Assembly: GCF_000003815.2 (NCBI RefSeq)
Contig: NC_049979.1
Coordinates: 13,984,850-14,048,849 of the forward strand
Direction: 5' to 3'
Origin: Branchiostoma floridae
Lineage: Eukaryota > Chordata > Leptocardii > Amphioxiformes > Branchiostomatidae
DNA: 64,000 bases
Shown here piece by piece: positions 1 through 64,000 of the stretch. The stretch's first letter is position 1. Each line of letters starts with the position of its first letter. Under the pieces are notes generated by a model. That model searched no databases, was not told the origin of the DNA, and saw only the letters and a program-made list of their open reading frames with translations. Position numbers and translations under genes: made by a program.

Positions 1-231
1 GATGATGAAACACCCACCACAGTTGGTGTTGTCATTGATAGAGGGGCTGAAAGAGGTTGGTAGAAACAGTTTGGAACCTTTCAAAATAGCATGATAAAGT
101 GTGAGCTAATCATATTCAGTAACGCTGTCACACAAGTAAAATATAATATTTTAATGACAACTTACCAGTCAAGTTGAAATTCTTGTCACTTTGAATACTC
201 AACTAGAGACATAAAAATACTTCTATCCTAC

Positions 232-2611
232 CTGCTTCAGCCGTCCTGCCTGTGACCCAGGGGCTGGTGTCAGTGTTCTGCTGCAGAGCTTGGTTCTGGG
301 CACGCACTTGGAACTCGTACTCTGTGTAGGGAGACAGACCCTCCTGGAAATGGAAGGATTGTGTTACAGCAACTTATAACAATCTTGTACTCTTCAGGAG
401 TTCCAACTGTCTGTATCTTGTAATGTTTTGTCTATTCTATGTTATGCATCATTTGCCTATACAGAAAAAAGCTGAATTTGTGTTGTGTGAACAAGAAAGG
501 GAAGAGCCAATATACAGTCCTGCACGCTGATAACATAGCCACGAATCTATGCAAGTTACCTCTTTCATACACATGTTTAAGCATATAAGTTTCATAAGTA
601 AAAAAATTGTACACCAACCTTTGTGTAGTTTGTCTCTGGAGGAGGAAGGGCATTCTCATTTGGAGTTTGGACTGGTCGGGGGTTGTAAAAACCCACAGAC
701 TCAAAGATGAGGTTGGCTGGAGGGATATGAACTCCTTGGGCATTGGGCTTTCCTCGCATCCATAGCTCATTCCTGATGATGATGCCTGAAGTGAAGGATA
801 AGACTGATCTTAATCTTGTGCTGGCATGTTTTGTACACTAGATGAGTGTCTTACCTAGTCTTACCTATTATGACATCTGTGTTGACACAGATAGCCAAAT
901 CTTAAAGTGCAGAGCAGAACATGGAAGCAATCATGAATTTCATGCAAAATCTAATAAAAAAGATATATTCCAACAGGTCTCACCATTGGGTTGATCTGGG
1001 TAGTCCCAGTCTATGTACAGTACAGTGGGGGACAGGGCAGTGATGATGGGTGGGGCCTGACCCTGAGGTGCTGCCTGGAATGTGGTGAACACCACAGGGT
1101 CGCTGATCCCACACCCTCCACTAGTGCAGGCCTCCAGGCTGAAGGTGTAGTTGGTGAAGGGGATGAGGTCTGAAATAAGCTGCTCTGTTGCCAGGCCAGT
1201 GTAGTGGGAGATGGGAGTAGGGCGGCTTGGGGTCACCGAAGTCAGCACATAGTTGTTGATAGGACCATTGGCATTGGATGGTGGTTGCCAACGGAAGAAT
1301 GCACTCGTTGCCTGTCAAGTGTATAGTATTACATTTAGCCATAAAAACAAAATATCATACTAAAAGAGATTTCAATACAGTTATGCATATAAAAATGACC
1401 TTTCTCCCTTGCTATGTAACCTGAAGCAGTATTCCTAACATTTTCTCTTGATACAGACAAACATTTAGCTAACAATTGTTATCACAGTCTCCTTACAACT
1501 TTTTCCATAATGATGATAATCAGATTCTCTGTGTAGAAGATTAAATATATATATGATCCCAAAAATTTCATTCTAAACAGGTGATGTCCTTGGTGCTGAA
1601 AATCCTATACTTCTACTTGCAAGTCTAAATATATTTAATAACCAACTGACTCACTGAGACAACTTGAACAAATACATTGAACTAGTTCCTAGATGTCTTT
1701 ATGAAACTAGTGGGGTTAGCTTTTTGAAAAATAAAAAATAAAAAACTGCAGGGATAAGATATGAAACTTAATTTCCATACTTAAACCTTAAAGTTTTGAA
1801 ACAGACAGTTTCAGGACACTGTAACGTCAGGATGTTCAGACTTAAGAGATGCCTCTCACCTGTACTTGGCTGACCTCCAGAGCAGCATCACCTGAGGGGA
1901 CCCCTGCGAGTGTCTGTAGTGCGATGGTTGGGCTGTCTGCCTCGCCATCGGAGTTCTCCGCTCTAACGTAGTATGTGTACTGGGTGAACGGGGACAGTGC
2001 TGTGTCCTCAAACTCCTGGGTGTCTGCAGGCAGATCAATATGCATAATTTAGTCAAGTACAATACAGAGACCAATATACACTTTGTGTAGCTGGGTACGT
2101 TTATAGATCTGCTTTAAATTTTGTAAAAATAGAATCTCTATTTTGTAATGATTAAGTCTCCTTGAAAAGCATGACAAATAGACATAGAGAGAATTTAAGA
2201 AAACACATTCTAAAGTGTGGATGAATGTAAAAACCACACATAGAAATAGTTGATATTGGGAACTCCCATTTCTTATATGTTTCTAGAGCTCTTTTTAGAA
2301 ATCTAAGCAATTTCAGTGTCAAGACTCATATCCTTCTTTGCACACCAGATCTCTCAAATCTCCATAGGCAATGGCAAATTTGTTCAATAACGTCTACAAT
2401 AGTTATGATATACACAGTGTATCCGCTTGGAATTAGTATTGCTAAAACTTACCAAATGGCAGAGTGTCATTGACAGAGTAGATCTGCTGGTTGTCCCTGA
2501 ACAGAAAGTACTGAAGATAGTTCCCATTAGGGAAGTCTGGTGGGTCCCATCTCAGGGTGATGACTGTGGATGAAGAGGGAGTTCCAACTGGCTGTGGCAT
2601 CTGTGATGGGG
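232..2611 (-). CDS. USH2A: Usherin exons 16-20: first fibronectin type III domains
   Basis: Exons 2453-2611, 1860-2023, 984-1311, 619-785 and 232-343 encode successive fibronectin III modules. Landmarks are TLRWDPPDFPNG, LSPFTQYTYYVRAENSDG, LIPFTNYTFSLEACTSGGC, DWDYPDQPNGIIIRNELWM and LSPYTEYEFQVRAQN. The strings PFTNYTFSLEACTSGGC and NGIIIR.ELWMR correspond closely to vertebrate usherin at the same place. The final visible exon ends in phase 1 at 232 (GCAG|GTAGG), so the reading continues outside the window. Positions 1-231 are intron. Confidence 0.9.
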
Positions 2612-5600
2612 CTGCAATGGACATGGAAACACATTGTTAATTACCTGCCTACAATGGGTCATCATATGGTAAAAAGGTAAGACAAGCTGCAGCTGAGCTT
2701 CAAAGGACCATACTATTGGCTGTAGTGCTAGTGTAGGTTGCATCAGTTTTGATTGACAAAGATTGAGTAACTTCTGCTCCAGTTTTCATACTGAGAGAGA
2801 TGCTAGCATTAAAACCTTTCAGTACATCTCATTTTCATAGCATTTAAAGCAAAATATCTATTGCCTGCAGTTAGAACAATTGATACATGAGTCATTGGTA
2901 CAAGACAACCAGCTTCAAATATTACATTAGTTAGTGGTTCATTACAATGACAACTTCCTCCCTCTACAAGTGTATATGAAAAGATGCACAATTTGTGCCC
3001 TTCCACAACAAATACAAAAATGTGTACAGTAGTAGTCTTTTTCAATCAAGGGCATCTAACATTTGTCTCATTTAATATGATGACAGATCTGCTACCTTTG
3101 CTGCAGCCAAAGGGGTTGCTCTCCTGCAGGTTACTGGACCCAGCCACACAGGTGTCACATTTGTCGCCCTCCACAAAGTCCTTACAGTCACACTGCCCAG
3201 TGTTGGGGTTACAGGAGGTGTTGGTACTCCCCGCTGGGTCACAACCACATGGGGAGCAACTGTGGAGGAAAAGGTGACTATGAGATCCAACTATCAAATT
3301 TTCAGAAAAGCCACATTAATCAATAACATGCAATACACATTGTATGACAAATATGCCTTTATTCACTGCAAATGAACAGTTATGTTTAAGGTCATCTGAA
3401 CATTTTGTTATAATTCTATTGAACAATGTGTAAAACATTTCAACCTGTCAAAATTGCAGTATTGCAACCAAAGAAAATATGCTGTGATAGTTTCTATTTG
3501 TAAAAAAAACTGTTAATAAACAAGGAAAGATAAAGTTCTGTAGATTATCAACAACATTAAATCAACTGCCCACCTGCCAGAGCCAGGGTCAAAGTTGAAG
3601 TATTCAGGCAGGCACTCATCACAAGCCCGGCCCCCCACCCCAGAGTTGAGCTTGCACTGACACTGCCCAGTGGCTGCATCACAGACTGTCCCCGCCTGGG
3701 TTCCTGCAGCATTGCAGTTACACTCCAGGCAACCGTCTCCACTGTTGGGTGTCACGTAATAACCTAAACAAAAACATAGAAAATTATGATGGTAACTGTG
3801 AAAGCACTTGCCTCTTGGAATACAAGACAACATCTATTCTTTCAAATTTCTGTCAAATTGCTATGTTATCTCTAGACCCAAATACAGCCAATATCAAACC
3901 CTTCTTCCAACAGTAAGATGTTACGTACAATTCTGGAAGATGAAAACAGTACACAAATATCTAAACTGCCTGTTCTATCAAATTTAGTGTAAGTGACAAA
4001 TATTGTATTATGTTCTTTACTTAAAGCCTTGGTACACTTTGAAAAAAAAAAAAACTTCCACATATCCGAATGAAAGCTCATCTGTGTTGGTAAATTCCAT
4101 AGTGAAAAGTTTAAATTTTGTTCCAACACAAGGGAAGAAACTCACCATAAATTTTCAACCGACCACTCCGACCTTCATCAGATGAATGATTCGCTGCACT
4201 AATCCGGAAGTCGTCGGATGACGTCAGGTAGCAGCGAATCATAAATGGCAGGAAGGCGAAACCTGCCACCGTCACAGTTCAATGAGGGTTGATGTGCCCT
4301 GATGTAGATAGCCTCCTTGACGCCCCTCACGAACCAGTCCTGTTCGGAGTCCAAGATGCGAACTTGGTCCAGAGACACGGAGTGGCCCGGAGATTCGACG
4401 TGTATATGCTGAGACACTTCTGAAGATGTTGAACTGCGACGTTTATGTTCCATGAAACGGGTTCTTAATGATCGTGCCGTTTCCCCGATGTACGACTCGG
4501 TGCACGGACCTCTGAGGTTCTGTCCCGTACAACGAATGTGGTAAACCACGCCGCACTTGTGTTCTTTGGGCGTCTTATCCTTAGGCGCCACCAAAAGCTG
4601 CCTAAGTGTCCTAGTCGGCCTAAAGCAGGTCTTAATGCCGTGTGAGTTGAAGGTTCTACGTAAGGCTTCAGACAAATTTTGAATATATGGCAACACTACT
4701 AGTCCCTTGTTCACGGTAGTGGGGCGGTTTTGATTGCCAGTCCTAGTGGTTTTAGGTGCTGTCGCTCTGGACACTGCCCACTCGGGGTAACCACACTTAC
4801 GTAAAGCTTGAGTAATGTGTTCTTTCTCTCTTTTTCTATCTTCCGGGTTGGTGATGATAGAATCAGCCCTATGGAACAAGGTACTGATGACACCCAATTT
4901 GTGTTCTAATGGGTGACTAGAGTGGAAATTTAAATACTGGTCCGTATGTGTGGGTTTTCTATAAATTGTTATGTCCAACGAGCCGTCCTCTTTTACCACA
5001 GTTAGTGTATCCAAGAAAGGTAAGGTTCCGTCTTGTTCTTCTTCAGTGGTGAACAATTTATAGAAAACCCACACATACGTACGGGACAGAACCTCAGAGG
5101 TCCGTGCACCGAGTCGTACATCGGGGAAACGGCACGATCATTAAGAACCCGTTTCATGGAACATAAACGTCGCAGTTCAACATCTTCATAAGTGTCTCAG
5201 CATATACACGTCGAATTTCCGGGCCACTCCGTGTCTCTGGACCAAGTTCGCATCTTGGACTCCGAACAGGACTGGTTCGTGAGGGGCGTCAAGGAGGCTA
5301 TCTACATCAGGGCACATCAACCCTCATTGAACCGTGACGGTGGCAGGTTTCGCCTTCCTGCCATTTATGATTCGCTGCTACCTGACGTCATCCGACGACT
5401 TCCGGATTAGTGCAGCGAATCATTCATCTGATGAAGGTCGGAGTGTTCGGCCGAAAATTTATGGTGAGTTTCTTCCCTTGTGTTGGAACAAAGTTTAAAC
5501 TTTTCACTACAACTTCCACATATACAAAATTTCACATGGGATTGTCTTGCTATCCTTGCCACTGCCTGCACAGGGGGAATGACACACATGATCAATTGCT

Positions 5601-8600
5601 ATAATATGTGCAAAATTTCTTACCTGCTGAACAGGTGTCACACCTGCGGCCCTCCCTGTTAGCTAGACAGGTGCACTGCCCAGTGGCCTGGTTACAAGCT
5701 GTACCTGCCACAGTTCCTGTAGGGTCACAGCTGCAGGGCTGGCAGCCATCAGGGTTAGCCTGGTCCAGTCCCCAGTAGTTCTCCTGACACTGGTTACAGT
5801 TGTCTCCGCTCACAAATGTCTTACAAGGACAGACTCCGTTAGTCTTGTTACAGACACTCGTGCTGCCAACTGTGCCAGCGGTTGTACAGGTGCATGGAAC
5901 ACATCCCAGGGCGGGACTGGCACCCAGGCTATAGAACCCATCCCTGCACTCATCACACGTGTGGCCCTGGACATAAGCCTTACACACACACTGCCCGGAC
6001 GTCTTGTTACAGAAGGTCCCAGTTTCTGTACCATCAGCATGACAAACACATGCTTTACACCCTGTGCTGTCCAGCCCATAGAAGTCATCCACACAGGTGT
6101 CACAAAGGAGACCTTCCACATTAGTCTTACACTGGCACTGCCCTGTGTCAGGGTTACAGAACTGGCTGGTGGAGCCGTAGGTGTTGCACTGGCAGGGCTC
6201 ACACCCAGCAGCATTACTGGCAGTCAACAACTTGTAGCCATAGTCACAGCGGTCGCACTTAAGATCTGTAAGGGACAAAAACAGCTGTAAGTTTTCTTTG
6301 CGGTAAATAAACTTTTCTTGGGCAATTCCAAAACAATTGGATAAAGTGCACATAAACAAGGTTTAAGGACAGTCCAGCAAAGAGCCATACGTTTCACCTG
6401 CTCACAAGATGAATACATATGTACAACTGGACTTATGACCATGCAACAGAGAGGGCATACATAAGCCAATATATTGTGCGCAATTCAAATCTTGTCACAG
6501 TGCTAACTGTTCACAAATGTGCTGCTACAAGAATCTTTTTACGTCAAACAACGTACTCAAGCATTAGGAACCTTCCCATACCCAAGCTATCAGGCAAATC
6601 AGATATAGAAATGAAAACTTACTGATGACATTGGCCTTGCAGTTGCACTGTCCATCATCATCACAGGTGCTGTCCCCTCCCGCCGTGCCAGCAAGGTTAC
6701 AGCTGCAGTTCTCACAGCCATCAGGGTTGGTCTGGGTCAAGTTGAAGTAACCTGCACGGCACCGGTCACACTGTCGACCATCTACCTGGGCCTTACAGGC
6801 ACACTGGCCTCCAATCTGCACAGAACATCACAGGATGAAAAGTTAGCATGCATTTTTTAAGTCTCGTGCAGCACAATTGTTTATTTAAGTAGCAACTTCG
6901 AAAATTTGGAAGGAAGCTACTAAGTGAACTATAGGTACTGCATTTTGCTACAGTCAAGAATCATCGCAATTACTTCTGGATGAATTCATAAAACTTATCA
7001 AATTATTCTTAGAGTATGTCCTACTCAAAATAGATACAGTAAGACTCAATCAAAAACGTTTCAATGATGTCATTCACAAAGAAAAATAAACCAAGAAAAC
7101 TAAGAGAATACAACTCCCTTGACAAATTGTACTAAAACAAATTTCCTACCTTGTCACAAACAAGGGAGCCATTCACACCAGTAACATTACAGTCACATGG
7201 TGTGCACACATCCACAGCATCCAGGGGCTTGCCTATCTCCCTGTAGAACTCATCAGCACACGTGTCACACTGTCTCCCAATGGTGTTATGTTGACAGTCA
7301 TCACATACACCACCTCCACCCTGGGGAAATCAACATATCATCATATGATTGTAATGAATGAAAGTAAGGTCTGAACCACTAGCTCAACTTAAACCAAAGA
7401 ATTTTAAAGTTCTCTTTATCTCTATTAGTAAACTCCATTATGTGAATAAGTAAAATCATTTTCAATTGCATGTCTTAAATATCAGAGATTTACTTCCCCC
7501 CTTAAAGTACCAAACATATTCTGTCAAGAAATTTTTCTTCAATTTGCTGTTTTGAACAGGTCCATTCTCATAATATACATACAAAGAAAATACAACTTAT
7601 TCTATTATAGCCAAAAAATGATGATATTGTAGTTTCAAATAGCTCAGTTACCGATAAGTGGTTATTTGGGGAGGGGTCCACCGAGGCATCGTAGTGGCAG
7701 CTGTCTGCATGGCCATAACACTCGCAGGGACGGCAGTTATACGCGTTCAGGTTATCACCGTGTCGGAAGGGCTTGTTGTTATACAGTGGCTGGCACTCCT
7801 CACACTGTGAAGATGAAAAATGATCAAAACATCATACAATATAGTCACAGAGCAGTCACTGTGATACCAGAATATGTAATACAAAGAAATAACATGTACA
7901 TCATGTACAAAGCTTTAAAATTCATAACCAATTGCAATTGAGCAGCATAACCCTCCTGTCAGCGATACCCAAGCTGAGTGGGAAATTTTGGTGCAATAGC
8001 AGCTTCATCAAAATTTACCAGCCAAATGTCCCACTTGACAGAATCCTAAACACATCTCACAATATGAAAACAAATGTTCTTACATTGTTTCCTTGTGTGA
8101 AGCTGGTTTCCAGACAGCGGCACACATATGGGTCCTGCTCCATATCACATGATGTAGCATGTCCATAGCAGATACACCTGAAAGGAAATCAAATGATGAG
8201 ATTTCATGGCCACTTAGTTGAAGATGACTTCAAGACGATAACAACTTCTATGGTTAAAAGAATGTGACTTTCAGTCACAGTTGACATGATGATACAAAAT
8301 CAGGGTTACACTACATTAAAACTGTGATAAAGTTTTCCAACCAAAACTATGAAATAAAACAACCATTGATAGATCATTGTCATACCTTCCAGAAACTGTG
8401 ATTCCAGACAGCCCATAGAACTTGGCCCGAGCATTGACCCCAGGTTCACCTGTGTAGTACTGGTCCTGCATGATAACTCGTACCTGGGAAAGGGTAGAAG
8501 TCCTCAGTTTAGTTTCTTCATGAGCTGTCTGTGGTGCATATATTAACTAGCCTGGTATCCAGATAGATTGTAGCTCCCAGGTCTTTTCAGTACTCTCCAG

Positions 8601-11600
8601 AGAACAGAAGAGACTCAGTAGCCATAATATGTGTGGATACTAGGCTATATATCAATGGCTTTTCTAGATACCATGACTTCTTTCATTTCCATCTGCAAAA
8701 CGTTGGCTCTTTGAAACCAAACTGCTCCTGGAAAAGTACAAAGTACACANNNNNNNNNNNNNNNNNNNNNNNNNNNNNNNNNNNNNNNNNNNNNNNNNNN
8801 NNNNNNNNNNNNNNNNNNNNNNNNNNNNNNNNNNNNNNNNNNNNNNNNNCAGCTGACAGCAAGGAGAAGGTGACGTTTGCATCAGTGTTGGCTGGATTAC
8901 TGAAGATACAACACAGGTATGTAGTTAGTATATTTTGTGGAAAGCAATACAAGCATGCTCTCAACCAACGCAATCACTACATATAACTTCCAAAACTATT
9001 ACCACCATAATCAACAACATGTGAAAATTATCATGTTACCTTGGAAACTGTAGACAATTGACTGATTCTGGATTGCCCAACTCCCCATTGTTGTCCAGTC
9101 CAAACTGTGCGCAGTCTTCAGCATAGAACTGCCAGTCCTCCCATGGTGATGCTTCCGTCTTTTTCTTCCGGATGGTCACATACTTGGGTTGTGGGTTGTA
9201 GAAGTTTACAATGACGTAATAAACCTGAAAAACAGCAAACCCCTTGTTATTTCCCTGATTACAGTGGGGAGTACTGCAGAATAAAAGGTTGATAAAACAA
9301 TGTTTTACTACCCTCACCCAATATGTGAACACTGTCACAGTGGCAATGCGGACAAAATATCTGTTTATACTCACCTCATACTGTCCATTGGAAAGATCAA
9401 TGTCAATGGTGACAGTGTCTCCTGGAATGCTGGAGAAGAAATCTGAAATCCACCTAGAACTGAGATCATCATCGTTGATGTAAGCCAGAGGGTGGGCATC
9501 AGCATCCAGCCTCAGCTCGATGTCTGCTGTCGTGTCGGGGTCGCCGTTCCGGATACAGTAGCGCTCCAGCAGGGGGTTGATGCGTGGGTGGGACGGTGGG
9601 CACCGGCAAGATGAGTCGGCGTGCAGCTCTGGGAAGGTGCCGGTGTAAACCTCTTGGACTTCCCTGTCATATCACAGGAGAGGATTTACAAAATTCATTC
9701 TCTTCTTCTGGATTTCTAATGGTTTGACTAACAACAATGATCAAAAAGAAACTGAGACAGTGTTCTACCTGTAGCCTCTGTGGGTCTATCTGCATAGGCT
9801 AAGGGATTTCCTTCCATCAGCAGATAAAATGTATTTCATACACTAGATATCTCTGTTGTCATCGATTCCTGTTTTATTCTCAATGCTTACAAGTAGCTAG
9901 TTCACTGACAACTGTTACGAACAGCAAGCAGATTATTATAATTGGACTTAGCAGAGCACTTTGGACTAATGCTTTTGACTGTTTACAGCTTAAAAGTACA
10001 CATCTTATATTCATAGAAAAATCTCTGTTACACAGTGGATCATAATAACCCCCAGCAGGGGTCTTCACGCCTCATTGAAAATGAAAAAAATTTTGAGATT
10101 TTGTGGTAAATCTCAAGATTTTTTTTAGATTTTAGATTTTTTGAAATAATCTTGAGATTTTCAAGAACAATCTTGAGATTCTTAACAACAATCTTAAGAT
10201 CTTTCCAAATATCTCAAGATTCTTTAAAATCATGACAAGATTTTTTTTCCATACTTAAGACATGGGACTTTTTCAAAGCATCTTTGAAAATATCTTGAGA
10301 TTTTTGTGAAGCATCTTAAGATTTTTCTAAAAGTCTCAAGATTGAGTCAAAACATCTCAAGGTCAGGTCAAAACATCTCAAAATTTGACACAAAATCTCA
10401 AGACCTTTGGTATAAATCTCAAGATGTTAAGCTGGAAAAGGCATTAGTCTAAAGTGCTCTGCTCAGTCCAATAATAATCACTGTTGGTTGGTTGATTGAT
10501 TTCTCCTGTGTACTCTTTGTTTGTAGTTTGTCCTGTGTCATGAATCTTTTCAAGTTATGGCCACACTTTACCTATTGGTAAGTGCTACATTGTAGAACCA
10601 CAGCTCCTGTAGTCGCCCCACAAACTGCTGTGTGCCTGCAACAAACAAAGCAAGATTTACTTTTGTGTTTTATCATAGACATTACTTAAGAATATCACAA
10701 CCAGTCTAGTCATGAAAACAAACCATTTGGTGACATAAGTGTAATGTACTTCAAATACTTGTAAGCTAAGCTACATCAGATTCAGTGTTCTGCTCACCAT
10801 CCAGTGTGAGTCCTATCCTAGAGGAGGTACCAGCAGATGCATCTGTGATCTGACCCCGTAGATCCAGGGTAGCGTACGGCGTGCCGTCACTCTCTGTTCC
10901 ATCGATGAAGATGCTCAGGCGAGTATCATACACCTGGAACAATTGTCATACAAAATCAGCAGAGCTAAATTCTTTACAATTACTCGCCAAAGTCTCTCAC
11001 AATAACAACTATTCTCAACAAATTTGCAAATTAAAGTAATTTACAATCATAGTAATATTTTTTTTATGGTCATGAAAAATGTTGGTGTGACACGTAAACC
11101 ATTTGGAGAGAATGCCTGTTTATTGGCATGCTTTAGTACAGCCCACCAGTCATCTGTGCATGATAAACTTTTACATCCCAGTAGTTAAAAACCAAGGGGC
11201 ACTACTTGCCTCCAGGGGTTTACACACAACTTGATTGCACGCCATTCTGCCCATAAGTCAACTTCACATGTCAACCAGTGTTGACAGGTTTTAGGGCGGG
11301 TCAATTGCCTGTGCTATATTTGTCCTTGAATGCACCCTGACAGGCTGCTACCTGGGCTTTCTACCATGTTCATTTAACCTTATCTGCAAAGCAATTTATT
11401 ACATTCAATGCTATCACTAACAGTTTTTTAGGTCTTCTTGTCAAATGAATTTTCTTTTCGTATATATTTTCAAAATGGAAGAAAAAAAGGAAACAAACTC
11501 AACCTTAACTAGACGTGATTTGATTCAGTCTACTTAAGTCTCCTTCACAAAAAATAAAAGGACTATCACATTGTATGAATTTAATCATAACTCTAGGCAG

Positions 11601-14600
11601 TCCTCACAGGATATCTAACAACCTGACATATAGGTAGAAGGTAGCATATGTGTGTGTCATTTAGATTAGGTAAGGATTATAGGGAGAAGCAAATGATGCT
11701 GGGAGGTTTTAAGAACAAAATTCTGCAAAACAAAAGATAATTCAAAGCAGAACATGAACATGTCCATCTACAAATTCTCAATCTCCTGCAGTGAACTTTT
11801 GTTGCGGCAATGTTTAAGCTAGACAGTAGAAATTTCAGGTTGGACCACAAACCAACCAAGGAGGAAACATACCTGCAAGACCAGGTGGTACCACCTGTTG
11901 ATACTGAAGGGGTTCTGGTTCTGCACCAGTTGTTGTGCACCGCTGGACGTCAGGTAGTCAAAAGTCAGCTCGTTGGTCGACACAGTCAAGGAAAAAATGG
12001 TCTCCCCACCACTGTTCTGTTTCTCAATAATGGTCCTGAGGACAAAAATACATTTTCAAGCAGAGCAAATTTTTGAGCATATATCGGTAGCACACTGCAA
12101 TGGCCCACATCCTATTTCTAGCCTGTGTAATATATGATAAACAGTATTTATGCTCAATGCTTGGATGTGTTGAATATAGCAGGGTTCAGGCCTTGCCATT
12201 TAATGCAGTACACTATTGCTGGCTGCTGACCTAGATACTTTAAATATTGGCAACACAACAGGCCAGCTGAAAGTCTTTCAATGGGCTTTGAATGTGAACC
12301 TTTGGTGTACTAAGACTGACCTATTCAAAAATTGTGCTCAGGGACTACCATAGTTTGCCCTTGAAACGCATTTTTGGTAAGAAAAAAGGTGGTTACACCA
12401 GGAGGCAGGAGTGCTTTATGACTTTTAAGTTGACACCATAGAAATTAAAGATTAACCTGGCTCTTACATGCTACTAGTAAATGTAAAAGCAACAAAGTAC
12501 GTCACTACAAACATTAGTTAACTTAGTCAATGTGGACCTGGCACCATTGTGTAGTTCATTAATGTTTGACAGACTTTATCAATAAGGTTTCAGAGCTTCT
12601 ATATAATGCAGTACACTTAGAGAACAAGTAGAAATCTATGGACTGTTTTGAAGAATAGTTGTGCTAGTGTTGATGAACAAAGAGTGGAAACAGCTGGATA
12701 TTCAAATGGCTTAAAGAACTTCAAGTCTGAACCACATAGCTTAAAGGATAGGCAACTTTGTATGCATACTTTAAATTGTTTACTGTTCACTTATGTAAGT
12801 CTGCCTTATGTAATTCTTTCTCCACACAAAGATTACATTTGAAAATGGTCTGCGTGTAAAGATGGTACGTTTGCAAATGTTTTCCTACATTGTCAGTTTA
12901 CATTATAAGGTCAATGTTCACAAGGTATTGTTTGGTCAAGAGAAAAGATGGCACTTTCAGCTTTTTCAATACTGGTGTCAGGAGTGGGATTAGCCATTGA
13001 ACTTACCCTTACCATGCAAACTAATTTATGCAGTCAGTTATACTTGTACCATGAAAGGTGAGGTGTGGGAACGACATACATATACATACATGTAGTAAAT
13101 AGCTTTCAGCAGATGCTTTACTTAATCTATTATGTGATCTTGTTTTTTTTGCTACATCTTTTAAACAAGTATGTCGAAGCTTGAAAATATGTTCAGTGCT
13201 CCATGTATGGGACAGACCAAGGAAAGCAAATTGGACACCTGTACAGTCGGTAACCTTTAAGAAAAGACTTCCCACCCAATCAGGACATTTGATCCCCTCC
13301 AGTAAATGTAATTAGCCATGCAGATTGATTTCCAACAGCCTAAATGTCTCACTCCCAGCTGGAAGTTGTGTTCGTGACAGCCAGCAATTTCCAGCCCCGT
13401 GGGACAGGGTACTTCAGTTTATGGGGGCTTTACCTCTTGAGATGGCGAGGAAAAGACAAGCATGTCCTATGAAAATAAAGCCATGTGTCTACAAGGAGAG
13501 AAGTTGTAAAGCATGACTCTGAGTTGTTTGTTTGAAAGCACAAACATTCAGGAAGGTAACCTAACAATAAAGCAACTGTGAGTCATGTTTGGAATAGTCA
13601 AGAATGCTTTGTTTGAATATGTAACATTACACCAAAGAAAGGCAAAACAAGTAGATAAGTTGTATTGATTGCAAATGTTCAATATTTGAGACAAACCATG
13701 AAGATGCATGCAGAGGAAAAAAAAGAGTAACAACATTCAAAATCCTTTTTTTTTTGGCATGATCATAAATATGACTCTAACTCCGAGTGTGATCAAACTT
13801 GAAAGCAACTAAAACTACGACTACATTAAATGGAGTTTAAATTTCTAATCTGTTTTTGAGAAATATCTATGATGTTGTAGTCAAATATTAGAAGTTGTCA
13901 TGTAGGAAAACAGAAATATGTCAGTATTCAAAAGGTGTGTACATTATTGACCTTCTGTGGCTGAGGTTCTATTGTTAGAATTTACTGGTCCAAAACAAGC
14001 AGTGCCCTCATGATGGGGCCCATAAGGCACATTCTCCCATCAATTATTGAGGGCAATTTCACAGCTGATGGGTCATTTGTGGATTGCCCTGAGACTGACA
14101 AGCATGCTGTCATCAAATTTCCCACTATCCACATGGCTATGGTGGCCACCTAATGACAGAGTATGCAATCATACACAGCTGAAGCCTATCTGGGTAAATC
14201 TGGACATTTAATCCTGTAGCATCATGTTGCCATAGCAACCTTCCTCTGCAGCAGACCATGACACATCAGGCCCCAATCAAGGTACAAGAGAATCCTTTGG
14301 AAAATATGTTATATGCAGGGTGACCTTGTATTTTATTTGTGTATGATGGACAGTTGGTGGGGTCCAGGGTGAGGTTAGTATTAGTAATGCTGATGGGAGA
14401 AAGGTGCGTGTGGGAGAAAGGCGTTACGTTAACTGCCTTCAAAAATGGTGCCCACATGGTGGGTCATGATGAAGGAAACCTCCTAGAGAATAAAAATCTA
14501 TGACTTACCCTGGTCTATTGCTGTCCTGTAGCTTAAGCCAGACACTAAGTGTGAATTCGCCATCCGCTCCGAGCCTGGGTGGGGAGGGGGGCGAGGCGAA

Positions 14601-14984
14601 GCACGGCGAACTGTCCCTGACGATGTACGCGGGGGATCCTGGCTGCGCTCCCGGCCGTACATCGCTAGTGTCCTGGGTGATGCATGCTCCCGGTGCGGTC
14701 AGCAGGTCCGTGGGGGACGGCGTGGCAGTTCTGCTAGGACAGCCCTGTATACAACCGTCCTGTATGGGACAAAACTGTAGCGCAGTGAGACCCATGGGTC
14801 TACAGTGTGAGGAACGTCCCGCGAGCCCGCAAGTTGCCCGCGAAGGGTCCGATGAGATGGGCTTGTTCTTCCCGACATTTTCTAGCCTGGGGAAGAAGCC
14901 CTGTGAAGAGCAGCTCCAGACATGCAGCAATATAAGAACAGGGGCTATCATAGTCCCCCGGGGAAGCCTGAGAGTCCTCCCCAT
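232..14984 (-). CDS. USH2A: Usherin, N-terminal third (gene continues beyond position 1)
   Basis: Multi-exon minus-strand gene. Exons, in transcript order: 14509-14984, 11873-12035, 10798-10933, 10572-10635, 9375-9663, 9040-9224, (gap)-8899, 8386-8483, 8084-8177, 7652-7804, 7150-7320, 6623-6815, 5624-6265, 3574-3763, 3096-3259, 2453-2611, 1860-2023, 984-1311, 619-785, 232-343. Every exon has AG/GT borders and, outside the N gap, codon phase is kept across every junction. About 1,330 codons are visible. Domain order (signal peptide, LamG-like, laminin N-terminal, ten laminin-EGF, fibronectin III) matches the first quarter of vertebrate usherin. From family knowledge, usherin is a very large type I membrane/matrix protein of hair-cell ankle links, the photoreceptor periciliary region and basement membranes. 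The remaining fibronectin III domains, the second LamG pair and the membrane anchor must lie left of position 1. Exon borders are my manual calls. Confidence 0.93.
3096..8177 (-). CDS. USH2A: Usherin exons 9-15: ten laminin-type EGF repeats
   Basis: Exons 8084-8177, 7652-7804, 7150-7320, 6623-6815, 5624-6265, 3574-3763 and 3096-3259 encode exactly ten laminin-EGF modules, the number I recall for vertebrate usherin. Each has the eight-cysteine pattern with motifs such as CQCKTNVEGLLCDTC, GQCTCLANREGRRCDTC and GQCDCKDFVEGDKC. The 642-bp exon 5624-6265 alone carries most of repeats 4-8. The last repeat ends NPFGCSK, as in vertebrates just before the first fibronectin III domain. The intron 3764-5623 between the last two large groups is enlarged by a Penelope-like insertion. 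Confidence 0.92.
4137..4193 (-). ncRNA. Hammerhead-ribozyme-like motif (left arm copy)
   Basis: Minus-strand counterpart of the motif in the right arm, with CTGATGA at 4175-4181. Here the stem II region reads GGTCGGAGTGGTCGGTT, so pairing relies on more G-U wobbles than in the right arm, and GAAAATTTATGG is retained. It is probably weaker than the other copy. Confidence 0.35.
4199..5074 (-). pseudogene. Penelope-like RT (C-terminal part) plus GIY-YIG endonuclease, 5'-truncated
   Basis: An open frame of 291 codons without internal stops. Residues 16-50 (GTLPFLDTL .. YRKPTHTDQYLNF) match the conserved segment just after the reverse-transcriptase catalytic palm of Penelope-like elements. The catalytic palm itself is missing, so this is a truncated copy even though the frame is open. 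The GIY-YIG nuclease starts at GVVYHIRC (about 175-182), followed by YIGETARSLRTR (195-206) and a C-terminal EAIYIR segment (254-259) holding the expected catalytic glutamate. Cysteines at 150, 174, 182 and 191 could form the zinc-binding knuckle typical of the family. The apparent methionine start at 5074 lies at the fold-back junction and is unlikely to be a true start. Confidence 0.85.
5080..5508 (+). repeat. Inverted arm of the Penelope-like element
   Basis: Reverse-complement copy of 4101-4529. In plus-strand frame 5192-5410 it encodes the nuclease C-terminus again (EAIYIRAHQPSLN .. RRLPD), with a stop (TAA) replacing a Glu codon at the start of that stretch and a few substitutions such as Ser to Phe and Cys to Arg. 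The two arms could form a hairpin with a loop of about 550 nt. Confidence 0.85.
5416..5472 (+). ncRNA. Hammerhead-ribozyme-like motif in the Penelope 3' region (right arm)
   Basis: Contains CTGATGA (5428-5434), a stem-loop GGTCGGA-GTG-TTCGGCC, then GAAAATTTATGG. This fits a hammerhead core: CUGAUGA, stem II of 7 bp including wobble pairs, GAA, a minimal AAUU stem III, then U and a putative cleavage point before AUGG. AUGG can pair with UCAU just upstream of CUGAUGA to start stem I. Penelope-like elements are known to carry hammerhead motifs with very short stem III. Activity is unknown and the core may be degenerate. Confidence 0.45.
8386..9663 (-). CDS. USH2A: Usherin exons 5-8: laminin N-terminal (domain VI) region, interrupted by N gap
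   Basis: Exons 9375-9663, 9040-9224, gap-8899 and 8386-8483 encode the laminin N-terminal domain. Landmarks are SSCRCPPSHPRINPL, YCIRNGD, ISLSNGQYE-type text at the exon 5 end, KYVTIRKKK, WEDWQFYAEDC, NCLQFPR, DANVTFSLLSA and FYGLSGITVSG. Vertebrate usherin has roughly 30 more residues between the ..VTFSLL.. and ..QYYT.. segments. These are absent here and must lie in the N run 8750-8849 and its missing flank. The exon cut by the gap therefore has a known 5' end (8899) but an unknown 3' end. From family knowledge, laminin N-terminal domains mediate assembly of short-arm networks. Confidence 0.88.
8750..8849. other. Assembly gap of 100 N inside usherin
   Basis: Exactly 100 N, the conventional length for a gap of unknown size. 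It cuts a coding exon whose right part (8850-8899) encodes a laminin N-terminal segment. The sequence left of the gap (8640-8749) does not continue the protein in any frame, so the rest of the exon and its donor are missing. Confidence 0.97.
9931..10479. mobile_element. Foldback/MITE-like element in a usherin intron
   Basis: Terminal inverted repeats of about 45 bp: 9931-9976 and 10435-10479. They share the core GCAGAGCACTTTRGACTAATG and TTGGACTKAGC with a 3-nt indel near the outer end. The 549-bp element has no coding capacity. Its interior (10080-10435) is an array of short palindromes. It lies 92 bp downstream (plus strand) of nothing coding and 93 bp left of usherin exon 4, so it is intronic. 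I could not identify a clear target-site duplication, so the superfamily is unassigned. Confidence 0.75.
10080..10435. repeat. Degenerate array of AATCTTGAGATT-like palindromes, about 20-bp period
   Basis: About 17 units of the half-palindrome ATCTTGAGAT / ATCTCAAGAT occur at roughly 20-bp spacing, with T-rich or A-rich spacers. Several units match exactly (for example AATCTTGAGATT twice near 10150-10180), and others carry one to three changes. Early units tend to read CTTGAG and later ones CTCAAG, so the array itself tends to fold back on itself. It is confined to the inside of the inverted-repeat element. Confidence 0.8.
10572..12035 (-). CDS. USH2A: Usherin exons 2-4: laminin-G-like domain
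   Basis: Three exons (11873-12035, 10798-10933, 10572-10635) complete the LamG-like (concanavalin-type) domain begun in exon 1. Landmarks shared with vertebrate usherin are IIEKQNSGGETIFSL, RLSIFIDG and QQFVGRLQELWFYNVALTN. Phases are 2/1, 0/0, 1/2 and 2/1 across the junctions, so the reading frame is continuous. The intron after exon 2 (10934-11872) shows no further coding signal. The domain is expected to be extracellular and to mediate matrix contacts. Confidence 0.88.
12036..14508 (-). other. Usherin intron 1, no further feature seen
   Basis: A 2.5-kb AT-rich stretch between exons 1 and 2. Open frames here are short and show no family resemblance. No inverted-repeat transposon or RNA gene was recognised. 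Confidence 0.6.
14509..14984 (-). CDS. USH2A: Usherin exon 1: signal peptide and N-terminal segment
   Basis: The first coding exon encodes 158 codons plus 2 nt and ends at a G|GTAAG donor. A hydrophobic signal peptide (MIAPVLILLHVWSCSS) is followed by QGFFPRLENVG, the same start as mature vertebrate usherin (QGLFPRLENVG). Two in-frame methionines are possible, at 14984 (Met1) and 14951 (Met12). Met12 sits directly before the hydrophobic core and may be the real start. The segment that follows is cysteine-rich (CGLAGRSSHC, FCPIQDGCIQGCP) and enters the LamG-like fold at EFTLSVWLK. The exon is clearly more GC-rich than the neighbouring intron. No minus-strand TATA box is obvious upstream. Confidence 0.9.
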
Positions 14985-17333
14985 GGTGTAGGGTAGTGGA
15001 CCGTTATGTTTTGACGAGAGAGCACGCCATCTTGATTAGGATGAGATGCAGGGGACCGCTATAAAGCAGACACCTGTTCCTCCGCGGCTTGGCGGGAGAA
15101 AGGATTATCCACGCACTGGACTTTCCCTCTCTCAGCTCTCACGCTGGCTTTCCTTATCCCGCTTTCCCTCAGAAACTCGCCACGAAGGCCTTTCCCAGGA
15201 TAAGTACAAACGAAAACAAACTATTGCCAGGACTGTATCCGCATAGGTACTCGTTAAATCCTCCTCGCTCTTCACAAACTTTCTCCCGGTATTCACACCT
15301 GTCTGGATGGAGATGGCAGCTCTGGAAGTTCCCCGAAGCTGTCGTTGATGTTGCTACTCCTAAAACAACGCTGAAGTGGATGATTTTTCCACAGATATCC
15401 AAGAATCTGGCAGCGTTAGTAAGTTTAAACCGTGCTTCTCGGGTTCCTGTGTACCTTTGTGTAATATTTGAGTAGCGCTATTCAAATGCAAATAAATCCA
15501 ACCATGGAAGCCTCGTTCCGGTGCGGGACCCTGTACCGCTATAGCTCTTCTGCTGGATGACGTCCCTCCCTCGTAGTAAAGCAGTGTAGCGCTAATTAAG
15601 TTATTAGGTGTTACATGGCAGTAAAACTCGTGTTACATCCCGTTGTGATGATCGGTACAATTACGCAGTCCATACTCTCACATGTCACATGTGTACATGT
15701 ATCGTCTCTCTTGCGCTTTGTGGGGGCCGATGAAATCAATGATGCGACCTTGCACAGCTTGTGTGGATGTTCAGTCTACTCAGTGATGTTTGTCAAAATG
15801 GCAACAGCAGACGTCCAAATACCTAGATTCTTGACACAGTGGCATTCGTATAGCAGTCAATATTTACCCCCAATAAAACTATCGGTAGTAACGTTTTAAC
15901 ATTACACCTACGCGTCTAGACATCTCAAGTTTTCTTTTTTTTGATGGCGTTTTGTCCAAGGTAACAGTGACGTTATCTACCGCATTTGTGGCAAATATGA
16001 AGGTGACGTCTTCTTTTGCGGTTTCCTTTCACGAAATATAACGTTATGTGTAAAGAAAAACAATCGTCAAGTTGTTATACTTTATTTCACACCGCACACC
16101 GGTGAGGACCATGAGCGTGCATGTGAGATGATTGACTTTACGGGGGAGAATGCCCGTTTACTGGAACAGCAGAATGTGTGACTCAATGGCTTAACAGGTG
16201 GTGGCCCTTGCTGTCGTTACGCGGGGATACGCCCTACTACACCCAAATTGTCAGCTCATCCTTACACCCGTATTCATCCGGAAAATCGTCCCAAAAGATG
16301 AACTGTTACTTCTGTCCAAAGCGTACGAGTGTCGCGTGTTTTCCTCAGCCACACTGGGGGCCAGCTAGCCCATTGTTTGGGCGGATCCTGGTGCAGATCA
16401 AAGTTCACTGCGGTCACGCATTCCTTCCTTCTTAGTGAAGCGAACCTTCACTAAACAAGCAGTATGTTTTGCTACTGTTAAAATCGCTTTCTCTGCGGGG
16501 AGCTATAGCTAGCACTGATGACTCAAGCGCTGACTGTTAGTCACAAGAAATAAACTTTCCATGTCTTTTCTTTTGTTCACGGAAATAAATTACCACCTAA
16601 CTTAATAATCTGCAATAAATGATACACCTGTTACAGACTTTCCGTAATTGTTTTCTAAGTGGTCTACACTGTGCGACAGGAAAGTCCTGCACACGAAAAG
16701 CACGCGTAATTCCTTCGCTGGAATAGACATTTTGAATGTACTTGTTGTGCACAGACGATTGTCGCTTGACAGATTAATAAGCGATTTAAGTACAGAGACA
16801 CAGTGCGTCACACGGAGGCACAGCTGACCTTACTAATATTGACGTTATATTGAAAATATCATATGACAAAGTAGTAAAACTGCCTTTACCATGCACATGA
16901 TACTTGCCACTTAGAAAGTTATAAAGTAAGCTTTAAGATTTATCCGATAACGAATCGCCATACAAATGCATAATAATGCATTCAGAAACTTCCAATTGTG
17001 ACAAGGGTTGATCAGTGATAAAGTTTCTTAAAAGCTGCCTCAAAGTAATAACAGGGATGATTACAGCGACACCCGTCGCCTCAGGTAGAAACTGCAGTGG
17101 CGAAACATTGAGTGCCATGTCTTGGTTGCTGCCAGTACTTACTGTAATCTAAGCAAGGAAGTGTAGGAAAATTTTCGAAAATGAAATAAATGATCTGTGT
17201 CCATACAGGATACAAAGAAAAGCGAAATAGATATGAATATTCACTGGTCAGAAAAAAGATGCAAACTCACAAGACAATGAACGACAACAGACAGCCGTCA
17301 TCAGTCTAAAGGTATGTTGTTTCTGTGAAACAT
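14985..17333. other. Intergenic region between usherin 5' end and sialyltransferase 3' end
   Basis: Holds the usherin 5' UTR and promoter at its left edge. The first few hundred bases upstream of the start are comparatively GC-rich, and a TATAAAG is present only on the plus strand (about 15060). Short open frames on both strands (for example 15089-15475 plus and 16178-16435 plus) have no recognisable domain. I see no other gene. Confidence 0.55.
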
Positions 17334-17339
17334 TTTATT
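17334..17339 (-). terminator. AATAAA polyadenylation signal of the sialyltransferase gene
   Basis: TTTATT on the plus strand is AATAAA on the gene strand, about 120 nt after the stop codon at 17458-17460. No other AATAAA lies between it and the stop. Confidence 0.55.
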
Positions 17340-17457
17340 ACCATATGTAACATTTGTGCTTGATGGCCTTGGAATGCAGGAATTGATAACTATTTTGGAC
17401 AAGCTGACATTGACAACAATAAAGCACAACAAATACATATACAATTAGCACATAAAA

Positions 17458-20228
17458 TTATTTGCCACACTTGTCGATGTGAAGTTTGATTATCCCCTGT
17501 CTATGCAGTTCTACCATTTTGATGAACTCCGATGGCATCTCGTGTGCGAAGGGCGATATAAAGATGGCTGCATAAAAGTAGTGATAGCGGATCTTCTGTC
17601 CCCAGCCGCCGAACGGGAAGGGCCAGAACCCGTACACGTCCACGTGGTCGCACATGGTCAGGGCCGTGGTCACCAGGTACAGGCCTGCAGAGGGGTAGGA
17701 GAGGGGTGCAACTGTTACAGGCAACTGTTACAGGCATTATAGTACTGAATAAAGTTGATAAAACACATTCGTCCCATTGCGACTGTAGTATACGAAAGTT
17801 AGAACGTCGACGGCCCGGAGTAAAGTAGTGGTCAAAGAAATATTAGGTGAATAAGGACAACTGACATCTACATCTTGACGGTTAACTCCTCTGGCATAGT
17901 AATCTCCCAATTTTTGCTACTCTTAAATCAACAAAAAGGTCTAGTGGTGACTGGTCCGATACCTGTTGTTGCTTTTCTCGGAATCCCGTGCTCCAACCAA
18001 TACTGCGTGACGGCCAGGAAGTGCTCTGGGTTCTCGTACAGAACGGTTAAACTGTCGCCTCTCCTTCTCTGTAACTCCTTATACCCAGCTGTGCTGTAGT
18101 CTGATGGAGAGAAAAGAATTACACCATCTATTCATATTGTCTGTCAGCTCTAAGCCAATAGGATTCAGCAACAAGGTTTTGCCAGTAACGTAGAAGATAT
18201 ATTTTTCATATTCGTAAATATGTTGAACGGAAAAGTAGACAAGTGTCATCATGTGTACATGTTTGATTTTGCTTACTTGACGGTTTCTTGATGCAGAGAA
18301 AGCCGCTGTATTGCATGGTATCCCCGATGAACCGCTCCAATTCCTGCTCACTCTCGTCCATGTGACGATATCTGCAATGTATGGGTTAGTGTTGGTTCTG
18401 TACAATGCATGATAAACTAGACTAGACATGATCTAAAATAACGACTGTTCTTGGTGGCTATGTGTTACGTTTAGTTTCATAATATCAAATTAAATCGTTA
18501 TTCTATGAAACTCGCAGGTCATTGTTGTGCTATGATGGGCGCTTTTGTTTTCTCGGTACATAGAAAGAGGGAACGTGCTATCAATTACAAGACAAACTCA
18601 CTTTTTGAGCATAGTCATGGGCGCTGTGGTGAAGTTAGTCTTGACTCCGACCCACGGCATGTACTTCCCTACTGTCAAGGGTGGCAGGTTACATCTAGAG
18701 TTTGGGAACAATAGTCAACAATGTAGACTTAAGTCACTACTGTGTTCGTGCAGAATTCTCAGTTGTTGGGTTCAAATGACTAAAGCTATTTGACATGACC
18801 GCCCAAAGACATTGTTCACATGATGGCGCGGATAATGAAGTTATTAGCAAGAAGCGAGAAGAAGCCGAACATACTCGTACCAATAAGTGTATCTTTTGTC
18901 TGCTATGACCCGTATTTTGATACATGATAGCTGGGTTGAGCAAAAACAAAGGTCTTCATTCATTCATTCCTTCATTACAACAATGGCGATGGAAGCATTT
19001 CAGCAGATACCAATGCTATTTAAGTCATGAAAAACCATATCAACTGCACATTTAGTCAAAAATCAAAAGACATGTGGCTTAGTTATAAAAAAAATTGCTG
19101 CACTTGATATCAGTGGCCGTCAGTATCTACTCATTCGCTAACATTTTATGATTTAAGTCACAAAGATATCTTCTGTTTTTCAGCCTCACCTGAAGACGAA
19201 GTCTGCGGAGTCGATCTCCGCGGCACATTTGCTGTCGCGAAGAATCCCGCCGTTCCCAACCACAGCACAGCGCCCGTACCGCTTTTCAGAGAACGGAGAC
19301 TTCTGCACACACGCATACACATATACAGATACTATTCAATGATTGCTTTATGATATTCAATATGGCGTTCCGAGTACGCAACTTAATGGATGACAGAGGA
19401 AGCTTCGTAAGTTCGTTGATATTGAAGTCAACACAGAAATTAAAAGTTTTATGCGTGCATCACTTTGCAGAATCGTTCATACAGCGATACATGATTCTAA
19501 TGGATTAGCGAGACTAAGTGGTTCACCTTAGGAAAGGTCCTGTGGTACTCGGGACTGATGTACTCGGTGAGGTTGGGGAAGGCACTAGGGATGTACTGGT
19601 CTGGCTCCGTGTTCTCTTGTGTCAGGACGGCCATGCGTCGTGCGGAGCAGCACTTCTCCAGTTCGGCTCTATAACACATCGATGCACAATCATATGTACC
19701 TGTTAGTGCTATTAAAGCAATTTCTTCGTGCAAACGTAAACACAGTTAACACATACGTTACTCAGATGTGTGTGCTTTCGGGGGTCTATTAGCCTAAAAT
19801 CGCACTGGTGTTTGCTATCTAAATTCATAATGGATGAAAGTACGAATTACGCACTGCATTCTTCTCAGATTGTCTGGCTGTGGTTGCCATGGTGAAGAAA
19901 ACGCCTCCTGAAGTTCCGTCAGGTTGACGGTAAAGTTCACACTTAATATTGGTGACGTCACAGGAAGCGTTCCCCACTTCCCCGTGGTCCTGTTCTTGTA
20001 GATGTAGACAGCGCTGCCGTTAACCAGGAGATTGTCGTCCAGTGGTAAGTCGGCATTACGTGGCTGTTTTCCCTTTTCTCCTATTGTAAGAGCAGCTTTA
20101 GGTACATATACATACTCTGCAGAGGAAAGGGCATTGGAAAAGTTTCTGCCTGTCCAAATCACCAGTATTGCCGCCATGACAAGAAGCAGCACCGTCCCGC
20201 ACCGCCGCTTCGTCACTCGTAGCGCCAT
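17458..20228 (-). CDS. ST8SIA: Alpha-2,8-sialyltransferase (ST8Sia family, GT29), complete
   Basis: Seven exons: 19855-20228, 19527-19668, 19190-19302, 18602-18694, 18277-18371, 17963-18100, 17458-17684. Phases fit at every junction and give 393 aa, a normal length. Residues 11-27 ([15 protein letters not shown]) are a single N-terminal signal anchor, so this is a type II Golgi enzyme with luminal catalytic domain. Sialylmotif L runs from Cys184 ([15 protein letters not shown]) through DFVFRCNL. Motif S is [14 protein letters not shown] followed by YGFWPF (about 317-341). Motif III is HYFY (353-356), and motif VS is H366-EMPS-E371. GFWPF and the conserved C-terminal Cys391 are typical of ST8Sia enzymes. 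Motif III lacks the usual YDN ending (HYFYAA here). From family knowledge, it transfers sialic acid from CMP-sialic acid in alpha-2,8 linkage to sialylated glycolipid or glycoprotein; the exact acceptor cannot be read. The exon 1 donor is GTGCGT, a slightly unusual site chosen because it keeps frame. Confidence 0.9.
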
Positions 20229-20977
20229 AGGAGACCTTAGAAGAACAAGATGAACAGGTATTCATGTAAATAATTATAGGTAGTAAAGGGAAGACTGGAA
20301 ACCAATTCAAAGTATAATACTTGATACATTTTTTTCATGTTTGGGCCCACAGTAGGATTGGTACGAGTATTGCCATATTGGCTCTGTCCCCCATTGTGTA
20401 TAAATGATGGGGTCACGACTATCATAGATTAGTCACGCGACTTTCCTTAAATGAAATGCAATTAACAGAAGAAATGATCAGTCGTTACATACAGTCACAT
20501 CACACTGATGACGAACACTGTCTTGATCAGAGGCATTTGTCAAACAATTGCAGGACACACCAGTTTACTCTCTTGCGACCACTTCTGTTGCCTATGGGGT
20601 ATGTAATACGCAAACGGAAGTGAAATATCATGTCTATATTCTCTGACCTGTTTTCTTTGCGGTACATAGGAGGGTCTGTTGTTCAGGTCATTGAAACATT
20701 GGTGTCGGTAGACATGTCATGGACCCTTGTCTTCAGCTGTGTGTATGTACACGAAGGTAATATCATTTGGTGCATGAAAACACCGACCCTTCTGGACCGG
20801 ACTACATGAACATACAGCACAGTAAATCTCTAGAACAAAACACAGTTAGTTATCAGGTCGACGTGTCCCAACAATTATGTACAAAGATCCATTTGTGTAC
20901 ATGCCTTCACATTTGTGTATGTTTGACTCTTATACTACCGTGCAAATCGCAGACAGCGGCCTATGTTTTAGGTGGGT

Positions 20978-21015
20978 GGGTGCAAGGAAGTTGGTGCTCC
21001 AACTTCCTTGCACCC
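20978..21015. repeat. Perfect 17-bp inverted repeat with 4-nt loop
   Basis: GGGTGCAAGGAAGTTGG, loop TGCT, then its exact reverse complement. This is a strong hairpin with no mismatches. The stem is too short for a typical microRNA precursor and pairing does not extend outward. Confidence 0.85.
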
Positions 21016-21520
21016 ATGGGTGTTACTCACCTTAATTAAAACCCACTGCAATAAAGGTGTTGTGTTTAATCCAGGATCAGGATCATCTGACTTAGACGAG
21101 CGAAGTCGAAACAGCACATAAACCTTTGGTGACATCCAATCTACTGATTTTTCGTCCACATGAACTGAAACTTGACATTTTGGACTTGAAATCGCGCATC
21201 AAAACAAAAGGTGTGACTGTCGGAGTAAAGACTTGGGTCAGCCTTTCTGCGCGGAGCCACACTTGTCCGACCGGTCCGAGCAGCGCTGTTGGGGAGCGTC
21301 TCAGATGTTCATTTTGTTCATTATTCATAAGCATTGGCATGGAATATGATATCAGCTTGAACAGACTCGAGACAGCTACTACTGTACTAGCTCAGCATCA
21401 ATTGCAATGCAAAGAAAAAGAACGGCAATTTTCTCAGGATCAAGTAGGAGTTCCTGTCGGACAGATGTCCCATGTGAAGTTGATACAATTGCAGTTTCTT
21501 ACAAGCGGAAAACGCACGAG

Positions 21521-21540
21521 CAAGGAGCTTTAGCTCCTTG
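21521..21540. repeat. Short palindrome CAAGGAGCT-TT-AGCTCCTTG
   Basis: A 9-bp perfect stem with a 2-nt centre at the end of a locally GC-richer block (about 21200-21540). It may mark the end of an old repeat copy. Confidence 0.6.
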
Positions 21541-23971
21541 GTACGGGTTAGAAGTCATTATTCTATCAGAAAGTATATATATGTGAGGTCGGGAAAACTT
21601 CATTTCCCACGGTATATAAGCTACTCAGATCCCGGCCTCCAGGTCTACCACGCTGTACTGGATAAAACGAGTGATGGCGCTGCAGGTTATATTACTGTAA
21701 CTTCACACTCACACTTCAATCACATTTCATCTGTTTGGAGCAAACGTTCCTTCTTTACCACATTAAAATTTTCACTGAAGTTATGTAACACTTCCCCCAC
21801 TGTCCTGGATAGCATTAATGTCATAATGACCTTAATAATACATCCTGTATTTTAAACGACTTCCCTTATACCACGTACATGGGGTACTCTTTATCTGGAA
21901 AATTCCACTTCCCTGAGTTTAATGCCTGTATCCACACAGCATGCAATGTACATGACACAAACAATGCAGCACGTTGTAGTTTCCTTTCTTCCCCATCGTT
22001 GTAAACTTTATTCATTATATTGTCATCTCAGAGTGCAACAACAAGTATAATATCAGAAGAGGATTTTTTCCGTACTTCAATGCACGGAAATGAAAACACA
22101 TAACTGTCACGGGTACAAGGAAAATGAACTGACTGCAGAGAATGCCACCAGCATTCTTATAAACACAGCCATCTTTTATCTGAATAATTAAGAATATGAT
22201 CACACAATTCTGTATCTAAAATATTCTCCCGTCTATCGATATCATTGCTTGTTTCTCAGACTCAAATGTTAAGAACTGGAAAATCAATGTCTACTTGTTG
22301 ATGTCTGCTGTCATCAAATCTTCCACTATGTTTCTTCATAACTCTCAATGACACCCAATCTTAAAATTATCCATATCATTACGTTAATATAACATTAAAA
22401 AAAAACCTTTAGTGCTGTACATGTAGTTTCTACTGCCCTTTAGGTGTAACTCCAATCAACTCTGTATTTTAGCAGCATGTCCCTTGTGTGACCAGCTTGA
22501 CTCATCATACCAATATCTACATATAGTAATTTCTAAGAAACATGGTATACTAGAAAGTTGGACTATTGCCAATACGATGTGCAAATAAAGACAACTTGTG
22601 CTATCCTGTGGTACATCATGGGGAAAGGGAAGGACTGACATCCTAATTGAGACATATGAAACCGTTTTCAGACAATTTCAACTGCCTTTCCAGTATTCAC
22701 ATACGCCTACTCACAACAGAATCCTTTATAAACAATCTTCAACATACAAGTCATGTATTTACTGTGGGGCTGGGAGGATACAGGGTGTTGGTGTTAGCTT
22801 CTGCAGGGATCCCACGGCTGACAGCATTTACTAGTCAGCAAGTCATGCATGACAATATCAAAGTACATAGGAGGGAAGAATCTTGTCTTGCTGGTTGAAC
22901 AATGATTATTCCTGGATTGAGAGAAGACTTCCCGTGCATATGGGTTACTGTAATCACTCCTGTCAAGGCAGCCTTTGTGTGACATGTGCTTTTACAGGTA
23001 GACATCAAACATCAAGATTACATCCTCAATAAAAAATATTGTTTTCCAGATTCCAGATAATAGATGTGGGATCAGACATTGTGGGAAGTTGCACCCTCAG
23101 TTTTACACTCACATGTATTCATCAATGGGTACAAGGAGTGCTCATTATTCTAACCATTGATTTGTTACTATTCATTCCTATATTTCAACATTTTTAACAA
23201 TTCTGAAAAGATAGAAAAACGATGGGCAGTCTTTCTTACTTAGATCCTCAACAACACTATAGTTTATAACTAATACCTTCTAATGAAAGTACAGATTTTG
23301 TGAAACAAAAAGTAATTCACAGTCTCTCTTGCTTGAAACCCATGATCCCAACATATACAGCAATATTGCACTTTCTGTGTTGGCATTCTGAAAACTCATC
23401 TACAGTTTACAGACAAACTTACAGGCTAAGTTAAGTGCCATCTTGTCTACTGACAAAAACTAAGGTCATCTACAACACAACCAGACTCAAGTACAGTTCT
23501 ACCTTACTACCGTCAACAACAAAAACGTTCAGTTTCATAAGTGATAATCGAGATCTTGTTGACTTCAGTGTGAACTACAAAGATAGGAGACAACTGTCAC
23601 TTCACTTGTTTAAAATTGAGAAAGAGCTTATCATGTCTATCATGTACTAATTGCACTCTATGGTGGTATTTCTACTCTTCTTTCTAAAACATAGATAGGT
23701 GAGGCATTCTTAACAGCACCTGTGCTGAAGGAATGATTAAGAGTTCTAGAAGTCTATATATTACATACAAACAGTGCCTGTACATGTACAGGAGTTTCTA
23801 CTTCCTTTTCATATAAATGTGCAACTTCTGTGACTTCTACTTGCACAGAAACCTTAAATGAAAACAGAACGAGAAACCAAGGCATAAGTTCCAAGGAAAT
23901 AAGCTCTGGAGTAACTTGGAAATGCTACAATTGGCACAACTCACAGTTATTTTTGATACAACATTATGAGT

Positions 23972-24073
23972 TTTAACACACACAGTGTGTAAACAAACAC
24001 ATACATATACACATACAAGCAGATTGTGATTGCAGTACAAGTGTTAACACACACAGCGTGTAAACACAAACAT
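23972..24073. repeat. Two direct copies of an ACACACAG-GTGTAAAC unit
   Basis: 23972-24000 and 24043-24073 share TTAACACACACAGYGTGTAA followed by ACAAACA-type sequence. Each copy contains a small imperfect palindrome (ACACAC-AGY-GTGT). Confidence 0.6.
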
Positions 24074-25430
24074 AATGTATAGGGATCAACTTGACTTGGA
24101 TACAAACACACACACAAGTGATAATACAATTATATGACAAAAAGGTTCAGATGTATGTTACATACATATTTATGTTTACTTTGTACTATTGTATTCACAC
24201 AACTTCAGTGTAAATGCTCAGACCTGACATGGATACAAGTGTAAGTACCATGTCAGTAAAACTACTACACACACATCAAAGATGAGAAGTCCACGTAATT
24301 GGTCAGCAAAGGCTGCTGTAGAACTTATAATGACTACAAAATCAGCTCACAACTGCAAGCATCATCAAAACATGCAGCAATTTCACAGCACAACTTTGCT
24401 ACACTACAACACAACACTCTGGGAGTATTTATATCAAATGTTGGCAACATGATCAAATATATCTGGATGATGACAACGCATGAATTACATGTAGATGTAC
24501 AACAGACAACACAAAACTATAAGTTGATGATAAATATAACACAAGTTTGGATACTTGAGTAAAGGTTATTTGCCAACATTTCAATAGTCTGTTTGCTATG
24601 TTCCTTAGGGCTAGAATGACTGGGCAGAAAGTTGGCAGGTAAGAAGAATTTGGTTGTGCATGAATCTACCAACCTGATGAAAGTACTCAAAGGTCTCTTG
24701 ACTTTCCAGTAAAAGGAGGAGCCATACAGAAGTATTGTTTATTCAGCTCATGAGGTTTCTTATATGGGTTTGTAGGTGGCAATGACCAGGAAACTTTCTT
24801 AAGAAAGCCTACTCTATGACATAAAGTATACACAATATCTTTCACCACAAGTGCAGAGTGAAAGTTCAAACATTGCAGCATTTCAAAGGTTTAGTATACA
24901 AGTGCAATAGACATCTTTAAATCTTTCTTTAAGTTAATATCATTACTATACTTTGAAAAATGCAATCTCCATATCAATATTTACATCTTTGATAAATGGC
25001 AATACATCTAGAAGGACCCTCTCAGCAGCATCTATCTGTTTGCCATAGCTGGTCTACCTAAGTTTTACTTGAGTGGGCAGACAGCTTGGCTTTCAATACT
25101 GGGTTTTGGTTATGAGTATGTGCCATGGTGCCAGGGGGCATCAGCCTCTTATATGGGTTACAAGCAGGCCACATGGTTTGATATAGGTGTACAAGACATG
25201 TAGCTTCTGGTGGGTGTGATGCGGGAGGTGTATACCTTTGTATATGTCCTCCATAACTTTTGCAAACGAAATTCCACAAAACTTTGTGAACTCTGATCTG
25301 TCTTTCAGTCAGTTAGCAAAGACCATGAACTCTGCAATGGGCCAGAAGAGTCAGCTTCAGTCCAGAGGGGGTGAGTCATGACCAGCACTTATATTGAAGT
25401 TGTCACATCATGTTATGGAAAAAATACTAT

Positions 25431-25436
25431 TTTATT
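25431..25436 (-). terminator. Candidate AATAAA polyadenylation signal of GRAMD1
   Basis: Minus-strand AATAAA 139 nt past the stop codon at 25575. A further minus-strand AATAAA near 22008-22013 would allow a 3.5-kb 3' UTR, so the site actually used is uncertain. Confidence 0.4.
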
Positions 25437-25574
25437 CAAAACTTGCCAAATCCAGACAAATTTTCAGTGAAGCTGTGGGACTTTCCAGAGTCCCAATGGT
25501 ACATTGGCGTAAACCATGACGTAAGCTGTGAACACTTCCAAAGGTGGCAGCAAGTTGAAGAGTCTCTGTGCGTG

Positions 25575-27270
25575 TTACAAGTCCTTATCACTGCTGCCTA
25601 CAGGGGTTTCGGGATTGTCTACTTTTGTCTTGACATCATGAGAGAGTCCTGACAAGGAAGCTCGCATCTGGAAAAAGAGGAAAAAAATAACTTATTTCTG
25701 GTTTTGTTTAGTTTACACTTGGCAGCAACAATGGACTGAACATTTGTACAGTGTACAATATAACTGATATTTCTGCACCCTTCTGATGCATTTCAATAAA
25801 AGCAGCAGTGTCTCAACGACTTTGGACTGAGCAATGCACAAATTTTACCAATAATGGTATACTGATAAAAGGATTACAACTAAGCAAGTGTTAAATACAT
25901 CTCTCTACGTGTTCCTACATACCCGTTCATGACCAGTCCCGCGGGAAACACAACATAACAAATCACTCTGCTTGCCTAGATTTCTTAACAGCAAATACTT
26001 TGCAAAGTCCTGAACTGAGGTACATGCTGTTTCAGTGAGAGCCTATGTCTTATAAAACAGTACATTTGAATGCATCACGTTCAGCACTGTAAGCTATGTC
26101 TGTCATCGTACCTGATCTAATAACGTGACGGACGTGGCCAGCACCTCGCGCCACCTGTGCAGCTCCGCCTCGTGGAACTGCTGCTGCTGCTGGAGGAGCT
26201 GGATCCACTCCTCCGGACTCCTGGGGGTGTTACTGTGTACAACACAGAATACACACATTGGGCCACAGTAACTACATCTTATGGAGGACAGTCTTAGCAG
26301 ATGATCATCCGGACTCCTGGGGGTGTTACTGTGTACAACACAGAATACACACATTGGGCCACAGTTACTACATCTTATGGAGGACAGTCTTAGCAGAATG
26401 ATCATCTGGCACAATAGTGCACAAAAAACTGGGTCCTTTTTCTGATATTACTATTATTAGTGGCATTTTACATCACAGAAATGGAGACTGAAGATGATGC
26501 CCAGTAATGGACAAAAAGGGGTAGAGTTAACAGCACACATAGAGAACAGGAAGATCTTGAGGAAGCTACAGTCCCTAATGCTCCACGAAATGAGGATGAG
26601 ACTGGCAAGTTAAGTACATGTACAGTACATGTGTATGTTCTCATTTTTCAACAGTATCATTACACTTGCTTCAATAATCAGTCTTGTATTCTGTTGTAGT
26701 TCTACCTGGATGTGTACAATGCAGGACACAACACTCACCTGACCCAACTGACATCTTTAGCAGGCCATGGCTGCAGGCTGCTGGTGGCACGTTCTAGTGA
26801 CCAGACTCTGTACATGACCAGCAGGTTCAGCAGTAACAGGCACACCAGACTGCAGTAACAAGAGACAAGAGTTAGAATAGCATGAGGTACATGTAAGATT
26901 ACATTGTCTGAGAGGACCTGAGTAAAAGCAAACAGCTTGTCCAGTGCCTGTTCAGGTGGAACCAGTCTGGTGTTAAATATGATCTATACTACACAATACT
27001 GTATGGTATGCCATGGCAGCAACGTATAATTTTACCATCGCAAGTTTTCATCTAAACTTTGTCTTGGTAATCTGCATTCTGGTATCATGGTATTTCGAAA
27101 ACAAGGATATCTTTGCTGCATATATATTTGGGCAAAAGGTTACAGCATGTTTTAGCTACATGTACAATGTGATTTTATGACTTACATGATACAGATAGCC
27201 AGGAGACACTTGTGTGCATCCACATCTATGGGCCATGGTTGGCTGGGGCTTAGGTCCTCCCGGGTCTCTG
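25575..27270 (-). CDS. GRAMD1: GRAMD1 membrane anchor and C-terminal exons
   Basis: Exon 27186-27270 ends CLLAICIM and 26739-26849 continues LVCLLLLNLLVMYRVWSLER, together one transmembrane helix. Vertebrate GRAMD1A has NVLLFYRLWSLERT here. Exon 26112-26220 (EEWIQLLQQQQQFHEAELHR .. TLLDQ) corresponds to the vertebrate TEWAQLLESQQKYHDTELQK segment and should form a helix. The last exon 25575-25667 adds MRASLSGLSHDVKTKVDN .. DKDL and stops with TAA. The helix anchors the protein in the ER with the N-terminal domains in the cytosol. Confidence 0.9.
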
Positions 27271-30200
27271 CTGTAAGGTATACAATTGCTATGGTTGATC
27301 AGTGTTCTGGACAACAATTCTCTCAGTTCTGGAGCCATCTTCTATTCAAAACATCATCAATGGGGCAATGAAGCAAAATTTTCTTACCATATGGAACTGA
27401 TTAGCACTGTTTGAAAAACACTTGAGGGAATTACAAACATGTAAATATATAATTTTGTCATGATCAAACAATACCACCGTTTATCATCTGTCTCTGGGTT
27501 TATTACAATCTATACACTGTCAGTTGTTTGATCATCCTGACTAGATTGCATGACATTGTGTAATGAGGACCATGAGATTGTTAGCTACATACCAGACAGA
27601 ACTACAAACAGGAAAAATTGGCTGTGATTTGATGTCTCTTAAATTTTTCTGTCCTGATTCAGGGTAACACAGGCTTGTTTTTTTCATGTCTAACTTGCTT
27701 GCCCTAGCTAGGTACAGTTTCCTGCACCTGTTCTAGCCTTAGGTAAACTTCTCTGTATAATCTTACTCCTTAAATCTTATTTCTATTTTCATGTATTGAC
27801 TTTTATTCATGATCACTCTGTTACAAATATAGATGTTTGCACGATTGATTTCCAATCTGCAAAATCAGGGTAAATTGTCGTGTTCCCATTTCTGTGCTAA
27901 TTGCTAAATCAATGTTTAAATGATTTTGCTTTCTTGCTTTGTTTGACTGTGTCTGATATCTGCACCTGATGCCCTACCCTGTAGCCTCCTGTAGGGGTCA
28001 TTCTCTCCCAACCTGCCTGCACCTCTGTGACTCTCACTTCCGCTGTGCTTACGGACTAAGAAAATGATACAAGAGCAACAATTTTTGTCTGACTAGTAAA
28101 ATATAAGTAGAGTCTAACCCTAGTTAGTTTCTCAATGATCAATTCATTTTGGAGGTTCCCAATTCTCCTAATGTAGCATGATTTTGGACTAAACTTTTTG
28201 ATTTCAGGTTCTCCTGAACAGTTGATCAGGTTCTGATGGCATAAGATGTACACTGTACTCCAAGGAGTGGCCCTGTGCCAAGTACAACAACTAGGTTTTT
28301 CTGTGACCAGACGTCCCTTAGACAGCCCTGTTTGACTTACTTCTGGTGAGGGTTGGGGCCATGCTGACCAGGCTGGGGTTGGGTGCGGCTGCAGACTGTG
28401 GTCCTGTGATGGAGATCTCCGGTGGGCGTGGCTGGTACGTGTAGTTGGACGTTCGTTTTCTCCGCCGTACACTGCTGGTCAGACCCTTTTTCCTGGGAGT
28501 TGGAGGCTGGCAGGCGTCAGACACTTTGTCTAAATGCCGACNNNNNNNNNNNNNNNNNNNNNNNNNNNNNNNNNNNNNNNNNNNNNNNNNNNNNNNNNNN
28601 NNNNNNNNNNNNNNNNNNNNNNNNNNNNNNNNNNNNNNNNNNNNNNNNNNNNNNNNNNNNNNNNNNNNNNNNNNNNNNNNNNNNNNNNNNNNNNNNNNNN
28701 NNNNNNNNNNNNNNNNNNNNNNNNNNNNNNNNNNNNNNNNNNNNNNNNNNNNNNNNNNNNNNNNNNNNNNNNNNNNNNNNNNNNNACCTAAATGCTTAAA
28801 GTTTTTCCAGAATTCCATGAACCAGCATTCTTTTTTTATGATATTCTGAACCAAGCCCCCAAAACAGTTTTCCTGTACTTGATTTCACTGCTTACCCTGG
28901 GATAAGAGGGGAAAAATTGTGTCATATTTTAATACTGAGTATCAACAGTGAGCCTCAGTGCTCCATAATTCTCCAAAAGAAAAAATTCACCATGAACTGT
29001 TTAAAAAAATCTGGGTTTTCAACACTGAAGCTGCAGCTGTTGAAAACTGAACATGGGCCACCTCAAATAAAATCTTCATCTTTTTCTTGGAGGTTATTAA
29101 CATTTAACCCTATCCAGACTGGGGTGGGTGGGCTTAAAGTGCCCGCGGCAACTTTGACCCCCTATAGCTCCCAAACGACTTGTGCTAGAACAACCAAACT
29201 TGGTGAGTTTTCCTGAAATATTGTTGGCAACAATTTTTAAAAAATTGGGGAAGTTTATGATTTTTCGTGTTGCCATGGCAACGGGTTTCTGAAAGGCAAA
29301 TTTTACAAAAATCACTAATTTTGGTTTAAACAATGGGATTTTAAGATTTTCTTGCTAAACTAAACATCTTTTCATATATCTTTAATATCTAAGACATCTT
29401 AGTTGAACATTTATAATTAAATATTCATAAATTATGCTAATGAGATGACATAGTTGGTCAAAATCCAAGATGGCCGACAATATCATGATGAAAAGTATAA
29501 CAAGCTTATTTTCACTCAAATTTCATCACTACTTGGTATTTTCTTACAGAAAACATTCATTTGAATGTTTTTAATCCATTTTCAAGGGGTTTTAGCATTA
29601 TATGTTGAAAAAAATGTATCTTGAAAAATTTAAGGTAGATAATCCAAGATGGCGGATAGCTAAACTACAGATGACATCATTCTATGACGTCATTTTGACG
29701 ACGTTACATCGGCTTTTGACAACAGAAGTCTTATAACACTTAAATATTAATAAGAAACCTTTATTGGTAACTTTTTGAGTGAGATATTTAGGTATTATGG
29801 GAATTCCCCGTTTTAGCCAAAAATATCAATCAATGACGTCATAATTACTTCATATTACGTCATAATGATATAAAAATTTCAGGAATTATAAAACTCGATG
29901 AGCACAACCTTCCCTGCAAATTTGGTGATCGTACAGTAAGCCATTTTGAAAATACGAAGGGGGGGTCGAATGAGCCCCCCCCAGGCCAGGGAAGGCCCAA
30001 AAAGCCCAGTCTGGATAGGGTTAAAGTTGAAGTTGAAACATTAAATATTAAAAAGAGAAGTACTGTAGATGTAAATCACATGATATCAATAAAACAGAAT
30101 GTATTGTAAGCCAAAATGTATATCTTCCATTATTGTTGCTGACATAGCAGCATACTCCATGAAGCACAACTCAAGGTTCTTAGGCCAAAGATGTACAGAG

Positions 30201-33200
30201 AGGGCACAAGTCAACTAACAACACTTTTTAGAACTGCACTCTCCTTACCTGAGTCTGCTTTGATAGCTAGTTACTCTGTTAAGGCAGTATCTGTTCAGGA
30301 CGTAAAAGTTCTCCCCATATGGAATCCCACCATTGACGATTTCACAGTCCACCACATAGAACAGCCCAGGTTTACTGTCGTGAGAGATCTGGTCGGAAAA
30401 ATTCACATGCTTACTAGAGTGAAGGAATAAAGTCCTTCAAATAAAATTTTAAGACTTAAGAATGCAAGCATGTTACAGGGATGTGCAAAAATGGTCTTAT
30501 GTAATAGTGATGTCAGACAGATTTAGTGACAATTACATGTAGTGTCACAATAATCTTCTTATTCAATTACTGCAAAAGGTCTTCCTTGGCTTTGAAATTA
30601 AAGCTTAGTCTTTCTTGCTCAGCCCAAAATCAATGCACATTACCAAATTCAAACAATTACATGTATATAGGTAGGGCATAATTAAAACAAGGGCATGAAA
30701 TCCCATGGCCATGTGAAGTAGTATGCTATACTATAGTCAGAAAAGTCCCAGCCCATAACATGTACCTGTGTTTCTGTAGAAGCAGATGTTTTTGGTCCAA
30801 AGGAAGCGTTGAGAGTGAGGGTGTATGTCAGCTGTCTGGTTTGGTCCCCATCTTCTCTATCCTGCCAAGGTTCAATCACCATGTCTGGGGATGCATAATG
30901 TACAAATTTGACACAGGAAATATAAGCAACCATATAGAGTAATAGAAAATACAGACTGTATGAGTGTGAAGATTATGCATAGAAAACATGCAGCAAATAT
31001 ACAAAATATTCCTCAAATAAAGCTTCTGACATGTAGAGAAGTTTGCATACCGAATGTTTTTCTGGAGGCATGGAACTCATGGAAGAAGTCGGACTCTTGA
31101 CTGAAGAGCATCTCGTACAGCTTGTCCACAGGAATGTTGTAAACCTCATTGATGCACTTCCTGCCCACAAGGTCATTATAAGGGCAAACCACCTCTCCTG
31201 GGTAGGGCACATCACCAAGATCAATGTTTGATGACATGACTAATGTAGAGGCCACACCAATCTATGTGCTTCATTCTCAGATATTTCAACTTAATATTGA
31301 TAAACATTTAGAACATGAAAACAGAGGGATGGGTGGAAAAGTTGAAACTGGTTGTAGTCACCTCCCCTTAAAATTGTGTGAACTACAGCAAAGACTCACG
31401 TCAATCATTTACATGTAGTTCAGCATCTAACTTTTTTTTCAAATTATAGAACCAAGTTGATAACAAAATGAACTGGCCAGGGGTGGCCTTAGCAAGCATA
31501 CATCCACCATTAGGAGCTATGCTCACAATCTTCAAAATTAACAACCACATTTAAGAATATCTACATCTTTGTATTACGTGACTGAAAAGGACGTCTAGTC
31601 TTTCTATATCTTTTCGATTCGACAATTCCATGTACTCATCAAAGGAATCGTGCCAGTTTTACAGCACATTTTGACAGATGATGCTTTTAAGGGTCCCTCA
31701 GGTGCAGTGGATGTTATCAGGAAATGCTTGTTTTCAAATGAGCAAAGCTGTGTAAAATAAGTGTAGCAGTAACCATTTCTTTGCCAAAGATTATATTAAC
31801 TATTGGCACAACACATTTGTCATCCGTAAGGAAAGTCTGCATCCTGATGAAGTATGTGCTTGTAATTTGTATAGCCATCCATGGACAAAATTACATTATA
31901 GAAGTTCAAGCAAACTAACTGCCTTATGTCAAACATATTGAATTTCATATATTCATATGTTTGACCTTCAGGATGCCAAGGACGTCTATGATGAAGGTCG
32001 ACGTGGAAGGTTATTCCATGAGTCATCCTCAAGTACAAGCGTCTCAGAGGCAATCAGACAAAACATGCATCACTGCGCGTAGTTAGGCTGCACAATCTCA
32101 CTGATTGGTTGCTAGACTTTTCATCTTCAGACAAGAAGTAAATCCATGAGGATCAAGAGCAGACTAAGACCTTGCAGTTGAACAACACTGGTCTCAGGAA
32201 TCATGACTGTAACTGAAAATCATACATCGAAAGGCTTGAATTTCAAATCCGGTCTCAGTAATTATGACTGTAATCTACATTAGGCTACACCAATTTAATT
32301 CGTTGGTTCTCGGAATCGCCGCTTCTAATTTTCCCAATTTCAAAAAAAAAAAAAAATTCCATTCAGTAATCGTGCTGCAAAACTTTGGTTCCGTTAGAGA
32401 AACAGAACGTCTGGAAAGTACCAGTGCATTTACTTTTTCTCACCCCCAAGTCCTTTGCTACCAATTGATTCATATCTTTTTTGTTGCAAAGTATATTTAG
32501 GAACAAATAAATCATCGTAAATGAGATGCACATGGGCATGACATAACGTAGCAGAACCAGAAGTTCGGCTGAGCATGTGCTCTCTCTCACACACACTTTC
32601 ACATGCAAATTTTCAATTGAAACACTGAAATCGGCACCCAAACAAACAACTCAATAAATCACCAAGACTTTTTCACTCTTGTACCTCCATAGCCAACATG
32701 TTTTGATACGCCTGAAATGCTCAAAGTCTTCCAAATGGAGATGAAAATGAAGTCGGAAAATCTCGGGCGGCCATCTTTGTTTTGGCCATCTTTTGGCCTG
32801 TAAGTCAAAAAAGCGCCCCCACGCTGTTTGTACTAGAACTGCAGATTTGGCTAGATAGTAGTACCATTTCAGTGCTGATTTCAGTGATTTGCATGTAACA
32901 TTAGGTTTTTCTAAGGAAGTTTAATCAAACTGCATCTTAATTTTTTGTCAACAAATAATTTTACATGTAACAAAAAGAGAGAATAAACCTATGGTTTTAT
33001 GCAACATGTAGTTCAGTACTTTGGCTTGTTCATGTATTTTGGGGGGAGTGGAAGTATTTGTAATTTTTTTTCCAATTTGCACCAGTTGACCATGAAATGT
33101 AATTAGAGCCTTGGATAGACAGATTCTTATCAACTCAGAGAGCAAATAAGTCTTCCAGCAATGGTATTTTATTTCTAGAGGCAAACTTAAATAATGTTTG

Positions 33201-36200
33201 TTGTTGTCGTTGCATCTCTGTAAAAATACTATATTGGTCTATTTGAGATGTTTTGTGAACATTTCTGTTTACTGTAGCAACTGTACATAATTTGATGTAT
33301 ATTGTACAAATTTATGCCAACATGCAATTTTGCATGTAATTTTAACTGATTAACTATTTCTATCACACGTATACCATGGCATGAGTTCAGGTCTGGACTA
33401 ACCAGCCTGGACCTGAACACAGACTTGTTGCAAGTTTTTTTTTTTTTTTTTTTTTTCGCCCTGTCGCTTCAATTTTTTTAGGAAAAAATCCGAGAACCAA
33501 CAAATTAAATTGGTATGGCCTTAACTAAAAATCATAGAAAGGCCTGAAATCCTTTTTCATCTCATTACAGGCTAGAACTTGAGGTTCACAGATTATGAAG
33601 TGTATGCTGGCTCAAGTCAAACAATTAGGCAATATTAATATATATATTGCACCCTCAGGTTTAAATGTTGGCACAGATCTAGACCCCTGCAGAGTAATCT
33701 CCAAGCAGATTCCTCCGGTGGCATAAAACAGTAACATAAGCTGGGGAAGGACTTCAGCCGGCAGAGGGGTAAAATTGGCCACCGCGGTGTTTTTACCTGC
33801 AGAGTACCTACCAATATCGTCATCCTCTGTCTCAGATGTATCGCTCTCCTCGGTTGATATGTAGTCGTCCTTCATGGAGTCCTGAGGGAGGGTTTCATCA
33901 GCTATGGTGTCTGCCTGAGAAATATCGGCCTGCTCGGAGGTGCTCTGTGGGGTGGGGGGTGAGGAACGACCAATCGGCAAACTGGGAGGATCATCACTCT
34001 GGGAAAGAGGAAAAACATGTACATATATTATATAGGTTAAGAAGTGATATGAATGGCACAATTTTGTAAGGATTGGAAGAGAAAGGAAAAAAGAATAAAC
34101 AGAAACTATTTGGTATGGCCTACATGTATTACACTTCTGGACTACTAAATACCATATTGTTAATTCATCACATTGCCTAGAAATAGAAAACCAATATCAC
34201 AAAATATGGCATTGCTATCAAACTGAACACAGGAATAAACCTGAGAAGTAGTGAGGGGCAGGCCCAGATGGACGAGCATGTGCTGAGGCACCAGCAGGGA
34301 CGGGTGAATGAGGAATGACTGTGGATATAAGTAAATATCCTTCATCTTCTCAATAATGATATCGTCCTCTACAATGCTGATTCAGGGCAGCAATCAAAAT
34401 TTCAGCATCCATACAACAGATGACAAATTCCAGCAATCAAAAAAGATAAATGAAAAACAGACAACCTTACTAAGTAATGCAAGCATGTTATGGCACAGAT
34501 AAACAGTAACTGTTGTATCTGTCACATATTTACAAATATACAATCATGTACATGGCTCTGCAAAGAGGAGATGACCTTTTAAATCAAGCAGAGAGTTATG
34601 TGACACAGATATTCCTGTTGTCATCACCAATCAATATCTATAAATCAACCGAGTAATGGTTACAAGAGGGGAGTGTTGTGAGCTCAGATGTTACCATCAG
34701 GACTTGACACCCTGATCTAACCTTACATGACAAATATTGCATGACTGTTGATGACAAAAAATGGCAGGCATGTCACGTACAGGGTAATCAAACCCCAGTA
34801 CTGTCACTTACATTAAGTGCTATTTTGTCTTCAGGCAAAATTTTGTACATTAGACCGACTTCTTAAAAGTGACATCATTCTGAAATGGCACTCTGGGAAC
34901 CAAATGTCATTTTTGTTTGTTGTGTTATCAGAAAATTTGATCAACTTAACTTGGTTGCAACCAGCCCAAGTAAAAGTAGGAAGATGACGGATCAATGCAA
35001 ATTCCTGGCATTGATCCTAATGACATACATTACATAGATATTTCCACAGAGACTCTGTAGGCTTTCTGCTGTAATCAGAAAATGAAATACCATAATCTGT
35101 TTTCTGCACCCAGAAGACCGGTGGTCAGAAGTGAACTGAATAAATCTGGTTACCTGGATATGTTAACAATGCAATGTTATGGAACAAAGGATATGTGTTC
35201 TGGAACAGTATAAGAATTTTTTTTCAAAATCTTTTCCACTGTATAGACAGTGTATATCATATCGAAAGATGGAAGTTTCAGTATTCTTTCCAAAACGCAT
35301 ATTTGACCCATACCTACTTCACTCAAGCCACTGGTAGATTTGGAAGGTACATGTACATGTACTCTTGCTTAGGGTGATTAGTGACCACAGCACTATACCA
35401 TAACATTAATCACAAAGTACTTTGTATAGATAACCATCACAACTACTAGAGACAACAAATCACAGATAAATAGAATAAAAATTCTAACTTCAGTGATGAA
35501 TTCTAACTACAATATTAACTGCTGCATGTGAACAGAAAGGTTAATGCATGCACAGGTGATTCCACAATACCTCTACAACCTTGTCCATGTCCATGACTGA
35601 GAAAAGACTGCAGTGGTTCTTAAACGATGCCAAGGAAATTTCCATTCTGAACCTGACAAGAGCTAACTCCTCAAGCCTTAAGACAAGCACAACTTGTCAC
35701 TGCCAACATTCTCACTCATCCTCTTGGCTCTGCTCCACCCAACCAGCTGAAACGCTGACCCTGATATATCGAACAATGGCACGGGAATTTTCCATTCATA
35801 TGCAGATGACATCATATATTGTCCCCTCTGCCAGGGGATCGATCCTGTCTCAACAATTAGGTACTACATGGCTGGGGCCACAAATCACAGCAGCACATTC
35901 TTCCTCTGAGGAACAGCAATAAACATACAGCATCTTAACCTCAGGCACACTACATTATTAACTGATCAAAATAACTTCCTCACTATTCTTAATTCATGTA
36001 ATTGATACATATGCAGGCAAGTCCAATTAACAGAAGAACTTGATGGATCTGTCAAACGTCAATCGTAATAATCATGAAGAGAAAACATGAAAACAGTACC
36101 AAGATCTCCGGTTTCACGTAGCTGAGGAAGCCATTGCCTTGCATATTGAGTGCTCGACCTTGTCATTAAGGTAAAGAGAAATGGGGTTGGCATATCTAGA

Positions 36201-39200
36201 CAGCTCTGACGGGTCCATTGGGAGACCAGAACATGGGGTCTATTATGAATATTTGAATACCCTGACCTTATATTGTGATTGGCGGATGGCCCAGAGATGA
36301 GAGTTGTCAACATGATCATAACCACACACATGAAATGATTCTGGGAGGGACAGGTACTATAGGACTGGTACAGATTAACAATGCAGAAAGATGTTATCAA
36401 CTTGAACCAAAAACATCAGGAAAGATTGGCGCTGAAAACATTTTATGCAGCCCCCATAAACCTTAAAACTATACAATACAATACCTATCAATAAGCACTG
36501 CTGGTTCAAACCTACAACAAGAAGGCTAAAATAGAAGTCTACATGGACTATCTACAGTTCAGCGTATACACACTGACTACATCATTGTGTTTTAAAATTT
36601 TCAATAACATTTCTGAATCAGAAGACCACATATTTGGTTTACCTTGTTTAGTTTGAGAAACATGGAATGGTACTAATGTTGCCCTTCGGGGAAAGGTGGG
36701 CGTGTACACATTGGAGATGACACATTGATTACATCCAAAAGTCAAATGCAATCTAGAGGTGATAAGAGCAAAAACACTGATGACAATTACAGATATCTAG
36801 CACTACAGTTATCAGGGAAACATCAAGGACTTGTCATGGTACTTCTACTTCAATCATTTTTGTAGTACATTCCATAAGTTGTAGGATTAGAAAAAAAAAT
36901 GATGGCAAAGGGGAGACAATGTCACAGAAAGGTGAAACAAAATGGCTAATAGATAATAGATAACTGTCCCACCAAAAAGACATTGAAAAAAAGCCAAAAC
37001 AAGTCCTGCTTGGAGATCATATTTTGACTGGACTTAGTCAACATCCCACTCCATAATGATGAGGTCTTCCATTTATTATATGTGATTGATTAACAGTGCT
37101 GACAGATGTTAAAGTAGAGGGGGGATCCATATTGAAAAACATACACAGTACATAAAGGTGTGTAGTGTACCAAAGGTTGTGTGGACAGTGGAACATAAAA
37201 GAGCCTTTTTTCACCAAAGCACACATGCTATACAAAGAAGCACAAAAATAACAATATAAAGTTCATACATTATTCAATAGGAAGTGCTGGCAGTACAGTA
37301 TCCAACATGCAACCTATTACTATTTTTAGTATCTAATGCTGTTTTTTTTTTACTTGGGTGGCAATCAAATGGTGATTGGGGAAAATACAAAATAATCTAT
37401 GTACAAAACTGTAGTTAAAATTTTACAAATGCCAAGCTTTAAGGCTATATCCAAATTTGGGACCTTTTTCAATTCTAAATTTTCAGCTTGGGTAATTAGG
37501 ATCCTTAATGAAAATTTTAAAATTTGATTGCTATTACAAGTACATATGAATACTTGTAAAAATGCAACTAAAACAAGTAAATGTGATGAAAATATGAGAC
37601 CCTGAGTGCTACCTACATGTACATTGTATATAGGAAACTGTTATGGTCCCACAGGCACCCCATTTTATCCTATCTGTAGTCAGCTAAGTACCCTTTCTGC
37701 TCCGGGGGATGTAATACATTACATGCAGGTGCCATAAATAAAACAGGTCTGATACTAGCCCCAGGTTACACATTGGACAGTGCATCCAACCCAATGAAAT
37801 AGGGATGCAATCTTATATCAGCTCTCAAAGGGTTTGTTCCTGCAGTGTGACTATGAAGGATCAACCTAGTTTGAGGTACTGCAATTCGCTCTGTCTCTGC
37901 TAGGAGGAGCAGGTCTATGACTAACCATAGGTGAGTCCACAGAGCTGAGGCGTGAGGGCTCACTGCTGGCAGGGCTGGGGATGGGGCTGGCCGCTCTCTG
38001 TGGAGTCCTGCTCCCAGTGCTGCCCTCCCCTTTCTTTGCATTCAAGTCCTCTGTTAGAGAAGACAGACGAGTCAAATTTTCATCACTTTTATTGTACAGA
38101 ATGTGTTAAACTTAATAACAGCCTCTTATATGTAGCCATGTTGTAACCAGTGATCTTGGAGTTCTCTACCAATGTTAGCCCTTGATAATGGCTTACAGCT
38201 AGTTGGACAACCTTGGCTGTATATACAGTCAAATGAATACGAATAAACATTGAGGTAAAGGGGTTACCAAAGGAAACGTGTGACATATCAGTCATCACAC
38301 TTACAATAGTCAAAGAAAGAAAATTCATGCAATTACAACCTCCATCAATAGACCATATCATATGATGCCAATATGGGATGTATCAAGCCAGTTCTGGATA
38401 CATTCATGCTGTATGTAAGTGATAATAAATAGTTCCATAGCTCCAAGTGTGAAAAAAATTATTTTCTTCTTCTTACCTGGCCATCTTGTGATTCCCCTTA
38501 CCGTTGATTTATATTTTTTTGGCAGTGTATAAAAGTGAAAGGCTACGGATACAAAAATAGTCCTTCACCAAATTTTGCACCAAAACAGTTGTCTAATTCC
38601 GACCTGTGGCATCATCATTGTCATCCTTGACATCAGCGACTGATTCTTCCACGATGTCATTCTCATTTTCTGCTGCAGAAGGGCAGATGTAATCCTCATC
38701 ATCGCTAGTTAAGCCTAGCTCCTCACCGTAACTCTGGTGAACATACTGCCAGAGTTCAGAGGGACTGAGTGGCTGTGTAAGAGACAGAGAGGACAGGTGA
38801 ATGTGGGAGGCTCGACTAGTTACCTGTGCTCTTACTGTCTGTTGCTGAGTCCTCCTCCTCACTACTGAAGTCCATCTCCCCATTGGTCAGTTTGAAGTAC
38901 TGCCACAGTTCGGAGGGGCTGAGTGGCTGAGGATGACCAATGGGAACACAAATAAAAACTCAGGTTCTTACCCATACTATCTCGTTCACTCAAGATGTTA
39001 GTCATCATTTTCACACTAAAGGATTTGAATTACAAGGCAGATAGATGCCAACAGGAGGATAGATTTGAGTTGTTATCATCTTTAGTGCTGTCTATTGCAT
39101 GTACGTGTGTTGTCTGATGGATAGTCTCACCAAATGTGTGCAAGTTTTCACAATAAACATGTATTTTACCCACACCCTATTGATGCAGTTTTGCTAAATA

Positions 39201-42200
39201 TGACTTTGAGACTATGCCCATTGCCAAGCAGCAGAACAAAGGTTGGAGAGTGAGGAAGAGGACAGGGTGCACCATTACATAAGTCATATTACATTATTAC
39301 AATAAGGCAGCATTATACAATGTAGAAAGTTCTCAGATATCCTTCCGCTCGTCAGAGCAAATTTTCACACATGAAATTACATTTCTCTACTGATGTGCCA
39401 TGCAGAAAAAAGACTTTCACGTAGTCAAATACCTGGGATGGCTACATTTTTAACATGTCCTAGTCACAAACATCCTGTATTGTTGTGTTACACTTCTAGT
39501 GTTCTGTCAATATCAGAAATGAAAGCATATATCTCTGAATGTCAACTGTGACAGACGTACTGACCTTTTCCAGTAAGGCATTCTGCCAAATCCTGAAGAT
39601 CATCATGTAGACACTGTCTCGTTGGGTGAAGGATGTCAGGAAATGCTGAAAACCAGACATCTGCACATCAGCTTTACTCAGCACGGTAGTTAACTGTTTA
39701 TTCTGACACTTAGAATTACTGTAGCCAGGTCACAACTACTTGACTAATACATAGGCAGGCATCCAACCAAATACTTTTAAAAGGGCAACAGCTATATAAA
39801 TGTTTTTGAATAGGATGCATCAGATGCCAGTAAAATTTTATGTAAAAAACTCTTACTTACAAAAAAACTCTATTCTTTGTTCCAAAGGCTTCAATATGCA
39901 AGGTAATTAGAATTTTGCTTGAAGAACATTTGGAAATCAAAATCTTACATGGGAAATTCTAAGGTTTAGCATTTCTAGTAATTTCTAAACACCTAAGCAA
40001 TAATGCAATATGACCCCTACCTTCTCGTTTTCTGTGCAGATCTGGATGGCGTTGGGTATGACTTTGGCAGTTTTCTCCTTGGTGATGGAGGTGATGTCCT
40101 TACATCTGATTGTCAGCTGTGGGGAGGGAGCAACAGGCAAGGTCACATACCAACGCATCATGCCTCCTTCATGGCCATACATGTAACCACTCTGATGTTC
40201 CTACTTTGTTCTCTACAGCATGTTGCTAAAGAACAACTTTTCCTACTGAACTTCTGCTAATAGTAGAAATGTAAACTTCTAGATCTGACTTTGTGGCGCC
40301 TGCTGAGATAACACAATCAATAACAAATATCCAAGATATGGAAAAAGGATATTGATCTTAAAAAATAGTGATTTATGCTTGGGGAGTACTTCCTTGTCAA
40401 TGTCAGTATCAAACAGCCCAACTTCACTGTTGGAGACAAAAAGGTGACCACTCACTTACAGAAAAAAAGGATAGTTACATGGTGTCTAATACTCTAAAAG
40501 CATCTCATCCATAAAATTGTAGTGGCACTGGACTTCCCCACATGCAAACTATAAATTTAGGATAGGGCAAGAGTTAAGGTTATGGCAATATTGGGGCACA
40601 TACACAATGTATATGTATATGCATACACCCCAAGCTGCATATTTGCTTGGTCATCATGATGGGTATCAACCTGAAATTGGAAACAAGTCTTGACAAGTGA
40701 TTACTCTTTCTTACAGTATGTTACAAAGCAATTGGTACCTACCCATGCTTTACAACCAAAAAGGGCCAGAGATGCACACCCAAGTACAGGTAGCTTGGGT
40801 CTCAGCAATGGCATCATTTTGGGAAATGGAAACATTTTTCAAATGCCAAATAGAAATGCAAGGCAAAGGGAGAAGGTGCCGACTGGACCACGCTGCTGGG
40901 AATGTGCTGCAATGCAGCCAGAAAGTTCACCCAGAAAGAAAAACTGAAGTTGATGGAATGTGCGTCAACTTCATTAAGAGCTAAATGCCACAATGTCGTA
41001 ATGTCTAGCGACAAGCAAGCGTTTTTGTCCTTACATCTGGTACAGTGCGTCAGAGGACCTATCTTTTACACCTTGGTGATAATGAATGAGATTGGGCCAG
41101 ATACAAACTCTAGGAGCCAGCTGGGACTCTGCAAAAACTGCTTGGGGTCAGGCAATGTGACAGCAAGTTTTGTTCCCTCTGCTTCCCACAATAAACATAG
41201 GGTTCATTACATGACACAAACAACAAATACTTTAGTGTAAGGCCACAAAATGTGCCATGAAAATCCCAAAATTGTCCATAATATATATCAATACCTCAAA
41301 TTGAAAATAAATCAATAGCAACATGTGCTGAAAAACAGACATATATCACGTCAAGTTCATACCAAATTACAAATTATTTTGGCTACGTCAGTTGATTAAG
41401 GGATATCTATGACTTTTTACTGCAACCTCGTAATGTTACGTAAGATGCAGAACTTCCCTTAGAAAAGGACATCTATGTCTAGAAGTATTATTAACACTAT
41501 TAACAGTGAAAGGGTCAAAACATTGCCATCCCATGTTAGAAAATCATAAAACTCTTTCTTCCCAGAGATGCAGTATTTTTCTTTCCTACCATTTCATAAG
41601 ATTAAGGCCCAATCTACACACAGGTTTTACCGATATCTGTGGAGATGTCGGGAGGGATCTAGAACGTAGGGGGCCGGACACCCATGGCGCTTGCAGTCAT
41701 AAACATATAGCACGATTTTCCAAATGGCGTTATATGCTAATGAGCCTTCCCGAAGTCGGGAAGCATCTACACGCGTGCGAAGCTGTCAGGGACCCCTGCT
41801 AAGCTATCGGTAAGGTATCGTACGGATGGTCCGGACCTTTCGGGAGAAATTTTCCTGATATCGTAATGGCGATATAGTAGTTCCATCTAGACTATGAAAA
41901 AAAGCTGTCGGCGAGAGGTTGTAGGCTCGCCGATATCGGGAAAAACTGTGTGTAGATCGTGCCTAAGGCTCCTTCAATAAAACAGAGTTCCTGAGCCATG
42001 AGCTCATCAAGCACAAAATACCAAACAGAATCAATTGCAAGAGATGAAAACACAGCTGTGGCAACTTGAGCTGTTTGCTATACTTCTGTGCGATTATAAT
42101 CATGTAATAGGACTACGTTGTTCACAACTCGTCTCTCATCACATTAAATTGCCCATCACAAAACTACCTGTAACCATTGTGCTGCTTGTGGTTTCCACAA

Positions 42201-45200
42201 CAACCACTTTAATCTTAACTGTGTAAAAAAAATGTCGGGAAGAGCAGATACCATAGGAAATAGTTTGGACTTTTTTGTTTGTTTCAATTACCATTTTTGT
42301 TGATGATGTCTTTGACTACCCTTTCTACTTTGTAATGACAAAAGATATCTTCATCTCTGGCCAGCAAACCTTTCTAATGGGAGAGATACAAAGGCCTGGA
42401 CTACCATTCATATATTCTGTATGTATGGAGGTCACATTTCATGCCTGTACTCACCAAAGTCTCCCATCTAAAGATGTTGGCGTAAAAGCAGACCCAATTT
42501 TCTGTGAGATAAAGTCTGCCATGGACCAGGATGTCCTTCTGCAGGGCACAGGAGTAGTCTAGAACACAGTTTGAGAACAAAATGTGGTAAATGTTCCAGC
42601 ATAAATCTTGTCATATACCTTGGGGCCACATTTGACAGACAACAGTCATTCCGTCGTGCTAATGTCATTGTCCAAGATGCCTCCGGCAACGGTATTTTCA
42701 GGCTGTCTATCATTAGAAGACAATCAAAAAAAGTCATGCGACGTTTTTTTCTCAAATCATTGTGCTACGACCTCAGAGCTGGTCGTGTGACCCTTCAGTG
42801 GGGGTCTGTGACTATATACACATCTAAAAGAGGAATCGTCACCAGCAAAGGAAGTGGATCATATGCTAATAAGCCTGCAGTGTGTTATTTTCTGCCCGAA
42901 AAGAAAAACTACATTTTCTTTCTAAACATACATGTAGTCAGTAATGGAAACATATATTTGTTCCAGTGCAATGCCTGGCCACCTGGTTATTATTATTTCA
43001 TCCATGGCATTGCCCCTATTCCTTGATCTATATTACTGCTGACGTCCATGAATGCAGGGTTCAATTCCAGATTTTGCTGTCTCTGCATGTCATGAATCTT
43101 ATCCTTTGAAGAGGACACTGCAGGCGTTCTGAACGCTTCTAAAGACAATCGTTGCCCACAACGATAAACACACGAGTATGTAACTGTCTAAAGTTCTAAA
43201 GGCCTAAAGTTGCCCTTAGTGTGTTTGTACAACATCACAAACTAAAATTCATACCCCCACATGACATGCACATGTGCACTTATGAATGTTGTTCCTGTTA
43301 CTTACCTACAAGTAATCTTTCTGTTTCGGGCAGATGCTTGAAAAGCTTGTGGAAATCTTCACACTTTGACTTGTATGTTGGATGCAGCATCTACAGATAC
43401 AAGGAATAAGAATAAAACTGACAAACTATGGCAGGAAGAAAAATTGTTATAAAAAAAACTTGAAATTAAACTTAAATTAAAGTTTGTTGTTTTTTCTGTG
43501 ATCCTGAATGACAAAGACTGTAGAATAGGGACCACTTATTAAGGAGTGTAGAAATCACATTTCTAACTTCAGGAGTAACTAGATTTAAGGGAAAATCTGG
43601 ATAAAACCAAAGAGGTTAAATGTCATTTGTAAGTTGTTTTATCCCAAACCTGGTCTTTTGGGCCAGAATCACATTTGCATGGCTACAGATTGAGTTTGCA
43701 GCTCACAACTTATAGATGAGCATGAGGCTAAACAGGTGACTGATGTTTCTCCAGAATCTGGTGTTCTAAGAACTCAGATAAGACAGAGTGAACCTGGTTT
43801 CAATCTTAACACGACCTAAAAAAAAAGGCCTAGAATGTTGTTGTGCACGAACTGTTTGTCAACCGTAATATAGGTCTGGTTATATTACACATGGCTCATG
43901 ATCTTTTACTTTGAACAAGGATAATGTGTAGGAACATTAATTTTAAGTACTTGAAGATCAACTGCAACCAGTACAATACAATACTCACCTGTGCAGTGCT
44001 TAAGGTTAAACAACTTGCTGATAGCCCCATTTGGCCGAATGGGGTATTGAAGTGGTCAAAGAGCAGTTTTAGCTAATACCCATGACCTGTTTACTTTTAC
44101 TTACACTTAAATACAAACAAATAACTGAGTGAGAAATGAAAGCGGGGTTATTGGAAAGCCTACTGTGACTATTGTTATTGCAAAGGTTACATGATAAATG
44201 TTAATGTTAGTAGCTTTCATGCAAGAAGTAAGCAGAACAAACAGCGCTGCTTAAATAGGGCACAAGCACGTCACACCTTCTATAAACTTGACCTTCTACC
44301 AAGCTCACAGTACAGGAAGGAGGGTGCAATAATTGCAATCAATATAGGTAACACTTACATTGTACCAATTTGATGATTTCTGCAAGACAATACGAAACAG
44401 ATTTAGTACTGAGCAGTGAATTAGTGGTTGTGTCACACAGTACATGACAATACCAAGGCTGCAGCACCGTGTGTATGTGACATGCTCCATGCATATAATG
44501 AACATGTGCCGTCAAGACAGTACCTGTTGGACTCCAGCGTGGAGGACACATCACAAGCTACTACTGAACTGTTACAACATGAAGCATGTACCACAGATGT
44601 CCCCAGGGTTTAGTGGCAAGCGCAAATTTCAGTCTGTAGGAGATTCAATTTCCTCTACATATAGATGTTGACAAAGTTTCATTCCAAATTTCAGTGATTG
44701 TTGCTAAAATATCCTGTGAAATATTATAGCACCATGTTACACAGTTTCAAATACAGCTATCACTGCATCTTGAACAGGTGTTATAACAGTCCCAATATTT
44801 TAATACTGATAACAAAGAAGGTAAACCTTTAAAGGCGCCCTCTCACAGTTTGCGTCACGTCAAAGATAAAGAATGAATTTTACTACTTTTTGTGTATTTT
44901 GTCATCTTCTAAGTCATACTTTTGCGTATTATGCAATATCTAGATTATAAAAAATTGGACAAAATAACAAAACAGTGACGCAGTGAATGAACCCCGCAGT
45001 GACTCAAGCTTGACGCCAGTGCAGTGAGAGTGCACCTTAAGAAGCTTTTGCCACTTGTTTTGTGAAACTTAACAGTCGACTTCTACCTGTGTCCTGGGGA
45101 CAATCCTGGCTCATCCTACAGACTGTCACAATTAATGTGTCATGCAGCAGTCATCATGCTTTCATCAACCATTTCTACATATACATGTACTCAGACATGA

Positions 45201-48200
45201 CAACATGGTGGTACAAAGAATTGAGCATGGTGATATCAGCTTTGTATCATGAGAGTTGCGTCTATAGTAACACCAGCCTAAATTATGCATATTATATTAG
45301 CACACTTCTAATGAAACCATATTTCCACAAGTATTTCCATTGTGCAAGGAGTTGATTGCATATTGAAAATTTGACAGTTTTGATCCAAGTCTCCTAGATA
45401 TTCAATGGCCAATTTAGCCAATTTTCACTTCATGCCAACATCATATTTTAAAAGACAATAATAGAATTTAAGAATACTTATTATCACCCTATACTTCTTT
45501 AGAATATTTCCTGATAATTTACAGCATGGTAAAACATAACAAGCTTGATATACAAGAAAATCAATGTAGAATATTGAATATCACAAGTTCCACATCTTTA
45601 AGTGACAAATTATATCCTTCAAATAAATTGTGAAGTCACACTTGTGTGAATGTACAGGAACTTGAGATAAACAATTTATGTTATGTACCTTAGAGTTTTT
45701 GCCATTACTTCTGTTGCCCTTTTGGCCTGAGTGTGCCCTCTCAGGCATCTCGGGAGTACGGTCACCACTGGTCCCCTTCTCTACCATGCTGGGGCCCTCA
45801 TCAGCAGACGAGTGCTTGCTGTGTGGCACACGGGGGCTGAGGAAAGACAAAGCGGTAGAATCACTCAGTACATGATATCATGGTATATACCTTTTTGACA
45901 ACCATAACATCCACTACCACAAAAAACATAACGTCTGTCTGAAATAACTCTCTTTGAAAGGAAACGCCTTATTTATGAAAAGCTAACTTGAGGCTTGACT
46001 TGTATCTGCACGCTTCCGAAAAAGGTCACACAGTGGAACACTACCACTAACGCTAACACTATCTCCAGGTACCTCTCAGACAAGCTTTTCCACGGCATCC
46101 AGCCTTTTCGTCGCCTTCTCTTCCCTGCTTTTAACCTCATCAGATCTGACTGTTTTCTGAGCTACCTACAAACGATGCGAGTCTCAGTTGAAATAAACAA
46201 TCATGTAAGGCATAATGTAACTATTCATGAAACTGCCACACTGCTATGAGAGGGGGGAGTCTATGTAAATATAGCAGATTCAATTGTTAATCAGCTTAAT
46301 AATAATGCCAATAAGTTGACCTCAGCAATCTGATATGTGTCCTACCTTCCTTTTCAATATCATTTACAGATTGAAGTACTATAATGTACAAGGAACTGAC
46401 ATGCTGCATTTCTTTCCAGCACCTTTGGTTCTATCACAAATCTAATGTTTCAAATGTTTGTCAATTATTAACATTACAACCAAAAGCAAGGTCGGGGAAT
46501 AAATCACACCTGCATCTCGGCAAACAGTTCCGAAATGCCATGACTTGTGACAGGATAAATGGTAAGTTACATGTTGTCTCTCGTACCAAAACCAACATCT
46601 AACAGGTAGCACTAGACAGTGAATATTCAAGACTTGGACAGATGGGGGCACCGGAAATGACGTGCAGTCTCAAAGCAACAGCACTGATTAGACTGGGGCC
46701 TACATTCTTGGAAATTTGATGGCTGATAGATGTGCATCTTGATGCCTTGACATTGGAACACAAAAACTATCGTACATATGGGACATAGCAAGGACAAATG
46801 GCTGCTCTACATGTAGATGCCACTTACGCATGAAAGGGACCAAACAACACATATGGCAAGTGTCGAGAATCAAAAAGCTATTTCAGACAATATATGAGGG
46901 TGGAACAATAATAGGTTTTGAAATGTAGCTCTCCTATGGGGCTCATTTACCTGTTTCACAGCAACATATATACAAGGAATGAGCCCTACATACATGTATC
47001 TACCAAATACATGAGCTGGTTGTGTCAAAGGTAGAGATCTGAAAGGACCTTATCTTTCAGAAGTTAAGACACTAATGTAAGCTCCATTTCTATTGATAGA
47101 AGTAGTGATGAATATTACTAATGGATATTGCTTTTACTGATTTTTTTTGTTGATGCTTGGTTTATCTTAACCTTGTCCCCTAATAGGCACACCATATTTG
47201 AATACTAGTTGTTGTATGCAATATTCTTTGGTTTGTTTCTATAGAAAAATAGGATGAAGCCACACAGGTGTGCAGTAACCTTCGACATGCTGCCAGGCAA
47301 CTGGTTCTGGTTCTGTAATAGTCCCTTGTTAGGGACATTTCACTGATGGAGGATCTAGAGGTGCAGCGTATGTATTGTCTACATGCCGGACAATAGGCTG
47401 CTCTTGAATGATTAATGCCTTGATCAACGTACAAAGAAGTAAAGGCTACTTTTGTGTCAGAGCATGTTTTTGGTTAATGAGGCCCAAATATCTGTTAGCT
47501 TTTCACCCTCTGCTGCTCGTGACAACAGGCACCTGGGAGGGGCACACCTGGCAACAGTTCTGCATCATTACAGAACTTTCACACATTATTTGATTGACAA
47601 ACATTTGAGATGACGAATAAAGCCATCTTGACATGTCTCCTTTGTCAGAGTGAATAATAAATACACTGAAGAGAGAGAAAGTACTCTTAAGCAAAAGGCT
47701 TACGATTCTTCAGGTAGAGATGATGCATTAATTGACTGGGTGTTGCTTGGGCACTAAGGAAGCTCTTTTAACATAAGCAACAGAAAAAACAGGTCATGAT
47801 GAAACTGTTTGAAAGTCTTATGGGAATGTTTATATCCAAATGGTTCCTCTAAATACAGTGGTAAGCCCACCCAGATATAATGCTAAGAGATATCTCTAAC
47901 AATGTTTACACAAAAATAGACAGCTTGATCCCTATCTACCTCATCTGGGACTTCAATTATGATAACTAGGCTAGTAGTTTGACTAAATCCAGGAAACACC
48001 TCATAACCATGGTTACAGTTACAACATTTGCAAAGAAAGAAAAAAGGAAGGAAGGCACACACATGAAGAAAACCAGAGTACACTGCATTAGGGGCCCCAA
48101 GCCTACACCATTTCTTCCTTCCACCAAAAAAATCAAGACCACAGCTGACTACAAGTATCCTGACAGATGAATGCATGCACACGCACGCTCACACACACAA

Positions 48201-51200
48201 ACGCGTATGCCCGCACACATACACACGTGCACATATACAGAAAAACGCTCACACAAACACAATACAATATCTCCATTTTTCATGGAGGTAAGAAGGCGGC
48301 AGTTCCTAAGTTCATGTTCTCTTGTTGTGCCCCTTGCCTTGCTTGAGCCTATTATTTGCAGTTTTTGTTCTTCGTAGGACAGCTTGGCATGTGGAAACAA
48401 GACCTACTCACATATCAAATACAAATACACTTTAATCCAACTATACCTTTGTGAGTTGTTGTCAAAGGTTAACATGGACCAATCTGTACTGAACAACGGT
48501 CCTTAACAATCATAGTTCACAGAACCAGTGTCAAACAAGTTATCAGAAGTAGTGATTTACACTGGCAACATGATATGATAAAAGATTAACACATTAACAT
48601 AACATACTAGACCAGTATATAATCACAGTATCTACCAAGTAACCTATCCCTACCATCTTTGTTACAAGAATTTTGTTACGCAGATTTGCAACTGCGGAAA
48701 GCCATGACACACAAAAGTCAGCTAGAAAGCACCCCCATCACTGCATGGCTATCATACCATATGACTCATGATCAGAGAGCTCGCAATAACAACACACCAT
48801 CTGCCTTGGAAAGGTTCACGTCACTGGCTATTGGCATCATAGCCAGCCAATAACCAGGTGACTTTCTCGGCTCAAGTAGCCATAAAAAACAAACACTCCT
48901 TAGGACATATACTATTAGCCAATCATGTTTTGCAGAGGGTTATATTTTTTTCATGATTCTGAATTGCTGATAATTTGTGCAAGGGCAAAGGTTGACCCAG
49001 TAGTATTTGAATGTGTACCTTGTACATATCACTTTTCAGGTTAGAACAAGCCATCTAATACCCCATGCAATTACCTTATTTACAAAGATAACTATCTTAG
49101 CATTTCTGTTATTTTCCCAGGATATGTTTTACAATTTGCTTGATATCACAGTCCCACACTAAAAATTGATTGTGCTTACCAGTATGTATTTGTTCACGAA
49201 TATGTGACCTGAGTATTCCAAGACTACAAAATACAGTGTGCATGTGTTGTGAATTTACACAAAAACTACGCAGGTATACGATATAAGACAACAATTTTTT
49301 TTTTACATCATTTAACCTCAAGTTATGTTGTAGATATTCACAAAGTACATATAGTTACCACATTTTTGAAATTCCAGTTGTCCTCGGAGGTTAATTTACC
49401 CACCCGCATCTCATCGAAACATCATAATCGTACATATCTGACAATTGTGCTGCTGGGCATGGAAAATGTTCAATGAGCCTCTCTCCTTTTATACCATCAA
49501 TGTGGGATCTGTAGGGCTGTGTTACTTGAACCACCTGTCAGAGTGGCTTGGGCAATTAGAGTCAATTTCCAGGAAGGAATGCTACCACATTTCTAGGAAA
49601 AGGGAATTCATACTTGCATTACAAAATTACCTTGGGAGGGTTCTATGTTTCTAAAGGGCCTTTTATAATTAGTTTTGTGCTTGCTAAAAATCCTATGACT
49701 TGATGCGTCCATTGAATCTGTTATAAATGTTGATAAAGAACCTCTTCTATCAGAACTTAAAACTTAACAGACAAGTGATATAAAATGGTACCTAAGTGTT
49801 AAGCTTGAACTATTAGCTCAATAAACTAGACATATGTCTTCTATCAAGTTTTCATTCTTACCTTTTCAGCTTCTTACTGATAGGGCCTCCAGGGTCTGAC
49901 CTGCAGCAACACAAAACAATATGATTAATACATAGGTTACAGTATGCATACAGATGAGACAGAGGAACTTCCTGCCAAAAACTGTTACTTCTGATGAATT
50001 ACTACTGGAGGTCCCATGTTTAAGGAGAGCAACACCTAACACATGTTTTAAGAACCCACCACACTAATCTTCAAGTTAAAGCAAGGGTCCATTTCAATGT
50101 GAGTGGATCAAACCTGTCTGTCTATCTGGCCTTATACTGCTTGAGCAACATCAGCATTGTTATGTGTATGACCTGCCAGTCATCTACGCATCACAAGGAC
50201 CTGTCTGTTCAGGTAGCAAGTATCCAATTGCATGGGGGTCAAGATCCTACAGGTGGTTTTCTTTTTATTTCTGTTATAGATCTACATTGTACATCATTTT
50301 TCATATGTCTAATACAGGTGGATCATAGATTATGGTGCCCCATTGCATGAGGTCAAAAGCTCATGGACAGTTTCCTTGATTGACGAAGGACAATTATCCA
50401 CTTGTAAATTGGACACACATCTTGTTTCGCCCATCACATGAGTGACAGTCAGGTATGAGCCATTAGCTGTTACTTGTCTAAATTATGTTTTTACTTCAAA
50501 AGCAACAGAAGTTATCAAGCTAAGGGACAATTGGTGGCTTGGGGATATGTGGCTGCTTGAATGGTTGGAAGAATGGTGTCCCTTACACGACATCGTGACC
50601 GGTAGGTGGTCTCCTTTGTTAGGAAGGAGGAACTATCCTCTGTAAACAGCATGGATATGTCTAATGCTACAGATCACATGAGGAACAGTCAAACTATTAA
50701 TATACACAAAAATCACTTTCAACTTTGGTCCAAAATCATGGCCTGTGTACTGTTCCTTTCAGGAAAATGTAGTTACTAGTTCAAGAAAAAAAACAAAACA
50801 AAGATGCTTGCATAGTCAACTTAAAGATTCTTTTTTTTTTGATGACCAGAATGATATACAAGTTCTGATATTTCCTTTGAGTTTCTAACCTACTCATTAA
50901 AAAAGTACAAAAGACCAATTACTACATGTGTTGTTGTAGTATGTGGCAAAAAGGCACATATAGCCTATCATATAGGTTCTCATACTTGGCTTCCCCCTTT
51001 TTGACATCTGGTTTGTTTTGTCTCCTGTTCTGTTTGAAATCCTGGTAACTAAACCAACATGACCCAAGAGGACAAAACAATCACCACAGAAACAGCCTGT
51101 CCCAATATTACACAGACAACAAAAATAGAATGCACGATAATCATCAATTACAGCACAATTATTCCATCCATTACATTTCCTGCCTGGCAACCACAATTAA

Positions 51201-54200
51201 ATGTTCACACAAGCACATTTTAACTTAATATCCTTGTTCCACCTAATGGAACATTCAGTTCTATATGAATCTCTGCTATCACTGGTGAAGTCAGATTTCC
51301 ACTGTAACACCCTTGTTATTCTTACAATTCAGCCGAGGCAAGAGTGACTATCAAGTCAAAATAGAACACAGAAATACTAAAACACAGAGCAAACAGGGCA
51401 GTGGAGGAAAACTTGGCACCTCTGTACCTGTAATGCCCTGGCTTAGTAATGCGGACACCCAAAGTTTCCCACTGTATATCTTCATCCGTAGCTAAATTTT
51501 GAAACTACATCCTCTCACCTTTTGGTAACTGGAAGGGACAATCTCCGCCGAAACTTCACCAAACGTTTTTCCATGGCATAGAACACCATGCTAGTCATGT
51601 TACCACCCGAAACAAGACGCATAACAACTCATTTTCACAAGTTATGTGTGCAAGCTAGCCGCTAGGTCATTCTGTTAGAATAGTTCCAGGTGAGTAGCAC
51701 AACAATAAGGTGGCATGACACATGAGGTGATATACTTAGCCACACCCCTCATGGTCACGCCCCCTGTACACAGGCCCTGCTCCCATTGGTTGATGTCCTG
51801 ACCTGAATAGGATCTCCCATGCTCCACCCTCGTACCTTAGGGACAGTCTGCTTACCATACAGGTAGTGCCACTTACTGTTTATCATGCTGAAATGCATTG
51901 CACAGTTCTTGCTAAGTAAGCACTACACCAAAAAATGAGTGAGTCAGGAAATGTCTTCTTAGTAGAAACATTGCAGAGTTTAAAAAAGAAAGTAACGTAC
52001 GCTACAGAACTCAAGACAAGAATAATGGCTCTTCATAGTCTTTAGTGGCTTCCCAAATAACTGAATACTTTTGTAAATAAGGTTGTTTACTTAGCAAATA
52101 CCTGTCTTGGCATACAAAACGGGTTGAATGAATGAATGAATGAACGGTTACCTTGACCACATCAAAACTACATTTGGCTATACTGACTCATCCATGATTA
52201 ATGTAATGAAGGTAAACACTTCAAGGTTACATAAATGTGTCTGACCTCAATAACAGTACAAAATATTTGAATGTAAGGACAATCACCATTCTGTCACATT
52301 GTTTTCAAATGTTCCTCTTACTATGATTAGGAGAAATTTGCTGTGAGTAGGTGCAAAGCATCCTGAACAGATTAAGATAATGAAAATTGTCCTGCTTAAT
52401 TCATTATCATTTTAAGATATCACCATGGAAACACAGTAAGATACAATATTGACATTACATACAATGTTTTATTTGAGCTTACTGCTATCACTAAATGAGA
52501 CATGAGTTGTACAACAGCAGCTCCACATATTTGTTGTTGTGTCTTTGTTTCCCAGTTTTGGACTTTCTGCTTACTACATCCTTTCCCTTAATGTGAACAT
52601 TGTGATGAACAAGCATAGCTGTACAGGCTGGATCGTCATCAGTACGCTGGATACTGTCCTGGCTTTTATCCTTGGTTGGTGGGAAACGAATATAGTCGTA
52701 TAGAAGCGCACCTCTGCTAGTTGACACAAATGAAGTATATTTCGACCATTGCAATGGCTGATATCTCAAGATATGTCAGTAGATCCAGTGAACAACCAGT
52801 GCAGACAAGTGCAAAGCCCTCACCAACATAATACTAATCCTAATAGCTGGCAGCAGCCTGTGCCCACCTACAGGGCAATTGCTTTCTAAATAGAGGATCT
52901 ATTTTCGGCCTTATTTTGTTAACCCCATTCTTGCACTTGACCTTAAAGCCTTTCAATAACTCCTGACAAGTGCCTCATATCCCAGCAAGGGAGATAAAAT
53001 TCTGTAAAAGGGGGGATCAAATCCTGATAGAGATAATGAAATATGCATTGAAAAAAAACATGAATGTGAAACGAATACTGAAAACACAATTTTTACTGGA
53101 AGTGAAACATGCTGCTATAGGAAGTGAAACATGCTGCTATATGCTGCTGCTTGAGGTTACAGAATGCACTAAGTCTTGTAGAGTGTGAGTCCACTCCTAT
53201 TTATGTAAGTATCAAGCCGAAGTAATGGATTTTATATAGCTTTTCACTAGTAATTTGGCAAGGCTTTACTAAGGTCCAGAGAAATGTTTCAATCAGAGCA
53301 GAGATACTTCAAGTCTGGCACTCACTACAACCATCTGCAAGTACCAGTACTCTAGGTTTTGGAGAAGCAAGCTTGCAGGAACTTTCATCTTGAGGACTGG
53401 CCAGTGCATTAATGGATAGTCTAGATCAATGGAATGCACTCTGAACAAGGCTCATTTGTTGGACATCCCACAAAATAGGACAAACTCCTGACAGAAGAAT
53501 AATGTCTGATGTGAGGATAAGAACAGTTCTTCCAAAGCTAGGAGAATAATTTGTCTGACTCTGTGACAAAATACTCAATGTACATTATTGCTATACATTA
53601 ATGACATTAACATTGCAATACAATTGCTGCATCATCAGCTTATCTTCCAGTGAATTCCATGAATTTAGTAATGTATATGATAAGATATTTGTCAGACACT
53701 TGTATCTATTTTCAAAGAATTCTTCAAACATATTAACTATCAAGACGTCAAAATTGTATTCCTCACCACAAGTGCAAGACTCAGATAAACACTCTCCTGT
53801 TTTGAAGTTGATGGTGAATTTTGCCTGCTTACACATGAGTCTAGTACAGTATATCAGCTATAACCTACTACTACTAGTAATACTGTCCCTCTCAAGGCTT
53901 TCTTGACCAAATACAGATAACTAGCCTCTATAGGCCCTTTCTCCTACTGCCAAGATGGATCAAGAGCTTAACTTTCTTGCCACTATTGTTGCTGATTAAC
54001 TTGACACATGAGCACTTAGCCTATACCAAGCACAACCTGCCCAAGCCTGTGCAATCTGTTCCAGAGAAGTGGTCAGCTACAGAAACAAAACCCTGAAGGA
54101 CAATCCTCATTAGTCAACACACACACACACACACACACACACCAGGACAGGGAGCCTTGGTACAGATTAGCATGAGTGCCTTTACTTTACTTACTTATCT

Positions 54201-56609
54201 GTATCTACATAGACAGTTTAACCGCCATTCGGCGTAACACAGACACACACACACACACACCAGGACAGGGAGCCTGGGTACATATTAGCATAAATATAAC
54301 TGACCTACTAACAAATCATTCGAGATAAAACTGGAAATACTGCATTTAGGCTACAGTCACCTTACATATAAGTGGCAGCCCCATTGTTATGTGTACACTC
54401 AGGCATTGGTGTCAAGGGTCAGAGTCCGAGAGGTCTTTATCTATACCTGAACAATATGGAAGCAGGAAGTTATGCGGAACACAGCTGGTACATTTGCAGG
54501 TGTCAACCAGGACTTGTAAAGCCTAATGACATAATCAAAAATGTGGTCTTACAACTATGTCAGCCTTTCTGTGTGACAAAGAATTGGTCCTAGTACTGTT
54601 TAATTATATATACATGGGAGTACCTGAGGAGTCGACTTAAATGTACCATGCATAAGTTCACAAGCAGCAACAGCTGGATGTTTGACCTGAAGGAATTTAT
54701 CCTCCACTGTTACTTTCATCTACAGTTTCCAACCTTCCTAGGCCAAGACACCAGGAATGCAATAGAATAGATGGCAAACAGCATACACAACTGGCATATA
54801 CATGTATACATTCATCAAAGGTAAAGGTGCAAGACCCCGTGACATACGAGCACCCTTGTACGACACAATAGCAGGTGCATGTACCACATGCCCTTCTGTC
54901 ATTCATGCTGAAACTTGCTTCTTCTCTGAAAAGTACACCCTTTACATCCTTGCTTCAAATCATAGGTGAACTAACACCCAACTGTTCAAAACTCCCAGCT
55001 TCAAACATACACCAAAGATCAGGAAAAAAAACCCTGTGGCTTTACTTTCACTGTTTCACAAAAACTGTGATTGCTGACCGATATATAAACAGTCAAAGCT
55101 ATAGGATGTTGAAAATAATACAAAGCAGCATTGAGCAAGCTAAGTAGTCTCCAAATTGATTACTTCATAGTGACCTATATCAGAAGTGTTGATAAAACAG
55201 TTGCCAGGCACAGGAGCTCTGAAGTCCAGGTGAATCCACCTGCCATGAACACTAAGCCTATGTACGTCAGTACGTGGCAGACTCGAGGTCTGCAGAACAG
55301 CAGAGCCAAAACGATGTTTACTCACTTTCTGCGTTGTCTCGACCTACTTTTGTTGGTGAAGTGGAGAGTGGAGATGCTTAAATGGCGGGTCTTGCTGTAG
55401 TATGCCATTCAGTACAAGTAGCTCACCAGCTTAGCTCACCACATGCTTATGTAAAGACCATCTGGTTCCTTTTCTCTGGAAACGTGAGTAGTGTTAACCC
55501 ACAGTGTGACTGGAGAATTGTGTTACACCTGAGAGGTCTTGCTTCACCTGCTTCCTTTCTGTTTAGTGGGAGGGGCACAATAAATCATGCGTACATTGTC
55601 AGCTGGCCCTGACTGGGGGAGGGATCTGTGCTATGATAGCTTGAGGTAGAGAACATTAGACGTTGTAAGAAAAAACCTATTGTTACAAAAAGTAAACTGT
55701 TACATTTATAGTAGTATTATGCTCGAGAACAGTTGTCTGTCCTCTAAAGAACTGCTGATGAATCTGTTTTAACATACATTGTACACCTCTCCATGGATCC
55801 AGACAGCGAAGGTTCAAGACCCAATTTGAATTTCCCCCAATCCTTTAACTAAAAGATTAAGATAGAGACTTAAAGCCAGAAGTCCTGTGTATGGGGATAG
55901 AATAGACATACATGTATGGTATCTAAACCTCAGGACATCTAAGAACCCAACATGTCGATAAGAGTTGACTCCATGTGTTTGGCTGAAGACACAAACCCAA
56001 GCATCAGTGGACTTCTAGCAAAAAAGCATTCCATTTCGTCGCAAGCAATTTGCCTTGAGTTTGACCTGCTTTACCTTTCAGTACTTACTTTATTATCAAA
56101 ATTTAATAGCCAACATAGAACTTTTCCTACATGTACGCCTACATGTACATGTGTACGTATGTGCATTTACATCCTGAGCTTGGCTGTGTTTTTCTCATAT
56201 TCAACCCATCAGCCTTCAATGTGTCTTAGCTGCAGGGGATTAGATCCTTCATAATCTTCCGACTTCAAGAACTGTTGCCTCTAATTTCCACATTAGGCAA
56301 CCACTTAAACAATATTTGGTGCCTATAGCAACTGTGCAGTGCTAAGAATAAACTTCTTCCTAGGCTTCCCCAGAATGATGTATCTTTGTAACAGTTGAGC
56401 TATAAACATTATTTTGTGATATGCTTACAAAATTTCTAATACGAAATTGTAATGACACAAAATTCTTAAGAAATCCTGTTTTTGAACCATGAATAAACAC
56501 AAGGTTACCGTAATACTTACTTCCTGCGTAGGGCCAGTAGATTTACCGTCAGGGAGTTGGAAGAGGAAGCCTGGATGCTGAGAGCTCTCTTGGTTCGACC
56601 GAGGGGCAT
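25575..56609 (-). CDS. GRAMD1: GRAMD1 / Aster non-vesicular cholesterol transporter
   Basis: Exons in transcript order: 56521-56609 (or alternative first exon 51519-51598), 49862-49900, 45689-45836, 44359-44379, 43306-43390, 42455-42558, 40021-40116, 39565-39645, one of 38824-38926 or 38604-38772, 37926-38050, possibly 34241-34318, 33812-33998, 31051-31239, 30766-30884, 30249-30388, 28341-(gap), 27186-27270, 26739-26849, 26112-26220, 25575-25667. Phases fit throughout except in the N gap. The product is about 750-790 aa, near vertebrate GRAMD1A/B. It has an N-terminal GRAM domain, an acidic/serine-rich linker, an ASTER (VASt) sterol-binding domain, one C-terminal membrane helix and a short helical tail. 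From family knowledge, Aster proteins sit in the ER, their GRAM domain senses cholesterol and phosphatidylserine at the plasma membrane, and the ASTER domain carries cholesterol to the ER. It looks like one copy standing for the vertebrate A/B/C paralogues, but this window alone cannot prove that. Confidence 0.93.
26212..26404. repeat. 96-bp tandem duplication covering a GRAMD1 splice acceptor
   Basis: Two near-identical 96-bp units, 26212-26307 and 26308-26404. They differ by one substitution and a one-base insertion. Each begins with the first nine coding bases of exon 26112-26220 and includes its CCCCCAG acceptor, so there is a second, complete acceptor copy at about 26316 in the intron. 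Confidence 0.92.
28341..31239 (-). CDS. GRAMD1: GRAMD1 ASTER/VASt sterol-binding domain, partly in N gap
   Basis: Exons 31051-31239, 30766-30884 and 30249-30388 encode the ASTER domain. Landmarks are GRKCINEVYNIPVDKLYEML, PWQDREDGDQTRQLTYTL, SFGPKTSASTETQ, GLFYVVDCEIVNGGIPYGEN and FYVLNRYCLNRVTSYQSRL. These follow vertebrate GRAMD1 closely. The segment that should follow (RKQPW .. FWSGLEDYF in vertebrates) is missing and must lie in the gap 28542-28785. The visible right part of the next exon, 28341-28541, resumes at RHLDKVSDACQPPTPRKKG and VRRRKRTSN, again as in vertebrates. From family knowledge, this domain holds one cholesterol molecule. Confidence 0.9.
28542..28785. other. Assembly gap of 244 N inside GRAMD1
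   Basis: N run cutting the exon that should encode the end of the ASTER domain. The exon's right part (28341-28541) is intact. Bases just right of the gap (28786-28860) do not continue the protein convincingly. Confidence 0.97.
29108..30020. mobile_element. piggyBac-like non-autonomous element (TTAA MITE)
   Basis: Perfect 16-bp terminal inverted repeats CCCTATCCAGACTGGG (29108-29123 and 30005-30020) flanked on both sides by TTAA (29104-29107 and 30021-30024). TTAA target duplication and a CCC start are hallmarks of the piggyBac superfamily. The 913-bp interior has no transposase frame. It holds two copies of ATCCAAGATGGC and several TGACGTCA-type palindromes. It sits in the GRAMD1 intron next to the N gap. 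Confidence 0.85.
32283..32356 (+). mobile_element. SINE-like short retroposon fragment with poly-A end
   Basis: Starts GGCTACACCAATTTAATTCG, continues GTTGGTTCTCGGAATCGCC and ends in 15 A. A second copy lies at 33435-33520 on the other strand with the same head and also an A tail, so both look like poly-A retroposons of one family. Confidence 0.6.
33435..33520 (-). mobile_element. SINE-like short retroposon fragment, opposite orientation
   Basis: On the minus strand it reads GGCCATACCAATTTAATTTG, then GTTGGTTCTCGGA, and ends in a 22-nt A tail (poly-T on plus). Its 5' 31 bases match the copy at 32283 with three differences; the 3' half is diverged. Confidence 0.6.
33812..38050 (-). CDS. GRAMD1: GRAMD1 acidic/serine-proline linker exons
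   Basis: Exon 37926-38050 (GSRTPQRAASPIPSPASSEP) and exon 33812-33998 (SSPPTPQSTSEQADIS .. DTSETEDDDI) encode a disordered linker between GRAM and ASTER domains. They are similar in composition to vertebrate GRAMD1 but poorly alignable. Donors are weak (ATG|GTTAGT) at 37926. A 78-bp candidate cassette exon (34241-34318; phases 0/0; acceptor CCACAG, donor CAG|GTTTAT) would add 26 mostly hydrophobic residues and is doubtful. Confidence 0.75.
35757..35870 (+). pseudogene. Possible LINE reverse-transcriptase remnant (YADD)
   Basis: In one plus frame 35757-35870 reads through FHSYADDIIYCPL, with YADD at 35809-35820, the catalytic box of reverse transcriptases. An in-frame stop lies just upstream and nothing else of the domain is clear. 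It may be chance. Confidence 0.3.
38604..38772 (-). CDS. GRAMD1: GRAMD1 alternative exon A (conserved form)
   Basis: Encodes PLSPSELWQYVHQSYG, then EELGLTSDDEDY and an acidic tail. Vertebrate GRAMD1 has PLCPKELWHFVHQCYG and ELGLTSDDEDY here, so this is the ancestral form. 169 bp, phase 0 in, phase 1 out. Its acceptor tract lies within a 51-nt intron after exon B. Confidence 0.9.
38824..38926 (-). CDS. GRAMD1: GRAMD1 alternative exon B (diverged duplicate)
   Basis: Encodes PLSPSELWQYFKLTNG, then EMDFSSEEEDSATDSK. It begins with the same ten residues as exon A and then diverges, ending in an acidic run. It has its own CCTCAG acceptor and CACAG|GTAAC donor, 103 bp, phase 0 in, phase 1 out, exactly as exon A. 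Using both exons would break the frame. Confidence 0.8.
39565..43390 (-). CDS. GRAMD1: GRAMD1 GRAM domain (four exons)
   Basis: Exons 43306-43390, 42455-42558, 40021-40116 and 39565-39645 encode the GRAM (PH-like) domain. Landmarks are FHKLFKHLPETERLLVDYSC, GRLYLTENWVCFYANIFRWE, DITSITKEKTAKVIPNAIQI and FTQRDSVYMMIFRIWQNALL. These align nearly end to end with vertebrate GRAMD1A/B. From family knowledge, this domain reads plasma-membrane cholesterol together with phosphatidylserine. The middle intron (40117-42454) contains a Harbinger-like MITE; a candidate LINE fragment lies just upstream, in the intron between the first two GRAM exons (42559-43305). Confidence 0.94.
41606..41963. mobile_element. 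Harbinger-like MITE
   Basis: Terminal inverted repeats of about 32 bp (left GGCCCAATCTACACACAG.., right end complement GGCACGATCTACACACAG..), each followed by a TTTT..CCGATATC core. Flanked by the 3-bp direct repeat TAA (41603-41605, 41964-41966). A TWA duplication and GGC start fit PIF/Harbinger. 358 bp, no coding frame, more GC-rich than the host intron, with internal palindromes such as CTTCCCGA-AG-TCGGGAAG. Confidence 0.8.
42571..42740 (+). pseudogene. Possible decayed LINE fragment
   Basis: A plus-strand open frame contains INLVIYLGATFDRQQSFRRA, which resembles the YLGVTFD..LSF segment after the reverse-transcriptase palm of many LINEs. Nothing else in the 151-codon frame is recognisable, so only this part is annotated. 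Confidence 0.3.
44359..44379 (-). CDS. GRAMD1: GRAMD1 21-nt microexon
   Basis: TTGCAG | seven codons for KSSNWYN | GTAAGT. It sits between NGKNSK (45689-45836) and MLHPTYKSK (43306-43390). Vertebrate GRAMD1 has KKSQSWYNVLSPTYK at this place, so the seven residues are conserved in meaning. Length is a multiple of three and both phases are 0, so skipping would keep the frame. Confidence 0.85.
44833..45036. mobile_element. Short TTAA-flanked MITE
   Basis: Inverted ends AGGCGCCCTCTCAC (left) and GGTGCACTCTCAC (complement of right), with GCGTC inside both. TTAA is present on each side (44829-44832 and 45037-45040), one base offset on the left. About 204 bp, non-coding, in a GRAMD1 intron. Confidence 0.6.
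45689..45836 (-). CDS. GRAMD1: GRAMD1 exon: N-terminal serine-rich segment
   Basis: Encodes PRVPHSKHSSADEG, then MVEKGTSGDRTPE and ending NGKNSK. The MVEKG and GKNSK strings match vertebrate GRAMD1B just ahead of the GRAM domain. Likely disordered and phosphorylated. Phase 2 in, phase 0 out. Confidence 0.88.
45837..49861 (-). other. GRAMD1 intron, no further coding signal
   Basis: A 4-kb AT-rich intron. Apart from the CA-rich tract at 48165-48260, I recognise nothing in it. A somewhat GC-richer block at 45995-46250 has an open frame without any known domain. Confidence 0.55.
48165..48260. repeat. CA-rich low-complexity tract
   Basis: Interrupted (CA)n with scattered CG steps (CACGCACGCTCACACACACA). 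It is intronic. Confidence 0.7.
49862..49900 (-). CDS. GRAMD1: GRAMD1 39-nt exon
   Basis: Flanked by CTGCAG and GTAAG, it encodes SDPGGPISKKLK with phases 2 to 2. It connects either first exon to 45689-45836, giving KKLK-SPRVPHSK, similar in style to the basic N-terminal text of vertebrate GRAMD1. Confidence 0.75.
51519..51598 (-). CDS. GRAMD1: GRAMD1 alternative first exon (proximal)
   Basis: ATG at 51598 opens 26 codons plus 2 nt (MTSMVFYAMEKRLVKFRRRL ..), ending in a strong AAAAG|GTGAGAG donor. It ends in phase 2, like the distal first exon, and so joins 49862-49900 in frame (..TKR-SDPGG). Its basic character is like the other start. No acceptor is needed if it is a first exon with its own promoter. 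Confidence 0.6.
53098..53141. repeat. 22-bp tandem duplication
   Basis: Two identical head-to-tail units beginning GGAAGTGAAACATGCTGC and ending TATA. It lies in a GRAMD1 intron. Confidence 0.85.
54117..54291. repeat. Duplicated (AC)n microsatellite with shared flank
   Basis: (AC)n at 54117-54142 and 54243-54260. Both are followed by CAGGACAGGGAGCCT then GGTACA-ATTAGCAT. The shared flank shows the block was duplicated, at about 120-bp spacing, before the copies diverged. Confidence 0.8.
56521..56609 (-). CDS. GRAMD1: GRAMD1 alternative first exon (distal)
   Basis: ATG at 56609 opens 29 codons plus 2 nt (MPLGRTKRALSIQASSSNS ..), ending at AA|GTAAGT. The phase-2 end joins the 39-nt exon 49862-49900 to give ..RRK-SDPGG. 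Vertebrate GRAMD1 also has basic/serine-rich, poorly conserved N-termini. A longer open frame in another phase upstream of this ATG is probably chance. Confidence 0.65.
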
Positions 56610-58761
56610 TTTGTAACTTCTTGCTACTGATTTGACTGGATGAAGTTCCGACTCCTCTATTGTTACTGACAAATGTTGGTAACCCTCCTCTTAGCACAGC
56701 AATGGCTGTCAGTCATATTTAGACAACACCCAGGGTGTTAGTTCGATAACATGCTTATCCTCCCTTACAGCCACCTCGAAGCATCAGTCTGGAAATGGAC
56801 CGAGTGATGGCAGGTCACACATAAAATCTCCTGGAAGCATTAGCCAGTGGATGGACCAGGTGATAGAGGTGGCGATAAATGAAGTAGGCAAATTGCGCCA
56901 CGCCAATGTCAGAGATACAATGCAGAGGCTTAGAGCTGTCGGCAGTCCAGCCTCCGAGGCATGATGGCCTTGCTGACGTGACGTACTTCGTAATTACCAC
57001 GGTGCCATGGCTTCCCAAATGCTATTTGCACAGTAATAAGCTGAAGGGGCTGAAGATGAAATTATTGCATTTATCACCAGATCAGTTCTATTTGGCTGCA
57101 GCTGTACATATACTCTGAAAAAATATTGTGACTAATCCTTTCTGAATGCTATGTTCCATATGGTGCATTCACATAACCCTTTATAGAAAGAGAGTGTGCT
57201 AACCACAATGGAAGAACCTTCTAATCAATACTTAACAAGCTGCTCCATTTAAATCTGTACTATGGCATGACCTCTCCATTTTAGCAAGCATCAACATTTT
57301 TTCCAAAGGATTGTGGATTAAAAGGTGCTGACCATGACAGATAAGTGGGCCAGGTAAATCTAATTCTTGCATTTTTACCTACAAGACCTTTTATTTGTTA
57401 TCAAGTGTTGAAAACAAAGCATGAAGCACAAGCACAGAATTTTGTCTTCTATCCAGCATATTAAAGTTGTCAGATCTGCTTCAAATATGCTAGTTTCAGG
57501 AAATAAATTGTAGCAGCTTGATTGAAACAATGTTCTGTCAATCATACTAGGTTCAATCTTTCAAACTTGTCAATCAAGACATTTACCTATCCAATCAAAA
57601 TGTCTATCTACATCCCTAAGTGCATACCATTCAGGAAGAAAGAAACAAACATTCAAACAGCTTTTCGCACATCTACAATGTAAGGACACAGTAACAAACA
57701 TTGTTGCGATTGATTTCAACAGAAAATAGTACAACTAATTCAACAGTACTAAGAAGGATAAAAAAGATTGCTATAAATTCCATTTTGCCAATGTCAATAT
57801 TCAACAAATAACTCAGTTAAGAATCATGAGGACTCCGAGGAGTTAGACTGATTTAACTTAGCAGGCCACCTCATCAGCTGTAACAGTTGTGCACCATGTT
57901 GATAATTTATTCACCAGTAAGATTCATACTAAACCCAATGCTGCATGTAAACTGTCTATACAAATGTCAACTCTTATCAGATAATACCTTCAGTTCAGAT
58001 GCTTGCAACTACTCCCCAAAATCAATAGTCTATTGGCAATCGTGATACCAAACATTGCAACAGTAACTTGTCACCTCATCTGCATTCACCGCAGGCACAT
58101 TCATCTCCAAGTAGTGCTGCAGCGGTGCAAGGAAGGCAAAGCTTACAGGTATTGGACATTGGGTATCTCGAAGTTAATATACTAGAACACGGATGTCTGA
58201 TACCCCTATTACAGGGATATCAGATGCAGACTTTCCAGCCTCTTGACTTCTACCTTCATTTGTACAGCGTGTGTGTGTGTGTTACCTGCCATAGCTTACT
58301 AAAAGTCCCCAAAGTACAAAAATTCATGATACATAAATCATACTTCCGTTATATCTATCCTAAGCTGATAAGCTGATATAAGCAGTTAACTGCTCTGGGC
58401 CATCCCATGAAAAGGGCATTGGGCATGGGGTATCTTGGGAGCTGAAATACTATGCTAAAGCCAAATATCCAATAGTGCTATTTCAAGAGCTTCCATCTCA
58501 GTCCAATTTGTACTGTTAAAACAATCATGAAGGTATCTCCAGAAAAGTGGAATGAATACACAAATGGCTACTTCAGTTTAGCTTGATGAAAATTAGGAAA
58601 AATAAAGATAGGAACTGTACAATATACAGATAATGTCAAATATACTAGGACATGTAGATACTTTTATTTTTATTTTTCTACTATGCATTTCTTATGCATT
58701 ATGCCCAATACAGCATAAAAATGACAATTGTCTTCTTTCAAAAGCAACACAAAGGACCTAC

Positions 58762-58805
58762 CTGTCTTCCGGTACAGGTGTGATGCATTCCTCACTGGAG
58801 GTGAG
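58762..58805 (-). CDS. GRAMD1: Candidate extra 5' exon of GRAMD1
   Basis: Between TCTCAG and a strong ACAG|GTAGG donor it encodes LTSSEECITPVPEDR. It ends in phase 2, so it could splice to 49862-49900 (EDR-SDPGG). No in-frame methionine is present, so a further upstream exon would be needed. The acceptor choice is uncertain (58805 or 58821). Confidence 0.3.
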
Positions 58806-60324
58806 CTGAGACTCAAGTCGACTGTTGTAGCACAGGACACAGCACGCAGATCATGGAACAGAGAGAAGAAGGTAAATGTCAAAATATCAATGGTACTCTA
58901 GACAAGTAAGGGAACTTCATATTAAACAAAATGATACATAGACGTTTTTTTTCTATTAATGTCCATCCCAACATTATAAGGCAGCAGATGCCACACTGGT
59001 CACACATCCACAAAGGTAACACTGTTACAGCAGATAGGTTTCTTTATAAATTAGTGACACTGATAACAATATCATAAAAACATCGGCAAAAAACAGGTTG
59101 TGATACCCATTTATCCATGGCAACTTAAGCAACTAAATTGTGAATTACTATGTTTACAATTGATATAATTATCCATATCATATATTCACAACCTTTCATT
59201 TCTAGGATAATTTTCGTCATTCAGTTGGAGAATAATGATTATGCACATACAAATAAGGAAATCCTCACATATGATGAATTGATAAATAAATTTTGTTAGA
59301 CATTATGAAATATTATATGACACAGAACATTTTCAAGACAGGCTGGCATGAATATTTGGGTCCCATAGGTTAGGGTTGAATGAAAGAACTCACACCATCG
59401 TGAAATATTTCTATCATGATAATATTAACTGGAGAATGATCAGAGACACGCTGCATTACACTCTATACATGTGGTGATCCATTACTCATGAATACATGTA
59501 CCAATAGGCATGTCCAAATATCAGGCTGAATGCCATTTCTGTTAGATGAATCCAGTCAACTAAGTTAGTATGGAAGAACTGGGTAGATCTGAAGACTGAA
59601 AGAATAATTCATTTCTTGATTTTGGGTTAAAAGGAGGATTTGGACTGTAACAAAGAAACACTTTGCTAGTCATGATCTAACTGTAGTGTTTTCAGGTCCG
59701 ATAATGTTGCCCAAACCATAGTCACACATTATCTTGGGAAATCGAATAGCCATTGGGTATTGAGATATTTACTTTCAAATTTCTTATAAACAGGCTACAA
59801 TACTCTCTTCCCTGCTATATGGCACTTACAAGTGTACATGTAAGCAAACAGTAGTGAAAATACACTGCTTTTCTGGACATGAAGTTGTGGGTTACACACA
59901 ATATTCATTTAGTGATAAGCATGATATCCACACACCATACATTAACTACAAGCCCTGGATACAGGCATGTACGCTGTGTCTCCATTCCGCATGCACAGGG
60001 GGTTTACAAATTAGCATCTATTGATTAATCAATGGGCTTTTATTGAGAGGTAAATATTCAGAAATCATGGAGCTTTGTGTGAACCCTAACAACTGCCCAC
60101 ATTTGTGGGAAGATACACTGTAATGACATCATCACTGCACCATGGATTCTCCCCATACCACCTGCATTACATGTGGGTGTTCAGAATATCAAAATGGTGC
60201 AGTTATTGTTCCCACTTCAGCTTCAGATGCCTCACCTCTATGAAAGGCTAACATTAAAAAAAAGGATGGGGATTACGTAAAAAAAACAGGAAATGAATGG
60301 AATTCACGAAATAATGGTTGATTA

Positions 60325-60689
60325 TCAATGTACAGAGACATTTGAGGAAAAAAACTGCAACAAATAGCATGGAGTTTCAAAATCATTTGGGAATTTTTAT
60401 CCGTATTAGTGAAGCCTTCATATACTGGCCCCCACTTTTCTCTTCTCAAACTAAGTTTTATTTTTAGGTTATTATTTGAATTTAAGTGGTGCACCCAAAC
60501 ATTTTTTGGTGCACCCAATTCTTTAAGCTGGGTGCACCAGTGCACCTAATCCCAAAATAAATTTCGAGCCCTGTCAATGTACAGAGACATTTGAGAAAAA
60601 AAAAGCAACAAATAGCATGGAGTTTCAAAATCATCTGGGAATTTTTATCCGTATTAGTGAAGCCTTCATATACTTTTCTCTTCTCAAAA
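60325..60689. repeat. Local direct duplication split by a 124-bp insert
   Basis: 60325-60450 and 60574-60689 are near-identical (offset 249 bp), both starting TCAATGTACAGAGACATTTG. The 124 bp between them contain three GGTGCACC-type motifs and end AAATTTCGAGCCCTG, which has the look of a repeat end. Confidence 0.85.
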
Positions 60690-63600
60690 TACATAAATTT
60701 AGTATTGCTCTATGAGGCCACTGGTAAACTGGGGGAGCAAGGTGAAGATGTTACCTAACTAGGACCTCTATGTATACATGTAGTTATCCCGAGTTTACAT
60801 AAAGGAAAACAAACTAATGCAAATAAATCATGGAAATGTAAACTACTGGTGAGACTTATTTTGCTTTAATATTTAACAATGTTGGTCTTATTTCCATTTC
60901 AGCTAAAATCAATGAATCCCATCCACACAATCTGCAGTGCCTCTTCATGCACATAGTCCTTCATGATCAAGATCATGCACAGTTCCATACTGGTGAGATC
61001 TGGAACATGTCAGATTGATGCGATGCAGAAATTAACCCCTAGCACAAGGGATTCTCCATTACAGCTGGCTAATCAATTAGCAGTCTGCAGCACACAGCTC
61101 ATCAATGGAAAAAAAGAATAGAAACATAGGGAGACAATATATCATGCGCTCTCAATAATCTGAACATTTCAGGCATTCTTAAAGGTCCCAGGCTTCCATT
61201 TTCCTATGTAAAGGAGTCTTCCATATCTGTGTATGAGCAAAAGATGGCCTCACAACACCTTGAGCACCTTCAGAATATTAAAAAAAGGGACTATAGGGCC
61301 CCATCATTAGAATCCTTATATGTGATATCACTATAGAGCCGCTACGCAATGTGAGGAAAGGAATATCAATACAATAGATTGACATATAATAGAAATGCTT
61401 CTGAATATAGATTTCTAGAATCTAAATTAGACATACACTTTGGTATCAAAGGTAAAAACAATGAGGTACAATGGAAAGTTACAAGGGTTTCAAGTATCAA
61501 ATACAAGGCATTACAGTACGTACCTGTAAGAATACATTTCTGCTATACATGTAGCACCATGCCCGAACATCAAATATTTCCCTCTGGAGATGCTTCAAGC
61601 ATATTTCCCACCAAGCACTCAAGTAACTACATGCACATTTGTGACTATGGGGAACTGAACTGAAAAGCACTGAGTAGCTTTAGCTTCAGAGGAAACTGGT
61701 TTCCATATTGATCATACTGAAATACAGCAGCCTCTGTCCACAAAAGGAAATCAGGGGATACCAGATGAAGATGAATTCCACACGAGCTGCATAAGTAATT
61801 GTTCAAGCGTACGATTATTGGAAATTTTCATGAAGCCTGAGGAATTATTGCTGACGGGCTGGCACTGGGATAGCCCCAAAGGGTTCAACACAAAATCATG
61901 AGAACACATTTATGAATCTGCCGAATACAGTCTGGAGCATCAATTCTTATGATGGGGCTGGGAGCATTTAGATCCATTTATGCAGCTTACTTTACATACC
62001 TACCTTGTACATTAGACTGGTAGAATGGCAGGACATTTATAACGAGTAACCTTCTCCTCAGACTACAGGTTCCCCATTAACAAATCTCTCACATCCAGTA
62101 GCAGCCAGGATGTCCCACGCTCCATTTAATCCTGCCTATTCCCATCACTGACTTCAGGGGGCTAAATGGGAAAGGCAGCCATAAAACACTACAAATTTCA
62201 CATCAGAAAGATCAGGACAATGACATCAGCAAGCAAAATCTTCCCATTAAGGAGGCGTCAGATCAGTGGATTCAATTACATACATGTGTACCTCTTCTCA
62301 AGGAGACTTTCAGAAATCCTGAGGACACCAAGCAAATAGCTGGAATTAGTTTTACAATTTCTACTTAAGCACATAAATAACCATCACCCTTTAGAGTTTA
62401 ATGACCTAAAAAAAAGTAAGAAGTCTATATTGAGGCAAGCACAAGCCATATCAAAGGCAAATCACATCCATTTTGTGATCAAAGAAATCACATTTTGTAA
62501 GGATATGGCCATTACTAGTTGCAAAGGAATGGGTGTATCTGGAAAAATAGACTTTGCAAACAGACCCAAAAATCAAACACATGAGCTGGTGATAACAATT
62601 CTAAAGGCAGAAAAAGAGTCCTGCTGCTTGTAAGTAGCAATGGTAGAAAATGGCAGCTCCCATCTAAACAAGTGGCTGTGATGACTGGGATGATGCATAC
62701 GATGCCAGCCCTATTTTCACAAGTTGAACGCAGAAATAAGGTCACAGCAAGTAAATATTATGGATGACATCAGAGCACATATTAATTTTCGCCTGATTTC
62801 AGAAAAAAAAAAAACAGAAAATTTTTTTTTTCTCTTCGGAGATGGTCAACATGACGAGAAAGCACCGAAATAGGTAAATATGTTGTGTTATCCATAAAAT
62901 TGTGATAATTACATAAATATGGACAAAAGCTGCAACTTTTTCTACCCAAGGAGCTACCAATAGTCAGCTTTTGACCAACATTTTATTGAACATAATAAAC
63001 TATATTACTATACTGACACATAAATATACAGACACAATGGCTATTATTCATTAAACTGGTACTAATGCCCATAAATCTTGCTAGACAGTCACAGCTATTG
63101 AACGTATCATGTCATTATTTATTATTACATATAACAATATTCAATATTGTAATGAAGGCATTTTCCACATTTTCCCCTTTGCTGGGTATGACTCAACTCA
63201 ACTCCCAAGGGCAATGGGCTGTGTGAATCTCTGCTGACTCAGCAGTGGGAGTATCTGATTGCTTTTCCATCTTGGCCATGTAACAATCATGACTTTGGCA
63301 AGTGTGGAGAGAAACATTAAGATAAAGTGATCAGATACTGAACAAAAGCTAATGCTCCCTTCTCAGAAAATTCCAGGGATGTCAAAGGCTGTCTGCCTTA
63401 TCACTAAGGACCATATATTGATATAATGTTCACAGACTAGCTGGAACCCAAAATCAGCTGAATAGAAGTTGTACCTATTCCCTCAGGACAACTTCAGCAA
63501 GTAGGTAATTTCACAAATATGTTGGCTTTATATCCATCTCATTTTGAGATAAACAAGTGCATGTCACTGTTAGCATGGAAGTACATGTCACCGTTGAAGA

Positions 63601-64000
63601 AATTGTGTCAACCTTTTCCACTTTTTATGAAATTCATGGAGGAATCAGAGAGCTGTTGCAGTAACAGATCAGATCTGATCAGATCTGCTGAACAACAAAC
63701 ATCTTACCATGCATGACACTAACAATCCTTCCTTCACAGCAGTCACGTCACAGATAGCATGAACTGCCTATGTCTGACAGATATAGTTACCAGAAAATAC
63801 AATGTCTTTTAATCATTAATGTCTGACAATTTACAAAGACATGGAAATCTTCACCTTAAAGTCCTTATGTACGATATTGTCCCAAACATAAAACTGCCAT
63901 GTTACATAAGTTAAAGACAGAACATTCCCTGCCATGTGCCAGTCTGGATTTCCATCCAGCATGACTAATGACTTAACCATGTACAGGCATTAATAATGCA

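Follow-up and report, generated by a model that had tools for sequence, protein, structure and literature searches.

Tandemly duplicated exons behind the GRAM domain of a GRAMD1/Aster-type gene in Branchiostoma floridae as a probable mutually exclusive pair

Mutually exclusive use of tandemly duplicated exons is a well-known kind of splicing switch. On the minus strand of a 64,000-nucleotide stretch of the Branchiostoma floridae genome (contig NC_049979.1), which was analysed as a whole and is called the window here, a GRAMD1 (Aster)-type cholesterol-transport gene carries two similar exons, designated A and B, directly behind its GRAM domain, and the question raised by this locus is whether the two form such a switch. 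In the scheme considered here, the exon following the GRAM domain would have been duplicated in tandem to provide a GRAMD1/Aster-type sterol-transfer gene with two alternative exons, and the duplicated exons are probably used in a mutually exclusive manner, with each transcript carrying exactly one of them.

The gene was assigned to the GRAMD1/Aster type because both a GRAM and a VASt/ASTER domain are present, a layout that it shares with human GRAMD1a, GRAMD1b, and GRAMD1c (Aster-A, Aster-B, and Aster-C). Pfam GRAM (PF02893) was detected in the spliced protein with an E-value of 2.9e-23 when exon A was included and 1.9e-23 when exon B was included, and Pfam VASt/ASTER (PF16016) was detected with an E-value of 3.9e-29 after three exon pieces had been joined in silico. 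The GRAM part also matches two solved sequences, 4tyz (described as "uncharacterized protein", E 1.8e-9) and 5yqr (a Lam6 fusion/Lam6 GRAM structure, E 1.2e-7). A hydrophobic open stretch inside 26738-26983 is a candidate C-terminal transmembrane segment, and 0 Pfam families matched a C-terminal piece of the gene. Between the VASt and C-terminal pieces lies a run of N (28542-28785), where some coding sequence may be missing. A search of prokaryote genome contigs for relatives gave 105 pattern matches and 0 confirmed ones, as expected for an animal gene. The features around the exon pair are listed in Table 1.

Table 1. Exons and intron of the GRAMD1/Aster-type gene around the duplicated pair (positions in the window)
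Feature	Position	Strand	Details
GRAM-domain exon	42455..42558	-	DYSCALQKDILVHGRLYLTENWVCFYANIFRWETL; Pfam GRAM PF02893 on spliced protein
GRAM-domain exon	40021..40116	-	LTIRCKDITSITKEKTAKVIPNAIQICTENEK; phase 0 out
Last GRAM exon, common upstream exon of the pair	39565..39645	-	ends ...WQNALLEK; phase 0 out
Alternative exon B	38824..38926	-	103 nt; PLSPSELWQYFKLTNGEMDFSSEEEDSATDSKST; phase 0 in / 1 out; donor CAG/GTAACT
Intron separating exons B and A	38773..38823	-	51 nt; GT-AG
Alternative exon A	38604..38772	-	169 nt; PLSPSELWQYVHQSYGEELGLTSDDEDYICPSAAENENDIVEESVADVKDDNDDAT; phase 0 in / 1 out; weak donor CAG/GTCGGA
Possible short exon A (predicted)	38727..38772	-	inner donor ACG/GTGAGG; phase 1 out
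Common downstream exon	37926..38050	-	EDLNAKKGEGS...SVDSPM

The coordinates, lengths, GT-AG borders, and phases that a first-pass annotation had given for the two exons and the intron between them were all recovered, as was the start PLSPSELWQY in both exons, and in-silico joins bear out its claim that inclusion of A and B together shifts the frame. The frame stays open with exon A alone or with exon B alone. When B is joined to A, the product reads ...KSTATQSL*, and its stop codon starts 14 nt into exon A and leaves 152 nt of that exon downstream; when both exons are skipped, it reads ...LLEKRT*, with the stop two codons on. Retention of the 51-nt intron brings an in-frame stop two codons past exon B (KSTGN*), and read-through of the exon A donor ends the frame at DATGRN*. 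Given these outcomes, only transcripts with exactly one exon of the pair can encode a full-length protein, unless inner splice sites are used. The pair thus has the features of tandemly duplicated exons, in that the two are adjacent and homologous, have equal entry and exit phases, and are unproductive when both or neither are included.

Mechanistically, joining of B to A would be disfavoured if the candidate branch points are too near the donor of exon B, and any leftover messages with double inclusion or double skipping, which carry early stops, would be expected to be removed by nonsense-mediated decay. Within the 51-nt intron, from which GG is absent, candidate branch adenines are located 20, 22, and 26 nt from the B donor, all of them after the last internal AG and clear of the acceptor; the yUnAy pattern fits the adenine at 26 and also one at 46, which is 5 nt from the intron end. 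The steric threshold for the distance between donor and branch point is quoted in PMC7969005 as about 50 nt, and with the branch points predicted here, a steric block of B-A joining by the 51-nt intron is plausible. Such exclusion is not guaranteed, since human introns of 43, 49, and 56 nt do get spliced (PMC4463651; see also PMC8363638); according to PMC4463651, those of 43 and 49 nt are G-rich and without normal sites, and the 56-nt intron has effective ordinary sites and leaves as a lariat. With respect to a Dscam-like mechanism, in which competing RNA structures with paired docking and selector sites bring about exclusion, the predicted fold of the 323-nt stretch that holds the pair was unremarkable (z 0.37).

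These spliced human introns, together with the early stop of the B+A join, also speak for a different reading, with exon B as a poison exon: splicing would remove the 51-nt intron, the B+A frame would stop, and nonsense-mediated decay would lower expression. The acceptor tract of exon A is good in this respect (14 of 17 pyrimidines), though that of exon B is nearly equal (13 of 17). A pure poison exon would need no in-frame exit downstream and no constraint at the protein level, whereas exon B exits in phase 1 and bears signs of such constraint, as described below, and we consider it unlikely that exon B serves only to lower expression.

Several known systems can be compared with the proposed mutually exclusive pair. 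Alpha-tropomyosin is the textbook example of exclusion by a branch point that is too near the upstream donor, a mechanism that was tested there and is suggested here for the window pair. Exons 4a and 4b of OGDH are likewise duplicated, and their double inclusion or skipping is called unproductive in PMC7969005, where human branch points at a distance of 25-41 nt from the upstream donor, which is below about 50 nt, are stated to enforce exclusion. The branch points of OGDH were mapped and its isoforms measured, whereas the candidate branch adenines of the window pair come from sequence; in addition, a large pyrimidine tract separates the OGDH branch points from a distant 3' splice site (PMC7969005), whereas the window intron has 51 nt in total. 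Exons Ab and 3 of U2AF1 resemble the window pair in being duplicated and in that inclusion of both or neither leads to stop codons and decay, but the U2AF1 isoforms differ at seven residues, whereas the second half of the window exons is far more diverged and their lengths are unequal; the choice in U2AF1 depends on regulatory factors that target the branch point and the pyrimidine tract (PMC5224494).

Homology of the two exons is indicated by reciprocal tblastn searches of exons A and B against the whole window (E 3e-5 and 5e-6), and the same two queries found no extra exon copy in the window better than E 0.15. When 39200-38824 was compared with 38823-38300 by blastn, one strong match was obtained (E 7e-9), which corresponds to the exon start and its CAG. 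An extension of the duplication into the introns was rejected, the remaining blastn matches being short and at E 0.29 or worse, and so was an assembly or haplotype duplicate, the copies differing at 25 of 81 aligned bases. The alignment of A and B comprises 27 codons with one A codon gapped; at the ends of the exons, 7 complete codons of B and 28 of A do not align and were omitted. The tblastn results, phases, and joins together uphold the earlier reading of the pair as homologous exons with an exactly-one frame logic. Exon A presumably resembles vertebrate GRAMD1 text.

In one respect the first-pass annotation has to be corrected, as its statement that exon B swaps in a short acidic tail is unsupported in that wording. 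Exon B retains an acidic cluster in register, such that FKLTNG-EMDFSSEEEDS of B corresponds to VHQSYGEELGLTSDDEDY of A. With the register set by the identical exon start, the similarity over codons 11-27 (5 of 17 residues identical and 10 of 17 positive in BLOSUM62, the gapped E excluded) was reached by 41 of 100,000 shuffles. Without a fixed register, the likeness of the tails was not significant (1,098 of 10,000 shuffles), nor was a global alignment of 17 against 18 tail residues (1,093 of 10,000), and the tail part preceding the acidic cluster showed no A/B likeness (9,353 of 10,000). Because the free-register tests were null, the likeness beyond residue 10 consists mainly of the acidic cluster. 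Exon B is without about 22 residues of the further acidic linker of A; counted with the junction E, acidic residues number 18 and basic ones (K or R) 1 among the 57 of the A segment, against 9 and 2 among the 35 of the B segment.

The differences between the copies are distributed as in coding sequence, with 4, 5, and 16 of the 25 at codon positions 1, 2, and 3, respectively, and the excess at third positions over the 27 codons has a P of 0.0016. Distances between A and B were estimated as dN 0.25 and dS 2.19 by NG86 and as dN 0.22 and dS 1.15 by LWL85. The four differences within codons 1-10 are all synonymous, an outcome with a chance of 0.13-0.25% for four random changes. The evolution of copy B with and without coding constraint was then simulated at six distances with 4,000 runs each, a match being defined as at least 16 differences at third positions, no more than 14 at the amino-acid level, and no stop (observed: 16, 12, and 0). 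Across the six distances, 0.025-0.5% of the runs with a neutral copy B matched the pattern, and at the three largest, 3.0-31.5% of those with a constrained copy did. At 0.2-0.4 changes per site, the two cases were not separable (neutral 0.1-0.5%, constrained 0-0.85%); the dS estimates favour the larger simulated distances. For codons 11-27 alone, the third-position excess was weaker (P 0.021), and the simulation gave matches in at most 2.7% of neutral runs and up to 23.5% of constrained runs, which did not differ from each other when the distance was one of the two shortest. On these sequence comparisons, the A/B pair is an old tandem duplication in which both copies show signs of coding constraint, and we infer that copy B has persisted through use. 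Because both duplicated copies look coding, exon B is most likely a real alternative exon.

A decaying, disused duplicate would agree with the weak likeness of the tails when the register is left free and with the failure of the short simulated distances to tell a neutral copy B from a constrained one. Against such decay, exon B has kept an open frame and intact splice borders despite a dS above 1 by two methods, its donor scores above that of exon A (8.77 against 4.38, with a donor matrix), and it shows a third-position excess, the simulated pattern being matched by a neutral copy in no more than 0.5% of runs, which makes disuse of exon B appear quite improbable.

The first-pass annotation had overlooked that the donor of exon A is weak and that a stronger donor in phase lies within the exon. 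By the same matrix, CAG/GTCGGA of exon A scores lowest (4.38), five other donors of the gene ranging from 6.29 to 8.82, and because of this weakness the real use of exon A may differ from the form drawn here. An inner donor in exon A at 38727, ACG/GTGAGG, which is in phase 1, scores 8.99, and two weaker in-phase donor-like sites within exon B score 5.03 and 5.56, all with this matrix. Use of the inner donor would give a predicted third isoform that reads ...HQSYEDLNAKK, with the acidic stretch gone; alternatively, this donor may be incidental, its GT sitting in Gly-Glu codons. A short GRAM-only protein, made by retention of the 51-nt intron or read-through of the weak exon A donor and possibly by polyadenylation in the next intron, is very improbable, for although in-frame stops stand at both places and an AATAAA is found at 38093 in the intron after A, about 40 nt ahead of the next exon, the same motif is present at 39702 and 37077 of the scanned stretch as well, and both exons retain an exit phase that fits the downstream exon.

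With regard to function, the two predicted proteins can be placed on human GRAMD1b, of which a GRAM construct spanning residues 92-207 has been used to sense cholesterol and anionic lipids (PMC7957428). In an ungapped hand numbering, residue 207 falls on the K of LLEK, at which the A/B swap starts, and since the swap begins at the end of this construct, both isoforms share the sensing core. By the same ungapped hand numbering, 6 of 10 residues named in PMC7957428 match (K161, Q173, F182, T184, F186, and R189), and R166, G187, A188, and R191 differ in the window protein. In a hand alignment, exon 39645-39565 has T at the position of GRAMD1b G187 and S at that of R191, with R189 kept; Thr at GRAMD1b position 187 is reported to be without effect in PMC7957428. 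In the predicted isoforms, then, the GRAM core is identical and the change is confined to the segment directly behind it. We infer that the swap serves to tune recruitment to membranes or the binding of partners and not sterol transfer itself; the searched portions of PMC7957428 and PMC6905856 give no function for the post-GRAM acidic stretch.

Should both exons prove to be in use, a single gene would provide two Aster proteins with a common GRAM core and a different segment behind it, a natural experiment on the role of the acidic stretch after GRAM. The very short intron would then also join the cases in which the minimal distance between donor and branch point can be tested.

The suggestion that such a switch is undescribed for Aster proteins agrees with a search of the open-access literature, conducted mostly at the level of listed matches. 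No such pair occurred among the matches listed for GRAMD1 with mutually exclusive exons or isoforms, and a GRAMD1 pair was not described among those listed for exon pairs of amphioxus or lancelets. Literature matches for Gramd1a and GRAMD1C named these genes, in the matched portions, in tables on other matters; the searched part of PMC4082322, a paper matched for GRAMD1B, gave no splicing match, and four motif peptide strings from this analysis had no match in the open-access literature. "GRAMD" is absent from the searched text of PMC9741552 on human tandem duplicated exons, in which "intron" is absent too, so this text may be incomplete.

A separate duplication was observed further along the gene, where 26212-26406 is a tandem repeat with a period of 96, 2 copies, and 97% matches. 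By eye, it appears to span the end of an intron, the acceptor, and the beginning (codons for NTPRSP) of a late exon in the GRAMD1-type gene, which results in two near-identical acceptor regions; this repeat is probably recent and possibly polymorphic.
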